This document shows positions 1 through 64,000 of a stretch of 64,000 bases of DNA, one piece after another (position 1 is the stretch's first letter; every line of letters starts with the position of its first letter). The translations under genes were made by a program, and so were the position numbers. The stretch is from Phycisphaeraceae bacterium. Lineage in GTDB: Bacteria; Planctomycetota; Phycisphaerae; Phycisphaerales; UBA1924. The DNA lies in assembly GCA_019636495.1 (NCBI GenBank), contig JAHBXL010000008.1, positions 62,001 through 126,000 on the forward strand. The letters are read 5' to 3'. The notes beneath the pieces were generated by a model, which was given only the letters and a program-made list of their open reading frames with translations, was not told the DNA's origin and made no database searches.

Positions 1-327
1 CGTCGGGTTGGGCAGGCTGCTGATGAACTCGGCGTAGGTCATCTGCTCGCAGTTGGCGACCTTGACCTCGACGATCGTGCGCAGGAAGCCCGACAGCGAT
101 GCGCCGAAGTTCCGGGCAAAACTCTCGTGCAGCGTCTGCAAGGCCCGCATCTGGTCCTTGCTGACGCGCTCCGGCCGCTTGAAGTCATAGGGCCGGACCT
201 CGACGTGCTCGAGGTCGCGCCGATGCCGCGAAAAGATCTGGACCGCGCTCTCCTCTTCCTGCACATCGCCGGCATCGACCGCCGCGAGCAGCGCGTCAAT
301 CTCTGATTGGTCCAGAACGTCGGCCAT
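1..327 (-). CDS. fliM: Flagellar motor switch protein FliM, N-terminal part (cut by window edge)
   Basis: FliM is the C-ring switch protein that binds phosphorylated CheY and sets flagellar rotation direction. The 109 visible residues open with MADVLDQSEIDALLAAV, the conserved N-terminal CheY-binding segment. They continue with RPYDFKRPERVSKDQMRAL and NFGASLSGFLRTIVEVKV, the start of the CheC-like middle domain. The remaining two thirds lie beyond position 1. ATG at 327 is chosen because the family begins exactly there; a longer frame in another phase is a shadow. It diverges from dsbD. This implies a motile, flagellated organism. Identification is firm from the sequence; other flagellar genes would be expected to the left. 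Confidence 0.95.
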   Translation of the reverse strand, partial: MADVLDQSEIDALLAAVDAGDVQEEESAVQIFSRHRRDLEHVEVRPYDFKRPERVSKDQMRALQTLHESFARNFGASLSGFLRTIVEVKVANCEQMTYAEFISSLPNPT

Positions 328-518
328 GTCGGGCTCGCCTTGGCGCAATGACCACCGGCCGCGACGCGACCAGCCGGAGTGACTATCGGACGGCGGGTGT
401 TCGGTCCTTGAGACGGGCTGACCACGACCTCCATCCCTACGCTCCCACCTTGTCCGCTCCCAAGCGGCGGGCTGCTCGGGGGCAACCGTCAGCCGGTGCC
501 GGAGGTTCAACTACCACC

Positions 519-2534
519 ATGCGAATCGCCTTCCCCGTTCTCTGGACCGTGCTTCTCCTGTCATTCTCCGCACTTTCACACCCATCGACCGCGTTCGGGC
601 AGTTCGGCGAATCCGCGGTCAAGACCCGGGTCGTCGCCGAGCACGCTCAGGCGGAGCCGGGCGGCCGGCTGGTCATCGCGGTCGAACTCAATCACGACGA
701 CGGTTTCCACACCTGGCCCTCGGCGCAGACCGAGTTGCCGGAGGAGGTCGCGGGCATTGCGATCCGTACCGAAGTGGGACTGCTGGGGCCCGCGTGGGCC
801 GCGCTCGACGGCGTGCAGTACCCCCCGACCCACCCGGACCTTGTCGCCAACCCGACCGGTGGCCCGCCCATCCGCGCGCCGCTCTTCTCCGGGCGCGCGG
901 TGGCGTTTGCGCGGCTGCATATCGCACCCGATGCGCCGCTGGGCGAACAGTCGATCCGTATCGCCGTGAACTTCCAGGCCTGCGACGCGACCAACTGCCA
1001 GTTTCCCGAAGAGCAGGAGCACGAAATCAAGATCACGATCGTCGCGGCGGGCAGCCCAACCGGCGCGCCGACCGACCCCGCGCTCTTCGCCTCGCTGGAT
1101 TCCGACGCGTGGGGCAACGCGCCCGAGTTCGCCGCCACGGTCCCGGGGCCCACGACCACGCCCGCGCCGGCAACAACCGACCAGAAGCCGGTTCCGCCAC
1201 CGAGCACTCTTCTGGGCTTCAGGCTCGGCAGCAACATCGTGGTGCTGGCGCTTGCCGCGGCGATCGGCGGCCTGGTTCTGAACCTCACGCCCTGTGTGCT
1301 GCCGGTGATCCCGATCAAGGTGATGACGCTCACGCAGCACGCCACGAGCAGGCGGCATGCCATCGTGCTCGGCCTGTGGATGGCGCTGGGCGTCGTTGCG
1401 TTCTGGGCGGCGATCGGGTTGCCCATGGCGCTTGTCAGCCGATTGCTCGACCCGTCGCAACTCATCTTCGGCATCTGGTGGGTCTGCATGCTCATCGGGT
1501 TGATCGTGGCCCTTCTCGGCCTGGGAATCATGGGGCTGTTCACCTTCAACCTGCCGCAGTCGGTGTACATGATCGAGACCAAAGCCGACAGCCCGTTCGG
1601 CTCATTCCTTTTCGGCGTGCTTGCCGCGGTGCTCGGCCTGCCATGCTTCGGGTTCGTCGCGGCGGGTCTGCTGGCTCCCGCGGCAACAATGCCGGCACCG
1701 CTGATCATGGCGGTCTTTGTCGGCCTCGGTGTCGGCATGGCCGCGCCGTATCTGGTGCTTTCGGCATACCCGCAACTGCTCAAGTTCATCCCGCGCACCG
1801 GCCCCGCGAGCGAACTGGTCAAGCAGGTCATGGGCATCCTGCTGCTCGCCGCGGCGGCGTTCTTCATCGCCGCGAGCATCGACGTGCTGCTCTCGGAGTT
1901 CCCGTATCTCGCGGGGTCGATGACGTGGTGGTCGGCAGGATTCTTCATCGCCCTTGCAGGGCTGTGGATGACGATTCGGACATTCCAGATCACCAAGCGC
2001 CCATTGCCGCGGCTTGTGTTTCCGGTGCTGGCCGTGGCGATGACGCTCGGGATCGGCGTGTTTGCCAACGGGCGTCTCACGAGTGATCGCGAGAGTTACT
2101 TGGCGCGTCAGGCAGCCATGTCCTCGGCGGGCACGCTGGCCGAGGTGCCCGCGGGCGTCTGGCTGCTCTACACGCCGGAGTTGCTCGCGACGGTTCGAGA
2201 GTCGGGACGTCCTGTCTTTCTTGACTTCACCGCGATTTGGTGTGTGAACTGCAAGGCGCTCAAGGCGGCCGTGCTCGACCCCATGAAGGAGGAGTTCAAG
2301 GCACGGGGCGTCGTGCTGTTGGAAGTGGACTGCTCGTTCCGTTCCAGCCCCGGCACCAAACTGCTGGCCGACTTGGGCCGGACCGGAGTGCCGCAGTGGG
2401 CGCTCTACGCGCCCGGGGCCGAGAAGCCGCAGTTCATCGAGTTCACCACGCAGTCGGTCTTGAACGCCTTGGACCACGCGGGCGTGCCCCGTGGCGGGCA
2501 GGCAACAGGGGGCACCGCGTCGATTCGACCATGA
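519..2534 (+). CDS. dsbD: Thiol:disulfide interchange protein DsbD-like
   Basis: DsbD carries electrons from cytoplasmic thioredoxin across the inner membrane to periplasmic thiol reductases. It also supports cytochrome c maturation, which fits the c-type cytochromes elsewhere in this window. The 671-residue protein has a signal peptide, then an N-terminal DsbD-alpha-like domain with a CDATNCQFPE cysteine pair. The membrane domain has about eight helices and the cysteine motifs LTPCVLPVIPIKV and GLPCFGFVAAGL. The C-terminal thioredoxin domain carries WCVNC (Cys575 and Cys578). ATG 519 is preferred over an upstream in-frame start because it begins the signal peptide and has GGAGGT at 501-506. 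A Pro-rich linker separates the first two domains. Confidence 0.9.
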   Translation: MRIAFPVLWTVLLLSFSALSHPSTAFGQFGESAVKTRVVAEHAQAEPGGRLVIAVELNHDDGFHTWPSAQTELPEEVAGIAIRTEVGLLGPAWAALDGVQYPPTHPDLVANPTGGPPIRAPLFSGRAVAFARLHIAPDAPLGEQSIRIAVNFQACDATNCQFPEEQEHEIKITIVAAGSPTGAPTDPALFASLDSDAWGNAPEFAATVPGPTTTPAPATTDQKPVPPPSTLLGFRLGSNIVVLALAAAIGGLVLNLTPCVLPVIPIKVMTLTQHATSRRHAIVLGLWMALGVVAFWAAIGLPMALVSRLLDPSQLIFGIWWVCMLIGLIVALLGLGIMGLFTFNLPQSVYMIETKADSPFGSFLFGVLAAVLGLPCFGFVAAGLLAPAATMPAPLIMAVFVGLGVGMAAPYLVLSAYPQLLKFIPRTGPASELVKQVMGILLLAAAAFFIAASIDVLLSEFPYLAGSMTWWSAGFFIALAGLWMTIRTFQITKRPLPRLVFPVLAVAMTLGIGVFANGRLTSDRESYLARQAAMSSAGTLAEVPAGVWLLYTPELLATVRESGRPVFLDFTAIWCVNCKALKAAVLDPMKEEFKARGVVLLEVDCSFRSSPGTKLLADLGRTGVPQWALYAPGAEKPQFIEFTTQSVLNALDHAGVPRGGQATGGTASIRP

Positions 2535-2554
2535 AGCCCTGAACCAGTCAGGAC

Positions 2555-2583
2555 TTGACTCTCCGCCCCGACCGGCCGATAGT
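2555..2583 (+). promoter_or_regulatory. Probable sigma-70 promoter of tRNA-Gly
   Basis: TTGACT at 2555-2560 is followed after 17 nt by GATAGT at 2578-2583. The tRNA begins at 2596, a normal distance for a start site near 2590. The hexamers match consensus at five and four of six positions. Confidence 0.55.
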
Positions 2584-2595
2584 CTGTCCGCGTTT

Positions 2596-2667
2596 GCGGG
2601 CGTAGCTCAGTGGTAGAGCGCTACCTTGCCAAGGTAGAAGTCGAGGGTTCAAGTCCCTTCGCCCGCT
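2596..2667 (+). tRNA. tRNA-Gly (anticodon GCC)
   Basis: A full cloverleaf is readable. The acceptor stem GCGGGCG (2596-2602) pairs with CGCCCGC (2660-2666). The D-arm contains AGCTCAGTGGTAGAGC, and the anticodon stem CTACC/GGTAG encloses TTGCCAA with GCC at 2628-2630. The T-arm contains GGGTTCAAGTCCC. CCA is not encoded. It decodes GGC and GGU glycine codons. Confidence 0.97.
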
Positions 2668-2685
2668 TTGATCCGACCAATCCCA

Positions 2686-2722
2686 CGCCCCGCCCTCTTG
2701 CAGGCGGGGCGTTTGCGTTTTT
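2686..2722 (+). terminator. Rho-independent terminator after tRNA-Gly
   Basis: CGCCCCGCC (2686-2694) pairs perfectly with GGCGGGGCG (2703-2711) around an 8-nt loop. A T-rich tail, TTTGCGTTTTT, follows. Confidence 0.85.
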
Positions 2723-2781
2723 GCGGGCGCATTGATCGTCGCAGCGTTCTCGGACCCGGCCTCGGGGCGTTCTGCCCGACT

Positions 2782-3210
2782 TCAGAGCGATCGAGCAGAC
2801 CCTCGCGGCGGCTTGGCCGGCGGCGGCTTGATGAGTTCGGGCTCGGGATCGAGAGGGTTCCACCCCTTGCCGCGCCACGGTGTGCCGCATTCGGGGCAGA
2901 TCAACCCAGCCGGGTCGAGGCCGGCAAAGTCGTAGTGGCAGTTTGGGCAGTGATACTCGCCGCGAACGGTGCGCGGGAGCGCGAGGATGAACGCCCCGCC
3001 TGCGCCGATGAGCATGGTGTAGGGCCAGAGCAGCACGAGCAGGAGGCTGGCACGCTTGCCGCCAAAGGGCCCGGCTTCGCCGCCGAGCAGTTGATTCACG
3101 GCCACCAACACCAGCACCGCCGCGACCACCACGCCCACACCCGACCACGTCCGACGAAGCCGCACGGCCAGGAACCACACCAGCACAAGATAGATGACCG
3201 GGAAAATCAC
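2782..3210 (-). CDS. Small membrane protein with C-terminal zinc ribbon
   Basis: The 142-residue protein has two or three hydrophobic segments in its first half (IFPVIYLVLVWFLAV, VVVAAVLVLVAV, LLVLLWPYTMLIGAGGAFIL). A zinc ribbon follows with cysteine pairs CPNC and CPEC in the pattern CxxCxYDFxGL...CPECGTPW, then a Pro/Lys-rich tail. The GTG start at 3210 is chosen because it opens the first membrane segment and upstream codons are implausible. Function is unknown. The same ribbon pattern recurs in the proteins at 15194 and 55553, suggesting a lineage-specific family. It lies downstream of the DUF444 gene on the same strand. Confidence 0.7.
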   Translation of the reverse strand: MIFPVIYLVLVWFLAVRLRRTWSGVGVVVAAVLVLVAVNQLLGGEAGPFGGKRASLLLVLLWPYTMLIGAGGAFILALPRTVRGEYHCPNCHYDFAGLDPAGLICPECGTPWRGKGWNPLDPEPELIKPPPAKPPRGSARSL

Positions 3211-3379
3211 GGGGGGTTCCCGCCGCAAAGCCCGCGGGGCGAGGGCGAAACTGTGCGCGCAACGAAGCGGCACCGGATTATGGTAGTTCGAGCGGGCGGC
3301 GGGGTCGGAGTCGCGCGGCGGAGGGGGTTGGTATGCCGCGTGGCGCGGGGCGGCGAGGTCAGTAGAGGGAGGCCCGTTC

Positions 3380-3417
3380 ATGCCGCTGCGCGGCATACAT
3401 CGAGCAGACGCTCGATG
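3380..3417 (-). terminator. Tandem perfect hairpins after the DUF444 gene
   Basis: ATGCCGC (3380-3386) pairs with GCGGCAT (3390-3396) around a 3-nt loop. One base later, CATCGAGC (3398-3405) pairs with GCTCGATG (3410-3417) around a 4-nt loop. The pair lies 13 nt past the DUF444 stop codon. Neither hairpin has a U tract, so this may be a 3'-end stabiliser or a protein-bound site rather than an intrinsic terminator. Confidence 0.5.
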
Positions 3418-3430
3418 CCACACTGCTGCA

Positions 3431-4531
<1,101 letters not shown>

Positions 4532-4713
4532 CGTGCCGTCCTGACACCAGCCGGTGCGCACCAAACCCGTGCGGGTTGCATCGGCCCAAAGAGACGCGCT
4601 CTCCAAGAGCATGCCCCTCGGTCCGGGCCTGTCCACCGGATCCACTATCGGCTTTGGCGTGCCCCCCAAAGTCCGACGAATCGCCTGCGCGACCTCAATC
4701 GCGCCGACTGCTG

Positions 4714-5661
4714 TTATACGGACTCGGGACGATCGGTGTGCGAGGAATCCCCGTGTGTTTGTCGGGCAAGGCGCCGCCATACCCAGACCCCCGCCGCGAG
4801 CCCCAGCGGCCCGGCGACAGCCAGTTCCGCGACCCGGTTCACGAGGTCCGCCGCGACGCCCGGAGCCGCGGCGTCGATACTGGCCGCGCCCAACGCGCCG
4901 CCCGCGACCGCCGCGGATGTGAGGCCCACGGCCCACTCCCGGAGTCCCAGAGGCACGGGCGACAGCATCGCCACCTGGCTGGCGACGGCGACCGCCGCGG
5001 CATCGTGCCATGACAGCGGTCGGCCGACGATCGCAAACAGGAGCGAGTAGCGCAGCATCCACACGCCGCAATCGGCGATGCGGAGCGCGACCACCAGCGC
5101 GTAGGCCCGAGTTGGACCGCGCGCGATCGTCGCGGCCACAATGGCCAACGCCGCGATTGCGCCCGCTCCTGCCGCGATCCATGCATCGTGGGCCCCGCGG
5201 GTCGCGAGGACGACAAGCAGCACACCCCCGAGGCCCGTCGCGCCGCACACGATCTGCTCGCCGATCACACGGATGGATGCGAAGACCGGGACCGTGTTCA
5301 CGGCTTTGTGATACGCAACGCGGCCGACAAGCCCGGGGCGCATGGGCAGGTGGTTGAGCAGCCAACTGCTGAAGATCAACGCGAGCATCTCTGCGTACCC
5401 GATGCGCCCAAATCGCCGCGTGAGCACGAAGAACGAGGCCGCGGTGATGGAAACATTGACCACGGGGAGCAGCAGGACGAGCGCGACCATCCATGCCGGC
5501 GCGCTCCGCGCGCTCTGGACGCCCGGCCCGATCACGTCGGTGCGCGAGGCAACTGCAAACACCGCCGCGGCCAGCAGCAGTACGCCGATGCCATACAACA
5601 CGGCCCGGCGCAGGTTGCCGCGACGGGCGACTGCCGCGACGATCGGCGCATCGGTGGTCAC
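4714..5661 (-). CDS. Polytopic membrane protein, LPG-synthase/UPF0104-like
   Basis: The 315-residue protein has about eight hydrophobic helices and resembles the flippase-like membrane domain of lysylphosphatidylglycerol synthases (UPF0104). Features include the segment SSWLLNHLPMRPGLVGRVAY and a C-terminal half with LSPVPLGLREWAVG, the place where this family keeps its conserved P-G-G/R-E motif. No lysyl-transferase domain is present. Start is GTG 5661, overlapping the stop of the upstream gene by GTGA, so translation is probably coupled. A role in lipid or glycolipid transport is inference only. An export role for an unrelated substrate is equally possible. Confidence 0.6.
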   Translation of the reverse strand: MTTDAPIVAAVARRGNLRRAVLYGIGVLLLAAAVFAVASRTDVIGPGVQSARSAPAWMVALVLLLPVVNVSITAASFFVLTRRFGRIGYAEMLALIFSSWLLNHLPMRPGLVGRVAYHKAVNTVPVFASIRVIGEQIVCGATGLGGVLLVVLATRGAHDAWIAAGAGAIAALAIVAATIARGPTRAYALVVALRIADCGVWMLRYSLLFAIVGRPLSWHDAAAVAVASQVAMLSPVPLGLREWAVGLTSAAVAGGALGAASIDAAAPGVAADLVNRVAELAVAGPLGLAAGVWVWRRLARQTHGDSSHTDRPESV

Positions 5662-8207
5662 CTTCCGGCCGGCGCATCGCCGGGCCCAGGGGCCTCTTCG
5701 GCCAGTTCGCGGATGGCGATGGTCGCCAGAGTGCGGACGCCCTCGCGCAGACGTTCACGCAACAGTCGGGCCAGGTCGCTCAGTTCGGGCCTTCCCGGCC
5801 ACGCATCATCGGCAAGAACGGGCGAATCGGCCCGGCCGACTCGCACCGTGAGCATGAAACGCAGGATGTGCTCGTCGCCATCGGCCAGCGCGGCCGCATC
5901 GAGCGGCTGAAAGGCGGGTGTCTGCATGCCCGAGGGTGTGAACGCAAGGATGATGAGTTTCTCGGCCCGGGAGCCGGAAGCGAACCGGTTGACGCAAGAC
6001 CGCGCCAGCAGGTCGACATCCAACTGCGACACCGTCGATGCATGTTCCCTCGACGAGAGTTTCTCTCGAAGTGCGAGCAGCGCTTCGGCCAGTTCTCGCG
6101 GCGTGCCGCTCTCGATCCATCCGACAAACGAAGGGATGTCGGCCGATGCGCGGAACGATGCGGGCCGCGCCACCGGGCCGGCCTCCGTGCTCAGGCACAT
6201 CGGGCCGGGGTCGAAGAAGCCGCGCTGGTTCATGCGGAATCCCTGCACGACGCGCCACCGCATCCGCACCGGCTCGGAGGCCACACGCTGCAAAATCCCG
6301 CCGAGCAGCCCGGAGTCGGCCCAGACCGTCGCTTCCATGCGTTCCCCCGGCAGGATGCGCAGCCGCCGGTTCAGATACATGATCTCGTGCAGGTTCGGCA
6401 CACGCATCCGCTGCACGCCCAGGTCGACCATCGGCGCAAGCAGGAACCGCGAGTTGATCGGCTTCTCCGGGCCGACCGCCAGCGCAAACGGCGAAGTGTT
6501 CTGGATCGTGAACCGCAGCGCGACCTTGTCGGTCAGGCTCATCTCGTCCTTCACGGGCACCACGCTCATGTCCATGAACCGCCTCGGGTCGGCGATCATG
6601 GCTTCGAGGGTCGAAGGCACTTCGTCGCTGAGTTGCTGCATGCGGCGCGCCAGTTCGGTCGCGGGCACCTGCACGCCCGCGATGTCCGCGTGCCGTGTCC
6701 GGCAATAGGCCCCGGCCAGAGAACCGGCCAGTTGCGTCGCGAGCGTCGAATACACCTTGATCGCGGCGTCGCCCTGCCCGCGCGATTCGGCAAGGATGCC
6801 CAGGCCCATCATGGCCAGCGGGTCCTGCCTGGCCAGCGCGGACAGTTCCGCGGCGGCGCGGTCGTGCTCGCCGGCGCGCATTGCCGCGAACGCATCGAGC
6901 CTGCGTATCACGAGCGGGTCCGCCCCGGGATCCTGGCGCAGTTCGTCGATCCACTCGGCAACTCGTTCGGTGCCGCGTCCGGCCCACAGGACCAGCCATG
7001 CGCGTTCGGTACGAATCGATCGAGCCAGGCCCTCGGCCTGCTCGTCGGTCATTTCTTCGGGGCGTTTCTGCGGATCGGTGATCGACTCGAGCGATCGGCG
7101 GAAGGTCTCGACGGCCTCGGCAACCGCGTATCCGACAAGTTCAGGGTCCGCCGTCGCGGCGCTGGCGACGACACGGGCCCGCTCCAGCGGGACCGGCAGT
7201 CGCGCATCGGACGGGTCCGCGATGCGGTCGATCATCTGGCCGGCGGCTTCCGCCTTGGCCTTGCGGGATCGGAGCCTCTCCCGGGAGTCCTCCAGTTCAT
7301 TGTTCATCCGCGCGACGACCGCGTAGGCCCCGGCAACATTCCAACTCGAAACGAATGCCTCGGCGTGTTCCTGCGGCGAGAGTTCCTGGCCGCGGGCCCC
7401 CCGCAAGGCCGTCAGCGTCTGGTAGAACCGCGATGCGGCATTGACCGCGCCGGCGTTGCCAAGTTCCTGCGCAATGGCCGCGTGAACATCCGGGTCGAAC
7501 GGATCGGCCTTCAGAACATTGAACAGGAGTTCCAGCCGACCCACGGCGTCGGGGACGCGCTCGGCGAAGTACGCCAGCGCGAGCGTCGCCGCATCCTTGT
7601 TGGTCGAATCGAGAGCGCTCGCGCGGGCGAGCAGACGCACGAAAGCCTCATCGTCGCCGCGCTCGCGCGAGAGCAACGCGGCATCGAGCGCGAGGCGCGA
7701 CCGGATCGACGGGTCGAGGCGGTCGCCCTCGGGGCCGAGCATCCGCGTGTACGCCGCGAGTCGCTCCTCGACGTTCTGAAGTTTGCTGATCCGGGACGAC
7801 ACCACGGCCAGAAGAGTCACGGTATCGGAGGGATCGAGCATCGCCAGGCGGCGCTGCAACTGCTCGACGCGGTCGGCATCGCCCGCCGCGGTCCAGGCCT
7901 GGATCTGTAGGCGGAGAATGTCCTGATCATCGGGGTCCGTCTCCGATGCGACGGTGAGGAGTTCGGCGGCGATGCGGTAGTCGCGCTCGATGGGGGCACG
8001 GCGCGACTCTGGATCGGATTGCAGTTTCAGGTCGGCTGTCGCAAGCCGCGCGACGGACCTCGCGGCGATCCCAAGGGCAATCGGGTCGTCGGCCGGCGGC
8101 TTCTGCGCCGCGGCCCCGGGAACGGGCTGGGCCGCGGCCGCGGCCATGAGCGTCGAAGCGCAAGCCGTGGCGACGACAAACCGGCGGACGAGGGAGGAGG
8201 ATCGCAT
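5658..8207 (-). CDS. Large secreted helical-repeat (TPR-like) protein of unknown function
   Basis: The 849-residue protein begins with a signal peptide (MRSSSLVRRF... LMAAAAAQP). Long stretches of Ala/Leu/Arg-rich amphipathic helices follow, with TPR-like periodicity in the first 500 residues (RLAMLDPSDTVTLLAVVSSR, VLKADPFDPDVHAAIAQELG). A more beta-like C-terminal portion follows. ATG 8207 is chosen because it begins the signal peptide and has GGAGGAGG just upstream. It overlaps the membrane protein downstream by 4 nt and starts 2 nt after the small membrane protein upstream. The three genes therefore look like one translational unit. I do not recognise a catalytic domain. Confidence 0.7.
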   Translation of the reverse strand: MRSSSLVRRFVVATACASTLMAAAAAQPVPGAAAQKPPADDPIALGIAARSVARLATADLKLQSDPESRRAPIERDYRIAAELLTVASETDPDDQDILRLQIQAWTAAGDADRVEQLQRRLAMLDPSDTVTLLAVVSSRISKLQNVEERLAAYTRMLGPEGDRLDPSIRSRLALDAALLSRERGDDEAFVRLLARASALDSTNKDAATLALAYFAERVPDAVGRLELLFNVLKADPFDPDVHAAIAQELGNAGAVNAASRFYQTLTALRGARGQELSPQEHAEAFVSSWNVAGAYAVVARMNNELEDSRERLRSRKAKAEAAGQMIDRIADPSDARLPVPLERARVVASAATADPELVGYAVAEAVETFRRSLESITDPQKRPEEMTDEQAEGLARSIRTERAWLVLWAGRGTERVAEWIDELRQDPGADPLVIRRLDAFAAMRAGEHDRAAAELSALARQDPLAMMGLGILAESRGQGDAAIKVYSTLATQLAGSLAGAYCRTRHADIAGVQVPATELARRMQQLSDEVPSTLEAMIADPRRFMDMSVVPVKDEMSLTDKVALRFTIQNTSPFALAVGPEKPINSRFLLAPMVDLGVQRMRVPNLHEIMYLNRRLRILPGERMEATVWADSGLLGGILQRVASEPVRMRWRVVQGFRMNQRGFFDPGPMCLSTEAGPVARPASFRASADIPSFVGWIESGTPRELAEALLALREKLSSREHASTVSQLDVDLLARSCVNRFASGSRAEKLIILAFTPSGMQTPAFQPLDAAALADGDEHILRFMLTVRVGRADSPVLADDAWPGRPELSDLARLLRERLREGVRTLATIAIRELAEEAPGPGDAPAGR

Positions 8208-8209
8208 GG

Positions 8210-8512
8210 TCAGTTGTTCCAGAAGAATGCGCTGCAGGCGACAACGGCGAAGACCGCCCAAGGCAGGAGTTCTACGACGCCGGTGAGCCGCGGGCTCGCG
8301 CCCGGAAAGAACAGTCGGGAAGCGGTCAGGGCGAACAGAAACTGGCCGCCGGCCACCAGCAGGCCGCCGACCAGCAGACTCAATCGGACGGGGAAGCCCA
8401 CCCGGTTCGGCAAATCGAAGATGACGATCAGCCCGGCGACGACCATGACGAATGCCCAGAGGGACATGCACGAGGCCAGCGCGAGCCACGAGATGCGGTC
8501 GTTCCACGTCAC
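8210..8512 (-). CDS. Small membrane protein, about three helices
   Basis: The 100-residue protein has hydrophobic segments LALASCMSLWAFVMVVAGLI, LSLLVGGLLVAGGQFLFAL and ELLPWAVFAVVACSAFF. GTG 8512 is chosen because a perfect AGGAGG lies 8 nt upstream (8521-8526). A TTG at 8548 would extend it by 12 residues and overlap the rho stop codon. It lies between rho and the secreted helical-repeat gene with very short spacing, so it probably shares the rho transcript. Function unknown. Confidence 0.7.
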   Translation of the reverse strand: MTWNDRISWLALASCMSLWAFVMVVAGLIVIFDLPNRVGFPVRLSLLVGGLLVAGGQFLFALTASRLFFPGASPRLTGVVELLPWAVFAVVACSAFFWNN

Positions 8513-8544
8513 CCGGTCGCCCTCCTGGCGTACCGAACCATCGG

Positions 8545-10413
8545 TCAACCCATGGCCATGGTCATGAGGAACTCGGCGTTGGTCTTGACCTTGCCCAGTC
8601 GGCTCTTGAGCAGTTCCATCGCCTCGACGACGTTCATGTCGGCCAGGACCTTGCGCAGCCGGTAGACCAGTTCCAGTTCCTTGCGGTCAAGGAGCAACTC
8701 CTCGCGCCGCGTGCCGGAGGCGGCGACGTCGATGCAGGGGTAGATGCGCTTGTCCATCAGTTTGCGGTCGAGGTGCAGTTCGCTGTTTCCGGTACCCTTG
8801 AACTCCTCGAAGATGACCTCGTCCATCTTGGAGCCGGTGTCGACCAGCGCTGTGGCGACGATTGTGAGCGAGCCGCCGTTCTCGATGGCGCGGGCCGCGC
8901 CGAAGAACTTCTTGGGCCGCTGCAGCGCGCCGGCGTCGATGCCGCCAGACATGATCTTGCCGGTGTGGGGCATCTCGTTGTTGTACGCGCGGGCAAGACG
9001 CGTGATTGAGTCGAGCAGGATGACGACATCATCGCCGAACTCGACCATCCGCTTGGCCTTCTCGATCACCATCTCCGCGACCTGCACGTGGCGCGAGGCC
9101 TGCTCGTCGAACGTGCTCGCGACGACCTCGATGTTCGGCCCGCCGCAGTTGCGCCGGAAATCCGTCACTTCTTCCGGCCGCTCATCGACCAGCAGCACGA
9201 TGATCTTCGTGTCGGCGTAGTTCTGCGAGATGGCCTTGGTCATCTTCTGCAGCAATACCGTCTTGCCGGTTCGCGGCGGCGCAACGATCAACGCGCGCTG
9301 GCCCTTGCCGATCGGCGCGACGAGGTCCACGATCCGCATCTCGATCTCGTTGGGCGAGGTCTCGAGTATGAACCGCTGCTCGGGGTGCAACGGTGTCAGG
9401 TCCTCGAAGCCCGACATCTTGCCGATCGTCGTGGGCGGCTTGCCGTTCACCTCGTCCACGCGCAGCAGCGCGAAGTACTTCTCGCTCTCCTTCGGCGGGC
9501 GGATCGCACCCCGCACCACCATGCCCTTGCGCAGGCCGAAGCGCCGGACCATCGTCGGCGAGACGTAAATGTCGTCCGGGCCCGAGAGGTACGAGTTCTC
9601 CGGCGAACGCAGGAACCCGAACTTGTCGGGCATGATTTCCAGCGTACCGTCGCCGAACATCAGGCCTTGCTGGGCCGCTCGGGCTTTGAGAATCTTGAAG
9701 ATCAGGTCCTGCTTCGGGATCTGATACACATCCTCAAGGCCGGTCTCTTCCGCGACCTTGTGCAGATCGGCGATGTCCATCCGCTGCAACTGCGCAATGG
9801 TCAGTCCCTTGCGGGCCTTCTCCACGTCGCCCTTGCCGATGACCTTCTCGAGTTCCGCCGCCTCGCGTTCGAGTTCCTCATCCGAGGGAAGCGTGAAGTC
9901 CAGCGGCCGATGCCACCCGCCCCCTCCGCCCCCGCCGCCCCCACCGCCCCCACCGCCCATTCCGTCCCCACCCATGCCGCCGCGGCGCTTCTTTCGCTTC
10001 CGGCGGTTCTTGCTCATGAACCCGCCCCCGCTGTCGCCGTGCCAGTTGCCGCCGCCGCCATGATGCTGGTGCTGCGGGCGGTCGTATGACTGGCCACCCC
10101 CCCCCCCACCACCCCCGCCCCCCCCGCCTCCGCCGCCGTGTCCACCGCCGGCGTGTGCCTGCTGACCAACTGGTGCCTGACCATTGCCGCGGTCTTGCCG
10201 CTGCTGGTCCGATCGGGCCTCAGGTCCGCGGTCTGGCTTCGGCTCGGTCCGCGGCTGCTCGACCCTCGCTGGGCTCGGCGCTTCGGCGCGCGTGGCCTCG
10301 GCCGTTTCGGCCGATTTTGACCGGGACGATTTACCCTCGGATGAGGCCTTTCGACCCGTTCGACCTTCTTTGGCCTCGGACTTCTCTTCCGCAACGCTGG
10401 ACTGCTTCGCCAT
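8545..10413 (-). CDS. rho: Transcription termination factor Rho with long poly-Gly/basic N-terminal extension
   Basis: Rho is the hexameric RNA helicase that terminates transcription. The 622-residue protein is about 200 residues longer than E. coli Rho. Residues 1-170 are low-complexity: a charged Lys/Ala/Glu part, two poly-Gly blocks (about 89-107 and 146-166) and a basic patch [12 protein letters not shown] near 135-145. The Rho N-terminal helical domain follows ([20 protein letters not shown]), then the RNA-binding fold ([20 protein letters not shown]) and the ATPase domain with APPRTGKT (378-385) and [12 protein letters not shown]. Nucleotides 10097-10107 form an unbroken run of 11 G on the coding strand. 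Start ATG 10413 gives the usual MAKQ-type beginning. Extended Rho with a disordered insertion is known in several high-GC phyla. Confidence 0.97.
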
Positions 10414-10699
10414 GATGTGCTTCTTGTTGTCGCCCGGGCAGCGCGGCCGCGAAACGCGTGGCGGCAACGACTGCAAAAGGGCAGGAAACTGGATGTCGAA
10501 TGGAGGTGGAAAGACTGGCCCCCGAACCTGCCGAAGGGGTGAACGCGAAGCGCACACCCTGCGGCAACCCCTCAACCGCCGGAGGTCGAAACCTCGCCGA
10601 CCGGCGAACCGGTGCCGCAACCGCGACAACCGGCGGAACAATGAACAACTATCGTCATGCCCGCCCGTGACCCCCGCGGGCGCGACTCAAGACCGCATC
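10414..10699 (-). other. Long rho leader with C-rich, G-poor segment
   Basis: No convincing gene lies between the PH-CoaE stop and rho. The transcript from the promoter at 10700-10726 would have a leader of about 280 nt. The stretch 10468-10518, read on the minus strand, has 20 C and 7 G in 51 nt. This C-over-G bias is unusual for this genome and is the composition expected of a Rho-utilisation site. The rest is GC-rich with several short self-complementary segments. Confidence 0.5.
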
Positions 10700-10726
10700 A
10701 GTATATCACCCTCGGCGTCGGGACAA
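10700..10726 (-). promoter_or_regulatory. Probable rho promoter with extended -10
   Basis: On the minus strand TTGTCC (10726-10721) precedes TATACT (10705-10700), which is itself preceded by TGA, giving a TGn extended -10 element. The spacer is 15 nt, short, but the extended -10 compensates. It lies inside the 372-nt gap upstream of rho. Confidence 0.55.
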
Positions 10727-10785
10727 GTTGCACGCGGGGTGTGGAAATTTCCGGCCCCTCGGGGACTCGGCGAGCGTCCCGATGT

Positions 10786-12033
10786 TCACCGGCGCCCGGT
10801 TGGAGGCGGCAAAGGGCCAGAGGCGGCCCGTTGTTCGATCTCCGCCAGAACCCGCGCGACATCGCGCTCGAGTTCCGGGAGTGCGCCGTCGTTGGATACG
10901 CAGTAATCGGCCCGAGAGCGCTTGGACTGAAGCGGAAGTTGCGCCGATTCCCGACGGTCGAGTTCGGCCTCGTCCCAGTTTCGAGACTCCCTGACCCGCC
11001 GCAACCTCGCTGCGCGCGCCGCATCCACAAACACCACCGCATCGCACTCGGCATCCAGCCCCGCCTCGAAGAGCAGTGGTGCATCGACGATCACCGCCCG
11101 AGCGCCCGCCGCGGCACCCTCTCGCGCGGCCTGCGCGCGGTCCTGCCGGACGAGCGGGTGCACCAGATCCTCCAGCCGCTTGCGCTCCGCGGCATCGGCG
11201 AAGACGATCTGCGCGACCTTGGCGCGGTCAACCTTGCGCGTGCCCGACCCGTCCGCCGGACCAAGCACGCCCTCCCCCCACCACCGGACAATCTCCGCGC
11301 GCACATCAGGCCTGTCGAGCGCGGCCCGCGCCAGCGCATCGGAATCCACGACGAGACACCCCAGCCGCGCGAAAATCCCCGCGACCGTGCTCTTCCCGGA
11401 GCCGATGCCCCCCGCCAGGCCGATCACCGGGATGGTGTTGCCCGCCCTCCGGGGCACACTCCGCGAGTTGCTCATTGTCGATTGTTGGCCCGCCGCGGCG
11501 GCGCGCGCCACGTGCAGGCGCACCTGCGCAACCAACTCGTCGGGCCGCTCGACCATCGACCACACCACGCTCGGCGCGCCGGCATCGGCGGGTGTCGAGA
11601 GCCCGATCGTCCCCAGCCCGAACAGCCGTTCGCGAAGCGAGCGGTAGATCACCGCCTGCTGGATCACCACCAGCGGCGAATCGACCGTCAGCCGACGGAA
11701 CACCCCCGACGACGAGACCGCGCGCCGATCTGTCAGCACGTACGAGCGCATCGACAGATCGAGGTGACCCCAGAACACCAGCATGCACATCGCGAAGACG
11801 CCCAGCATGAACGCCGCGAGCGGCGAGAGCCCGATCCACCGTTCCATCGCCAGGTACACCAGCGCCGCGGAAACGATGACGAGTACCAGAAATGCCCTCC
11901 ATCGTCGCAGCACGACCGATGCGACACCGGGCCGGAAGGCCAGGATCACGCGCTCACCCGGCAGCAGGCACGCGCGGACATCGCGCGGTAGCCGGTCCGC
12001 GGCGGTTGCGTTCGGCGTCGCCGCGGGGCTCAT
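10786..12033 (-). CDS. coaE: Fusion of a membrane PH (YdbT-type) domain with dephospho-CoA kinase CoaE
   Basis: CoaE performs the last step of coenzyme A synthesis, phosphorylating the ribose 3' hydroxyl of dephospho-CoA. Here the 415-residue protein has an N-terminal bacterial PH-like domain (about 20-180). That part has two membrane helices (AFLVLVIVSAALVYLAM and PLAAFMLGVFAMCMLVFW) and YVLTDRRAVSSSGVFRR. The kinase follows from about 198 with the P-loop GLAGGIGSGKST (205-216), DSDALAR and DAPLLFEAGL. Normal CoaE is about 200 residues. The frame is open throughout; an internal ATG at 11475 could yield kinase alone. Start ATG 12033 overlaps the hpt stop (ATGA) and has a purine-rich GGGAGGG upstream. 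A membrane-tethered CoA kinase is the direct inference. Confidence 0.85.
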   Translation of the reverse strand: MSPAATPNATAADRLPRDVRACLLPGERVILAFRPGVASVVLRRWRAFLVLVIVSAALVYLAMERWIGLSPLAAFMLGVFAMCMLVFWGHLDLSMRSYVLTDRRAVSSSGVFRRLTVDSPLVVIQQAVIYRSLRERLFGLGTIGLSTPADAGAPSVVWSMVERPDELVAQVRLHVARAAAAGQQSTMSNSRSVPRRAGNTIPVIGLAGGIGSGKSTVAGIFARLGCLVVDSDALARAALDRPDVRAEIVRWWGEGVLGPADGSGTRKVDRAKVAQIVFADAAERKRLEDLVHPLVRQDRAQAAREGAAAGARAVIVDAPLLFEAGLDAECDAVVFVDAARAARLRRVRESRNWDEAELDRRESAQLPLQSKRSRADYCVSNDGALPELERDVARVLAEIEQRAASGPLPPPTGRR

Positions 12034-12611
12034 ACCCCTGGTCCCTCCCCCTTCCCGCCGACGCCGTCGAGCACGCCGATATCCGGGAGGTTCCGCCACA
12101 ACCCGTCATAATCCAGCCCGTAGCCGACGACAAACTCGTCGGCGATGTGGAAGCCGGAATACTCGACCTCGACGTGCTCGTCTCGCCCCTGCGGCTTGTG
12201 CTTGTTGAGCAGCACCGCGATTCGCAGCGACGCCGGGCGCTGCGCTTCGATCACGCGGCGGAGCAGGCCGAGCGTTCGGCCCGAGTCGAGAATGTCATCG
12301 ACGATGAGCACGTGCCGCCCGGCCAGATCGGTCGGGAGGCCGCCCTCGATCGTCGCGCCCTGCGAGGTCGTGGAGGTGCCGGGGTAACTGGAGATTGTCA
12401 CGGGGCGGATCGACATCTGCACCGGCATGTGGCGGATCAGGTCCGCCGCGAAGACCAGCGAGCCGGTGAGGATCGGGATGAGCACCACGCGCGGCTCGAC
12501 CCCGGGCTCGCCAGCGCCGGAGGCCAGCAGGTCCGCGGCGATCCGGTGGCCGAGTTCCTCGACGCGCCGGGCGATCTGGTCTCGGGTGATGAGCACACGG
12601 GCGATGCGCAT
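12030..12611 (-). CDS. hpt: Hypoxanthine phosphoribosyltransferase
   Basis: The enzyme salvages hypoxanthine (and often guanine) to the nucleotide using PRPP, in the cytoplasm. The 193-residue length fits the family. The PRPP-binding loop is VLIVDDILDSGRTL. Other family segments are VVLIPILTGSLVFAADL, the flexible-loop region SSYPGTSTTSQG, and C-terminal FVVGYGLDYDGLWRNLPDIG. ATG 12611 is preferred over a longer frame because homologues start just before a helix such as ARVLITRDQIARRVEELG. It overlaps the downstream PH-CoaE fusion by 4 nt, so the two are coupled. In many bacteria hpt neighbours tilS and ftsH; that arrangement is absent here. Confidence 0.93.
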   Translation of the reverse strand: MRIARVLITRDQIARRVEELGHRIAADLLASGAGEPGVEPRVVLIPILTGSLVFAADLIRHMPVQMSIRPVTISSYPGTSTTSQGATIEGGLPTDLAGRHVLIVDDILDSGRTLGLLRRVIEAQRPASLRIAVLLNKHKPQGRDEHVEVEYSGFHIADEFVVGYGLDYDGLWRNLPDIGVLDGVGGKGEGPGV

Positions 12612-12676
12612 GGCACACGATACCGCGCCGAGGGGTCTGGCGCACCGTCTTCTTCCGGCAACCCGCGGCACGGGGG

Positions 12677-12705
12677 TTGGGGTTTTGGCCTCTGGCGGCT
12701 ACGCT
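12677..12705 (+). promoter_or_regulatory. Possible promoter of pdhA
   Basis: TTGGGG (12677-12682), a 17-nt spacer and TACGCT (12700-12705) lie 27 nt before the pdhA start. The matches are partial but typical of GC-rich genomes. Confidence 0.35.
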
Positions 12706-12731
12706 TGGGCAACTTTGCCAGGGAGCGCCCC

Positions 12732-13859
12732 ATGCCCATCCGGACCGTCTACAAGGCCCAGATCGAGTACCTCCAGATCCTCGATGAGGATGGGAAACTC
12801 GATGAGAAACTCGCAAAGGACACGCTCACCGATGAGCAGGTCCTGTTCGCCTACGAGTTCATGCTCCTCTGCCGCGCCTACGACGAGATCGCGTTCAAAC
12901 TCCAGCGGTCCGGTCGCATGGGCACCTATCCGCAGAACAAGGGCCAGGAGGCCGCGGCGATTGGTTCGGGCATGGCCGCGGTGAAAGGGCGGGACTTCCT
13001 GGTCCCCTGCTACCGCGAGAACGCGGCCCTGTTCCTGCACGGCCTGCCGATGGAGAAGATCCTGCTGCACTGGATGGGCGATGAACGGGGCAACCAGATT
13101 CCCGAGGGCGTGAACATGACGCCGCTGTCGATCCCCATCGGCACGCAGATGCTGCACGCGACCGGCATCGCCTGGGCGTACAAGATGCGGAAGGAGGATC
13201 GCTGCGTCATCACCTACTTCGGCGATGGCGCGACCAGCGAGGGGGACTTCCACGAGGCGATGAACTTCGCGACGGTGTTCAATGTGCCGTGCGTGTTCTT
13301 CTGCCAGAACAACCAATGGGCGATCTCGGTACCGCGAGAGAGCCAGATGGCCAGCGAAACGGTTGCGCAGAAGGGCCTCGCCTACGGCGCACACTGCATC
13401 CAGGTGGATGGCAACGACCTGTTCGCCGTGTACAAGGCGAGCAAGGAAGCGATCGACCGCGCCCGCGGCGGGGGCGGCGTGACATTGATCGAGGCGATCA
13501 CTTATCGCCTTGCCGACCATACCACCGCCGATGATGCGCGGCGGTATCGCGATGAGGAAGAGGTCGCGAGCTGGCGCGGCAAGGACCCGCTCATCCGCCT
13601 GCGGAAGTACCTGGAGCGCAAGGGCATGTGGAACGATGCCAAGCAGGCCGCGCACGATGAGAAGAACAAACTGCAGGTGGCGGAGATCGTCAAGAACGCC
13701 GAGGGCATCGAGAGGCCATCGGTGGACGACATCTTCGACTACACCTTCGGCACCGAACTGCCTGCGGAACTGCAGCGGCAGAAGGCCACGATGCGGACGA
13801 CGAGCCTGGGGCAGGACCCGGAGCAGGCGGGGCTGCACGCCGATCGCTCGCGAGCATAA
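12732..13859 (+). CDS. pdhA: Pyruvate dehydrogenase E1 component, alpha subunit
   Basis: The alpha chain of the heterotetrameric E1 decarboxylates pyruvate with thiamine diphosphate. The 375-residue protein shows the ThDP motif YFGDGATSEGDFHEA ending in FFCQNNQWAIS, the GRMGTYPQNKGQEAAAIGS segment of the alpha family and the phosphorylation-loop region YRLADHTTADDARRYRD. Length matches Bacillus PdhA (about 370). ATG 12732 is chosen because family members begin close to it; the frame is open far upstream but without coding-like content. pdhB follows after 112 nt containing an inverted repeat. No E2 or E3 gene is in the window. A branched-chain 2-oxoacid substrate cannot be fully excluded. Confidence 0.9.
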   Translation: MPIRTVYKAQIEYLQILDEDGKLDEKLAKDTLTDEQVLFAYEFMLLCRAYDEIAFKLQRSGRMGTYPQNKGQEAAAIGSGMAAVKGRDFLVPCYRENAALFLHGLPMEKILLHWMGDERGNQIPEGVNMTPLSIPIGTQMLHATGIAWAYKMRKEDRCVITYFGDGATSEGDFHEAMNFATVFNVPCVFFCQNNQWAISVPRESQMASETVAQKGLAYGAHCIQVDGNDLFAVYKASKEAIDRARGGGGVTLIEAITYRLADHTTADDARRYRDEEEVASWRGKDPLIRLRKYLERKGMWNDAKQAAHDEKNKLQVAEIVKNAEGIERPSVDDIFDYTFGTELPAELQRQKATMRTTSLGQDPEQAGLHADRSRA

Positions 13860-13872
13860 TGCACGAATGATT

Positions 13873-13949
13873 CACCGCAGAGGCGCCGAGTTCGCGGAGA
13901 GCGCCCTGTTTCAACGATCCCTCTCTGCGATCTCTGCGTCTCTGCGGTA
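13873..13949. repeat. Imperfect inverted repeat built of CTCTGCG units
   Basis: CACCGCAGAGGCGCCGAG... (13873-13901) is the imperfect reverse complement of 13921-13949. The latter contains three tandem CTCTGCG-like units. The outer nine bases, ACCGCAGAG and CTCTGCGGT, pair perfectly. It fills the pdhA-pdhB gap and would form a long hairpin in the transcript. A related non-palindromic repeat is at 53543-53582. Confidence 0.75.
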
Positions 13950-13971
13950 GATTGAAACGGACTGAACAGCC

Positions 13972-14946
13972 ATGGCGAATCTGACGCTCGTACAGGCAAT
14001 CAACTTGGCCTTGACTCAGGAAATGGAGGCCGACCCGCGCGTCGTCTGCCTGGGTGAAGATGTCGGCAAGAACGGCGGCGTCTTCCGCGTCACCGAAGGG
14101 CTGCAGGCCCGCTTCGGCGCCGACCGCGTGATCGACACGCCGCTCGCCGAATCCGGCATCATGGGAACCGCCATCGGCCTGGCCATGGCCGGCATGCGGC
14201 CCATTCCCGAGATTCAGTTCGAGGGGTTCATGGGCCCGGCGTACGACCAACTGGTCAACCACGCGGCCCGCTACCGCACTCGCACCCGCGGGGCGATCAC
14301 CATCCCGATGGTCATCCGCGTCCCCGTCGGCGGCGGCATCCACGCGCCCGAACTGCACAGCGATTCGCCCGAAGCGATCTATGCGCACACGCCGGGGCTG
14401 AAGGTCGTCATGCCCAGCACGCCGTACGATGCCAAGGGCCTGCTGATCGCCGCGATCCGCGACCCCGACCCGGTGCTCTTCTTCGAGCCCAAGCGCATCT
14501 ACCGGGCCTTCCGCGAGGAAGTCCCCGAAGATGAGTACACCGTCCCCATCGGCAAGGCGAAGGTCGTCAGCGAGGGCACGGACCTCACCGTCATCTCGTG
14601 GGGCGCGAGCATCACGCTCTGCCTCGAAGCGCTCGACAGCCTGCCCGAGGACATCTCCGCCGAGTTGATCGACCTCCGCACGATCTACCCGATCGATGAG
14701 GACACGATCGCGCAGAGCGTCGAGAAAACCGGCCGCTGCGTGATCGTGCACGAGGCCCCCAAGACCTGCGGCATGGGCGCGGAGATCGCGACGATCATCC
14801 AGGAGAAGTGCTTCCTGCACCTCGAGGCCCCGGTGCAGCGCGTCGCGGGCTTCGACACGGTCATGCCGTACTACAAACTCGAACTCGACTACCTGCCTGA
14901 TGCCAAGCGCATCGCCGAGGCGATCGGGCAGGTGATGGCGTATTGA
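13972..14946 (+). CDS. pdhB: Pyruvate dehydrogenase E1 component, beta subunit
   Basis: The beta chain completes the E1 active site and binds the pyrimidine ring of thiamine diphosphate. The 324-residue protein matches the family length. Motifs include LGEDVGKNGGVFRVTEGL, DTPLAESGIMGTAIGLAM (with the catalytic-helper Glu), EIQFEGFMGPAYDQL, and the transketolase C-terminal domain with DLRTIYPIDEDTI and GAEIATII. ATG 13972 matches the family start MANLTLVQAIN. It pairs with pdhA upstream. The subunits are normally co-transcribed; the intervening hairpin may affect their ratio. Confidence 0.92.
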   Translation: MANLTLVQAINLALTQEMEADPRVVCLGEDVGKNGGVFRVTEGLQARFGADRVIDTPLAESGIMGTAIGLAMAGMRPIPEIQFEGFMGPAYDQLVNHAARYRTRTRGAITIPMVIRVPVGGGIHAPELHSDSPEAIYAHTPGLKVVMPSTPYDAKGLLIAAIRDPDPVLFFEPKRIYRAFREEVPEDEYTVPIGKAKVVSEGTDLTVISWGASITLCLEALDSLPEDISAELIDLRTIYPIDEDTIAQSVEKTGRCVIVHEAPKTCGMGAEIATIIQEKCFLHLEAPVQRVAGFDTVMPYYKLELDYLPDAKRIAEAIGQVMAY

Positions 14947-15001
14947 TATTGACGCCGGGGCTGAGTGCTTTGACGAAGCCCCGGGTTGAGAGCAAGCACC
15001 G

Positions 15002-15178
15002 ATGCTCACGACGCTCGCACAAAGCAGTCTGTCCGGCGGTGCCGCTCGCGCCATCGCCGAAGAACTTCCCAAGCCCGAAGGCCCGACCCAGACCATCCTC
15101 TGGGCGATTCTCGGCGTCGTGCTTATCGCTATCGTCTTTGGCTTCGTCATCAAGATGAAGATGGATGGGGAGCGGTAG
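15002..15178 (+). CDS. Small single-helix membrane protein
   Basis: A 58-residue open frame follows pdhB. It has a polar N-terminal half (SSLSGGAARAIAEELPKPEG) and one clear membrane helix, TILWAILGVVLIAIVFGFVI, followed by a positively charged end KMKMDGER. The charge pattern suggests the C-terminus is cytoplasmic. The Shine-Dalgarno is weak (GAGAGCAAG). It lies between pdhB and the zinc-ribbon membrane protein, both on the same strand. Family unknown; it could be a chance frame, but the helix and tidy charge distribution argue for a gene. Confidence 0.5.
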   Translation: MLTTLAQSSLSGGAARAIAEELPKPEGPTQTILWAILGVVLIAIVFGFVIKMKMDGER

Positions 15179-15193
15179 TCACGAGGCGAACTG

Positions 15194-15814
15194 ATGCGAC
15201 GGCAGGTCAAGGACCACGGCGGTCAATCACATGCGGTTCGCATGTCCCGTCGCGAGTTCAGCGCAGTCGTCGCCGAGCGACGTAAACGCGCCCCGATGGC
15301 CCCAACCGCGGCACCATCATCACAACGCGCGACACCGCTCTATCGCAAGTGCATCGGATTCATCTGCATGACGCCGTTCGCACTTGGGGCGGCTGCCGCG
15401 GCCGCGGCGTTTATTGTGACAGCGGTCGCGGTCGTTTGTCTGCCAGCGATGGCTGTGATGCTGGCACTGGGTGTGAACTGGCGAGCGGGGATCGGCCTGA
15501 CGCTCGGCCTTGCCATCCCGGCGATCGCCCTGACTTCGTATCGTCGCGGGCCTCAGAATCGCGCTGAGGAACTGGTCACCCTTGGCTGCTGCGGCACATG
15601 CGGCTACCCCCTCGATGCGCTCCCACCGACGCCCGCCGGTATGACCCCTTGCCCAGAGTGCGGTTCAACGTGGCGGGTCGCCCCGGCCGCGGCGACCCGC
15701 TGCCCCATATGCCAGGCGCCGCTGGGCAACCCAAGAGTTCCCGACGATGGGCGGATCGAATGCCCGGAGTGCGAATCCGCGCTGCGCATACGCATTGATG
15801 CCGCGAGAGAGTGA
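15194..15814 (+). CDS. Membrane protein with two zinc ribbons
   Basis: The 206-residue protein has a basic N-terminus and two or three hydrophobic helices (FALGAAAAAAAFIVTAVAVV, LPAMAVMLALGV, IGLTLGLAIPAIAL). Two zinc ribbons follow: CGTCGYPLDALP with CPECGSTW, then CPICQAPLG with CPECESALR. The first ribbon has the CxxCGYxLxxL...CPECGxxW pattern shared with the proteins at 2782 and 55553. ATG 15194 is chosen because GAGG lies 7 nt upstream; a second ATG at 15242 is possible. Function is unknown. Adapter or membrane-associated nucleic-acid or protein binding are guesses. Confidence 0.65.
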   Translation: MRRQVKDHGGQSHAVRMSRREFSAVVAERRKRAPMAPTAAPSSQRATPLYRKCIGFICMTPFALGAAAAAAAFIVTAVAVVCLPAMAVMLALGVNWRAGIGLTLGLAIPAIALTSYRRGPQNRAEELVTLGCCGTCGYPLDALPPTPAGMTPCPECGSTWRVAPAAATRCPICQAPLGNPRVPDDGRIECPECESALRIRIDAARE

Positions 15815-15848
15815 CGACCGCCGCATCGCCGTGCCGTGGTACCAGCAC

Positions 15849-15971
15849 TCACCCCTCCGGCGTCTCCAGCAACTGCTTCAACCTCTCCGCCAACTCCCGC
15901 GGCAGTTTCCCCAGCCAATCCGCATCCACCAGCCCAACCTCGATGAGGTCGCGCAGGTGTGTGCGGGCTTC
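15849..15971 (-). pseudogene. Possible remnant of a protein gene (C-terminal end only)
   Basis: About 40 codons before the stop at 15849 read as well-behaved protein (THLRDLIEVGLVDADW, then LGKLPRELAERLKQLL), with the codon bias of its neighbours. Further upstream the frame enters the GATCTGCG repeat and then low-quality sequence, and no start codon with a ribosome site is visible. This looks like a gene tail cut off by the repeat. It could equally be a chance frame. Apart from this and the repeat, the gap from 15815 to 16158 shows nothing. Confidence 0.3.
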
Positions 15972-15984
15972 GCACAGGCCTTCT

Positions 15985-16012
15985 GATCTGCGTTCATCTA
16001 CGTTGATCTGCG
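15985..16012. repeat. Tandem GATCTGCG repeat
   Basis: Three 8-nt units, GATCTGCG, CATCTACG and GATCTGCG, are spaced by TT, giving a 10-nt period. This kind of intergenic repeat is familiar from planctomycete genomes. It abuts the possible gene remnant at 15849-15971. Confidence 0.6.
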
Positions 16013-16158
16013 GCCCTGCATGCCGTTCGCCATCGGCGCGCCCCCTCTCCCCGCGTGACCGCCGGGTTCCGCCGGAGGGCGCGACAAGGTTGCAACCGCA
16101 TGAGATTCGGCCTGCGGCCGAATCGCCCTCCCTCACGGTCGGGCTGCTTGCTTGGTGC

Positions 16159-16737
16159 TCAGCCCGGCAGGCCCGGCACGCTCGCGGCGGGCCAGAGCAG
16201 GGCGAAGATCAGGCCCGTCACCAGGCCATAGGCGACGCCGTCGAGGAAGCACAGGAAGATCGCGCGGCCGCCCGCGTTGAACCAGATGCCGTTGGGCATG
16301 TGCGAGAACGCGTGGCTCAGCACGCCGATCGTCGCCACGACCTGGAAGACGCGGGCAAACTCCGAGCCCGCGGGCAGCACCGCCCAGGAGACGTACGCGA
16401 TCAGCATCGTGACCACGAGGAACACCAGGAACGTCAGGCCCATGTTCTTGCCCATGTTCATCTGCGGGAAGATGTTGAGCATACCCGCCGGGCCGGCCTC
16501 CCACTTCTTGATGAACTCGGGGTCGCGAGACTGCGCGTTGGTCGCGCAGTTCGGGAACATGTACTGGCCGGGCGCAAGGCCCAGACCGCGCACGTGGGCC
16601 ATGAACCCGTCCTCATCGGGAAGGGCCTTGTTGTCGCCCTTGTGGTGCGGCAGCACTGCCCAGGCGAGGAAACTGCAGAAGAAGACCGCAACCGATGCCG
16701 CGAGAATCGGCATCCAAAGGGCGGTGAGAAACTCCAT
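16159..16737 (-). CDS. Conserved membrane protein of unknown function
   Basis: The 192-residue protein has four predicted helices: WMPILAASVAVFFCSFLAWA, LTFLVFLVVTMLIAYVSWA, VFQVVATIGVLSHAFSHM and AIFLCFLDGVAYGLVTGLIF. A cytoplasmic or periplasmic loop (about 35-95) has LPHHKGDNKALPDEDGFM and PGQYMFPNCATN. ATG 16737 has GGAGAG 8 nt upstream. The sequence looks like a conserved family that I recall from environmental bacteria but cannot name. It stands alone, divergent from the DinB operon, with a small CCCCT/AGGGG hairpin (16752-16765) just upstream. Confidence 0.7.
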   Translation of the reverse strand: MEFLTALWMPILAASVAVFFCSFLAWAVLPHHKGDNKALPDEDGFMAHVRGLGLAPGQYMFPNCATNAQSRDPEFIKKWEAGPAGMLNIFPQMNMGKNMGLTFLVFLVVTMLIAYVSWAVLPAGSEFARVFQVVATIGVLSHAFSHMPNGIWFNAGGRAIFLCFLDGVAYGLVTGLIFALLWPAASVPGLPG

Positions 16738-16834
16738 GCTGGCTCTCCAATCCCCTGAATAGGGGTGAGTGATTCGCAGAACCGAGAGGTCGTGTGCTTT
16801 GGATCGACAGACAGATCGTTCCTTGTGGACATTT

Positions 16835-16852
16835 GTGAAGTGCGGACTTCAC
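16835..16852. promoter_or_regulatory. Perfect inverted repeat in the divergent region upstream of the DinB operon
   Basis: GTGAAGT (16835-16841) and ACTTCAC (16846-16852) flank the 4-nt spacer GCGG. This could be a dimer-binding operator or a short hairpin. It lies about 125 nt before the DinB gene and about 100 nt before the divergent membrane protein. Confidence 0.4.
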
Positions 16853-16977
16853 TTGATGGCGGGGTGTTCTCAATGGGTCGTTGCGACGACGCCATCCCGT
16901 GTAGGCTGAACGATCCGGCGCGAGCGCACAGGTCGTCGTACCTCACCCGCGCGAACGGCCGGACCATGGAGAAGCGA

Positions 16978-17547
16978 ATGTTCGCGCCTCGCGAAACGAT
17001 GGTCGGCACGGGTGCTCAGAGTACCTGTGAATGTCTCGCTGCGCCGCTCGCGGAAATGCTCGATGAACTCCGCAGAGTTGTCTGTGGTCTTGAAGACCAC
17101 GAGTACACGCGGCCGATGGGCCCGGTCTTTCTCGATGCGACCATCGGCGGGCACGTGCGGCACTGTCTGGATCACGTGCGGGCGATCACCGAAGGGCTGA
17201 GCGCCGGCGCCATCGACTACGACCATCGCGAGCGCGGCACCTCGATCGAGCGTTCGGCCGCGGCGGCGGCAGCGGAATGCGAGTCGCTCGCGGCGTCGTT
17301 GCGCGCCCTTATGCCGGTCGAGGCCGCGCGCGGCGTGCGCGTGTCGGTGATACCGCGGCGCGATGGCGAACCGGTCGCTCTGGGCTCGACGCTCGCGCGA
17401 GAGTTGGCGTTCGTGCTGAGCCACACGGTTCACCACAACGCGATGATCCGGGGCATGGCGACATCGCTCGGGCGGCCCCTGCCCGGCGCATTCGGCTATG
17501 CGCCGTCGACACTCGCACACCAGGACGCAACCGCATGTGCACGGTGA
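16978..17547 (+). CDS. DinB-family (four-helix, metal-binding) protein
   Basis: DinB/YfiT-type proteins are four-helix bundles that bind a divalent metal through three histidines. Several are thiol transferases dependent on bacillithiol or mycothiol. The 189-residue protein has the first helix motif GGHVRHCLDHV and the later HTVHHNAMIRGMA, which supply the expected histidines. ATG 16978 is selected because GGAG lies 6 nt upstream; an ATG at 16966 would add four residues. Its end overlaps the start of the NRDE gene by 13 nt, so the two are translationally coupled. The substrate is unknown. Confidence 0.72.
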   Translation: MFAPRETMVGTGAQSTCECLAAPLAEMLDELRRVVCGLEDHEYTRPMGPVFLDATIGGHVRHCLDHVRAITEGLSAGAIDYDHRERGTSIERSAAAAAAECESLAASLRALMPVEAARGVRVSVIPRRDGEPVALGSTLARELAFVLSHTVHHNAMIRGMATSLGRPLPGAFGYAPSTLAHQDATACAR

Positions 17548-18308
17548 CGATCGTCCGCGCGGCGAAGGCCCGCAATGGGCACACGGTCACGCGCATCATC
17601 TGCAATCGCGATGAGCAGCGGTCGCGCCCGGCAGAACTGCCGGCGCGCACTGTCGCGTGCGGCCCACGACTCGCCGTCATGCCGATTGACTCGTGCGCGG
17701 GAGGAACGTGGGTCGCGGCGACGAATGCGGGGCTTGCGCTGTGCCTGCTGAACGTGAACCTGTCGCCCGCGGTGCCGCGGGGCGCGTGGGCCGGGCGCGG
17801 CTCGCGCGGGCACATCATCCCCTCGCTGGCAGACTCGGCGGATGTATTCCAGGCGGCGGAGCGCCTGGGCGCGATGAGCGCCGCGGCGACCGCGCCGTTC
17901 AAACTCCTGATTACCGATTCGGCGCGCGTCGTCGTGGCGCGGTCGGACGGCTCGCGGATCGAGGTGTCGCCCGCCCGCTCGATCGATGGCCCGATCATGC
18001 ACACCTCGTCGGGGTTGGGGGATGATCTGGTGCAGTCGCCGCGACGAGAACTGTTCGAGCGGATGTTCGGCGGCGCGCACGACCTGCTCGAGCGGCAGAT
18101 CGCGTTTCATGCGCACGGTTGGCCGGAGGCGGGACACCTGAGCGTGGCGATGTCGCGGGCTGATGCGCGGACCATGAGCCGAACGGTGATCGAACTGCAT
18201 GAATCGAGCGTGCGGCTGGCGTGGACGCCGCTGGATGACCGGCTCCTGCCCGCTTGCCAGACCGTTGAAGCGGAGTTGCCAACCATCGGCGCGGGGTGCG
18301 GAACATGA
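17535..18308 (+). CDS. NRDE / TANGO2-family protein
   Basis: The NRDE family (eukaryotic TANGO2) is named for an Asn-Arg-Asp-Glu motif, present here in RIICNRDEQRSRP. The 257-residue protein begins Met-Cys (MCTVTIV). The invariant second-position Cys resembles the nucleophile of N-terminal hydrolases, and GGTWVAATNAGLALCLLNV follows as in the family. TANGO2 has been linked to heme trafficking and to metabolism in eukaryotes; the bacterial role is unclear. Start ATG 17535 lies inside the end of the DinB gene. The stop overlaps the next ATG (ATGA), tying this gene to an ATP-grasp enzyme. Confidence 0.82.
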   Translation: MCTVTIVRAAKARNGHTVTRIICNRDEQRSRPAELPARTVACGPRLAVMPIDSCAGGTWVAATNAGLALCLLNVNLSPAVPRGAWAGRGSRGHIIPSLADSADVFQAAERLGAMSAAATAPFKLLITDSARVVVARSDGSRIEVSPARSIDGPIMHTSSGLGDDLVQSPRRELFERMFGGAHDLLERQIAFHAHGWPEAGHLSVAMSRADARTMSRTVIELHESSVRLAWTPLDDRLLPACQTVEAELPTIGAGCGT

Positions 18309-19426
18309 ACGCGCCCGCCGCGGCAGCGCAAGCCGACATCCGGGCGCGCCCGCCGGCGCGGGACGGCTTGTATGAAGAGCCCGCCACACAGTTCGAGCGG
18401 CTGGGCCGCTGGGAGTTCTGGCCGTGGTGGGCGGTGTATGCGCCGCTTGCGCCATACATCGCGTGGCTGGGACTGCGCCACGGCGGGCTGAGCGTGTGCA
18501 CGGCGTGCAACCCGGCCATCCCGCTGGGGGGCATCGTGGGCGAGAGCAAGTCGGAGATTCTGGACCTGCTGCCGCGGGAGTGGGTCGCGCCGTTCGCGGT
18601 GATCGAGCCGGGGCCGCCCGGGCAGCGCGCGGCCACGCTCCATGAGTTCATCGAGGAGCAATGCGGCTGGCCGCTGGTGCTCAAGCCCGATCGCGGCGAA
18701 CGCGGCAAGGGTGTGAAGATTGTCGGCAGCGCGAACGAGGCCGCGGCGTATCTGGAAGCGCAACCCGACCGTGTGATCGCGCAGGTCCATCACCCGGGGC
18801 CGTTCGAGGCGGGCGTGTTCTATGTGCGCGACCCGAGTGCCGCACACGGATTTGTGTTCTCGGTCACCGACAAGCGGTTCCCGTTCGTCATCGGCGATGG
18901 GCGTGCGACGGTTGCCGATCTGATTGATGCGCACCCGCGCTTCCGCCGGCAGCGTGCCGCGCACATGGCCGCGCTTGGCGATCGCGCCGAATTTGTCCCG
19001 CTGCGAGGCGAGCGAATCACACTCGCGCGGCTCGGCAATCACTGCCGCGGCACGATGTTCCTGGATGGGCGCGACCTGATCACGCCCCAACTCGGCGCAG
19101 CGTTCGAGAAGATCATGGCCTCCACACGCGGCTTGAACTTCGGCCGGTTCGACGTGCGGTACAGCGACTCCGAAGAGTTCGCCGCCGGCAGCGGGTTCTC
19201 GATCATCGAGTTCAACGGACTGCTGTCCGAGTCGACAAACATCTACGATCCGCAGTTCGGGTATTGGCGGGCCCAGCGGGTCTTGCGGGAACAGTGGCGG
19301 CTGGCGTTCGAGGTCGGCCGCGGCAACATGGCGCAGGGGAGCCGGCCGGCGACCTCGCTCGAAGTACTCGCGGCGGTACGAGCGGAGCGCCGAAGGCGCA
19401 ACAAGGCCCGGCCACGGAATCTCTGA
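18305..19426 (+). CDS. ATP-grasp enzyme with N-terminal hydrophobic segment
   Basis: ATP-grasp enzymes activate a carboxylate with ATP and join it to an amine or thiol. The 373-residue protein has an unusual N-terminal part with WEFWPWWAVYAPLAPYIAW, probably membrane-associated. The conserved AIPLGGIVGESKSEIL follows, then the ATP-grasp core PLVLKPDRGERGKGVKIV, later FVFSVTDKRFPFVIGDG, and metal ligands in SIIEFNGLLSEST. ATG 18305 overlaps the preceding stop. The C-terminus is Arg-rich. The product is unknown; the overlap with DinB and NRDE genes suggests one pathway. Confidence 0.78.
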   Translation: MNAPAAAAQADIRARPPARDGLYEEPATQFERLGRWEFWPWWAVYAPLAPYIAWLGLRHGGLSVCTACNPAIPLGGIVGESKSEILDLLPREWVAPFAVIEPGPPGQRAATLHEFIEEQCGWPLVLKPDRGERGKGVKIVGSANEAAAYLEAQPDRVIAQVHHPGPFEAGVFYVRDPSAAHGFVFSVTDKRFPFVIGDGRATVADLIDAHPRFRRQRAAHMAALGDRAEFVPLRGERITLARLGNHCRGTMFLDGRDLITPQLGAAFEKIMASTRGLNFGRFDVRYSDSEEFAAGSGFSIIEFNGLLSESTNIYDPQFGYWRAQRVLREQWRLAFEVGRGNMAQGSRPATSLEVLAAVRAERRRRNKARPRNL

Positions 19427-19467
19427 ACGACCACTGCTGGGCGAATCGCGGCCGACTGCTCCTTCCG

Positions 19468-19866
19468 TTACTCCTCAAGCACCAGACCTTTACGATCAAT
19501 CTGACCGGAACTGAGGGCCGCGAGCCAGTCGTGCAGGCCACGGGAGAGTGCGCCGCGTGGGAGCACACGATCGGCCCCGGCCCGTTTGGCCGCTTCGAAG
19601 GCCTCGATGGCGACGTGAGGGCCAAAGGCGAGCGTCACGATCTGCCGCTCCGAGGGCGCGGCGGAAGGACCCTTGATCCGATTGATGAGATTCAACGCGA
19701 TTTCGGGGGCATCAAGGTCCACCATGAGGGCGCGGACCGGGCAGTCGGCCAGGCGGGCCTCAAGCATTTCGAGGGTTCGGACAGGCCGCGCGGCGATCCC
19801 CGCGGCATCGGCGGCCGCTTTGATCTTGGTGGCCCACAAGAGATCGGCGGCGAAGTAGAGTATCAT
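19468..19866 (-). CDS. Small receiver-like protein of unknown function
   Basis: The 132-residue protein alternates beta strands and helices like a response-regulator receiver: MILYFAADLLWATKIKAAAD, RALMVDLDAPEIALNLINRI, IVTLAFGPHVAIEAFEAAKR and AGADRVLPRGAL. The spacing of VDLDAP resembles the phospho-acceptor position, but the acidic pocket is incomplete, so phosphorylation is doubtful. ATG 19866 is the first start giving a clean beta-1 strand; upstream codons look non-coding. It diverges from gdhA. A pseudo-receiver is the likeliest reading. Confidence 0.6.
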   Translation of the reverse strand: MILYFAADLLWATKIKAAADAAGIAARPVRTLEMLEARLADCPVRALMVDLDAPEIALNLINRIKGPSAAPSERQIVTLAFGPHVAIEAFEAAKRAGADRVLPRGALSRGLHDWLAALSSGQIDRKGLVLEE

Positions 19867-20057
19867 GCAAGCCCCGAACAGCCGGAGTTCCGGCGCGGGC
19901 GGGTACGCGCCGCCACACGCCGCGGCCGGCGCGAATTGCCTGACGACTCGCCAGACGCGCGGAGCGTACGCCGCGCGAAGGCGGGGAGGCGGGCCGACGC
20001 CGACCAAGGCGTCTGCGTTGCCGCGGTGGGCCACCAGCAAAGGGACCAGGCCAAGTC

Positions 20058-21401
20058 ATGAGCACGATCTCCCCGTCCAAGCCGAAGTCAGCACCCCGGC
20101 GCGAACTGTTCAAGAGCCCGGTGTTCGATGAGGTCGGTCTTCCGCGCGACCCGAACAATCTCTACCTGCAGACGGTGGACACGATGCTCACGGCGGCGGA
20201 GATGATGGAACTGCCGCACGAGATCCAGTTGATCCTCGCGCAGCCAAAGAACGAGATCATGGTGCACTTCCCGGTGCGGATGGACAACGGGGAGTTCAAG
20301 TTGTTCAAGGGGTACCGCGTCCAGCACAACAACGCGCTGGGCCCCTACAAGGGCGGCGTGCGGTTCCACCCCGACACGCACCTTGACGATGTGAAGAGCC
20401 TGGCGTTCCTGATGACGATGAAGACGTCGCTGGTGCGCGTGCCCTTCGGCGGCGGCAAGGGCGGCATCAAGGTCGACCCGCGGAAGCACTCCAACGCGGA
20501 GATGGAGCGCATCGTTCGGCGGTTCACTACGGCGATCGCGCATCAGATCGGCCCCGACTATGACATCCCCGCGCCCGATGTGGGCTCGAACGCGCAACAC
20601 ATGGCGTGGATCGCGGACACGTTCACGTTCCTCTCTGAAATGGGCGGGCACAACCCCGAGGCCGTGGTGACGGGCAAGCCGGTTGAGTACGGCGGGTCGC
20701 TCGGCCGCGAGAAGGCGACGGGCCAGGGCCTCGTGGACGTGCTGGTGGAACTTGCGCCCGAACTGGGCATCAAGATCGAGGGCATGTCGTTCAGCCTGAT
20801 CGGCTACGGCAACGTGGGCTCGTGGACGGGCCGCATCCTCGGCCGCATGGGCGCGAAGTTGCACGCCGTGATGGACCACACCGGCTCGATCTTCAACGAC
20901 AAGGGCATCGATACCGAAGCATTGGCGCTGCACGTGGCCAAGCACGGCGGCGTTGCGGGCTTTGCGAACGCGACGCGCATCACGACCGAGGAGTTTTACA
21001 AGGCAAAGGTGGATGCGTTCATCCCCGCCGCGCTGGAGCAGATGATCAAGGAGCCCGAGGCGCACCTGATCAACGCGAAGGTGGTTGTGGAAGGCGCGAA
21101 CGCGCCGACCACACCCGCGGGCGACCGGGTCCTGAGCGAGCGCGGCATCGAAGTGATCCCCGCGATCCTCGCCAACGCCGGCGGCGTGACCGTGTCCTAC
21201 TTCGAATGGGTGCAGAACAAGAGTTGCGTGACGTGGGACGCCGAGGAGGTCGACCAGGCGCTCAACCGCCACATGGTCATGGCCGCCCGCCGCACCAAGT
21301 TGGCGCGTCAGAAGTTCAGCACCGACATGCGAACGGCTTCGTATATCGCCGCGCTGGAGAACATCGGCAAGGTGTACCAGATCCGCGGCCTCTTCCCGTG
21401 A
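20058..21401 (+). CDS. gdhA: Glutamate dehydrogenase
   Basis: The enzyme interconverts glutamate with 2-oxoglutarate and ammonia. The 447-residue protein has the substrate motifs GPYKGGVRFHPDTHLDDVKS and VPFGGGKGGIKVDPRKHS, which contain the conserved and catalytic lysines, followed by DIPAPDVGSNAQHMAW. The nucleotide domain has SLIGYGNVGSWTGRIL. The short-form length and the VEGANAPTTPAGDRVL and QNKSCVTWDAEEVD segments are those of the hexameric NAD(P)-dependent enzymes of bacteria and archaea. Coenzyme choice cannot be assigned by eye. ATG 20058 has an AGGGACCAGG purine stretch upstream. A strong terminator follows. Confidence 0.95.
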   Translation: MSTISPSKPKSAPRRELFKSPVFDEVGLPRDPNNLYLQTVDTMLTAAEMMELPHEIQLILAQPKNEIMVHFPVRMDNGEFKLFKGYRVQHNNALGPYKGGVRFHPDTHLDDVKSLAFLMTMKTSLVRVPFGGGKGGIKVDPRKHSNAEMERIVRRFTTAIAHQIGPDYDIPAPDVGSNAQHMAWIADTFTFLSEMGGHNPEAVVTGKPVEYGGSLGREKATGQGLVDVLVELAPELGIKIEGMSFSLIGYGNVGSWTGRILGRMGAKLHAVMDHTGSIFNDKGIDTEALALHVAKHGGVAGFANATRITTEEFYKAKVDAFIPAALEQMIKEPEAHLINAKVVVEGANAPTTPAGDRVLSERGIEVIPAILANAGGVTVSYFEWVQNKSCVTWDAEEVDQALNRHMVMAARRTKLARQKFSTDMRTASYIAALENIGKVYQIRGLFP

Positions 21402-21426
21402 TCAGGACGGCCGACAGGAATCACTC

Positions 21427-21460
21427 AAGGGGCCGGCCCGTGCCGGCCCTTTCTTGATTT
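21427..21460 (+). terminator. Rho-independent terminator of gdhA
   Basis: AAGGGGCCGGC (21427-21437) pairs, with one mismatch, with GCCGGCCCTTT (21442-21452) around a 4-nt loop. CTTGATTTT follows. It lies 26 nt after the gdhA stop, and may serve the convergent gene too. Confidence 0.8.
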
Positions 21461-21496
21461 TGCCGTCGGGCCGCGCGACCGTAAAACCCGCGAGTG

Positions 21497-21808
21497 TTAC
21501 GCGGCGCACAGCGCAGGCACCGGCGCGGGTCGTTCAACAACGATCTGGCTGACCCATCCGCCGTAGCCGTTGCGGCGGATGCCGCTTGCGGCGTAGTCGG
21601 GCAGCCAGGTGCATCCGTCGACGAGGTATGAGAAGTCGTGATCGCCGGGAGCGAGGTCGAGGCGGACGAACCACCACCCGCTCGGCTCGCGAACAAGACG
21701 GATGGGCGCATCGCGCCAGGCCGTAAAGCCGCCGACGAGTTCGACGCTTTCGGCCTGCGGCAGATAGACTCGGAAGAGATACGTGAACCCGGACTCGCAA
21801 ACGACCAT
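21497..21808 (-). CDS. Stand-alone glycogen-binding (CBM48 / AMPK1-CBM type) protein
   Basis: The whole 103-residue protein is one carbohydrate-binding domain of the type found in AMPK beta and glycogen-branching enzymes. It shows FTYLFRVYLPQAESVELVGG, FTAWRDAPIRLVREPSGWW, LDLAPGDHDFSYLVDG and CTWLPDYAASGIRRNGYGGW. The Trp and Tyr/Leu residues that contact alpha-1,4-glucan are recognisable. No catalytic domain is attached. ATG 21808 is the first start before the domain. The gene may help target or regulate glycogen metabolism. It converges on gdhA and diverges from an unknown gene whose possible start overlaps it. Confidence 0.78.
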   Translation of the reverse strand: MVVCESGFTYLFRVYLPQAESVELVGGFTAWRDAPIRLVREPSGWWFVRLDLAPGDHDFSYLVDGCTWLPDYAASGIRRNGYGGWVSQIVVERPAPVPALCAA

Positions 21809-21881
21809 GCCGCACCTCCCGAATCTGAACGCCGCGCCCCCCCCATGGCGAGAGCCGCGGCGACAGGGCCGCGGGCCGGGG

Positions 21882-23710
21882 GTGTTATCGGGTGCCGCGG
21901 GGCGCGACTTTCGTACACTTGCGTGGGTGGCCGCGACGATTGCCTGGGCGACCTGTTGCAACGCGGCCGCAGGGCCACGCGAGATCGACGGTGCCGGGTC
22001 GCCGTCGCAGGCTTCCATTCAGACCGGGCAGCGGGTCTGGGCTTGCGCGGGTGAGACGCTTGTCGTGCCATATACGCCGACCGACGAACAGCGTCGCGCA
22101 GGATCGGTGCCTGCACGACTGTCTCGCGGCGATGCGTTGTTCGCGCCACTGTGGTGGATCGGCCGGATCGACGCCACGCCAGGCTCCACACGAGCCGCGC
22201 CTGAGCAATCTCCGGGAGCCGCGCTGCTGGCGGCACGCGGCGCATCATGGATGGGCGAGCGCGGCCGCTGGACGGCCATCGCGGCGATTGACACAACTCG
22301 GCGTGCGACGATTTCGGCGGACGGCGCGTGGTACCTGGTGATCGACATCCCACCCGACGCGGGCGGATTGGGAATCGTGGTCAACGGACAGCAGGTGCCG
22401 ACTGGCTGGATTCCGCGGACTGTCGCCACGGCGCGCCCCGCCGCGGCCGGGAACGCGGGGGATGGCTGGCTCGGGGCAGCGCTCGACTCGGCGCGGCGCG
22501 ACCCGCTCGATCGATGGCGTGCGCGGCTGGCCGCGGGCGAGCCGCTGTCGGCGGTCGGCCCCGCGTCGGACGAGTTCGCGGACCGCGCGGTGGAGGCTCT
22601 GGCCGATCAGATCGGGGCGCGCTGGGCTCAGGCGCTGTACAACGTGTCGGAGGCTGACGCCGTGGTCGCCGGGCGATTGCGGCAGCGGCTTGCGCTGATC
22701 GTCGACTTCGGCGGTGCGCAGGCGCCGGCCTGGCCGACCGATGCGGCAGCGCTGGACCAACTGCTCGCCGCGCTCCTCGAGCCGCCGCGCGTCGGTGGGG
22801 CGCGAACCGCGGCGACGATCGCGCAGGACTGGATCGATTCCCAGCCGCGCGCGGCTTGCTGGATCGCCAACGACGCGGTGATGTTCGACGCTTCAGCGGG
22901 GCGCATTGTCTCTCGCATCGCCGTTGTCACGCTGGATGGAACGACCGAGCCGGACCTGCTGATGGTCCGCTCAACCGCAAGTCCGACGCCCCTGGACGTG
23001 GTGACGCTTCGTCCACTGAGCGCGGGGACCGGCCTGTTCTCGCTCGAGCCGGATGCGCAGAGTCCGGCGATCGTTCTTGCCGGGATCGGACGGTGGGTCG
23101 CTCGGCGCGCGGTGCAGCCGCGGCCGATTGACGCCGCGCCGCCGGGAGCGCCGATCGGCCCATTGCTCGCCGAGTGGACACTCGCATCCTGGCTGAGCGC
23201 CTGCACCGATGCGGGCGTTGTCCGTGGCGCGGCCGCACTGGCGGGTCTGGGCCGGCCGCCGGCGGCGCCGGCGCGCGGAACCATGGGGATGCTGCTGGCC
23301 GATGCGCCCGCGCCCACGGGCGCACCGGGCGCGGCAGACCTGAGATGGGTGTTGTACATCGAGTGCGGGCTGTCGGGCGCGACGCCGCGCGACGCCGCGG
23401 CTCGCGAGGAACTGGTCGTGGCGGTTTCCGGGGCGGGAGGCGAGGCGATGCTCCGCGCGTTCGCGGACGGCCAGATCGTGCAGACATCGGGAGCGTCTAC
23501 GCGGGCCCGCGTTGTGCGCGATGAACAGGCATGGCGGATCTGGATCCCGCTTCCACCGGAGGTCGTCGGCCGCGGCACATGGCTCAGGCTCGGCGTGCTG
23601 CGTACCGAGGTTGGCGGTGTGCGGTCGAGTTGGCCACGCCCCGTGTTCCCGTGGGAGGACCGCCCCTCGCAGGCGGTGTTTGACCTTCGCGCGTGGAGCG
23701 GTGTTGAGCG

Positions 23711-23714
<4 letters not shown>
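21882..23714 (+). CDS. Ala/Arg-rich exported protein of unknown function
   Basis: About 610 residues from GTG 21882, which opens a signal-like segment, TLAWVAATIAWATCCNAAAG. Possible longer starts at 21807 or 21783 would overlap the start of the divergent CBM48 gene. The sequence is rich in Ala, Pro, Arg and Asp without a recognisable catalytic motif. It contains beta-rich stretches (WYLVIDIPPDAGGLGIVVNG, LRWVLYIECGLSGATP). The C-terminus has a strand-rich FDLRAWSGVER end. Its stop codon shares CTAG with the convergent moxR stop. Export is an inference and the start is uncertain. Confidence 0.55.
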
Positions 23715-24793
<1,079 letters not shown>

Positions 24794-25078
24794 GCGTCAG
24801 GGTCTCGGCGAGCCGGGCTGAGTCCCGATGGACTCCCCCGCAAGGGCTGGGCATCCGGGGAACATTTGGAGTCTGGCGGGCCGGCGGCGAGGTCTCCCGA
24901 CGATGGCCGAAGGAAGTTCTTCGCCTTTTGCTGGTTCTGGGGTAGGCTATGCCAAGCCTGTGTGTCCGGCGCGTCCCGCAACTCGAAGTTCGCGGACGAT
25001 GTCGCAGCATCGGCGAGGATGGTGTACCGGATCGTTCCTCCGTGGGTCCGTGCGAGTTCCGGGCAGGAGAGTCTGGCA

Positions 25079-28000
25079 GTGCGATTCAACTCAGGACTGT
25101 TCACTCCAGCGGCGATGGTGCTGTCGTTTTGCGCGTGCGCGACGGCCCACGGACAGGGCGCCTCCGCGCTCAAGAGCGGGCCAATCCAGGCGTCGGCCGA
25201 TGGGATGTTCGTCTGGTTTGTGAACCCCGACCACGGAACGGTGTCGCGCCTGGCGACGGACGACAACAGCGTGATGGAGTTCGCGTTGCCGGCCGAGGCC
25301 GTGGGCAACAAGCCACGTGCGCTCGCGCTCCGTCCGGGCGCGGACGAGGTTTGGGTCGCGAGTCACGAATCGGACCGGCTGCACGTGCTGGAGGCCTCGA
25401 CGGGCATGCCGCTGGAGACGGTTGTCCTGCCGCACGGCTCGGCGCCGATCGGCGTGGCGTTCACAGCCGATGGGACGACGGCCGCGGTGACGCTGTACCG
25501 CGCCGGCGCGGTGGCGCTCGTCGATGCCTCGGCTCGCACGGTGACGACGATGCTTGGGAACCTGCCCGAGAAGCCGATGGGCATTGTGCTCAACAGCGCG
25601 GGCATGGCGTGGGTATCACACCTGTACTCGGACGGTGACAACGGCTATGTGAGCGTGCTGGATCTGCCGAACCAGCGCGTGTACGCGGTGCTCAAGGTGC
25701 GTTCGCTTGACCCGAAGTTCAACTTCCAGTTGCAGGGCGAGAACCCGCCCATCCCCGAGGGCGGATGGGTGCTGCCCACTGCGCACGTTGCCATCTCCCC
25801 GGCGAACGGTGCATTGTGGATGCCGATGCAGTTGCAGAACTTCAGGGCGACGACGCTTACGCCGCATACATCGATCCAGGCCGCGGTGCTTCGCATCAAC
25901 ACGGCGACCAACGTCGTCGACCTGAACGACCGGATCATCTTCACCGCGATCGTGGCGCACAGCAACTCCAACCAGTTGCTCGGCGACGGCTGGAATGCCG
26001 GCGTGTCCGGTCCGGCGGATATCGCGTTCAGCAACGCCGGCGGCACGGCCCTGATCGTCATGTCGCAGAGCAACGACGTGCTGGTTGTTCCCTCGACAAC
26101 CGGGCAGGCCAAGCCCAACGGGAACCCCCCGCTCACCGAGATCGCCGTCGGCGACAACCCGATCGGCATCGCGTGGTCGCCGACGGCTCCGCGGGCATAT
26201 GTGCTGAACTACCTCTCCCGCGACGTGTCGGTGATCAACACATCCACCATGACGGAACTGGTCCGCGTGCCCGGCGTGATTTCCGCGGAACCGCTGAGTC
26301 CGACCGTGCTCACGGGCGCAAAGATGTTCAACAACAGTTCGAACTTCCAGCACAGCCTGAACCAGAAGGTCTCGTGCGCTTCGTGCCACCCCGGCGGCGA
26401 GAGCGACGGGCTGGTGTGGGACTTCTTCAGCATCGGCGCAGGCCGGCGCAAGACGCTCAGCATGCGCGGCCAGGCGATCTCCATGGCGCCGCAGGCGAAC
26501 GGCCGCGGCCAGTTGCACCGCTCGGGCGACCGCGACGAGATCCAGGACTTCGATCTGGCCTTCTCGGGCAACTTCATGCTCGGGACGGGCTATCTGTTCC
26601 CCGCCAACCCGCCGCTGGGCGCGTCCAACGCGGGCATCAGCCCGGATCTGGACTCGCTGGCCGACTTCATCCTGAACCTGCCCCCCATCATGCGCAGCCC
26701 GCACCGGGAGGCGGATGGGTCGCTCACTGAAGCCGCCGTGCGCGGGGCGATGCTGTTCCGGATCACCGAAGGTCCTCTGGCGACCGGGTGCATTACCTGC
26801 CACCCCGCACCCGCGTACACCGACTTCGGCTTCCACAACGTCGGCGGTTTCCGGCCTCTGCCCGACAACGAGGGCCCGGCTTTCAACACCCCCACTCTCG
26901 TCGGCTCATGGGACTCGGGCGGCTTCCGCCAGATCATCCCCATCGGCGGAGCGGCGATCACGCGGCAGAGCGGCGTGAAGATGTGGGATGTTCTTCGCGC
27001 GACAGCCCCGGGTGGCGTGCAGCAGAACCTGCACGGGAACATGTCGAACCTGTCCAACGCGCTCATGCGCGATCTGGAGGCTTTCCTCAACGAACTGGAC
27101 GGCGATCTGCACGCCGCGGGAATCGATGACCTTGTCGATACGACGCCGCCGCGGGTGCTGGCCGTTCGTCCGGTGTCGATGAACTCGGTCGAGGTCATCT
27201 TCAGCGAGGCGGTCGATCCTGTGACGGCGGGCGACCCCGCGAACTACGCACTCACGGACGGCGTGAGCACCATCCCCGCGGTCGCGGCGGTGCACAACGC
27301 GGCCGAGGGCAACCGGGTTCGGGTGACGGTCCCGATGGTCTGGTACGGGTGCGATGTCACCTACACGCTGGTGCCCGGACCGATCGAGGACATGGCGGCC
27401 GCGCTGGGCGCGCCCGCCAACAACGTGCTGGACAGCGATGATGCGAACAACCTCAAGTCGTTCACGATCGATGGGACCATCACGGTCACGTTCGGCGACT
27501 CCGGACTCGATACGTTCGTCGGCGTCGGGATCGACGCGGGGTTCACGCACAACGACTCGAACGTGTCGCACGATCACATGATCCTGATCCCGACGACGTT
27601 CCCGAAGACCAAGGGACTTCTGCGGTTCAACTTCACCGGCATTCTGTCAACGCAATCGGGCGTGACCGATCCGGCGAGCATCGTGGACGCACGGTACACG
27701 CTCATGCCCGACCACGGCGCGCCGACGACGATTGACGTCCGCCGGATCTTCAAGCCGTGGAACGACCCCGACCGGGACGCCTGCAACTCCTGCCCGGGGA
27801 GTGTGACGACGGCGCACGCGCAGTGGAACACGCTGCAGTGGACCTTCACCGGCGCACGCTCGCTCGGCGGCACGGGCACGAACGCCGCGGAGTATCACCC
27901 CAACCAGTCGTTCTTCGACGGCGCGGGCGTGGCGGACGCAGTGGTACCGATCACCCGGTTCGACCAGCGCATCGAGATCGCCGGGCCGGGTGTGACGGAC

Positions 28001-28441
28001 GCGTTCCGATTCTGGCTGGCCAACCCGTCGTTGAACTACGGGCACTTCGTTGACATTGTCGGCACGACCGGTCCGAGCATCGAGTTCTGGAGCGCGGAGT
28101 TCGATGGCGGGCACAACGGCCCGGTTCTGAGCATCACGTTCTCGGTGCCGCTGACACCCGCGGAGCCTGACTGCAACGGCAACGGCCGCGTGGACTGGTG
28201 CGACATCGCAAGCGGTGCATCGCAGGACGTCGACGAGAACGGCGTGCCCGATGAGTGCGAGTTGCCCGATTGCCCGGCCGACTGGAACGACTCCGGCCAG
28301 ACCGATGTGCCGGACATTTTCGCCTTCCTGGCGGACTGGTTCGCAGGCAACCCGCGCGCCGACTACGACGGTGTGGACGGCGTCGGTGTGTCCGACATCT
28401 TCGCTTTCCTCGCCGACTGGTTCGCGGGCTGCCCGGACTGA
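25079..28441 (+). CDS. Secreted beta-propeller / di-heme cytochrome / dockerin-tail protein
   Basis: From GTG 25079 the protein has 1120 residues; AGGAG lies 9 nt upstream (25065-25069). A signal peptide (VRFNSGLFTPAAMVLSFCAC) is followed by YVTN/WD-type propeller repeats to about residue 400, for example HVLEASTGMPLETVVLPHG. A cytochrome part resembling MauG or di-heme peroxidases has two heme sites, CASCH (433-437) and CITCH (571-575). Next come a bacterial Ig-like segment (PRVLAVRPVSMNSVEVIFSE) and a DNRLRE-like domain. The C-terminal calcium-binding dockerin-type tail contains DCNGNGRVDWCD and two copies of DIFAFLADWFAG. Function may be extracellular electron transfer or substrate oxidation; the target is unknown. 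Confidence 0.85.
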   Translation: MRFNSGLFTPAAMVLSFCACATAHGQGASALKSGPIQASADGMFVWFVNPDHGTVSRLATDDNSVMEFALPAEAVGNKPRALALRPGADEVWVASHESDRLHVLEASTGMPLETVVLPHGSAPIGVAFTADGTTAAVTLYRAGAVALVDASARTVTTMLGNLPEKPMGIVLNSAGMAWVSHLYSDGDNGYVSVLDLPNQRVYAVLKVRSLDPKFNFQLQGENPPIPEGGWVLPTAHVAISPANGALWMPMQLQNFRATTLTPHTSIQAAVLRINTATNVVDLNDRIIFTAIVAHSNSNQLLGDGWNAGVSGPADIAFSNAGGTALIVMSQSNDVLVVPSTTGQAKPNGNPPLTEIAVGDNPIGIAWSPTAPRAYVLNYLSRDVSVINTSTMTELVRVPGVISAEPLSPTVLTGAKMFNNSSNFQHSLNQKVSCASCHPGGESDGLVWDFFSIGAGRRKTLSMRGQAISMAPQANGRGQLHRSGDRDEIQDFDLAFSGNFMLGTGYLFPANPPLGASNAGISPDLDSLADFILNLPPIMRSPHREADGSLTEAAVRGAMLFRITEGPLATGCITCHPAPAYTDFGFHNVGGFRPLPDNEGPAFNTPTLVGSWDSGGFRQIIPIGGAAITRQSGVKMWDVLRATAPGGVQQNLHGNMSNLSNALMRDLEAFLNELDGDLHAAGIDDLVDTTPPRVLAVRPVSMNSVEVIFSEAVDPVTAGDPANYALTDGVSTIPAVAAVHNAAEGNRVRVTVPMVWYGCDVTYTLVPGPIEDMAAALGAPANNVLDSDDANNLKSFTIDGTITVTFGDSGLDTFVGVGIDAGFTHNDSNVSHDHMILIPTTFPKTKGLLRFNFTGILSTQSGVTDPASIVDARYTLMPDHGAPTTIDVRRIFKPWNDPDRDACNSCPGSVTTAHAQWNTLQWTFTGARSLGGTGTNAAEYHPNQSFFDGAGVADAVVPITRFDQRIEIAGPGVTDAFRFWLANPSLNYGHFVDIVGTTGPSIEFWSAEFDGGHNGPVLSITFSVPLTPAEPDCNGNGRVDWCDIASGASQDVDENGVPDECELPDCPADWNDSGQTDVPDIFAFLADWFAGNPRADYDGVDGVGVSDIFAFLADWFAGCPD

Positions 28442-28459
28442 ACCGCATCCCCACGGGTC

Positions 28460-28477
28460 CACGCGCACGGGCGCGTG
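28460..28477 (+). terminator. Weak terminator-like hairpin
   Basis: CACGCGC (28460-28466) and GCGCGTG (28471-28477) pair around ACGG, 18 nt after the dockerin protein stop. No U tract follows, so intrinsic termination is doubtful. Confidence 0.3.
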
Positions 28478-28516
28478 AAAGTGTGTACGCTGCCGCGTCC
28501 TTTTCGCGGACGCGTC

Positions 28517-30151
28517 ATGGCCGAAACACGCCCCGACATCGCGCTGCACACGCTCGCCGGTCCGCACGGCGGGTCGTACTCATCCAATGGTCGCACGCAA
28601 ATGACCATCGGCAGGGCGGTCGAATCCGATGTGTGCCTGCTGCACGAGACTGTCTCGCGCCGTCACGCGGTGGCCGTCTCGCGGCCGGAAGGCTGGTTCC
28701 TGATGGACCAGGGCTCGGCCCTGGGCACATGGCTCAACGGCCAGCGGGTCTCGCCCGCCGCGCCGCTGCCGTTGATTTCCGGCGACCTGGTGAGAATCGG
28801 CCCGTGGTCGTTCCGCGTATCGATCGGCCAGATGCACCCGAGCACGGCGGCGACGATCGCCGATGACCGCGGCCCCGCGCCGCGGATCGAGCGTGTCGGC
28901 CAGCGACCGTTGCCGGCGGGCGCGCGGCAACTGCGCATGCTGATGCAGGGCCTGTCGCGCATGTCGAGCGCGCCCAACGAGCACCTGCTCGCCCGGGCCG
29001 CTCTCGATGCCGCTCTCTCCGGCGCAAACTGCTCGCACGGCGCGGTGCTGCGACCCGGCGGCACAAGCGACGAGGTGGCCATCGTCGCTGCGAGCAACGG
29101 CGGCGCGGATGGCGAAATCGGAGAGATCGCGTTCAGCCGGTCTCTCATCCATGCCGCGGCAGCGGGGCAGACGGCGATTCTCAGCGCGGCCGATGCGGCG
29201 TTGAGTACCAGCCGCAGCGTGAGCGAACTCTCGATCCGCTGGGCGGTGTGCGCGCCCGTATTCGTCGGTTCGGAACTGGTCTCGCTGCTCTATGTCGACG
29301 CCCGCCAGACCGGCGCGGGCGGGCACACCGAGGCGGCCAACTTCTGCGAAGCGGTTGCCAACGCCTACGGATTGGCATTGGCGAACCTGAAGCGCGTGGA
29401 ACTGGAGCGACGGCAATCGGCGCTCGCGGCGGAACTCGCCGCAGCGCGCGAGGCCCAGCAGTTCATCATGCCGCCCGCGCACGCGGCGCAGGGCTTCCTC
29501 GGCTATGCGATGCAGATGCGTCCGGGCGTGTTCGTCGCGGGCGACATGTTCGACGTTGTGCCGCTCGATGACGGCCGGGTCGCCGTGTGCCTGGGCGACG
29601 TGTCGGGGCACGGCGCGGCATCGGCGATGCTGATGGCCGCGGCACAATCGCAACTCAACGCGCAGGTGCGGGCGACGTGCGATGCGGGCGCTGCGGTGAG
29701 CGGCCTGAACCGCTACCTCGGCGAACGTTCGCTGGGCGGGCGGTTTGTCTCGCTCTGGCTGGGCATCTTCTCGCGCGATGGCGCGGTCGAGTTTGTCGAC
29801 GCCGGGCATGGGTACTGGTTTCTGCGGACAGCCGCGGGACTGCGCGGCCCGGGCGCGGGCACGGCGATCCCCGTGGGAATCGACCCGGGCACGCGGTACG
29901 ACGTATCGCGACTGGCGATCGCGCCGGGCGACCGCATCGTGCTGTACTCCGACGGCGTCATCGACGAGCGCAACCCCGCGGGCGATCCCTTCGGGCAGGA
30001 GCGCCTGGAACGGGCGCTGCGCGCAGCGCGCAACTGTGACACGGACGTGATCGAGATCTTCAAGGCCGTCGCGCGGTTCGCCGAAGGCGCGCCGCCGACC
30101 GACGATGCGACCGCGGCGAGCATCGAGTACCTTGGCGCAGCCGAGGGCTGA
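28517..30151 (+). CDS. FHA-GAF-SpoIIE/PP2C protein phosphatase
   Basis: The 544-residue protein links three modules. The FHA domain (about 8-115), with GRAVESD, SRRH (47-50) and GTWLNG, binds phosphothreonine. A GAF-like sensor is at about 145-300 (RSVSELSIRWAVCAPVFVGS). A SpoIIE-type PP2C phosphatase is at the C-terminus (VFVAGDMFDVVPLDDGRVAV, LGDVSGHGAASAMLMA, VLYSDGVIDERNPAGDPFG), preceded by a coiled linker with REAQQFIMPP. The Asp/Gly metal motifs are intact. ATG 28517 gives a natural start. Two genes meeting tail to tail, this and a Ser/Thr kinase, suggest an opposed kinase-phosphatase pair; the FHA would bind the phosphorylated partner. Confidence 0.9.
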   Translation: MAETRPDIALHTLAGPHGGSYSSNGRTQMTIGRAVESDVCLLHETVSRRHAVAVSRPEGWFLMDQGSALGTWLNGQRVSPAAPLPLISGDLVRIGPWSFRVSIGQMHPSTAATIADDRGPAPRIERVGQRPLPAGARQLRMLMQGLSRMSSAPNEHLLARAALDAALSGANCSHGAVLRPGGTSDEVAIVAASNGGADGEIGEIAFSRSLIHAAAAGQTAILSAADAALSTSRSVSELSIRWAVCAPVFVGSELVSLLYVDARQTGAGGHTEAANFCEAVANAYGLALANLKRVELERRQSALAAELAAAREAQQFIMPPAHAAQGFLGYAMQMRPGVFVAGDMFDVVPLDDGRVAVCLGDVSGHGAASAMLMAAAQSQLNAQVRATCDAGAAVSGLNRYLGERSLGGRFVSLWLGIFSRDGAVEFVDAGHGYWFLRTAAGLRGPGAGTAIPVGIDPGTRYDVSRLAIAPGDRIVLYSDGVIDERNPAGDPFGQERLERALRAARNCDTDVIEIFKAVARFAEGAPPTDDATAASIEYLGAAEG

Positions 30152-30154
30152 GGC

Positions 30155-32899
30155 TCAACGACCGGCAAGGCGGGCCCGGTAGGCCGCTGCGCTCTCCGGC
30201 TTGTCCCACTGTTCATACAGGCGAGCGATACGCTCGACGGCACGCACCCACCTCGCGTGTCCCGGCTTGAATGCCGCTTCGATCCATTGCAGGCTCTGGA
30301 GCAGTTTGGCTTCGGCCTCGTCGTAGCGGCCCATGTCGGTCAGGCAGTCGGCGTGGTTGTTGGTGAAGATCGCGGTATAGGGGTGACCGGGGGGGAGCGC
30401 GCCACCGCACAGGTCGAGCACTTCGCGGAAGAGTGCATCGGCCTCGGCGAGTTTGCCGCGTCGGTGATAGAGGGTTGCGAGGTTGTTCATCGGCGCCCAG
30501 GTCTCGGGGTCGCGCCCGCCCGAGGCCCGCCTGCGCACTTCGATGGTCTCGCGGTAGAGCGCCTCGGCCTCGTCGCCGCGGCCGAGTTCCTCGAGCAAGT
30601 ATGCGCGATTGGCCATCATGATCAGCGTCTTGGCATGCTCGCCGCCGAGCAACCGGCGATACGAGGCGAGCGCCTCGGCGATCAGCGGCTCGGCCTCGGC
30701 GAGCCGGCCCATGCTGATGAGCGTGACACCGAGGTTTCCCGCGCTGACGACGGTCGAGACATGGTCGTCGCCCAGGATGCGCCGGCGCCGCTCCAGCGTC
30801 TCGCGCAACAGCGGCTCGGCTTCCTCGTTCCGGCCCTGGCGCTGCATGTTCGCCGCAAGGCTGTTGAGCGCGTACAGCGTCTGCGGGTGGTCGCGCCCGT
30901 GCAGGCGTTCGCGGATCTCGATCAACTCGCGGAGCAGTTCGTCGCTCTCGTCGTACCGCCCGATGTCCTTCAGGCCGATCGCGAGGTTGTTCATCATTGT
31001 CAGCGCTTCGCGGTGCTCGTGGCCGAGCAGTTGCGCCACGCGCGGCAGCCACGTGGTCCAGATCTCAACCGCTTCCGGGATGTTGCCGGTCTCCAGCCGC
31101 AGGCGCGCCAGTTCGCCGTGAACCAGCGCGTACTCGGCGCTGCCCGCGCCCTTGGTGCGTTCGATGCGAGAGATGACATCTCGCACCAGTCGCTCGGCCT
31201 CCTCGTGGCCGCCGCGGTCGGAGAGCGCGTTGATGAGAATGCGCTGGGCCTCGATCGCAACGTCGCTGTCTTCGCCGAACGCGGCTCGTGCCGACTCGAA
31301 CCCCGCGCGGGCGTGCTCGATGGCGCTGTCGAGATCGCCGATGCTGCGGTAGGTGTTGCTCAGTGTGCCACGGATGGAAACGTGCACGCGCGGACGTGAG
31401 GAGAGCATGTCCCCGACGCTGCGTGCCGAGAGTTCCAGCACCTCGCGGACGGTGACATCGCGCCCGAGGGCATTCTCCGGATCCGCCGAGGCGAGCATGT
31501 CGTTGAGGAACTGGTTCACTGCCATCGCGTTGTCGGCTTCATCGCGGGCTACCGCCCGGGCCGTCTCCGCCTCCTCGCGCCGGCGTTCGGCTTCATCCCA
31601 GCCGCGGGTCGCGCGCACTGCCTGCCACGACACGCCTGCTACACCAATCACGAGCAACGCCGCGGCGACCGACAGCCCGCCCATCAGCCCCTTGTTCCGG
31701 CGCGCAAACTTCGACAACTGGTACATGGCGGTCGGCGGGCGTGCCGAGATCGGCTCATCGGCGAGGAATCGGCGCACATCCGCGGCAAGATCCGCCGCGG
31801 ATTGGTAACGCCGCGCCCGGTCCTTCTCGAGCGACTTCAGGATGATCGTCTGGAGATCGCCGCGCAGATTGCGGTCCACCCGCGACGGCGGATCGGGGTC
31901 GTCCTGGTTGATGATGCGGACCGCCTCGGGAACAGTCTTGTCGCCGAGCCGGTGCGGCAGTCGCCCGCACAACAACTCGTACAGAATGACGCCGAGCGTG
32001 TAGACGTCCGAGCGTGTGTCCAGTTCGTTGGGATCGCCCGCGACCTGCTCGGGGCTCATGTAGGGAACCGTACCGACGAGTTGCCCGACATCGGTCTGCA
32101 GCGTCGCCGCGACGATGTCGCCATCGGTCGCGCGGGCGACGCCGAAGTCGAGCACCTTGGGGCGACCGCGACCGAGGGCATCAGGATCATCGACGACGAG
32201 GATGTTGGCGGGCTTGAGATCGCGGTGGATGACGCCCTTGGCATGGGCGTGCTGCACCGCGTCGCAGATCTCGATGAACAACGCGAGCAGTTCGCGGCGT
32301 GAAAGCGGCCGGCCCATGGGGTTCTGGCCGAGCGCAAAGGTGGTGAGCGGGACGCCGCGGACGTGCTCCATGGCGAAGAACGGCTGCGCATCGCGCCCAT
32401 CGTCACGGCGGGATCCGGTGTCGAAGACCCCCGCTTCGAAGACCTGTGCGATGCCGGGGTGCTGGAGGCGGCCCAGGACCTGCGATTCGAGTTCGAATCG
32501 CCGCAGCATCCGCGACGACAACGAGCCCGGGCGCATGACTTTCAGTGCGACGGTGCGTTTGGGGCTGTCCTGCTCGGCGAGGTACACCACGCCCATACCG
32601 CCTTCGCCGAGCACATCGAGGATGGTGTAGCGGCCGAGCCGGCGCGGCATGCCCGCGGCGGACACCGCCGGTCGTGCGGGTGGCTCCGCACGCTCGGTAT
32701 CCGACGGCACCACCGTTCGAGCCCCAGGCGAAGGGGCGATGGTTGCTGCGTCGTGTACGCGGAGCGCTTCCAGCACACGAGCGAGCGCGGCCTCATCGCC
32801 CTTGCACCGGGCACGCACGAACGCATCTCGCTCGGCACCGTCGAGGCGTGCCGCCTCGCGGGCCAAACGGGCTACGTCCTGCACGCTCAGTTCCGACAC
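30155..32899 (-). CDS. Membrane Ser/Thr protein kinase with TPR tail
   Basis: The 914-residue Hanks-type kinase has the glycine loop LGEGGMGVVYLAEQ (about 97-110), Lys120, HRDLKPANI with Asp227, DFGVA (251-255) and GTVPYMSPEQVAG. Juxtamembrane Ala/Arg sequence leads to one membrane helix (about 405-425). An extracytoplasmic TPR array of about 10 repeats fills the rest (SLAANMQRQGRNEEAEPLLR and similar). The planctomycete kinome is rich in this layout. GTG 32899 is chosen because GGAGGTGA lies 4-5 nt upstream. Its stop faces the phosphatase stop only 3 nt away. The TPRs probably sense or assemble a partner outside the membrane. Confidence 0.93.
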   Translation of the reverse strand: MSELSVQDVARLAREAARLDGAERDAFVRARCKGDEAALARVLEALRVHDAATIAPSPGARTVVPSDTERAEPPARPAVSAAGMPRRLGRYTILDVLGEGGMGVVYLAEQDSPKRTVALKVMRPGSLSSRMLRRFELESQVLGRLQHPGIAQVFEAGVFDTGSRRDDGRDAQPFFAMEHVRGVPLTTFALGQNPMGRPLSRRELLALFIEICDAVQHAHAKGVIHRDLKPANILVVDDPDALGRGRPKVLDFGVARATDGDIVAATLQTDVGQLVGTVPYMSPEQVAGDPNELDTRSDVYTLGVILYELLCGRLPHRLGDKTVPEAVRIINQDDPDPPSRVDRNLRGDLQTIILKSLEKDRARRYQSAADLAADVRRFLADEPISARPPTAMYQLSKFARRNKGLMGGLSVAAALLVIGVAGVSWQAVRATRGWDEAERRREEAETARAVARDEADNAMAVNQFLNDMLASADPENALGRDVTVREVLELSARSVGDMLSSRPRVHVSIRGTLSNTYRSIGDLDSAIEHARAGFESARAAFGEDSDVAIEAQRILINALSDRGGHEEAERLVRDVISRIERTKGAGSAEYALVHGELARLRLETGNIPEAVEIWTTWLPRVAQLLGHEHREALTMMNNLAIGLKDIGRYDESDELLRELIEIRERLHGRDHPQTLYALNSLAANMQRQGRNEEAEPLLRETLERRRRILGDDHVSTVVSAGNLGVTLISMGRLAEAEPLIAEALASYRRLLGGEHAKTLIMMANRAYLLEELGRGDEAEALYRETIEVRRRASGGRDPETWAPMNNLATLYHRRGKLAEADALFREVLDLCGGALPPGHPYTAIFTNNHADCLTDMGRYDEAEAKLLQSLQWIEAAFKPGHARWVRAVERIARLYEQWDKPESAAAYRARLAGR

Positions 32900-33006
32900 G
32901 CGATCACCTCCCGGCTCGGGTTATCGGCCGATTCGCCATGCGGCAGTGGAACACCGTTCACATAGTTCGGTGTACGGCGCGAGGAACTTGTCTGTGCGGA
33001 GGGGAT

Positions 33007-33501
33007 TCAGCCGCGTCGGAGCGGCAGGGCCGAAGGACCGGCAGACCTCGACGCTCCATCGGGCGGGGCAGCCGGCTTGACGCACTCGGTCCTCGCATCC
33101 CGCTGCTGAAAAACGGCCATATCTGCGATCGTCGTGTTTCGCAGGAACTCGATGTGCGCTGCGCGGTGCGCGCTCCAGAATGCATGCGCGGGGCAGCCGC
33201 GCTCGTCCGAGCACGGTTGCGGGCCGAGCATGCACCGTGGCTGGACAATCGGGTCGCCCAGCGCTTCGCACAGGTCCAATAGTGTGATCTCTCGCGGATC
33301 GCGCGCGAGCACGACACCGCCGCCGATACCGCGCTGCGTCGAAACGAACCCGCGCCGTGCGAGGTGGTTGACGATCTTCGCCAGATACGCCGGGGGGATC
33401 GCACATGCCTCCGCGACGTCCTTGACGAGCAGAGGCTTGCCCTCGGCGAGCGCGATGTGACCGAGCGCGGCAGCGGCATAGCCAACGGCTTGGGCAAGCA
33501 T
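33007..33501 (-). CDS. Rrf2-family Fe-S transcriptional regulator
   Basis: Rrf2 regulators such as IscR and NsrR bind DNA through a winged helix and carry a [2Fe-2S] or [4Fe-4S] cluster. The 164-residue protein has ALAEGKPLLVKDVAEACAIP and AYLAKIVNHLARRGFVSTQR as the winged helix, with the wing RGIGGGVVLARDP. Three cluster cysteines sit at the expected spacing in CMLGPQPCSDERGCP. The C-terminal extension is Pro/Arg-rich. The start ATG 33501 has AGGAGG 11 nt upstream (33513-33518). It diverges from the cbb3 oxidase genes, so control of that locus by oxygen, NO or iron-sulfur status is plausible. Which signal it senses cannot be told from sequence. Confidence 0.88.
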   Translation of the reverse strand: MLAQAVGYAAAALGHIALAEGKPLLVKDVAEACAIPPAYLAKIVNHLARRGFVSTQRGIGGGVVLARDPREITLLDLCEALGDPIVQPRCMLGPQPCSDERGCPAHAFWSAHRAAHIEFLRNTTIADMAVFQQRDARTECVKPAAPPDGASRSAGPSALPLRRG

Positions 33502-33525
33502 GGGCTGGCAGGCCTCCTAAACAAG

Positions 33526-33554
33526 AGTATAGGATCAGTATATCCCTTTGTCAA
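33526..33554 (-). promoter_or_regulatory. Strong promoter of the Rrf2 regulator with a palindrome in its spacer
   Basis: On the minus strand TTGACA (33554-33549) is followed after exactly 17 nt by TATACT (33531-33526). Within the spacer lies GGATCAGTATATCC (33532-33545), an imperfect palindrome (GGAT...ATCC). The -35 also forms half of GTCAA-N6-TTGAC (33550-33565). These are good candidates for autoregulatory operator sites. Confidence 0.75.
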
Positions 33555-33644
33555 TGGAACTTGACCATGTATCCAAACAAATACCGTTCATGCCGGCGCG
33601 CTTGCGATCTGGCAGGAACCAATGCGATTGAGCAGGACTCGGAC

Positions 33645-33672
33645 TTGACAACCCGAGAGAAGACATGATAAT
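33645..33672 (+). promoter_or_regulatory. Probable promoter of the ccoNO operon
   Basis: TTGACA (33645-33650), a 16-nt spacer and GATAAT (33667-33672) give near-consensus sigma-70 elements. The first ccoNO codon is at 33758. The expected leader is about 75-80 nt. No clear FNR box (TTGAT-N4-ATCAA) is present. Confidence 0.65.
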
Positions 33673-33757
33673 GACGATATGTTGATATGATTGTCGATTA
33701 GTCCGCAATGCCCGTTTGTGTACTGTGCTCGAATCAACGAAACCGGAGATGGCTGCA

Positions 33758-36157
33758 ATGAGCGCGACTTCGTCGGTGACCTCGGACCGCCCCGTTCACG
33801 CCCCGGTCAACTCACAGATCGATCACGACCCCATGCACGGCGTGGAGGTACGGCCCGGGCCGATTGAGCAGTTCACCTATGACGATGCGGTCGTCCGGAA
33901 GTTCACGTTTGCGATTCTGCTGTGGGGCGTGGTGGCGATGCTTGTCGGCCTGCTGGTCGCGCTGCAACTGGTGCTGCCCGTGGCCGCGGAGACGGTGATC
34001 GGCGGGGTCCGTCCGTTCGCATGGATGGGTACGACGTTCGCGTTCCTCTACGAGACCGAGTGGCTGAGTTTCGGCCGGCTGCGGCCGCTGCACACCAACG
34101 CCGCGATCTTCGCGTTCGGGGGAAACGCGATCTTCGCGGCGGTGTACTACTCGACTCAGCGACTGTGCAAGGCGCGGATGTGGAGCGACACGCTCAGCAA
34201 CCTGCACTTCTGGGGGTGGCAGGCGATCATTGTCGCCGCGGCGTTGACGCTCCCGCTCGGGTTCACCCAGGGCAAGGAGTACGCCGAACTGGAGTGGCCC
34301 ATCGACCTGGCGATCGCGGTGGTGTGGGTCGGGTTTTTCGGCGTGAACTTCATGATGACGCTGCTCACGCGTCGCGAGCGGCACATGTACGTCGCGTTGT
34401 GGTTCTACATCGCGACGATCGCGACAGTGGCGGTGCTGCACGTCTTCAACTCGCTGGCGATCCCCGCGGGCGCGCTGAAGAGTTACTCGGTGTACGCCGG
34501 CGTGCAGGACGCGATGGTGCAGTGGTGGTACGGGCACAACGCGGTGGCGTTCTTCCTGACAACCCCGTTTCTGGGCCTGATGTACTACTTCCTGCCCAAG
34601 GCGGCCGAGCGCCCCGTGTACAGTTACCGCCTGAGCATCGTGCACTTCTGGAGCCTGGTGTTCATCTACATCTGGGCCGGGCCGCACCACCTGCACTACA
34701 CCGCGCTGCCGCAGTGGGCCAGCACGCTGGGCATGCTCTTCAGCCTCATGCTCTGGATGCCCTCGTGGGGCGGGATGATCAACGGCCTGCTGACGCTGCG
34801 AGGCGCGTGGAACAAGGTTGCGGCGGACCCGGTGCTGAAGTTCTTCGTCGTCGGGATCACCTTCTACGGCATGGCGACGTTCGAGGGCCCGATGCTCTCG
34901 ATCAAGAGCATCAACGCGCTGAGCCACTACACCGACTGGACGATCGCGCACGTGCACGGGGGCGCGCTGGGCTGGAACGGCTTCATGACCTTCGGCATGC
35001 TGTACTGGCTTGCGCCGCGGCTGTTCCAGTCGCGAACCGGCGGGCTGTGGAGCAAGCGGATGGCCGAATCGCATTTCTGGATCGGCACCATCGGCATCCT
35101 GCTCTACATCGTGCCCATCTACTGGGCGGGGATCACGCAGGGTCTGATGTGGCGAGCGTTCGATGAGAGCGGCGCGCTCCGCTTCCCGGATTTCGTCGAG
35201 ACGGTCATGAAGGTCATGCCGATGTACTGGCTCCGCGTGATCGGCGGGTCGATGTTCCTGCTGGGAATGATCCTGTGCGCCGTGAACATCATGATGACGT
35301 GGACGCTGCGGCCATCGCGCTACACGGAGCATGTGCAGTCGGCCCCGGCGCTCGGCCCGGTCTATCGCGATCCGCCCACACCCGGCTCGCGCCTGCACGC
35401 CAACACCGAGTTCGGCCACAAGGGCGACGTATTCCTGCAGGGCCGATGGCACCGGACGTGGGAGCGTCTGCCCGTCAAGTTCACCGTGTGGGTGGTGATC
35501 GCCGTCGTCGTCGCCTCGGCGCTGGAACTCGTCCCGATGGTGGTTGCGCCGATGTTCTCGACCACGTGGCGCGAGAAGAACATCCCGCGCATCGCGAGCG
35601 TGCAGCCCTACACGCCGCTGGAACTGGCCGGACGCGATGTGTACGTCGCCGAGGGCTGCTACAACTGCCACTCGCAGATGGTCCGCCCCATCTGGGCGGA
35701 GACCAAGCGCTACGGCGACTACTCCAAGCCCGGCGAGTTCGCGTACGACCATCCGTTCCAGTGGGGCTCGCGGCGCATCGGGCCGGACCTGGCCCGCATC
35801 GGCGGCCTGCGCAGTTACCAATGGCACGTGGAGCACCTCGAAGACCCGCGGATGGTGCCCGGCTCGATCATGCCCGCATACAAGCATCTGTCCACCCAGA
35901 AACTTGATTACAACGCCATCCAGCGACGGGTGAACGCGATGGCCATGATGGGCGTGCCTTACGGCGACGCCGTGAAGGGCAGCAACGCCGCGACGATGGC
36001 GAGGGAGCAGTCCGAGTCGATCGCGGCTGAGGTTGCGACGCAGGGCGGCCCGACGGGCCTTGAGGATACGAAGATGACCGCGCTGGTCGCGTACCTCCAA
36101 CGCTTGGGCACCGACCTGCACGCCCCGCCGCCGGCCGATGCCGGCGCGGGCAAGTGA
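33758..36157 (+). CDS. ccoNO: Fused cbb3 oxidase catalytic subunit CcoN and mono-heme subunit CcoO
   Basis: cbb3 oxidases are high-affinity terminal oxidases used at low oxygen. The 799-residue chain joins CcoN (about 1-520) to CcoO (about 560-760). CcoN shows LHTNAAIFAFGGNAIFAAVY, the active-site VQWWYGHNAVAFFLTTP and VFIYIWAGPHHLHYTALP with heme and copper histidines. CcoO has a membrane anchor (FTVWVVIAVVVASALELVP) and one heme site, CYNCH (634-638), in GCYNCHSQMVRPIWAE. ATG 33758 has GGAG 9 nt upstream; ATG 33749 is an alternative. Fused ccoNO is known in Bacteroidetes and some other phyla. It heads the operon. Confidence 0.95.
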   Translation: MSATSSVTSDRPVHAPVNSQIDHDPMHGVEVRPGPIEQFTYDDAVVRKFTFAILLWGVVAMLVGLLVALQLVLPVAAETVIGGVRPFAWMGTTFAFLYETEWLSFGRLRPLHTNAAIFAFGGNAIFAAVYYSTQRLCKARMWSDTLSNLHFWGWQAIIVAAALTLPLGFTQGKEYAELEWPIDLAIAVVWVGFFGVNFMMTLLTRRERHMYVALWFYIATIATVAVLHVFNSLAIPAGALKSYSVYAGVQDAMVQWWYGHNAVAFFLTTPFLGLMYYFLPKAAERPVYSYRLSIVHFWSLVFIYIWAGPHHLHYTALPQWASTLGMLFSLMLWMPSWGGMINGLLTLRGAWNKVAADPVLKFFVVGITFYGMATFEGPMLSIKSINALSHYTDWTIAHVHGGALGWNGFMTFGMLYWLAPRLFQSRTGGLWSKRMAESHFWIGTIGILLYIVPIYWAGITQGLMWRAFDESGALRFPDFVETVMKVMPMYWLRVIGGSMFLLGMILCAVNIMMTWTLRPSRYTEHVQSAPALGPVYRDPPTPGSRLHANTEFGHKGDVFLQGRWHRTWERLPVKFTVWVVIAVVVASALELVPMVVAPMFSTTWREKNIPRIASVQPYTPLELAGRDVYVAEGCYNCHSQMVRPIWAETKRYGDYSKPGEFAYDHPFQWGSRRIGPDLARIGGLRSYQWHVEHLEDPRMVPGSIMPAYKHLSTQKLDYNAIQRRVNAMAMMGVPYGDAVKGSNAATMAREQSESIAAEVATQGGPTGLEDTKMTALVAYLQRLGTDLHAPPPADAGAGK

Positions 36158-36184
36158 GCAAACGCCGCACCGAAAGGGGACGCC

Positions 36185-36367
36185 ATGCGCATGAGTGACA
36201 TCGTTGGCAGTCTGGATCTGAGCATCTACACGCAGATCGCGCTGGTGCTCTTTGTCGGGGTGTTCGCCGCGGTGCTGGCGCGGACGTACAGCCGCAGGCA
36301 GCGCGCCGAGATGACCCGTGCGGCCCGCCTCCCGCTGGCCGATGACGATCGCAACGACCGCCGATGA
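36185..36367 (+). CDS. ccoQ: cbb3 oxidase accessory subunit CcoQ-like
   Basis: The 60-residue protein has one membrane helix, IYTQIALVLFVGVFAAVLA, followed by a short basic tail with SRRQRAEM. CcoQ stabilises the oxidase core in proteobacteria. Sequence conservation in the family is low, so this is based on size, topology and position between ccoNO and ccoP. AAAGGGG lies a few bases before ATG 36185; a second ATG at 36191 is possible. Confidence 0.75.
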   Translation: MRMSDIVGSLDLSIYTQIALVLFVGVFAAVLARTYSRRQRAEMTRAARLPLADDDRNDRR

Positions 36368-36403
36368 CCCCACGCGCACGGCCGAACCCACACGAGGACG
36401 ACC

Positions 36404-37000
36404 ATGAGCCGAAACAAAGCCGCTGACCCGCTGCTGAACCACGAGTATGACGGCATCCGCGAGTACGACAACCCGACGCCGGGCTGGTGGCACGTGCTGT
36501 TCCTGCTCAGCATCGTGTTCTCGTTCTTCTACTTCTTATATTATGAAGTCAACCCGGAATCCGCAACAAACGAGAGCACGCTGCTCGCCGCGCGAGTCGC
36601 CGAAACAAAGCGGATTTTCGGCGCAGTCGGCGAACTATCGCCCGACGAGGCGACGATCCAGGCCATGCGTGGCAACGCGCAGTTTCTCGAGGTGGCCGCG
36701 GGCATCTTCATCGGCAACTGCGCGCAGTGCCACGGGCGCGACGGCACCGGCGGAACGGGCACAAACCTGACAGACGACGAGTACAAAAACGTCAACCGTC
36801 TCGAGGACATCTACTCCGTCATCACGCGCGGCGCGGGCGGGCAGGCCATGCCTGCGTGGGACAACCGGCTCTCGCAGAACGAACGGGTGATCCTCGCGGC
36901 GTATGTCGCGAACCTCCGAGGCTCGGCAACGGGCGGCAAGGGACCCGAGGGCAAGGCCATCGCGCCCTGGCCGCCGATCCCCGCGCCGGAGAAGAATTAG
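36404..37000 (+). CDS. ccoP: cbb3 oxidase cytochrome subunit CcoP, single-heme form
   Basis: CcoP feeds electrons from soluble cytochrome c into the oxidase. The 198-residue protein keeps the family N-terminus (HEYDGIREYDNPTPGWWHVL) and an anchor helix (FLLSIVFSFFYFLYYEVNP). Only one heme motif is present, CAQCH (106-110), with distal AMPAWDNRLSQNE. Most CcoP proteins are about 300 residues with two hemes, so this is a short, mono-heme version. A small cluster of rare codons (TTA TAT TAT) falls at the end of the anchor helix near 36536-36545. Cytochrome c domain and context make the call firm. Confidence 0.9.
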   Translation: MSRNKAADPLLNHEYDGIREYDNPTPGWWHVLFLLSIVFSFFYFLYYEVNPESATNESTLLAARVAETKRIFGAVGELSPDEATIQAMRGNAQFLEVAAGIFIGNCAQCHGRDGTGGTGTNLTDDEYKNVNRLEDIYSVITRGAGGQAMPAWDNRLSQNERVILAAYVANLRGSATGGKGPEGKAIAPWPPIPAPEKN

Positions 37001-37073
37001 CAGCCGACATTCCGAGTCCTTGACTGATTCTCAACCAACCTCGCACGCGCAACGTCTCGCGGGAACACAGGCC

Positions 37074-38576
37074 ATGAACGCCACGATTCCCACTCCCCCT
37101 TCCCCCCACACCTCCCCGGCTCCGACGGGCGCGTCCCCCGAAGGAACGGGCATCCTGTCGACGCTGAACGACGATGGGACGCGCCGGTGGCTGATGCCGC
37201 GGGTCTCGCCGGGACGATTCCTGACGGCGCGCCGGGCGGTCGCGTACCTGCTCATCGCCATCTTCACGCTGATCCCGTACATCGAGATTGGGGGCAAGCC
37301 GCTGGTCCTGCTGGACATCGCCTCGCGTCGGTTCACGCTGTTCGGCAAGACGTTCCTGCCCACCGACACGCTGCTGATGGCCCTGCTCATGGTCGGGGTC
37401 TTCCTGGCCATCTTCTTCTTCACCGCGTTGTTCGGCCGGGTGTGGTGCGGCTGGGCGTGCCCGCAGACGGTGTACATGGAGTTCCTTTACCGGCCGATCG
37501 AGCGACTGTTCGAGGGATCGCCGGGCCGCGTGAGATCGGGCGGGTTCCGCGGCAGCGCACCAGCCAAGGGGCTGAAATACGTGGCCTTCGTCGCGTGCTC
37601 GGCGTTTCTCGCGCACACGTTTCTCGCGTATTTCGTCGGGGTTGAGCAACTGCGCCATTGGATCTTCGGTTCACCGTTGAATCACCCTATCGGCTTTGGT
37701 GTGGTGGTGGTCGTGACGCTCCTGATGCTCGCGGACTTCGGCTTCTTCCGAGAGCAAATCTGCCTGGTCGCGTGCCCCTACGGCCGGATGCAGGCCGCGC
37801 TCCTGGACCGCAACTCGCTGATCATCAGTTATGACCGGGCCCGCGGCGAACCGCGCGGCAAGGGCAGGCGCGAGCCGCGGGCCACGGCGCCGGTCGCGCT
37901 CACCATCGGCGCGACGGATGCCGCCGCGGCGACGATGCCGCCGGCCCTGGGCGATTGCATCGACTGCCGCATGTGCGTGACCACCTGCCCCACCGGCATC
38001 GACATCCGCAACGGCCTGCAGATGGAGTGCATCGGGTGCGCGCAGTGCATCGACGCGTGCGACGCGGTCATGGACAAGATCGGCCTGCCGCGTGGGCTGG
38101 TTCGTTACAGTTCGCAGTCGGCGATGTCGGGCGCGGCGCGCCGTATCTTGCGTCCGCGGGTCGTCGTGTACTTTGCCGTTCTGACCGTCGTCGCGACGGC
38201 ATTCACGCTGTTGCTTTCAACGATGGGTGGCATGGACCTGACGGTCCTGCGAGGCCTTGGCCAGCCCTACACCTTGCTCGAGGGCGGTCGCGTGAGCAAT
38301 CCGGTGAAACTCCGCATTGTGAACCGATCGGACATGACCCGCCAGATCGGCGTCGAGGTCGTATCACCCGCGTCGGCATCGATGCACATCGACCCGGCCG
38401 TGCTGACGATCGCCCCCGGCGAGTCGGCGACAGCCGTCGGCTCGCTGTATGCGTCGGACGAGGACTTTGCGGACGGTCGGTGCGTGGTCACGTTGAGGAC
38501 CGTGGCGGAGGGAGGGCAGTCGCGAGAGGCGCGGTTCATCATGACTGGGCCGCGGCGGAAGGGAGAACGACCATGA
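37074..38576 (+). CDS. ccoG: Cytochrome oxidase maturation protein CcoG (FixG/RdxA)
   Basis: CcoG is a polytopic Fe-S protein that reduces copper for cbb3 assembly. The 500-residue chain has early membrane helices (AVAYLLIAIFTLIPYIEIG, LLMALLMVGVFLAIFFFTAL), the GRVWCGWACPQTVYMEFL segment and LVACPYGRMQAALLD. Two ferredoxin-type cluster motifs are present, CIDCRMCVTTCPTGIDI and CIGCAQCIDACD. An Ig-like C-terminal domain ends it. ATG 37074 begins the Pro/Thr-rich amino end; upstream in-frame codons overlap the ccoP region and are unlikely. Its stop overlaps the ccoH start by ATGA. Confidence 0.95.
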   Translation: MNATIPTPPSPHTSPAPTGASPEGTGILSTLNDDGTRRWLMPRVSPGRFLTARRAVAYLLIAIFTLIPYIEIGGKPLVLLDIASRRFTLFGKTFLPTDTLLMALLMVGVFLAIFFFTALFGRVWCGWACPQTVYMEFLYRPIERLFEGSPGRVRSGGFRGSAPAKGLKYVAFVACSAFLAHTFLAYFVGVEQLRHWIFGSPLNHPIGFGVVVVVTLLMLADFGFFREQICLVACPYGRMQAALLDRNSLIISYDRARGEPRGKGRREPRATAPVALTIGATDAAAATMPPALGDCIDCRMCVTTCPTGIDIRNGLQMECIGCAQCIDACDAVMDKIGLPRGLVRYSSQSAMSGAARRILRPRVVVYFAVLTVVATAFTLLLSTMGGMDLTVLRGLGQPYTLLEGGRVSNPVKLRIVNRSDMTRQIGVEVVSPASASMHIDPAVLTIAPGESATAVGSLYASDEDFADGRCVVTLRTVAEGGQSREARFIMTGPRRKGERP

Positions 38577-39049
38577 AGCGTCTCAACCTGTTCCCGGGGA
38601 TCATCTTCGCGCTGCTCGGACTGAACTTCGTCATCGTCGGGATCACGGTGTACGCGGCCAACAGCGACGGGGGCGCGGTGATCGAGCCCAACTACTACCA
38701 GAGAGCCCTGCATTGGGACGACCAGCGCGCGCTCGAGGAGCGCGGTCGCGTGCTGGGTTGGAGCGCGGGCGTGGAACTGACGGTCAAAGACGGTGCAACC
38801 GCGATCGGCGTGAAACTCGCGGATCGGGCGGGCGATCCGATCGGCGGGGCCACGGTCCGAGCACTTACGTTCCGTAGCGCGGATGCGGGTCGTCGGCACG
38901 AACTGATCCTCCGAGAGGTCGGCCCCGGGCGATATGAGGGCCTGGTTCCGACCAGGGGCGGGGGCGCTTGGCAGGTGGAACTTCGCATCCAGGCCCGCGG
39001 CGAGTTGTTCACGTACGTCGCGAGCGTATCCGCCGAGGGGGCTCCATGA
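38573..39049 (+). CDS. ccoH: cbb3 oxidase assembly protein CcoH (FixH)
   Basis: FixH/CcoH is a single-pass membrane protein needed for cbb3 assembly. The 158-residue protein has one helix near the N-terminus (IIFALLGLNFVIVGITVYAA), then NYYQRALHWDDQRA, which is characteristic of the family, and a beta-rich periplasmic domain (RAGDPIGGATVRALTF). It overlaps ccoG upstream and the TauE/SafE-like gene downstream, each by four bases. Translation is therefore probably coupled along the whole assembly block. Confidence 0.9.
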   Translation: MKRLNLFPGIIFALLGLNFVIVGITVYAANSDGGAVIEPNYYQRALHWDDQRALEERGRVLGWSAGVELTVKDGATAIGVKLADRAGDPIGGATVRALTFRSADAGRRHELILREVGPGRYEGLVPTRGGGAWQVELRIQARGELFTYVASVSAEGAP

Positions 39050-39843
39050 CCGCGCTCCTCCTGGCCGTGCTCGCGGCGAGTCTGCTCGGCAGTTCTCACT
39101 GCGCCGGCATGTGCGGCGCGTTCGTGCTGTTCGCCGTCGCGACGCCCGATGACGCGCCCAGTGTCTGGCGGTCTCGCGCGATGCTGAACGCGGCGTACAA
39201 CCTCGGGCGCCTGGTCACGTATTCGCTGCTCGGGGCCGTTGCAGGGCTGCTCGGGGCCGGGCTTGATCTGGGCGGATCGATGGTCGGCGCGCAGCGCACC
39301 GCCGCGGTCGTGGCGGGCGCGATGATGATCGGCTTCGGGGTCGTCGTCCTTCTGCGGGCGCGGGGCGTTCGGGTCGGGCGCCTGCCGGTGCCGGGCGTGG
39401 TGACGCGCATGGTCGCGGGCGGGCACAGGGCTGTGGCCGATGCCGCGCCGATCAATCGGGCATGGACTGTCGGAATGCTCACGACGCTCCTGCCGTGCGG
39501 TTGGCTGTACGCGTTCGCCATCACCGCGGCGGGAACGGGCAGCCCGCTGTCGGGCGCGGCGGTGATGGCCATCTTCTGGGCGGGGACGTTGCCCGTGCTC
39601 GCGGCGGTGGGCATCGGGGCGCAGGCGCTGGCGGGCCCGCTGCGCTCGAGGTTGCCCGTGCTCACGAGTCTGCTGCTGGTCGGTGTGGGCGTGTACACGG
39701 TGCTGGGGCGGATGACCTTGCCGACACTGGCGCGACCGCAGGCGGCGGTTTCGGTTGAGACGGTCGAAGGCCGAACGATCGTGCGCACCTCGCACGATCT
39801 TCCCGAATGCTGCCACGGTCCCTCGGCATTGGAGAAGCCATGA
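39046..39843 (+). CDS. TauE/SafE-like (UreH/CcoX-type) membrane protein
   Basis: The 265-residue protein has about six helices in two halves, each with a Gly-Ser-His or Gly-Cys rich motif: LAASLLGSSHCAGMCGAFVL and LTTLLPCGWLYAFAITAA. This matches the sulfite-exporter TauE/SafE family that is commonly found between ccoH and ccoI. In several bacteria this gene is thought to help deliver copper to the oxidase; the His-Cys-Cys-rich SHDLPECCHGPS tail supports metal binding. ATG 39046 overlaps the ccoH stop and the gene ends overlapping ccoI. The substrate is not established. Confidence 0.82.
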   Translation: MTALLLAVLAASLLGSSHCAGMCGAFVLFAVATPDDAPSVWRSRAMLNAAYNLGRLVTYSLLGAVAGLLGAGLDLGGSMVGAQRTAAVVAGAMMIGFGVVVLLRARGVRVGRLPVPGVVTRMVAGGHRAVADAAPINRAWTVGMLTTLLPCGWLYAFAITAAGTGSPLSGAAVMAIFWAGTLPVLAAVGIGAQALAGPLRSRLPVLTSLLLVGVGVYTVLGRMTLPTLARPQAAVSVETVEGRTIVRTSHDLPECCHGPSALEKP

Positions 39844-42356
39844 GCGCCGACACGCGCACATCAACTCCCTCGCCTCAATGCGCCGACGTTGCGTGCTCGC
39901 ACTGCGGGCTTGCAGTCCCGACAGGTCTTGTCGAGCACGGCGCATCGGAGCAGTTCTGCTGCGCAGGTTGCCGCACGGCGTACGCCGTGATCCACTCGTG
40001 CGGGCTCGACCGCTACTACGCCCTGCGCGAGAAGTTGGAGGATCGGGAAGACCGCGCGCCGGCGCAATCGACCCGCGCCCGCTACGCCGAGTTTGATGAT
40101 CCGGCGTTCGCCGAGTTGTATTGCCGACCGGCGGAACCGGGGGCCGCGCCCGGGCACGGCCTGTGGTCGTGCGAGTTGTTCCTGCAGTGCGTGCACTGCG
40201 CGGCGTGCGTATGGCTGGTGGAAAGACTGCCGCGGGTGTGCGACGGCGTCGTGGAGTCTCGGCTGGATCTTCGGCGCGGCATGGTGCGTGTTGTGTGGGA
40301 TGCCGAGCGGGTGAACCTGTCGCGGATCGCGCGTGCCCTGGATTCGCTGGGCTACCCGCCGCACCCGGCGCGCGATGCGAACGACCGCGACCTGCGCCGG
40401 CGCGAGGACCGACGACAACTGGTGCGTGTCGGCGTGGCGGGAGCCTGCGCGGGCAACGTCATGCTGCTGGGACTTGCGCTGTACGCCGGACTGTTCGACG
40501 TGATGGAATCGGCCTACGCCGCGCTGTTCCGATGGGCCAGCATGGGGATCTCGGTGGTCTCGCTGGCATGGCCGGGCTCGGTGTTCTTCCGCTCGGCGTG
40601 GGCCGCCCTGCGCACACGTACGATGCACCTGGACGTACCGATCGCACTGGCGCTGGGCGCGGGCGGGGTGTGGGGCGTGGTCAACACGCTCCGCGGGGCG
40701 GGCGAGATCTACTTCGACTCGCTGAGCGTGCTGGTCTTCCTGCTGCTGGTGGGCCGGTTCATCCAGCACCGACAGCAACGGCGGAGCGCAGACTCGGTCG
40801 AGATGCTCTTCTCGCTGACGCCGACCAGCGCGCTGCTCGTCGATGAGGACCCGGACGGCGGGCCGGGGTACACGCGAGAGGTCTCGATCCAGAGCCTCTG
40901 CGCGGGACAGATGGTCGAGGTGCGCGCGGGCGCATCGGTGCCTGTGGATGGCGTCGTGGTCGCGGGACTGTCTCAGGTCGATCAGTCGCTGCTGACCGGC
41001 GAATCCCGGGCAGTGACGGTCGAGACCGGCGACCGCGTTGCGGCCGGCACGGTCAACCTTGCTTCCACGATCCGCGTTCGCGTCGAGGCCACGGGCGCCC
41101 AGACCCGCATCGGCAGACTCATGGCGCTGGTGCAGGACTCACTCGGACGCCGCGCGCCGATCGTCCGACTGGCGGATCGAATCGCGGGGTGGTTCCTCGC
41201 GGGCATGCTCGGGCTCGCAGCGTTGACGCTCGGCCTGTGGCTGGCGCTCGACCCGGCGAACCCTTCGCTCGCGGTCGATCACGCCGTCGCGCTGCTGGTC
41301 GTCACGTGCCCGTGCGCGCTCGGTCTCGCGACGCCGCTGGCATTGACGGTTTCGATCGGCCGCGCGGCCCGCCGCGGCATCCTCATCAAGGGCGGCGGCG
41401 TGCTGCAGGCGCTCGCGTCGCCGGGCACGATGGTCCTCGACAAGACCGGCACGCTGACGGTTGGCCGGATGCGCGTCGTGCGCACGCGGCTTGATCGGGA
41501 AACTCGCGCCGCCGTGTGCGCGATCGAACTACACTCGACGCACCCGATCGCCCGCGCCATCGTTGAGGCATTCGCGTCTGCGGATGCTGACGAGGCTGCC
41601 GACGTCGCGCATACGCTCGGCGGCGGCATGGAGGGCACAGTGCGCGGACGACGGTTGGTCATCGGTTCGCCCACCTTCATCGCTTCCCGCATCGGCGGCC
41701 TCTCCGACTCCGATGCCCGCGCCGTGGCCGATCTCACGTCCGCCGCGCTCACCCCAGTGCTCGTTGCAGAGGACGGGCGCATCATCGGTTCAATCGGACT
41801 CGGCGATCCGCTGCGGCAGGACTCGTCCGGCGCGGTCGCCGATCTGCGATCGCGCGGGTGGAACCCGGTTCTACTGTCCGGCGACCATGAAACGGTCGTC
41901 GCCGCCGCGGCGACCGACCTCGGCCTGCCCCGAGCCTCGGCCCGCGGCGGCGCCACGCCCGAGGACAAGGTGGGCGCGGTGCGGGACCTCTCGTCGAGCG
42001 GCGCGACAGTCGTTATGGTGGGCGACGGCGTGAACGATGCGGCCGCGCTGGCCGCGGCGACCGTGGGCATCGCCGTGCACGGGGGCGCAGAGGCGAGCCT
42101 GGCCGCGGCGGATGTGTACCTCGCGCGGCCGGGCCTGAGCCCCGTGCTGGAACTGTGCGAGGGCGCGCGGCGGACCATGCGGACGATCAGGATTTGCCTC
42201 GCGGCGTCGCTGTGCTACAACGTGGCCGCGGCTTCTCTGTGCGTTGCCGGGCTGATCAGCCCGCTGATCGCGGCGGTGGTCATGCCCGCCAGTTCACTGA
42301 CCGTGCTGGCTCTGTGCGTGCGTTCGGGCGCGTTTCGAAGCGGGAGGTCGTCATGA
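39840..42356 (+). CDS. ccoI: Copper-translocating P-type ATPase CcoI (FixI)
   Basis: CcoI exports copper across the membrane for insertion into cbb3 oxidase. The 838-residue chain begins with a ferredoxin-like metal-binding region (CSHCGLAVPTGL, CCAGC), then a CVHCAACVWLVE heavy-metal-associated domain. Six or more helices include the transport motif VVTCPCALGLATPLAL (CPC). The phosphorylation loop is VLDKTGTLTVG, and the hinge is VMVGDGVNDAAALAAA. The HP motif of the nucleotide domain is in ELHSTHPIARAI. ATG 39840 overlaps the previous stop by ATGA. The ccoS ATG begins within its own stop. Confidence 0.95.
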   Translation: MSADTRTSTPSPQCADVACSHCGLAVPTGLVEHGASEQFCCAGCRTAYAVIHSCGLDRYYALREKLEDREDRAPAQSTRARYAEFDDPAFAELYCRPAEPGAAPGHGLWSCELFLQCVHCAACVWLVERLPRVCDGVVESRLDLRRGMVRVVWDAERVNLSRIARALDSLGYPPHPARDANDRDLRRREDRRQLVRVGVAGACAGNVMLLGLALYAGLFDVMESAYAALFRWASMGISVVSLAWPGSVFFRSAWAALRTRTMHLDVPIALALGAGGVWGVVNTLRGAGEIYFDSLSVLVFLLLVGRFIQHRQQRRSADSVEMLFSLTPTSALLVDEDPDGGPGYTREVSIQSLCAGQMVEVRAGASVPVDGVVVAGLSQVDQSLLTGESRAVTVETGDRVAAGTVNLASTIRVRVEATGAQTRIGRLMALVQDSLGRRAPIVRLADRIAGWFLAGMLGLAALTLGLWLALDPANPSLAVDHAVALLVVTCPCALGLATPLALTVSIGRAARRGILIKGGGVLQALASPGTMVLDKTGTLTVGRMRVVRTRLDRETRAAVCAIELHSTHPIARAIVEAFASADADEAADVAHTLGGGMEGTVRGRRLVIGSPTFIASRIGGLSDSDARAVADLTSAALTPVLVAEDGRIIGSIGLGDPLRQDSSGAVADLRSRGWNPVLLSGDHETVVAAAATDLGLPRASARGGATPEDKVGAVRDLSSSGATVVMVGDGVNDAAALAAATVGIAVHGGAEASLAAADVYLARPGLSPVLELCEGARRTMRTIRICLAASLCYNVAAASLCVAGLISPLIAAVVMPASSLTVLALCVRSGAFRSGRSS

Positions 42357-42496
42357 GCATCCTGTTCCTGATCATCCCCCTGGCGTTTCTCCTGGCCGGT
42401 GGCGCCATTGCAGCATTCATCTATGCCGTGCGGCAGGGTCAGTTCGATGATCTCGACACCCCTGCACACCGCGTGGTCGTGGACGACGACGGGTAA
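42353..42496 (+). CDS. ccoS: cbb3 oxidase maturation protein CcoS
   Basis: CcoS is a very small membrane protein needed for cofactor insertion in cbb3 oxidase. The 47-residue protein has one helix, ILFLIIPLAFLLAGGAIAAF, and the family signature AVRQGQFDDLDTPAHRVV. It overlaps the ccoI stop (ATGA) and has GGGAGGT just before it. It closes the cco operon. The small size, position and FDDLD motif make the identification firm. Confidence 0.92.
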   Translation: MSILFLIIPLAFLLAGGAIAAFIYAVRQGQFDDLDTPAHRVVVDDDG

Positions 42497-42535
42497 CCGA
42501 CCGCACGGCGAGGAAGGGTCGGGTACACTGCGCCC

Positions 42536-45217
42536 ATGCTCCCGAACGCTCTCGCCGCACTTCTGGCATGCCTGGTTTCCTTCGTCGCTGCCGCACGGCA
42601 GCCGGAGACCGAGGTCGCACCGCCGCCATCGCGGAATCGGCTGTTGTGGATCGACCCGGAGACCGGCCGAAGCCGGTTGAACTATCCCCCCCACCGGCTG
42701 GCGGACATCCGGCACGTTCGGCTGGACCTCAGCATCGCCGACATGAACTCGCGACGGATGGAGGGCACGGCGACGATCACCCTTGAGCCGATCGCCCGCC
42801 CAGTGTCCGACCTCACGCTCAACGCCGCGGCGATGGACATTGAGTCTGTCACGTGCGCGGGGCGCGCGGTGCGCTTCGAGCACCTCGCGGCGGCGGAAAT
42901 GCTGGATGTGATGATCGACCCTCCGGTCGAGATGGGCAGCCGGGCGGATCTTGTCGTGCGCTACCGTGTGACCGCCCCCGAGGAGGGTCTTGTGTGGACG
43001 CCGGAATCGCCGGCGTTCCCGGGGCGCGCAGCGCAACTGCACACGCAGGGCCAGCCGGAGTCGTCGCGGTACTGGTTCCCGTGCTTCGATTTTCCGAATG
43101 AGCGGCACACGAGCGAGGTCGTGGTGAGCGTGCCACGGGGCTTTGAGGCGATTTCCAACGGACGATTGCTCTCGCGGAGAGTTGATGGCGCGCACGAGAC
43201 GTTCCACTGGATGCAGATGCGCGATCACCCGGCGTATCTGGTCTCGCTTATCGTGGGCAAGTTCGACGTGGTGGATGTCGCGCCGGCCAACTCGCGCGTG
43301 CCGATGCCGGTGTATGCGCCGCCGGGCTTGGGTGCATTCGTCCCCGCGACATTCGGACGCACGCCGAAGATGCTCGCGTTGTTCGAGCGGCTGTTCGACG
43401 AGCCGTACCCGTGGGATAAGTACGCCCAGGCGCTGGTGTGGAACTTCGCGTGGGGCGGGATGGAGAACACTTCGGCCACCACGTTGGTCGACACGACGCT
43501 TCTCGACCGGGCCGCGCTGCTCGATGGCGACGAGGACCGGCTGATCGCCCACGAACTGGCGCACCAGTGGTTCGGCGACCTGGTGACGTGCAGGTCGTGG
43601 GAACACATCTGGCTCAACGAGGGCCTGGCAACCTACAGCGAGATTCTGTGGGAGCAGTACCGGGACTCTCCCACCGGTTCGCTGCGCGGGAACGATGATG
43701 CGTACTTCTGGTGGCTGATGGGCGACATCGCCCAGGTGATCGAGTCCGACGATGGATCGGACCGCTTCGAACCGGGCATGGTGTGCAAGTGCTATGCGCA
43801 CCCGTCGGACGTCTTCGACAAGAACGCCAACCCATACCCCAAGGGCTCGGCCATCCTGCACATGCTTCGCGAGCGACTGGGCGACGCGTCCTTCTTCAGC
43901 GGCCTGGCCCTGCACCTCGATCGGAGCGCCGGGGCGAGCGCCGAGACCTACGACCTTCGTCGGGCTTTCGAGGATGCATCCGGCCTGAGCCTCCAGCGGT
44001 TCTTCGATCAGTGGTGCACGCGCCCGGGGATCCCGCGGCTGGTCGTGCGCCCCGAGTACCGCAGCGATGAACAGAAACTCGTCATCACCGTCGAACAGAC
44101 CCAGCGCATCGACGGCGACAGCCCTGCCTATGCATTCTCGCTCCCCATGTGGATACGGACTGACGCCGGCTCGCAATGGGTCAACGTCGCGGTCGATGCG
44201 CGCAGCACCACGATCGAGACCCCGCTGGCCGCCGCGCCGCGCGCGTTCGTTGTCGACCCGCGCCTGACCGTGCTGGCGGAAGTGCGAGTCGAGCATGGCC
44301 CCGAACGCGAGGCCGTCATGTGGCTGGCCCAACTCGAAGGCGGGCCCACGCTTGCCGCACGTGTGCAGGCGGCGGGTGCGCTGGCCGCGGCGGTCGGCCC
44401 GCGAGAGCGCGGCGTTCCCGCGCACCCCGAACTTGTTCCATCGCTCCGCGCGCTCACTCTCGCGACACGAGATACACGCGCCCACTTCGGTCTGCGCGTT
44501 CGCGCCGTGGAGGCGCTGGGCCTGCTGGCCAACCCGTCGCGCCCCGGCGCGCACATCGCCGCGTGGCCCGATCGCGAGCGTGTCGCCGACCCGAACGCCG
44601 CCGCCGCGCTCGTCAATCTGGTGCGTGATAATCCCGACGATGCGCGGGTTCGGCGCGCAATCGTCGAGCAACTGGCCCACGCCTCGGCCGAGGGCGGCGC
44701 AGCCGACGATGCCACCCGCGCCCAGGTGCTGGCGATCCTCAGCGAGCGGTTCCGGCGCGATCCTTCGCCGCGCGTGCGCGAAGCGGCGGTGCGGGGCATC
44801 GGCGTGATGCGCGCCGTGGAAGGCCTGTCTCTGGTGCGCGAGGCGCTCGATGTCGAATCGCACGCCGACCGCGTGCGGCGTGCCGCGATCGAGACGCTGG
44901 CCGCGCTCGATGCGCCCGAAGCGCTCGACACAGCCGTCCGCTTTGCCGCACCGAATCAACCCCAGTACACGCGTGCTTCCGCGGCGTCCGCGCTCGCCGA
45001 CCTGGCCGAGCGCGATCCCCGCCGCGCGATCTCGGTGCTGGCCGCGCTGCTCGGCGATGGCGTGCCCCGGGTCCGATTCGCGGCCGCCGAGGCATTGGGC
45101 CGGATCGACGACCCGCGCGCGGCCGCCGCGCTGCAGCACGCGCGCGAAGCGACCCGCAGCCGGGAGTTCCGCAGTGCCTTGGACCGCGCACTCGGAGCGC
45201 GGGCAGTCGCCCCTTGA
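42536..45217 (+). CDS. Secreted M1-family aminopeptidase with HEAT repeats
   Basis: The 893-residue protein begins with a signal peptide (NALAALLACLVSFVAAARQP). The M1 domain has GGMEN (307-311), the zinc motif HELAH (339-343) and the third ligand Glu362 in LNEGLATYSE, so the catalytic site is complete. The enzyme removes N-terminal residues from peptides. The C-terminal part from about 620 consists of Ala/Arg-rich HEAT-like repeats (VRRAAIETLAALDAPEALDT, VRFAAAEALGRIDDPRAAAA). ATG 42536 is the signal-peptide start. It follows ccoS by 39 nt and may share a transcript, though the link in function is not obvious. It converges on a secreted unknown. Confidence 0.92.
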   Translation: MLPNALAALLACLVSFVAAARQPETEVAPPPSRNRLLWIDPETGRSRLNYPPHRLADIRHVRLDLSIADMNSRRMEGTATITLEPIARPVSDLTLNAAAMDIESVTCAGRAVRFEHLAAAEMLDVMIDPPVEMGSRADLVVRYRVTAPEEGLVWTPESPAFPGRAAQLHTQGQPESSRYWFPCFDFPNERHTSEVVVSVPRGFEAISNGRLLSRRVDGAHETFHWMQMRDHPAYLVSLIVGKFDVVDVAPANSRVPMPVYAPPGLGAFVPATFGRTPKMLALFERLFDEPYPWDKYAQALVWNFAWGGMENTSATTLVDTTLLDRAALLDGDEDRLIAHELAHQWFGDLVTCRSWEHIWLNEGLATYSEILWEQYRDSPTGSLRGNDDAYFWWLMGDIAQVIESDDGSDRFEPGMVCKCYAHPSDVFDKNANPYPKGSAILHMLRERLGDASFFSGLALHLDRSAGASAETYDLRRAFEDASGLSLQRFFDQWCTRPGIPRLVVRPEYRSDEQKLVITVEQTQRIDGDSPAYAFSLPMWIRTDAGSQWVNVAVDARSTTIETPLAAAPRAFVVDPRLTVLAEVRVEHGPEREAVMWLAQLEGGPTLAARVQAAGALAAAVGPRERGVPAHPELVPSLRALTLATRDTRAHFGLRVRAVEALGLLANPSRPGAHIAAWPDRERVADPNAAAALVNLVRDNPDDARVRRAIVEQLAHASAEGGAADDATRAQVLAILSERFRRDPSPRVREAAVRGIGVMRAVEGLSLVREALDVESHADRVRRAAIETLAALDAPEALDTAVRFAAPNQPQYTRASAASALADLAERDPRRAISVLAALLGDGVPRVRFAAAEALGRIDDPRAAAALQHAREATRSREFRSALDRALGARAVAP

Positions 45218-45224
45218 CCGGCGA

Positions 45225-46511
45225 TCACTCTCCCGCTCGCCGCCGCGTGTCCGCCGCGCTGTCGGCCATGCAACCGGCCAGCCGCAAGGTTCCGACCAAG
45301 CCGCGCCTTGGGCCCTTCTCCACCGCGGCCCAACTCAAGTCTGCAAACGGGCGTTTGGCGGACCACCGAAGCACCGACACGCCGCGAGACACGGACACAT
45401 CCTCAGCGATCGGGCCGATGAGGTATTGCACCTCGGCCGCGACCGCCGCGGGCGATGCGCCGTCTTCTCGTACTCGCGACTCCAGCCGCAACAAGCCGGG
45501 TGTCCCGCGGTCGAAACCGATGATGAGCCAACTGTGCAGCGACCCGCAGACTCTGTCGAGTCTCTGGCGACTTCCGGTCCGCCATGTCCTTGCCCGATCC
45601 TGGAAAGCAGTTCGATCGCGCCCCCGTAACCACGCGGCACGGACATCCAGCCCCTGATCGAGCCGGACGCACCAAGGCCAGCGCAGCACGACCGCCGTTG
45701 TGCAATCTCGCACGGACTCGCGCAGCGCCGCCCCCGGCCAGTGCCCCGCCGCGATGCTGGTGCCGCGCACGGTCCGAAGATCGTCGGCACGCGAGTTCCA
45801 CGACACATCGATCCGCAGCAACGGCGGACCGCGATACTCGCCCATTCGGAGCGCCGACCGCGGCAGCGGCAGTGCCGGATCGGCCATCGTCACGCGCTCG
45901 GGCGCGACCAACCGTCCGTGCAGCATGATCGAGCGTGCATTGGCCAGCCCCGTGGCCCGCAGCAACCATGGCAGCCGATCATCGTCGGACAACTCGGCGA
46001 ACTCCCGCCGCAGCGTGTTCACATCCACGAACACCTCGAAGGATACGGGCAGGTCCGACACTTGGGAATCAGCCCACGCGCGGTGCGCCTCGATGGACCC
46101 GGCAGGACGCTCCGCGACCGCGTCGGGTTCCGGCGCATCGGGGCGTTGTGCGCCGGTCCACGCCTGGATCGCCGGTCCGGCCTCCTCGAAGCGGATGGAG
46201 ATCACAACGCCTTCGCCGCGCGAGAGCGATTCCCCCACAGTCGCGAATGTGCGCTGATGGGCTTCGTTCGTGTCCGAGAACAGGCCCAACACCCCCGCCA
46301 GAGTCTGAAAAATGACCGCGGACTCGGCTGCACCATCCCGTGCAGCGCCAAGCGTTCGCCCATCGACCCATACCCAGACGGGCCACGCCGAGCCGGGGAT
46401 GCCCCCGTTCGCCTGGTCCTCGGCTCGTGCCTGGGCTGCCGGGATCGATCCGACAATGGACAATGCCAGAGCGACCGCGGCCCCGGTCTTTCCGCTCACA
46501 TGGCCCTTCAT
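45225..46511 (-). CDS. Secreted protein of unknown function
   Basis: The 428-residue protein has a signal peptide (TGAAVALALSIVGSIPAAQA) after a short basic start. The rest is a mixture of beta strands and helices with no motif I recognise: RAEDQANGGIPGSAWPVWVW, PVSFEVFVDVNTLRREFAEL, RLDQGLDVRAAWLRGRDR and LHSWLIIGFDRGTPGLLRLE. It is Ala/Arg-rich. ATG 46511 is preferred as it begins the signal peptide. It diverges from a glycosyltransferase gene 56 nt away and converges on the aminopeptidase. Confidence 0.65.
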   Translation of the reverse strand: MKGHVSGKTGAAVALALSIVGSIPAAQARAEDQANGGIPGSAWPVWVWVDGRTLGAARDGAAESAVIFQTLAGVLGLFSDTNEAHQRTFATVGESLSRGEGVVISIRFEEAGPAIQAWTGAQRPDAPEPDAVAERPAGSIEAHRAWADSQVSDLPVSFEVFVDVNTLRREFAELSDDDRLPWLLRATGLANARSIMLHGRLVAPERVTMADPALPLPRSALRMGEYRGPPLLRIDVSWNSRADDLRTVRGTSIAAGHWPGAALRESVRDCTTAVVLRWPWCVRLDQGLDVRAAWLRGRDRTAFQDRARTWRTGSRQRLDRVCGSLHSWLIIGFDRGTPGLLRLESRVREDGASPAAVAAEVQYLIGPIAEDVSVSRGVSVLRWSAKRPFADLSWAAVEKGPRRGLVGTLRLAGCMADSAADTRRRAGE

Positions 46512-46567
46512 GGTCGGCAGTGTACCGCATGTGGCCCGCGCAGGCCCTCCGCTACGATTCCCGCGTC

Positions 46568-47680
46568 ATGAGCGGCCAACGCCCGCAAGTCGAGCGCATC
46601 CTCATCATCCGCCCCAGTGCGTTGGGCGATGTCTGCCGCACTGTGCCCGTGCTTGCAACGCTCAAGCGTCATTGCCCCGGCGCTCGGATCGACTGGCTCG
46701 TGCAAGACACCTTTGTCGCGGCGATCGAGCACCATCCGGACCTGGGACACGTGGTTCCGTTCCCACGTGCGGCGTTGGCAGGGTGGTGGCGGTCACCGGC
46801 GACATTCTCCGCACTCGCGCGTTGGCTTGGCTCGATTCGCCGCGACCGCTACGACCTGGCGTTGGATTGCCAGGGGCTGCTGCGTTCGGGGCTCTTTGCG
46901 CTGGCCACGCGCGCTCCGCGTCGCATCGGCTACGCGAATGCGGAGGAGATGGGTTGGATCGGGCTCAATGAGCGCATCGATGCGCCCATGAGTGAGCACA
47001 CCGTCGATCGGATGCTGCGCCTCGCCGCCGCGGCGACCCGCGCGGAGCCTGTGCGCGATATGCACCTGCACGCGTCCCCCATCGAACGTGCGGCGGTCGC
47101 TGCCGACCCGCGCCTGGGCGGCGGAAGGTACGCGCTCATCGCCCCGACCAGCCGTTGGCCCGGCAAGTTGTGGCCGGCGGAACGGTTTGCCGAGATCGCC
47201 GCGGCAATGCTGCAAGAACGGACGGGCGGCGCACGGCGATTCGACGCCGTCGCCATCGTCGGCGCCGAATCGGAGCGTGGACAGGTCGGACCGCTCCTGG
47301 AACTGGCCCAGCGCGACCGGCGCGTCGTGGACCTTGTCGGCCGCACAACCATCGCTCGGCTCATGGCCCTCATCGAGTCGTCCTCGCTCGTGATCGCGAA
47401 CGACTCCGCGGCGGTACACATGGCCGTTGGATTCGATCGACCCATCATCGCGCTTTATGGGCCGACCGATGTCACTCGCGTCGGGCCCTACGGCCGCGCC
47501 TCGACGGTGGTGCAGGTGCTGCGAGAGGGCGACGTTTTCGACCACAAGAACGCCGTACGAGGACGGGCGATGATGGAGCGGATCACCGTCGCGATGGTCG
47601 AACAGCGGGTGTTCGACACCGCCACACCACAACATGCCGCGTTGCCGCGACAACCAGAGCCGTCCGTGGGACGAACATGA
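46568..47680 (+). CDS. Glycosyltransferase family 9 (heptosyltransferase-like)
   Basis: The GT9 family includes the ADP-heptose:LPS heptosyltransferases of the outer-membrane core. The 370-residue protein opens with RILIIRPSALGDVCRTVPVL, the typical first strand and turn. It continues with DRYDLALDCQGLLRSGLFAL and later VIANDSAAVHMAVGFDRPII and ALYGPTDVTRVGPYG, which bind the nucleotide sugar. ATG 46568 starts just before this, and the family length fits. Planctomycetes make an outer membrane with LPS-like glycans, so the role is plausible; the exact sugar is unknown. Its stop overlaps the thpR start. Confidence 0.88.
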   Translation: MSGQRPQVERILIIRPSALGDVCRTVPVLATLKRHCPGARIDWLVQDTFVAAIEHHPDLGHVVPFPRAALAGWWRSPATFSALARWLGSIRRDRYDLALDCQGLLRSGLFALATRAPRRIGYANAEEMGWIGLNERIDAPMSEHTVDRMLRLAAAATRAEPVRDMHLHASPIERAAVAADPRLGGGRYALIAPTSRWPGKLWPAERFAEIAAAMLQERTGGARRFDAVAIVGAESERGQVGPLLELAQRDRRVVDLVGRTTIARLMALIESSSLVIANDSAAVHMAVGFDRPIIALYGPTDVTRVGPYGRASTVVQVLREGDVFDHKNAVRGRAMMERITVAMVEQRVFDTATPQHAALPRQPEPSVGRT

Positions 47681-48225
47681 GTGGACGCCGCCCGGTGATG
47701 CGACTCTTCGTCGCGGCGTACCCGCCGCCCGAATCGGCCGCCGCCATGCTCGACCTACTGCGCGATATCCACCTGCCCGAGCGCCGCGCGGTTGCGCCCG
47801 AACAGGTCCACATGACGCTGCAGTTCATCGGCGACACGGACGAGCGACAACTCGACCATGTGACACAGTCGGTCGAGCGCGCCACTTCAGGGATCGAGTC
47901 GTTCGAACTGACTCCAAAGGAACTTCTCTGCCTGCCCGAGCGCGGCGACCCGCGTCTTGTCGCGCTCACAACCGATGCGCCACCGGGCCTGCTGGAGATC
48001 CAGCGGCGGCTCGCCGCACGGCTCGCCCGAACTCCGCGCGACCGTCAGGGCTTCCTGCCGCACATCACGCTGTGCCGATTCCGCCCGGTGGCGAGCGTGT
48101 GGCGCGTGCGACGCGAAGCCGTGCTGCCGGCCTTTCCCGTGCGCGCCATTCACCTCATGGAGAGCATCCTCCGCCCGGAGGGCGCGAAGCACCGCGAAGT
48201 GGCCCGCCACGATCTTGCGCGATAG
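47677..48225 (+). CDS. thpR: RNA 2',3'-cyclic phosphodiesterase / 2'-5' RNA ligase ThpR
   Basis: The enzyme opens 2',3'-cyclic phosphates of RNA ends and can form or cleave 2'-5' links. The 182-residue protein has the two catalytic histidine motifs, HMTLQFIGDTDE and HITLCRFRPV, at the correct spacing, and the family opening MRLFVAAYPPPE. ATG 47677 overlaps the GT9 stop; the ATG six codons later (47698) is an equally possible start by family length. It converges with the UbiA gene. Confidence 0.9.
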   Translation: MSGRRPVMRLFVAAYPPPESAAAMLDLLRDIHLPERRAVAPEQVHMTLQFIGDTDERQLDHVTQSVERATSGIESFELTPKELLCLPERGDPRLVALTTDAPPGLLEIQRRLAARLARTPRDRQGFLPHITLCRFRPVASVWRVRREAVLPAFPVRAIHLMESILRPEGAKHREVARHDLAR

Positions 48226-48240
48226 AGCGCGTTGTTGTCC

Positions 48241-49224
48241 TCAGCGCCGATAGCCCATCGGCTGTTCCAGCAGTGCATACGCCTCGCGCACAACCGTCAT
48301 GCCCAGAAAACCTGCCGCGGCCAGCGCGGTGAGAATCCAGCCCTCCATCCAGTACCCTTGCCCGAAGAGCCACGTGCAGGCATAAAGCGCGAGCCAGAGC
48401 GCGCCGTAGCGGCCGATCTTGTCGGCGGCGCGTGCGCCCCGCCCGAGCAACCTCACGCGTCTCCACGCGAGCACAACAAACAACGCGGCCAGTGCGGCCG
48501 GGCCGATCGCCGCGGTGGGCTGCACCCATTCGGGCCACAGCCCGCCCTGGCCGCTGTTGCGAAGGTCGCCAAAGAACATGATCACCGCGCTCCAGAACGC
48601 CCACCCCGAGACGGCGAAGGCGATGGCGCGTGCCGAGAGCGCTGGCGGCTTGCGGCCCAGCGTGTGCACCGCCAGGCCGACCAGCAACGCGTGCGTCATC
48701 ACCAGCCATACCGGCCACACGAAGCGCAGCGCGAGATTCGGGACGACCATCTGCCCCGCGTAGATCAACCCGAGCATGACCAGGCCGATCGCAGGCACGA
48801 ACTTGCCCGCGACGTTGAAAAGCAGGATCGCCCCACCCACCAGCAGCGTCAGGAGTACTGCGCGCATGCCCAGCGGCGTCGCGCCCAGAACGGCAAGGCC
48901 GAACGTCACCACGATCAAGGCGACTGCCGCGTCCCGGCTCAGCCGCCCGCTGGGCAGGGGCCGCTCCGGGTGAACGGCCAGGTCGCGACGCAGATCCACT
49001 ACGTCGTTGAGCGCGGTGGCGAATCCGAAGAGACCCAGCGCGTTGCACGCGCTGCCCAGCAGGAGCAGCCAGAGTGGGGCCGATTGAAACTCCGCGGTTC
49101 CCGACTCGTGCCCGCAGGCGTGCGTCCACAAGACGACGAACCAGACATTGGCCACCGCGGCAAAGGCGGTGGTCAGCCGCGTGAGGTGCAGCGCGGGGGA
49201 CATGCGGAGCAACAGGCGGCGCAT
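48241..49224 (-). CDS. UbiA-family prenyltransferase
   Basis: UbiA proteins transfer polyprenyl chains onto aromatic or other acceptors in the membrane. The 327-residue protein has eight or nine helices and the first Asp motif as [20 protein letters not shown] (NDxxD...D). The second Asp-rich region is probably [15 protein letters not shown], a weaker match. Length fits the family. ATG 49224 begins a basic then hydrophobic stretch and is preferred over a longer frame. Without neighbours from a quinone or lipid pathway the substrate is unknown; UbiA-like, chlorophyll-synthase-like or digeranylgeranylglycerol roles all remain possible. Confidence 0.85.
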
Positions 49225-49310
49225 CGGCCACAGCGTAGCGGCACTGGGGACGGGCCGGCATTCCGTGCCTGGGCGAACGGCTTCCACCCTCTGCCGCCTA
49301 CCATGGCCCG

Positions 49311-49853
49311 ATGCGAAGAAACGAGCCCCCTACTCGCGGCCGCGCCGCGCTGAACCCCCCGCCGCGCGTCGCCGTCGTCGTGAGCCGCTACAACGAATCC
49401 GTGACCGATGCGCTGCTCGAGGGCGCGGCGGAGGCCTACGCCGACCGCTGCGGCGATGGCTCCAGCGTCTTCTTCGTTCCTGCGCCGGGCGCATTCGAGA
49501 TCACGGTCATCGCCGCGGAACTGGCGGCCTGCGGGCGCTACGACGCGATCGTCGCCCTTGGGTGCATCATCAAGGGCGAGACCACGCACGACCAGCACCT
49601 GGCCGCGGCGGTCACGCGTTCATTGACGAACATCTCGGCGGTTCACCGCATCCCGGTCGGCTTGGGCGTGCTGACAGTCAACAACGAGAAGCAGGCCCGC
49701 GAGCGTGCCGGCGGTCGCTGGGGAAACAAGGGTTCCGAGGCCATGCACGCCGCGCTCGACACGCTGGCCGTCCTGCGGGCGATCCGCAAGGGCGCTGGTG
49801 CGGCGGCGAATCGCGTCGGCACCACCCGACGAGCCGCGAAAGGGGCCCGCTGA
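49311..49853 (+). CDS. ribH: 6,7-dimethyl-8-ribityllumazine synthase
   Basis: RibH joins 3,4-dihydroxy-2-butanone phosphate with the ribityl-pyrimidine to make lumazine, the step before riboflavin. The 180-residue protein has [54 protein letters not shown] and [17 protein letters not shown]; the catalytic His is in the HDQH region. ATG 49311 fits the family. The C-terminus has a short basic tail. The nusB gene begins within its stop codon, an arrangement (ribH-nusB) known in many bacteria. Confidence 0.95.
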
Positions 49854-50371
49854 TGGCGACACCCCGCGAGATCCGCCGGCTGGCCTTCCAGGTGCTGTAC
49901 CAACTCGATGCCCGCAACGGGCAGGACCCCGAGGCCGTGCTCGCCACGACCATGACGCCCGAAGAAGACCCCGGCGACAAGACCGATTTCACGGAGGGCG
50001 AGCGTCGCAAAGCCTTCGAACTTGGCTCCGCGGCGTTCGCGGCACGAGAGAAGGCCGATGCTTTCATGGTCGAGGCCGCGCCCGGCTGGCCCGCGCACCG
50101 GCAGGCCGCGGTCGATCGCGCCATCCTGCGGCTCGCGCACTACGAAATGACCAGCGGCCGCGTCGCCCCGAAGATCGCCGTCAACGAAGCGGTGGAACTG
50201 GCCAAGACCTTCAGCACGGACAAATCCCCCGCCTTCGTCAACGGCCTGCTGGATAAACTGCTCAAGACCGTGCTGGCTGAACGGGGCGAGAGCGCCGAGC
50301 CCGAACCCGCCGCGGACCCCGCCGCGGAGGGCGGCGCGCCCATCGACGCCGGCACGGTGGAGGCCGCCTGA
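49853..50371 (+). CDS. nusB: Transcription antitermination protein NusB
   Basis: NusB, with NusE/S10, forms the rRNA antitermination complex at boxA. The 172-residue protein has [20 protein letters not shown] and the helix [20 protein letters not shown], followed by [20 protein letters not shown] and [11 protein letters not shown], the classic NusB core. An acidic Pro/Ala tail follows. ATG 49853 shares a base with the ribH TGA stop, so the two genes are coupled. ftsY starts 3 nt after its end. Confidence 0.95.
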
Positions 50372-50374
50372 GCC

Positions 50375-51304
50375 ATGGCCTTCTTCCGGTCCGTACTCGG
50401 CAAGATCAAGGACGGCCTCACGCGGACGCGCGAGGTCTTCGCCGGCGCGGTGCGCTCGCTGCTGATCGGCCGCGTCCTCAACGATCAGGTCATCACCGAA
50501 CTCGAGACCGCGCTGCTCCAGGCCGATGTCGGCGTCATCGGCACGCGCAAACTCATCGACGGCATCCGCGCCGACTACAAGGCCGGGAAGATGACCCGCG
50601 GCGAGGACGTGCTCGATTACTTGAAGCGCGAACTCAAGGCCCTGTGGCCGCCGGAGGACCGTCACCTGCGCGAGGCGCCGGCGGGCGGCGGGCCGACCGT
50701 CATCCTCGTCACGGGCATCAACGGCGCGGGCAAGACGACCAGCATCGCCAAACTCTGCTCCACGCTCCGAAAGCAGGACAAGAAGGTCCTGCTCGCCGCG
50801 TGCGATACCTTTCGCGCTGGCGCGGTCCGGCAACTCGAAATCTGGGGCGAACGGCTGGGCGTCGAGATCGTCAAGGGGCAGCAGGGCGGAGACCCCGCCG
50901 CGGTCGCGTTCGATGCGTGCAAGGCCGCGACCTCGCGCGGCGTCGATTACCTCATCATCGATACCGCCGGCCGCCTCCAGACCCAGGACCCGCTGATGCG
51001 CCAACTGACCAAGATTCGCTCGGTCATCGCCAAGCAGATCCCGGGCGCGCCGCACGAGACGCTGCTGGTGCTCGATGCGACCAGCGGCCAGAACGCGCTC
51101 CGTCAGGCCGAGGAGTTCGCCAAGGCCGCGGAGGTCTCCGGCATCTTCCTGGCCAAACTCGATGGCACCGCCAAGGGCGGCATCGTCGTGGCCATCCGCC
51201 ACGCAACGAACATCCCCGTCAAGTTCATCGGCGTCGGCGAGACGCCCGACGATGTCCAGCCCTTCGATCCCGAACAGTTCGTCGAGGCGATGTTCGCGGC
51301 GTGA
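50375..51304 (+). CDS. ftsY: Signal recognition particle receptor FtsY
   Basis: FtsY is the membrane receptor that docks the SRP-ribosome complex. The 309-residue protein is a short form lacking the long acidic A domain. The N domain (1-95) is followed by the GTPase G domain with [10 protein letters not shown] (114-123), [11 protein letters not shown] (144-154), DTAGRLQ and the [16 protein letters not shown] motif. [20 protein letters not shown] is the family end. ATG 50375 follows the nusB stop by 3 nt, and the ribosome site lies within nusB, so ribH-nusB-ftsY is one unit. Confidence 0.97.
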
Positions 51305-51338
51305 TCCGGTCGACAGCACCCTGCGCGGAGGACCAGCA

Positions 51339-52223
51339 ATGCGCGTCGCACTGACCGGCGTTTCCGGCTTCATCGGTCGCGCCATCGCCCGCGCGCTCAT
51401 CAGCCGCGGCCATGTCGTGACCGGTCTTGTACGCCCCGGTAGCGTACGCGACGGCCTGGAACAGGCGGTCGATCGGTTCGTCACGGGGGACCAGTTCGAC
51501 ACGGCCGTCTGGCCCGCACTGCTCGAAGATGCGGCTTGTGTCATCCACAATAGCCTGGACTGGCCCGCGGGCGACGCCTTCTGCTTGTCGCGCCATCTGC
51601 ACACGAACCTGGTGGGCTCGATCGAACTGCTCAAGGCGTCGGCGCCGCGCCAGTTCATCTTCATCAGCACATTGGCCGTGCACCATGACATGCTCCCGCG
51701 CTGGCGAGGCGTGATCGACGAGGACCATCCGCTGCGCCCCAACACCGACTACGGAGCCTACAAGGCCGCCGTCGAGGCGCACCTGTGGGCGGAGCACTTC
51801 GGCGCCGGACGGAGTACCTGCGCGATCCGGCCGTGCGCGGTGTACGGCATCGACCGCAAGTTGGAGCGCTCCCGCGGCTATGAGATAGTCAAGCAACTCC
51901 GCGCCGAGAAGCAGTTCTCGAGGCCGGGCGGCGGAAAGTTCGTGCACATCACTGATGTCGCGGAGGCCGTGGCCAACGCGGTTGGCAACGCCGACGTCGC
52001 GGGCCGGCCCGTCAACCTGGTGGACTGCTACGCACGCTGGGGCGACTGGGCGGCGATGGCCGCGGCGGAACTTGGGATCGACGCCGAGATCGACCTTTCC
52101 TGCCCGACCCAGCCGAAGAACATGTTCTCAAAGGATGCCGCGCGATTGCTGGGCGTCCCGCTCGATCGCGGGCACGAGGGCATCCGCGCGCACCTTCGCG
52201 AACTGATCCGCATCATGGGCTGA
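51339..52223 (+). CDS. NAD-dependent epimerase/dehydratase-like short-chain protein
   Basis: The 294-residue protein has the NAD-binding opening MRVALTGVSGFIGRAIARAL (GxxGxxG) and the catalytic tyrosine/lysine pair in YGAYKAAVEAH. The typical strand FIFISTLAVHHD precedes it. It lacks the long epimerase C-terminus, so it could be a reductase. ATG 51339 has GGAGGACC just upstream. The next gene, a SolA-like oxidase, starts 3 nt after its end. The substrate is unknown. Confidence 0.78.
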   Translation: MRVALTGVSGFIGRAIARALISRGHVVTGLVRPGSVRDGLEQAVDRFVTGDQFDTAVWPALLEDAACVIHNSLDWPAGDAFCLSRHLHTNLVGSIELLKASAPRQFIFISTLAVHHDMLPRWRGVIDEDHPLRPNTDYGAYKAAVEAHLWAEHFGAGRSTCAIRPCAVYGIDRKLERSRGYEIVKQLRAEKQFSRPGGGKFVHITDVAEAVANAVGNADVAGRPVNLVDCYARWGDWAAMAAAELGIDAEIDLSCPTQPKNMFSKDAARLLGVPLDRGHEGIRAHLRELIRIMG

Positions 52224-52226
52224 TCC

Positions 52227-53414
52227 ATGGACCGATACGATGCCATCGTGGTCGGCCTCGGAGCCATGGGCTCCGCCGCCGCGGCGCACATCGCCCGTCG
52301 CGGCAAGCGCGTGCTGGGAATCGAGCAGTTCGACCTCGGCCACTCCCGCGGCAGCTCCCACGGCACAACCCGCATGATCCGCATGTGCTATTACGAGCAC
52401 ACGGACTATGTGCCGCTGCTCCGCCGCGCGTATGAACTCTGGCGCGAGACCGAGCACGCGGCAGACCGCCCGCTGCTGCACATCACCGGCGGCATCTACA
52501 TCGGCCCGCCCGATTCCGAGGCCCTCTCCGGCGCATCCCGTGCCGCCGCGCAGCACCGCCTCGACCACGAACTTCTTGACCGCGCCGCGTTGGCTGCGCG
52601 GTTCTCACAGTTCTGTGTGCCGGATGACCACGCCGCGCTCTTCGAGCCGCTCGCCGGGTACCTGGTGCCTGAGGATGTCATCGCCGCACACGTGTCCCTT
52701 GCACGCGCTGCGGGAGCGGCACTGCACGACAACGAGCGTGTGGTTTCGTGTCGCGCCGATGGCCCGCGCGTGCGCGTGTCCACCACCCGCGCCGAGTACG
52801 AGGCTGAACGCATCATCTTCGCCTGCGGCGCATGGGCGACACGGCTCGTCCGCGACCTCGGCATCGAAGTCCGCGCCACGCGCCAAGTCCTCGGCTGGGT
52901 GACGCCGCGCACCCACACGCTCTTCGCACAGGGCACCTGCCCGGTCTGGGCAATTGATTGCCCACGCGGCGATGCCGCAATCGGGCTCCGCGCCGGCCTG
53001 TACTACGGTTTCCCGACCGATGCGGGCGCGGCGACAGATGGCCGCTCGGACGGCCGCGGCTTCAAGATCGCTCGCCACGCCATCGGCCCCGCGACCAACC
53101 CCGACACCAACGACTTCACGCCGCGGCACGAAGATGAGGCCGATTTCCGCCCCGCGCTGCGGGCGTTCATTCCCGCGGCCGATGGCCCGCTCAGCCAGAT
53201 GCGCATATGCATGTACGAGAACAGCCCCGATGGCCACTTCATCATCGACCGCCACCCGAGGATGCCCAACGCGATCGTCGCCTGCGGCTTCTCCGGCCAC
53301 GGCTTCAAGTTCGCCGGCGTCGTGGGCGAGACGCTGGCCGACCTGGCGATCGATGGCTCGACGCGCCACCCGATCGGGTTTCTGGGCTTGTCGCGGTTTT
53401 CAAGAAAGCCCTGA
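52227..53414 (+). CDS. solA: SolA-like FAD-dependent oxidase (N-methyltryptophan/sarcosine oxidase family)
   Basis: The 395-residue protein matches monomeric sarcosine and N-methyltryptophan oxidases, which demethylate N-methyl amino acids and release peroxide. Visible motifs are the FAD-binding IVVGLGAMGSAAAAHIARRG, HSRGSSHGTTRMIRMCYYEH, and RICMYENSPDGHFIIDRHP, in which the Cys is the usual covalent FAD anchor. CGFSGHGFKFAGVVGETLAD is the family C-terminal end. ATG 52227 is close to the previous stop. Sarcosine, methylated amino acids or betaine-derived substrates are possible. Confidence 0.88.
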   Translation: MDRYDAIVVGLGAMGSAAAAHIARRGKRVLGIEQFDLGHSRGSSHGTTRMIRMCYYEHTDYVPLLRRAYELWRETEHAADRPLLHITGGIYIGPPDSEALSGASRAAAQHRLDHELLDRAALAARFSQFCVPDDHAALFEPLAGYLVPEDVIAAHVSLARAAGAALHDNERVVSCRADGPRVRVSTTRAEYEAERIIFACGAWATRLVRDLGIEVRATRQVLGWVTPRTHTLFAQGTCPVWAIDCPRGDAAIGLRAGLYYGFPTDAGAATDGRSDGRGFKIARHAIGPATNPDTNDFTPRHEDEADFRPALRAFIPAADGPLSQMRICMYENSPDGHFIIDRHPRMPNAIVACGFSGHGFKFAGVVGETLADLAIDGSTRHPIGFLGLSRFSRKP

Positions 53415-53428
53415 GCGCAGGCTCAGGG
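53409..53428 (+). terminator. Hairpin spanning the SolA stop codon
   Basis: CCCTGAGC (53409-53416) pairs perfectly with GCTCAGGG (53421-53428) around GCAG. It overlaps the stop codon and lacks a U tract, so it may act with Rho or protect the 3' end. A second perfect hairpin, CCCCGCG/CGCGGGG (53459-53476), follows. Confidence 0.45.
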
Positions 53429-53542
53429 TGACTCGGCACATCTCCGCCTTGACGGAAACCCCGCGGTCACGCGGGGGCGCGCCCCGGGCTCAAGGTCCAT
53501 GTGCGTGCGAATTCCCGCCGCTCGCCCACTTCCTACGCCCGT

Positions 53543-53582
53543 CTTCCTCTGTGCCCTCCGAGTCCGCTCTGTGTTCTCCGTG
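53543..53582. repeat. CTCTGTG-type intergenic repeat
   Basis: The minus strand reads CACGGAGAACACAGAGCGGA followed by CTCGGAGGGCACAGAGGAAG. These are near-tandem ACGGAGAACACAGAG-type units of a repeat family common in planctomycete intergenic DNA. It is related to the element between pdhA and pdhB but is not palindromic. It sits just past the end of the minus-strand guanine deaminase gene. Confidence 0.5.
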
Positions 53583-53592
53583 TACCCGCCTT

Positions 53593-54855
53593 TCAACCGC
53601 CTCGCGTCCACGCCACGCGCCCCTCGCAAACCGTCGCCGCGATCCACCGTTCATCCCACCCATACATCAACTGCCCGAGCGCAGCAGCATCGCTTCCTGC
53701 GCTGCGCAACTCCACATCCGGCTCCACCACCACCAGATCCGCCGCCGCGCCCACCGCGATCCGCCCCGCATCGCTCCACCCCAGCGCATCCGCGTTCCCC
53801 GCCGTGATCTGCCACCACCAGTAGTCCGGCCCGAACATCGGCGCGGCCTGCGACTGCAAACTCGCCAGCCACACCTCTCGCGCAGCGCGCGCCACGCGCA
53901 CCATGCTCACATCCGGCCCGCCCGCGACATCGCTCCCCAGCGCCAGCGGCCGGAACTTCTGCCCGGCAAAGTCCCCCGATGACAGAAACCGGTTCGCCGT
54001 CGGGCAGTGGGCGATCACGCACCGCCAGCCTTCCAGTTCGCGCCGGTCCACTTCGCTCAACCAAATCCCGTGCGCCAGCACCGTTCGCCGCCCCAGCAGG
54101 CCCGCCTGCTTGTACACATCCACGTACGGCATGCCGTGCAACCGCTCCACCAACTCACACTCCGGCAGCATTTCCGCCAGGTGCGTCTGAATCGGCCAGT
54201 CCTTCTCCCGCGCCAACTTCGCCGCGCCCCGCATCAACGCCATCGAGCAACTCACCGCAAACCGCGGCGACACGATCGGCTCAATCCGCCCCACGCGCTC
54301 CATCCGCGCGGCCTCATCGATCAGTTGCGCCGCGGGCCGCAGCAGATAGTCCGGCGCAGACTGATCCATCAGCACCTGCCCCACAGACCCCCGCAATCCC
54401 GCCGCGGCGAGCGATTCCATCGCGGCGCGCGTCCCCTCGTGATGCACGGTCCCGTAGGCGCAGATCCCCGTCGTCCCGTGCGAAAGCAACCGCTTCGCCA
54501 CCCTCGCGGCCATCGCCCGCGCGAATGCCGCATCCTCCCATCGCCGCTCGGCGGGGAAGATCACGTCGTTCAGCCAATCCAGCAGGGTCAGCCCGTCGTG
54601 CCCGATGGCATCAAACTGCGGGATGTGCAGGTGCGCATCGATGAACCCCGGGCAGATGATCCGGCGCGGGTCGATCGGCGTCCGCTCATCCACCTCCACG
54701 CGAGCGATGCGGCCGCGTTCCAGCATCACCGCGCCGCGCACCAGTCGGGTACTTTCCCCGCCGCGCCGGGAGGAATCGGCCCCCGCCGGCGCGCCGGTGC
54801 GTGCATCGAGCATCAGCGTGCCCTCGAGCGTCCGGATGTCTTCACCGAGGCGCAT
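53593..54855 (-). CDS. Guanine deaminase-like amidohydrolase
   Basis: Guanine deaminase converts guanine to xanthine. The 420-residue protein has the zinc site PGFIDAHLHIPQFDAIGHDG, the family-typical FPAERRWEDA segment, the ligand histidine in PIQTHLAEMLPE, then VIAHCPTANRFLSSGDF and GSDVAGGPDVSM (zinc/catalytic Asp). The C-terminal hydrolase barrel end is usual. ATG 54855 is chosen because GGAG lies 5 nt upstream (a TTG at 54900 would be longer). 8-oxoguanine or related deaminase activity remains possible. It stands alone on the minus strand. Confidence 0.85.
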   Translation of the reverse strand: MRLGEDIRTLEGTLMLDARTGAPAGADSSRRGGESTRLVRGAVMLERGRIARVEVDERTPIDPRRIICPGFIDAHLHIPQFDAIGHDGLTLLDWLNDVIFPAERRWEDAAFARAMAARVAKRLLSHGTTGICAYGTVHHEGTRAAMESLAAAGLRGSVGQVLMDQSAPDYLLRPAAQLIDEAARMERVGRIEPIVSPRFAVSCSMALMRGAAKLAREKDWPIQTHLAEMLPECELVERLHGMPYVDVYKQAGLLGRRTVLAHGIWLSEVDRRELEGWRCVIAHCPTANRFLSSGDFAGQKFRPLALGSDVAGGPDVSMVRVARAAREVWLASLQSQAAPMFGPDYWWWQITAGNADALGWSDAGRIAVGAAADLVVVEPDVELRSAGSDAAALGQLMYGWDERWIAATVCEGRVAWTRGG

Positions 54856-54917
54856 AGCCGCTCCAAGCCGCGCGATGACCGCCCGCGCGCAGTCGTGCAA
54901 CGCTACACTGTCCGCGC

Positions 54918-55232
54918 ATGGGTTTCCGCTATCGAAAATCGATGAACCTCGGGCCCTTCCGCGCCAACCTGTCCAAGTCGGGCTTGGGCTATTCGCTCGG
55001 CGGACGCGGCTTCAGAGTGGGAATCGACCCTCGTGGCCGGTCCTACACCTCCATCGGCCTGCCCGGAACGGGCATGTCCTACCGGACATCCGGGTCGGGT
55101 GCCCGGCGCGGCCGGTACGCAACCGCCGGCCGGTCTTCCCAGGGGTGCCTGTCTGTGGTAGTCTGCATCATCGCGCCGGCGCTGCTTGGCGCGGCGGGCT
55201 GGGCGCTTGCCCACTGGAGCACTTCATCATGA
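54918..55232 (+). CDS. DUF4236 protein with C-terminal membrane helix
   Basis: The 104-residue protein carries the DUF4236 core, a small basic beta-rich domain: MGFRYRKSMNLGPFRANLSK, SGLGYSLGGRGFRVGIDPRG and SYTSIGLPGTGMSYRTSG. It is followed by a basic linker and one hydrophobic helix (CLSVVVCIIAPALLGAAGWA). The domain's role is not known. ATG 54918 starts the conserved part. Its stop overlaps the next start (ATGA), so the following small protein is probably its partner. Confidence 0.85.
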   Translation: MGFRYRKSMNLGPFRANLSKSGLGYSLGGRGFRVGIDPRGRSYTSIGLPGTGMSYRTSGSGARRGRYATAGRSSQGCLSVVVCIIAPALLGAAGWALAHWSTSS

Positions 55233-55543
55233 TCAAATGGAAACGCACACTGCGAACAGCGTCCAGCGAACGGTTCATCGCCGTACAGGACTCGGACCCA
55301 TCGCGGCCGGAAGTTGCCGCGGTCGATCTGCACTACTTGCACGATGGAACGGTCTCCGGCACGGTCGTGCTGCTCCGCGGCGGCGGCGAGACATGGACCG
55401 AAGACCGCATTCCCGACCTGCTCGCCTCGCTCGACGAGGAGTTCCTGCCTGATGTCGACCTTGCCCGCGGCAACCTGCTCTACACCGTTGTGATGGGCGA
55501 CGTGGTCGGTTCGTATCAGGCCGAACGCGATGACGACCGCTGA
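55229..55543 (+). CDS. Small cytoplasmic protein of unknown function
   Basis: The 104-residue protein is translationally coupled to the DUF4236 gene (ATGA overlap). It is alpha/beta, with WKRTLRTASSERFIAVQDSD, EVAAVDLHYLHDGTVSGTVV and LARGNLLYTVVMGDVVGSYQ. No motif is recognised. Because the upstream protein has a membrane anchor, this may be its soluble partner; that is inference from overlap alone. Codon use matches neighbours. No terminator is seen before the convergent zinc-ribbon gene. Confidence 0.65.
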   Translation: MIKWKRTLRTASSERFIAVQDSDPSRPEVAAVDLHYLHDGTVSGTVVLLRGGGETWTEDRIPDLLASLDEEFLPDVDLARGNLLYTVVMGDVVGSYQAERDDDR

Positions 55544-55552
55544 ACGCCGCGC

Positions 55553-56020
55553 TCAAGCGAGAAACTCCGCGGCGATCAGGCCGCCCCAGAACAACCCCCA
55601 GAGCACGGAAAGACCGACCGTCACCCAACCGAGGATGACGGCCGCCCGCGCGGTGCCCCGACTGCTGCCCGGTCGCCCCTGCAAGGCGACGGCCTCGATT
55701 GACGCTTTGCGCCCGAGAATGATCGCCGGAATGCCCAGGCCGATCGCCAGAGGTCCGATGCACAACACGCATGTCACCACGCCGGAGATGCCGAGAATGA
55801 ACGCGGTCGTCGCGACCTTGTCGTCCGATGCACTGGGCGGCACCGACCAGATCGGGTTGCCGCACTCGGGACACTGGCCGTCCACGCGCACGCCGGAAAG
55901 GTTGTACCCGCACTTCCAGCATGTCGGAGGGGGCAGCGCGGCGGGCGCGGACTGCACCGGCGGCGTGTCATACCGCGGGGATGGTGCGCGGTCGTACTCC
56001 GATCCGCCCATCGCGTTCAT
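55553..56020 (-). CDS. DUF4190-like membrane protein with N-terminal zinc ribbon
   Basis: The 155-residue protein starts with a disordered Pro/Ser segment and then a zinc ribbon, CWKCGYNLSGVRVDGQCPEC. Three hydrophobic helices follow: AFILGISGVVTCVLCIGPLA, IGLGIPAIILGRKAS and AAVILGWVTVGLSVLWGLFW. The helix pattern ending in a Gly-Lys-rich turn resembles DUF4190. The ribbon matches the CxxCGYxLxxL...CPECG pattern of the genes at 2782 and 15194. ATG 56020 is chosen; ATG 56011 is an alternative. Function unknown. Confidence 0.65.
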   Translation of the reverse strand: MNAMGGSEYDRAPSPRYDTPPVQSAPAALPPPTCWKCGYNLSGVRVDGQCPECGNPIWSVPPSASDDKVATTAFILGISGVVTCVLCIGPLAIGLGIPAIILGRKASIEAVALQGRPGSSRGTARAAVILGWVTVGLSVLWGLFWGGLIAAEFLA

Positions 56021-56132
56021 CCGCACATCATAGTTGATAAGCCCGCAACGCCGCAAGGTGCGTTCCGTCAACAACCCGGCCGGCTCCCATATCATCCCGG
56101 CCGATCAGCGCGCTCAATCCGGAGTGATTTCC

Positions 56133-58373
56133 ATGCCGCGACACCTCGCTATGCACCGCCCGTGTCTTCTGTTCGCCCTCGCGGGCTCATCGATGGCATT
56201 GGCCTGCGGCGGTCCATCGGGGCCGGAGGTTGCCCAGCCATCGAGCGCGCCCGCCGCAACCACGCCCCCATCTCAGCGGCTGGTGTACCCGCCGACGCGG
56301 CGTGATGAGCAGTTCATCGAGTTCCACGGCGTGAAGGTCAGCGATCCGTACATCTGGCTTGAAGAAGCGGACACGCCCGGCTCGACCGTCTGGCCCAAGG
56401 TCGAAGCGTGGATCGAGGCGCAGAACGCCGTCACCTTTTCGTACCTCGACAGCCTCCCGATGCGCGACACGATCCGCAGCCGCATGACCGAACTGTGGAA
56501 CTACGAACGGTTCGGCACGCCCTCCAAGGAAGCCGGCAGGTATTTCTACTCGCGAAACTCCGGCCTGCAGCGGCAGAGCGTCGTGTATGTCACGGGCGAC
56601 CTTGAAGGCACGGCCCAGGTGCTGCTCGACCCCAACGGCCTCAGCGCCGATGGCACCATCGCGCTCAGCGGGTCCTCGGCCTCGCCGTGCGGGCGATACT
56701 GGGCCTACGGACTCTCCGAGTCGGGCAGTGACTGGCGTTCGTGGCGTGTGCGCGACCTCGTCGCTGGCGAGGACCTTGCCGACGAGATCCGCTGGTCGAA
56801 GTTCACCGGGGCATCGTGGCTCAAGGATGGCAGCGGGTTCATCTACAACCGCTATCCGGAACCGGGACAGGGCGAGGCGCTCCGCGCTTCGGATCAGCCT
56901 CCGCAGGTCTGCTTCCACCGAATCGGCACGCCGCAGAGCGAAGACCTCGTGCTCTTCGAGATGCCCGATCAGAAGGAGTGGTCCTACGGCGCGGGCGTCA
57001 CCGACAGCGGCGAGTTCCTGCTCATCGGGCTCGGCCGCGTCGGCACCGTGAATCGCAACCTGTCGTACGTCGATCTCCGCGGCCGGGCGCTGGCCGATGC
57101 ACACGCCGACGGCCTGAGAGTCGTTCCATTGTTCGACCAACTCGATGCGCAGTACACCGTGATCGACCACGACGGCGACGTTTTCTGGGTCCTGACCGAT
57201 CTCGATGCGCCCACCCGCACCGTCGTCGCGGTCGACATCCGAAAGCCCGAGCGGTCCAACTGGACCACGCTTGTTCCCCCGACGCGCGACACGATCCAGC
57301 GCGTGTCGTGTGTGGGCGATCACTTCATTGTCCAGTATCTGCAGGACGCCAAGAGCGTCGTGAAAGTCTTCGATCTGTCCGGCAGGTTCGTGCGCGACGT
57401 CGACCTGCCCGGCATCGGCTCGGCCGGCGGATTCGGCGGCAAGCGGTCCGACTCCGAGACTTTCTATTCGTTCACCTCGTACACCAATCCCGGCGCGATC
57501 TACCGCTACGACGTGAAGACCGGACACTCCACCGTCTTCAAGAGGCCGAGCGTCCCCTTCAACAGCGACGATTTCGAGACGCGGCAGGTCTTCTATACGT
57601 CCAAAGACGGCACCCGCGTGCCGATGTTCATCTCCCACAAGAAGACCCTGAAGCCCGACGGCAGCCTGCCCACACTCCTCTACGGGTACGGCGGCTTCAA
57701 CATCTCCATTACCCCGTCCTTCAGCCCCTCGATCATCACATGGATGGAGTTGGGCGGCGTCTATGCCGTGCCCAATATCCGGGGCGGCGGCGAGTATGGC
57801 CGTCAATGGCACCTGGCAGGAACCAAGACCCGGAAGCAGAACGTCTTCGACGACTTCATCGCCGCGGCCGAGCACCTGATCGCAAGCGGCTACACAAACG
57901 CAAAGCAACTGGGCATTCAGGGCGGCTCCAACGGCGGGCTGCTTGTCGGTGCGTGCATGACTCAGCGGCCCGATCTGTTCGGCGCGTGCATCCCGGCCGT
58001 CGGCGTCATGGACATGCTGAAGTACCACACATGGACGGTGGGACGCTTCTGGACGGCCGACTACGGCTCGGTCGAGGATGCCGAAGAGTTCCGCGCGCTG
58101 CTGGCCTACTCCCCCTACCACAACCTGCGAAAGGGAACCTGCTACCCCCCCACCCTCATCACCACCGGCGACCACGACGACCGCGTCTTCCCCGCGCACT
58201 CCTTCAAGTTCGCCGCGGCGGCGCAGCACGCCCAATCGTGCGACAACCCGATGCTCATCCGCATCGACGTGCGCGCCGGACACGGCGCTGGCAAGCCGAC
58301 GCAGAAACGAATCGAGGAAGCGTCGGACGTGTGCGCGTTCCTCGCCAGGCACCTGGGCGTGAAGGCCCGTTGA
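56133..58373 (+). CDS. Prolyl oligopeptidase (S9A family)
   Basis: The 746-residue protein has an N-terminal signal-like segment (LLFALAGSSMALACGG), which may be a lipoprotein signal though the box is not canonical. A beta-propeller precedes the alpha/beta-hydrolase domain. The triad is Ser599 in GGSNGG, Asp682 in GDHDDRVFP and His717 in AGHGAGKP. The enzyme cuts after proline in short peptides. ATG 56133 has GGAG 8 nt upstream. FGTPSKEAGRYFYSRNSGLQ and IRGGGEYGRQWHLAG are family sequences. It converges on the ANTAR regulator. Confidence 0.95.
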   Translation: MPRHLAMHRPCLLFALAGSSMALACGGPSGPEVAQPSSAPAATTPPSQRLVYPPTRRDEQFIEFHGVKVSDPYIWLEEADTPGSTVWPKVEAWIEAQNAVTFSYLDSLPMRDTIRSRMTELWNYERFGTPSKEAGRYFYSRNSGLQRQSVVYVTGDLEGTAQVLLDPNGLSADGTIALSGSSASPCGRYWAYGLSESGSDWRSWRVRDLVAGEDLADEIRWSKFTGASWLKDGSGFIYNRYPEPGQGEALRASDQPPQVCFHRIGTPQSEDLVLFEMPDQKEWSYGAGVTDSGEFLLIGLGRVGTVNRNLSYVDLRGRALADAHADGLRVVPLFDQLDAQYTVIDHDGDVFWVLTDLDAPTRTVVAVDIRKPERSNWTTLVPPTRDTIQRVSCVGDHFIVQYLQDAKSVVKVFDLSGRFVRDVDLPGIGSAGGFGGKRSDSETFYSFTSYTNPGAIYRYDVKTGHSTVFKRPSVPFNSDDFETRQVFYTSKDGTRVPMFISHKKTLKPDGSLPTLLYGYGGFNISITPSFSPSIITWMELGGVYAVPNIRGGGEYGRQWHLAGTKTRKQNVFDDFIAAAEHLIASGYTNAKQLGIQGGSNGGLLVGACMTQRPDLFGACIPAVGVMDMLKYHTWTVGRFWTADYGSVEDAEEFRALLAYSPYHNLRKGTCYPPTLITTGDHDDRVFPAHSFKFAAAAQHAQSCDNPMLIRIDVRAGHGAGKPTQKRIEEASDVCAFLARHLGVKAR

Positions 58374-58400
58374 TCGGCGGCGGCCGCTTCGCCGGCAAAC

Positions 58401-59084
58401 TCAGGGCAGTTCGCCGCTGGCAATGACGGATTGCGCCACCTCGACCAGTTGTCGGCGCTGATCGCGGGCGACCCTTTGCAGACGCTCGTGCGCCTGCGCT
58501 TCGCTCAGTCGATGCTTCTCAACCATCAGCCACTTGGCCTGTTCGACCACCCGCCGGTTCGCAAGGTTCTGCTCGAGTTGCGCGATCCGCCGCTGCCGGA
58601 ACACTCCCACCGCGGCACACTGCACCGCCACGCCGATCGCCACGCGCAGGTCGTTCTTGTCCACGGGCTTGAGCAGGTAGCCGAACACACCCGACACATC
58701 CGGCCGCGAACGGATCCGGTCCAGATGCTCCTGATCCGAGTATGCCGAGACGATCACGCTGGGAATCCCCAGTTCCGCGGCGATGGCAGCCGCGGCGTCG
58801 ATCCCGTCCATTCGCGGCATCCGAATGTCCAGCAGCGCGACCGAGGGCAGGTGCTCCCGGGCCATGCGGAGCGCGGCCTCGCCATCGGGGGCAACCCCGA
58901 TGACTTCGTGGCCAAGTTCGCGGAGCGAACTCGCAAGCCCCGTGGCCACCAGGTGCTCGTCATCGGCAACCAGAACGCGCAGCGCGCCTTCAGGGATTTC
59001 GAACCGGTCGGTTCGAGGCCTGGCCTTCGCCTCGGGCTTGCCATCGTGGTTGCGGGACATCGGATCAAGCATGGCTGTCGTCAA
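58401..59084 (-). CDS. AmiR/NasT-type response regulator with ANTAR RNA-binding domain
   Basis: The 227-residue protein has a receiver domain with DDEHLVA (metal-binding Asp pair), LLDIRMPRMDG (phospho-acceptor Asp), SAYSD and LLKPVDKNDL. The C-terminal ANTAR domain (about 165-225) shows RRIAQLEQNLANRRVVEQAK and AQAHERLQRVARDQRRQLVE. ANTAR proteins bind paired RNA hairpins and block transcription termination. Start is probably TTG 59084, which has AGGAAGTGA upstream; ATG 59072 is an alternative. The cognate histidine kinase and target RNA are not in the window. It diverges from a nuclease-like gene. Confidence 0.9.
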   Translation of the reverse strand: MTTAMLDPMSRNHDGKPEAKARPRTDRFEIPEGALRVLVADDEHLVATGLASSLRELGHEVIGVAPDGEAALRMAREHLPSVALLDIRMPRMDGIDAAAAIAAELGIPSVIVSAYSDQEHLDRIRSRPDVSGVFGYLLKPVDKNDLRVAIGVAVQCAAVGVFRQRRIAQLEQNLANRRVVEQAKWLMVEKHRLSEAQAHERLQRVARDQRRQLVEVAQSVIASGELP

Positions 59085-59263
59085 GCGCTCACTTCCTGTT
59101 CACGAATGCGCACGGGCTTGGCTCGCCAGCAAGGGATCGCCCCGAATGACGGTTCCCTTCATCCGGCCGTGTTCGGCAACTGTACCATAGTCGGCGTTCG
59201 CGTGCGCGGCGAATCGCCGCCGGTCCGTTGCGCCATACACCACCCGATCTGCGCCGATCTGCC

Positions 59264-60061
59264 ATGGAAACTCCAGCCCACGCAGCCCTTCGTGCCGACG
59301 CGGTGCGGTTCCTCTTCGAGATCGGGTGCGCCGCCGCGGCCACGGAGATTCCCTGCCCGATCTCCCGCTTCCGTGTCGATGCAGCGGGCTATCTCGACCC
59401 GCTGCCGCGAGGAGTCGCGGGGGTCGCGCAAGGCTCGTGGCGCGGGGCCACCGCGCGAACGGTGATCATTGAGTGCAAGCAGGCGAGGGCCGACTTCCTC
59501 CGCGATTCGCGGCAGACTCCCGCGCTCCTTGCTCGCCGGCGCGAACTCGAGGCCGCGCGGGCCTGTCTTGAGGAACGCATTATCCGCGTCGCCGAGCCCG
59601 AGTTGCGCATCGGAGGGTCGGCCCTTTTCCCGGAACTGGAGCGCTGGGACTACGACCGCAGCCGCCTGGCATCCTATCGCCGCATCGTCGCAGAACTTCG
59701 CCGGACCGATCTGGCGCTTCACGGGCAGACCAAGTTCTGGGTTCTGCGGCAATACAAGTTATCTGACTTCTTGTTCATCGCAGCGCCCCGCGGCGTGCTG
59801 CAGGCCGACGAAGTCCCGCCCGGCTGGGGCCTGCTCGAACCGATGGCCGACGAGGCAACGGACCTGCCGCCCTTCCGCATCCGCGTCGCAGCGCCCGATC
59901 TCAACGCACGCGAAGTCCGACGCCTTCGGATGCTCCGAAACATCGCCGCGGCGGCCTCCCGGCGCGTATTCGCCGCCAGCGCCAACGAAAGCGACCCGGC
60001 CGGAGCCGGGTCGCTGGAAGCGCAACTGGAGAAAGTGGATCCCGGGGGCCTGCGGTCTTAG
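59264..60061 (+). CDS. PD-(D/E)XK nuclease-like protein (MmcB-like)
   Basis: The 265-residue protein has an N-terminal domain of the restriction-endonuclease fold. RFRVDAAGYL supplies the acidic residue and RTVIIECKQARADFLRDSRQ supplies the E-x-K pair, as in MmcB/DUF559-like DNA-repair nucleases. TKFWVLRQYKLSDFLFIAAP lies further along. The C-terminal third is Arg-rich and helical. ATG 59264 is chosen because it begins the domain; an in-frame start at 59228 is possible. Its end overlaps the convergent tsf stop by four bases. DNA repair or a restriction role is inference. Confidence 0.65.
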   Translation: METPAHAALRADAVRFLFEIGCAAAATEIPCPISRFRVDAAGYLDPLPRGVAGVAQGSWRGATARTVIIECKQARADFLRDSRQTPALLARRRELEAARACLEERIIRVAEPELRIGGSALFPELERWDYDRSRLASYRRIVAELRRTDLALHGQTKFWVLRQYKLSDFLFIAAPRGVLQADEVPPGWGLLEPMADEATDLPPFRIRVAAPDLNAREVRRLRMLRNIAAAASRRVFAASANESDPAGAGSLEAQLEKVDPGGLRS

Positions 60062-60882
60062 ACCGACTCGCCGACCTGCCAGCGGATGAACGCCAGCACC
60101 TTGGCCTTGGGGCCCACGACGTCCTTGATCTTCTTGGTCTCGTCGCGGATGAAGGGCTGTTCGAGCAGCGCGACTTCCTCGTAGAACTTTCGCATGCCGC
60201 CCTCGACGATCTTCTCGGCGATCTCCTTGGGCTTGCCCGATTCCATCGCCTGCTCGACGCGGAACTTCCGTTCGCGCTCGACGACGTCCGCCGGGATGTC
60301 CTTGTCGGTCACGCCCAGCGGCTTGGGCAGTTTCGCCGTGATGTGCATGCAGATGTCGCGCAGCGTGTCCTCGTTGATCGAGCCCTCGGCCTGCAGCAGC
60401 ACGCCGGTCTTGCCGTCGTGGTGGACGTACTTGCCGTAGGCGGTGGTGCCCGTCGCGCCGCTGAACTTGTGTCCCCGCGCGTACGAGCAGTTCTCGCCGG
60501 TCGAGATGCGGAGATCGTCGATCAGTTTGGTGGCTTCCGGGAAAGGGGGAACATCGCCCGTGCGCTGGTTGAGGGCTGCATCGGCGATCTTCTGAACGGT
60601 CTCGATGAACTGAGGGTTCTTGGCGGTGAAGTCGGTCTCGCAACGAACCTCGATGATCGAAGCGACACCGGAGGCCTCGTTGATGGAGACCGCGATCCGG
60701 CCCTCGCCCGCGGCGCGGTCCATCTTCGCATCCATCTTGCCCTTCATGGTCTTGCGGAGCAGGTCCTTGGCCTTCTCAAAGTCGCCGCCGACCTCGGCAA
60801 GGGCCCTCTTGCACTCCATCATCGACAACCCCGTCTCGTTGCGGAGTTTCATCACGTCTTTGGCGTTGATCTCGATGCTCAT
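60058..60882 (-). CDS. tsf: Elongation factor Ts
   Basis: EF-Ts exchanges GDP on EF-Tu. The 274-residue protein has the N-terminal UBA-like LRNETGLSMMECKRALAEVG, the core VRCETDFTAKNPQF with the TDF motif, and LRDICMHITAKLPKPLGVT. The C-terminal FIRDETKKIKDVVG is usual. ATG 60882 matches the family start (MSIEINAKDV). It follows rpsB, the standard rpsB-tsf pair, after a 134-nt gap with hairpins. It converges with the nuclease-like gene; stops overlap. Confidence 0.97.
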   Translation of the reverse strand: MSIEINAKDVMKLRNETGLSMMECKRALAEVGGDFEKAKDLLRKTMKGKMDAKMDRAAGEGRIAVSINEASGVASIIEVRCETDFTAKNPQFIETVQKIADAALNQRTGDVPPFPEATKLIDDLRISTGENCSYARGHKFSGATGTTAYGKYVHHDGKTGVLLQAEGSINEDTLRDICMHITAKLPKPLGVTDKDIPADVVERERKFRVEQAMESGKPKEIAEKIVEGGMRKFYEEVALLEQPFIRDETKKIKDVVGPKAKVLAFIRWQVGESV

Positions 60883-60905
60883 GTCTTCCTCGTCGTTGGT
60901 CGTGG

Positions 60906-60945
60906 CGCGGCGGGATGACCGCCGCGATCCGGCCGAGGTCCGGCC
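60906..60945 (-). promoter_or_regulatory. Hairpins between rpsB and tsf
   Basis: CGCGGCGG (60906-60913) and CCGCCGCG (60919-60926) pair perfectly around GATGA. GGCCG (60931-60935) and CGGCC (60941-60945) form a second stem. They lie in the 134-nt rpsB-tsf gap, without a U tract. They may reduce tsf transcription or be processing sites. Confidence 0.4.
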
Positions 60946-61016
60946 GGGTGGGTCCTGATTGCTCGCAGGTCTCGCACTGAGCGCCGCCGCGGCACGCGCC
61001 GCGAACGCCGCGAAGG

Positions 61017-61874
61017 TCAAGCGGGCTTGGCGGCCATGGGTGCATCGGCGCCGCGTTCGGCGCCGTTGTCATCGCCGCCGGAAACAACCGAGTCGTCGGC
61101 ACGGAACTGCGACCGGCGGGACCGGCGCGGGCCGGAACCGGCCGCGGCATCGCCGCCGGCGCCTGCCTGCTCACGGGTCGTCTCGCGCTGCTGGCGGCCC
61201 TCGTTCACGGCCAGGCAGAGTTCGCGGACGATCACGTCGATCGACCGCATCGAGTCGTCGTTGCCGGGGATGGGGATGTCCGCCATTTCGGGGTCACCAT
61301 CGGTGTCGATCAGGCAGATCGTCGGGATGCCGAGTTTGCGAGCCTCGCGCAGAGCGGTCACCTCGTGATTCGTGTCGATCACGATCAACGCGCCCGGCAG
61401 TTTGTCCATCGCGCGGATGCCCGAAAGGTTCCGCGTGATCTTCGCCCGCTCACGCTTCAACTGGCTCTCCATCTTCTTCGAGTAACTCGCGAAGTTGTCG
61501 GTGTTCGCGATCCCGTCGAGTTCCTCGAGCCGGCGCAGCCGCGAGCGGATCGTGCGGAAGTTCGTCAGCGTCCCGCCCAGCCAGCGCTCCGTCACGTAGT
61601 GCATCTTCGCATCGGCCACGCGCTGCTCGATCACCGCCTTGGCCTGGCGCTTCGTGCCGACAAAGCACACGTCCTTGCCGTCGGCCACGCACTTGCTGAT
61701 GTACTTCTTCGCCAGAAGGAGACCCTTGATCGTCTCCTTGATGTCGATGATGTGGATGTTGTTCCGCTTGCCGTAGATGTACGGCGCCATCTTCGGGTTC
61801 CAGTTGCTGGCCCGCTGGCCGAAATGGATCCCCGCTTCGATCAGGTCTTGCACAAGCGAGTTCTGGGTCGACAT
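61017..61874 (-). CDS. rpsB: 30S ribosomal protein S2
   Basis: The 285-residue protein has the S2 hallmarks GIHFGQRASNWNPKMAPYIY, VCFVGTKRQAKAVIEQRV, ERWLGGTLTNFRTIRSRL and GIPTICLIDTDGDPEMADIP. It is longer than E. coli S2 (241) because of an Ala/Gly/Arg-rich C-terminal tail of about 50 residues. ATG 61874 fits the family; GGACCGAG lies upstream. rpsB normally heads the rpsB-tsf operon. A long leader (61875 onward) is expected because S2 often regulates its own operon. Confidence 0.97.
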   Translation of the reverse strand: MSTQNSLVQDLIEAGIHFGQRASNWNPKMAPYIYGKRNNIHIIDIKETIKGLLLAKKYISKCVADGKDVCFVGTKRQAKAVIEQRVADAKMHYVTERWLGGTLTNFRTIRSRLRRLEELDGIANTDNFASYSKKMESQLKRERAKITRNLSGIRAMDKLPGALIVIDTNHEVTALREARKLGIPTICLIDTDGDPEMADIPIPGNDDSMRSIDVIVRELCLAVNEGRQQRETTREQAGAGGDAAAGSGPRRSRRSQFRADDSVVSGGDDNGAERGADAPMAAKPA

Positions 61875-62084
61875 GAGGCTCGGTCCTTTCAGCGACACCG
61901 GCGGGGCAAAGGTTCGATCGACGCGGCCGGAACCACGCCCGATGCGCCGCTCAAGGGCGCTTCACCTGCGGCACCGATCGCGCCCATGCGCCAGATCGAT
62001 GCGCTGCGTTGCACAGGATGGGCGCCCCGTCCGTGACCTCCACGGACCCCGACGCCCGGCCGTCGAACTCGGCCAAAGTCCACA

Positions 62085-62113
62085 ACCTTAGGGTGCGGTT
62101 GACCATACGGCAA
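62085..62113 (-). promoter_or_regulatory. Possible rpsB promoter
   Basis: On the minus strand TTGCCG (62113-62108), a 17-nt spacer and TAAGGT (62090-62085) give a partial sigma-70 match. The leader to the rpsB start would be about 200 nt. Confidence 0.3.
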
Positions 62114-62344
62114 GAAGAACCCGTGCCGCCGTGAGACTTCTCTCGATCCCTGTCTCCTCGGCCAGACAGCCTCCCGTTCGATCGCGGCGGCAAACCCGGC
62201 ACCCACCCCTTCCGAGGCTCTGCGCGGGACAGATCGGTCGGAAGCACCGGAATCGCGGCAACCGGGAGCAGGTCAGTTGTTGAAGTGTCCAGTGCACCGA
62301 TGACTGGCAAAGTCAAGGGTAAACAATACCAAACACTAACCAAA

Positions 62345-62350
62345 TATAAT
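62345..62350 (+). promoter_or_regulatory. Perfect TATAAT hexamer upstream of the PEP-CTERM-like gene
   Basis: TATAAT is exact and lies in the AT-rich patch, but no good -35 is present 17 nt upstream. An alternative is TTGCAT (62425-62430), 16 nt, CAGAAT (62447-62452). The leader to 62569 would be about 210 or 110 nt. Confidence 0.3.
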
Positions 62351-62568
62351 GCGCCAACGACTGCGAAAAACCGACTTCCGGGCGGCCGTTGAGGGGAGTG
62401 TGCCCAATTCAGGGCAGACATGTCTTGCATTTCGCAAGAAACTTGGCAGAATGTCTTTCACGCCGCACTCGATGCACGGCATGCCCCGGAGAGGCACGCC
62501 GTGATGCGCGATGTTGATGGGAAGGGCCCATCATTCGCCGAGCGCGGCAGAAGAGAGAGGGAGATTTG

Positions 62569-63192
62569 ATGTTCCGGAATTTTTGCGCCTTGGCCGCCTT
62601 CAGCGGCGTCGTGGTTTGTACATCGTTCGCCCACGCCGGGCCCGGACCGCTGAACCTGACCCCGGGAACACCGGACGTGGCCAGCGGCTTTGTGTCGGTT
62701 TCCTACAACGCCCAGAGCATGATTCTGAGCGTCTCAGGATTCACGCAGAACCTCAACCTGCCGCCATCCTCAGGCTTGAACAACCGCGAGTTCTCGATCG
62801 TCGCCAGCATCGACAACAGCGGCGCACCGATCGCCGGCGGGACCTATTCCATGATGGTCCGCGGCGATTTCGGCGGGACCGACCAGGTCCTCTTTCAGTC
62901 CAACACGCTCTGGAACTTCGGCTCCGGGGCGGTTGACCTCTTCGAGTTCATTTTCATCCAGGAGAGCGGCTCACTGGCAGCGCCTGGAACGCACATCGGC
63001 ACCATCCTCGCCGGGAACTTCGGCTCGTTCCCCGGCGGCGTGCCCAACTTCTCCCAGAGTTTCTCCAACGTGCCCTTCCCCGGTTTCCCCGGCTCTGGTA
63101 ACGCCGACACCTTCGTCATCCCGACCCCCACCGCCGCGGCCATGTTCGCCGTCGCCGGCTTCGCTTCGCTGCGCAGGCGTCGTTCGAACTGA
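62569..63192 (+). CDS. Secreted protein with PEP-CTERM-like sorting signal
   Basis: The 207-residue protein has a signal peptide (FRNFCALAAFSGVVVCTSFA) and a low-complexity body rich in Gly, Ser, Asn and Phe. It ends with [20 protein letters not shown] followed by RRRSN. This is a Pro-x-Pro motif, a hydrophobic helix and a basic end, a PEP-CTERM-type exosortase sorting tail as found in planctomycetes. The repeated GNFGSFPGGVPNFSQSFSN is low complexity. ATG 62569 follows GAGAGAGGGAG. The body has no known domain. An exosortase should exist elsewhere in the genome. Confidence 0.85.
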   Translation: MFRNFCALAAFSGVVVCTSFAHAGPGPLNLTPGTPDVASGFVSVSYNAQSMILSVSGFTQNLNLPPSSGLNNREFSIVASIDNSGAPIAGGTYSMMVRGDFGGTDQVLFQSNTLWNFGSGAVDLFEFIFIQESGSLAAPGTHIGTILAGNFGSFPGGVPNFSQSFSNVPFPGFPGSGNADTFVIPTPTAAAMFAVAGFASLRRRRSN

Positions 63193-63293
63193 CCCAGGAT
63201 CGGTGAGCGTTTCACCGTGTCTGCATCGCTGGCAACGCGTCCGGCAGCCGATGCGTGCGGCCGCGACCGGACCGACACTTCAAGAGAGCCCTT

Positions 63294-64000
63294 ATGTTCA
63301 CTCATAATAACCGCGCCTCCCGGTTTCTTCGCCGCCCCTCCGCCCGTCTCGCGGCGGAGCATGCCATGCTCGAGAGCCTCGAGCCGCGAAAACTGCTCGC
63401 TCTGCTCGGCGTCTCTCCGCTGGCCGACCTGCCCATCTCGTTCTACAACTCGTCCGGCGTGATGGCCTACGACGCCTCCACCGGACAGATCGACATTGCG
63501 GCCACGCCGACGGCCATCTTCCTCTCCGGCGGCCCGGTTCCCATCGCCGCGACCCACGGCGACCTGCAGATCCACTTCCGCGTCAACGCGTCGGGTGGCC
63601 TGGTCGGCGGCGTCAACGCCGGCGATTCCGCCGGCATCGGCTCGATCAACGCCAACGGCGACGACTTTGTCGTCCACGGCTCGGTCAACCTCGGCAGCGG
63701 CGTTGTGACCGGCCTGCTCCTCTCCGGCGAGATCGTCGCGTTCGGCTTCCAGGACTCCGGCGGCCCGACCGATCAGTACGACATGCGGTTCGTGCCGACA
63801 GGCGGGCTGCTGATGCCGTTCTTCGCCGGCAACAAGGAAGTCGGCCTGCTGCTGACCAGCGAGGCCTCTTCGTTTGCGGGCTCCTTCGGCGAGAGTTTCG
63901 CGGGCCAGGCCAAGGGCACCTTCGGCCCGATGGACGGGCCCGAACTGGGGAACCTCGGCGGCTTCGTCTACGAGGACGACAACGACAACGGCGAGATTGA
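63294..64000 (+). CDS. Large surface protein with LEPR-XLL-type N-terminus (runs off right edge)
   Basis: The frame is open from ATG 63294 to the window end, giving 235 full codons. After a basic start (MFTHNNRASRFLRRPSARLA) it has LESLEPRKLLALLG, the LEPR-XLL motif typical of large planctomycete extracellular proteins. Beta-rich sequence follows, and at the edge GFVYEDDNDNGEI, the beginning of an SdrD B-like calcium-binding repeat. No classical signal peptide is seen, as usual for this family. It follows the PEP-CTERM-like protein by 101 nt. The full protein is probably long; its function is unknown. Confidence 0.85.
   Translation, partial: MFTHNNRASRFLRRPSARLAAEHAMLESLEPRKLLALLGVSPLADLPISFYNSSGVMAYDASTGQIDIAATPTAIFLSGGPVPIAATHGDLQIHFRVNASGGLVGGVNAGDSAGIGSINANGDDFVVHGSVNLGSGVVTGLLLSGEIVAFGFQDSGGPTDQYDMRFVPTGGLLMPFFAGNKEVGLLLTSEASSFAGSFGESFAGQAKGTFGPMDGPELGNLGGFVYEDDNDNGEI

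Follow-up and report, generated by a model that had tools for sequence, protein, structure and literature searches.

We propose that the Rrf2-family protein encoded next to the cbb3 oxidase genes in this DNA is a dedicated Fe-S repressor that controls both its own gene and the oxidase through one operator at each promoter, a reading to which we assign a probability of roughly 0.8. The two operators, their conservation and their positions on the promoters, together with the conserved ligands and fold of the regulator, come directly out of the computation, and from them we infer that Rrf2 binds both operators, represses and carries an Fe-S cluster. An earlier note on this DNA had already suggested that an Fe-S Rrf2 protein represses itself and may control the oxidase, and that suggestion gains support from the candidate operator on each promoter from the conservation of three cysteines and a histidine as predicted ligands, and from the lack of FNR boxes.

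The window, i.e. the whole stretch of 64,000 nt that was analysed, corresponds to C34:62001-126000 of a 4.08-Mb genome. Within it, rrf2 (33007..33501, - strand) encodes a 164-aa regulator with the motif C90-X6-C97-X5-C103-X2-H106, recognized by Pfam PF02082 and NCBIfam TIGR00738, and is transcribed away from a cbb3 oxidase operon on the + strand. This operon begins with ccoNO, encoding fused subunits I and II (33758..36157; NF011053, 1181 bits, cut-off 1080), followed by a gene for a ccoP-like subunit III with one cytochrome c domain (36404..37000; Pfam FixP_N and Cytochrome_CBB3), ccoG (37077..38576; TIGR02745, 415.5 bits, cut-off 316.7), fixH/ccoH (38573..39049; Pfam FixH), a gene for a membrane protein with a DsbD_2 domain (39043..39843; Pfam DsbD_2) and one for a ccoI-type copper P-type ATPase (39807..42356; TIGR01511, 431.9 bits, cut-off 397). 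The ccoP-like subunit, at 198 aa, has a single CxxCH motif and scores below the CcoP equivalog cut-off.

Both promoters read in the earlier note are present as consensus predictions: TTGACA-N17-TATACT for rrf2 on the - strand (33554..33526) and TTGACA-N16-GATAAT for cco on the + strand (33645..33672). The search yielded three promoter-like sites, where shuffles would give 0.4. The palindrome GGATCAGTATATCC, which the note had placed in the spacer of the rrf2 promoter, is indeed found there (33532-33545), where it forms the core, the central GA-N8-TC, of a longer 28-bp dyad, GAGTATAGGATCAGTATATCCCTTTGTC (33525..33552). This dyad, which we call operator 1 on the basis of the motif model and its conservation, spans the rrf2 -10, the spacer and most of the -35. 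A further occurrence of this element, operator 2 (GATATGTTGATATGATTGTCGATTAGTC, 33676..33703, identified in the same way), had not been reported in the note; its first base lies 4 bp past the cco -10, so that it covers the expected transcription start. The two copies score 19.4 and 20.3 with the position weight matrix (PWM), compared with null maxima of 17.7 and 17.8, respectively, in 3000 dinucleotide shuffles; elsewhere in the window no separate place scores above 12.2. A relative from the same genus retains 27/28 bases of operator 1 and 28/28 of operator 2 (55/56 together), compared with 115/188 (61%) of the remaining intergenic bases.

The family-wide comparison covered the flanks of close Rrf2 relatives encoded in 68 genomes of the family; in 56 of the family's regions rrf2 and ccoNO are transcribed divergently. 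Expectation-maximisation motif searches, run separately on 95 bp of the rrf2 side and 135 bp of the cco side, independently recovered the same element de novo on both sides. The combined model is the 20-bp GAcwAaanGAyc......TC, and its extension by aligned sites gave the 28-bp dyad GA-N6-GA-N8-TC-N6-TC, in which mirror positions 24 and 27 prefer T. GA-N6-GA-N8-TC is present in 55/56 divergent regions as against 5.2 after shuffling, and 44 of the 50 non-redundant regions have the dyad on both sides (PWM at least 11). Operators on both sides overlap the best predicted promoter in 44/44 scorable regions, an overlap that is partly due to common TTGAC letters and thus favours repression without proving it. 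When motifs were trained anew, from random starts, with one half of the family and the other half was scored at a 99% shuffle threshold, 18-23 (left) and 22-27 (right) of 27-29 held-out regions lay above it, and 14/27 and 22/29 did so on both sides; because the halves have genera in common, these are related rather than independent samples. Finally, 9-10 of 11 orphan rrf2 orthologs, i.e. those with no adjacent ccoN, have the element upstream of rrf2, as autoregulation would predict.

These comparisons also refine the motifs proposed earlier. The palindrome in the rrf2 spacer stands as the core of the operator, and it is kept in orthologous regions in the form of GA-N6-GA-N8-TC; the literal GGAT-N6-ATCC, however, occurs in only 5/56 regions and was rejected as a consensus, and its one further occurrence in the window (at 21011) makes the literal palindrome weak evidence by itself. 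GTCAA-N6-TTGAC is present at 33550-33565, but its spacing is N10 in the sister species, and it was rejected as a second, conserved palindrome. The observation that FNR-type sites are not visible held true at the family level, where their frequency in the 56 regions is about that of shuffles, and FNR control of cco was rejected on these grounds. The best matches to a TTGAT-N4-ATCAA box upstream of ccoN in these regions have 2-5 mismatches, again about as in shuffles.

The regulon within the organism's own genome was addressed by pattern searches across the 4.08 Mb. The dyad matches only operators 1 and 2 (reversed-pattern control, 0), although the pattern had been relaxed at one position to admit the cco-side copy, so that this match is not fully independent of operator 2. 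Allowing one mismatch added four further places, none of them a convincing third target, and a wider regulon was therefore rejected. The best of the four (C23:215473-215500, PWM 19.1) sits between the ends of converging genes, with no promoter in sight (G000, L104), and the remaining three have no PWM match of at least 12 at the site. Across 60 family genomes the strict dyad matched 31 times and its reversed control 3 times, and rrf2 or rrf2-cco accounts for 21 of the 31. An extra, perfectly conserved dyad is present in three genomes of one genus (L155 ~2859 in G064, L156 ~2449 in G062; also G065) upstream of a protein of ~200 aa with no Pfam match at 1e-8.

The Rrf2 protein passes the superfamily cut-offs (99.6 bits for PF02082, cut-off 30; 96.4 bits for TIGR00738, cut-off 73.3) but misses those of all the named subfamilies, scoring 55.1 bits for the IscR equivalog (cut-off 207.55), 34.9 for NsrR (182), 47.2 for RirA (193) and 41.6 for CymR (195), and falling far below the cut-off of the Xanthomonas-type SUF regulator model; it thus belongs to an unassigned Rrf2 subfamily. 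All 70 orthologs have Cys90, Cys97 and Cys103, and 66 of them have His106, so three sensor-loop cysteines and a further ligand are conserved, as in Fe-S-type members of the family, and the cluster itself is predicted from the sequence. An alignment-based AlphaFold2 model (pLDDT 93) has the winged-helix Rrf2 fold, with RsrR, CymR and IscR as its top Foldseek matches (E down to 1e-7). The IscR recognition-helix positions S40/E43/Q44 align with A/A/K, consistent with an operator unlike that of IscR. In Rrf2-DNA structures a centre of ~7 bp is free of base contacts, the recognition helix makes its contacts ~4-6 bp out and the wing contacts A/T-rich DNA at ~10 (PMC9338935). The 28-bp dyad agrees with this geometry, having an unconserved centre, recognition bases at ~5 bp and A/T at ~9-10 bp from the centre.

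Rrf2 and ccoN are strongly linked in this Phycisphaerae family but only patchily in other families of the order, where a related element, ATA.AAAGATA.A.TTATCC, lies upstream of ccoN. It should be noted that the organism names used here are the record titles of metagenome bins, some of which are doubtful: the rrf2-cco regions of L229 and L268 are typical of Phycisphaerae, which makes the titles of these records, Cyanobacteria bacterium CYA and Leptolyngbya sp. PLA1, look wrong. One genus has an operon with nrfC/nrfD-like genes that is led by the operator and the gene for a more distant Rrf2 (48-49% identical). At L165 2458-5165 (G007; also G047), the operator, rrf2 and genes for a 4Fe-4S (NrfC-like) protein and NrfD form one apparent operon, and ccoN, elsewhere in that genome, has a different Rrf2. 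A 54% identical Rrf2 from a groundwater planctomycete bin (L269 1-3441) is divergent from cox2/cox1-type oxidase genes, with no clear operator match in this stretch. In Trueperaceae, genes for Rrf2 relatives that are 55-59% identical (56-59% in L251, L256, L265, L267; also L250, L257) lie ahead of [NiFe]-hydrogenase structural genes or hypA/B/F. The model trained on planctomycetes detects sites in front of both rrf2 and the hydrogenase structural genes, with shuffle p values of 0.000 to 0.013 in 13/14 stretches and none in L250.

Based on this analysis, we can outline how the rrf2-cco intergenic region might work as a divergent switch with two operators. An Rrf2 dimer on operator 1, over the -10 to -35 of its own promoter, would repress rrf2, and a dimer on operator 2, over the cco start region, would repress the cbb3 oxidase. 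An Fe-S cluster would be held at the Cys3-His site, and its state would govern DNA binding: with plentiful oxygen (cluster oxidised or lost) the genes would be repressed, and at low oxygen release would allow the high-affinity oxidase to be made when needed. The presence of a conserved dyad on each promoter, one operator per divergent promoter as in a divergent autorepressor, makes it very probable that the regulator represses both rrf2 and cco, and there are precedents for the parts of this scheme. Loss of IscR in Caulobacter raises expression of a cytochrome cbb3-type operon (PMC11475020), E. coli IscR represses hya, the hydrogenase-1 genes, at a type 2 site (PMC12594620, PMC8593673), and the region between the RsrR gene and its divergent neighbour holds two RsrR sites (PMC5015018).

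Two points argue against this simple scheme: G061 and G113 have rrf2 and ccoN on separate contigs and lack a convincing site ahead of ccoN, and eight regions without an adjacent rrf2 carry a similar element before ccoN (score above 12.3), suggesting that more than one Rrf2 protein may read it. The latter regions lend some weight to the idea that a different factor, or an Rrf2 from another locus, recognises the dyads and that the neighbouring rrf2 is linked by chance, as does the presence of three other Rrf2 genes in the genome. Nonetheless, only one weak operator match (12.7) was found around those three genes, orphan rrf2 genes retain the element in their own upstream regions, and in Trueperaceae, by record title another phylum, it accompanies this Rrf2 at hydrogenase genes, all of which leaves that idea improbable. 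That both the palindrome and the promoter matches arose by chance in the AT-rich spacer of a GC-rich genome might have seemed conceivable from the second GGAT-N6-ATCC in the window, but the shuffle, genome-wide, split-half and conservation statistics refute it, and we consider it practically negligible.

The signal, along with the cluster state that binds, is the least certain part of the model. If Rrf2 is the repressor of both genes, we would put the odds that it responds to oxygen, repressing in air and releasing at low oxygen or on cluster reduction, at about even; the targets are mostly low-oxygen functions, and together with the IscR precedents at hydrogenase-1 and Caulobacter cbb3 they make oxygen the most likely signal. 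The direction of such a response is tentative, because a cbb3 repressor needs an aerobic active form, but the binding of IscR at type 1 sites is lost on oxidation. With the same repressor and operators, the signal might instead be iron or Fe-S sufficiency, the holo-protein repressing and cluster loss upon iron shortage or oxidative stress derepressing, as for IscR at isc. The Cys3-His ligands are those of IscR, and the holo form is the repressor for IscR type 1 sites and for RisR (PMC9973013). However, rrf2 is not beside isc/suf genes, the targets seen in this DNA and in its relatives belong to respiration or hydrogenase, and it is difficult to see why an oxidase rich in haem and copper should be raised when iron is short, so that we regard an iron signal as rather unlikely. 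Slightly less likely again is a response to nitric oxide as in NsrR, with cbb3 induction aiding respiration or NO reduction. The CX6CX5C spacing, which resembles that of some NsrR proteins, and the relative in an operon with nrfC/nrfD-like genes speak for it; against it are the low score with the NsrR model and the absence of hmp, nor or hcp among the targets seen. Moreover, the fourth cluster ligand of ScNsrR is Asp8 (PMC5411485), which aligns with an invariant Gly or a conserved Tyr here, while His106 is conserved.

Control of cbb3 oxidases is known mainly from FNR/FixK systems. Our open-access search found no literature on an Rrf2 protein as a local regulator of cbb3 genes, nor on cbb3 regulation in Phycisphaerales. 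The regulator is not known to have been described before and would act like known Rrf2 relatives. More tentatively, it may represent a new Rrf2 subfamily with its own 28-bp operator that serves as the standard oxygen/redox switch of high-affinity respiration in this Phycisphaerae family, in the place that FNR/FixK holds in Proteobacteria, and that has moved with its operator to the [NiFe]-hydrogenase genes of Deinococcota (Trueperaceae). The prediction of a local Fe-S Rrf2 repressor acting at a defined operator would extend to a whole planctomycete family, most members of which are known from metagenomes only, and it ties planctomycete cbb3 control to hydrogenase across phyla. It also yields an exact predicted binding site and a route to the targets of an uncharacterised regulator.

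Among known systems, NsrR is likewise a three-Cys Rrf2 Fe-S repressor, but our protein is without the Asp8 ligand and fails the NsrR model, and its predicted targets are not NO-detoxification genes. RisR of Myxococcus xanthus is also an Rrf2 Fe-S repressor with a GAC...GTC-type palindrome over promoter elements, in its case with a GAC-N7-GTC core and isc/suf targets. IscR of E. coli and Caulobacter has the Rrf2 fold, Cys3-His ligands and autoregulation in common with the system proposed here, and it too represses O2-linked respiratory or hydrogenase genes. However, it is a global regulator of Fe-S homeostasis within isc/suf, whereas the rrf2 gene of this family stands opposite ccoNO rather than among isc/suf genes, its product would be dedicated to cco, it scores far below the IscR cut-offs, and its operator is a different dyad. 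RsrR of Streptomyces venezuelae, the best PDB sequence match and top Foldseek match, is an Rrf2 Fe-S redox regulator with the same arrangement of two sites between its own and a divergent gene; it differs, according to the literature, in its Cys, Glu and His ligands, its 11-3-11 operator and its NAD(P)H-linked targets.
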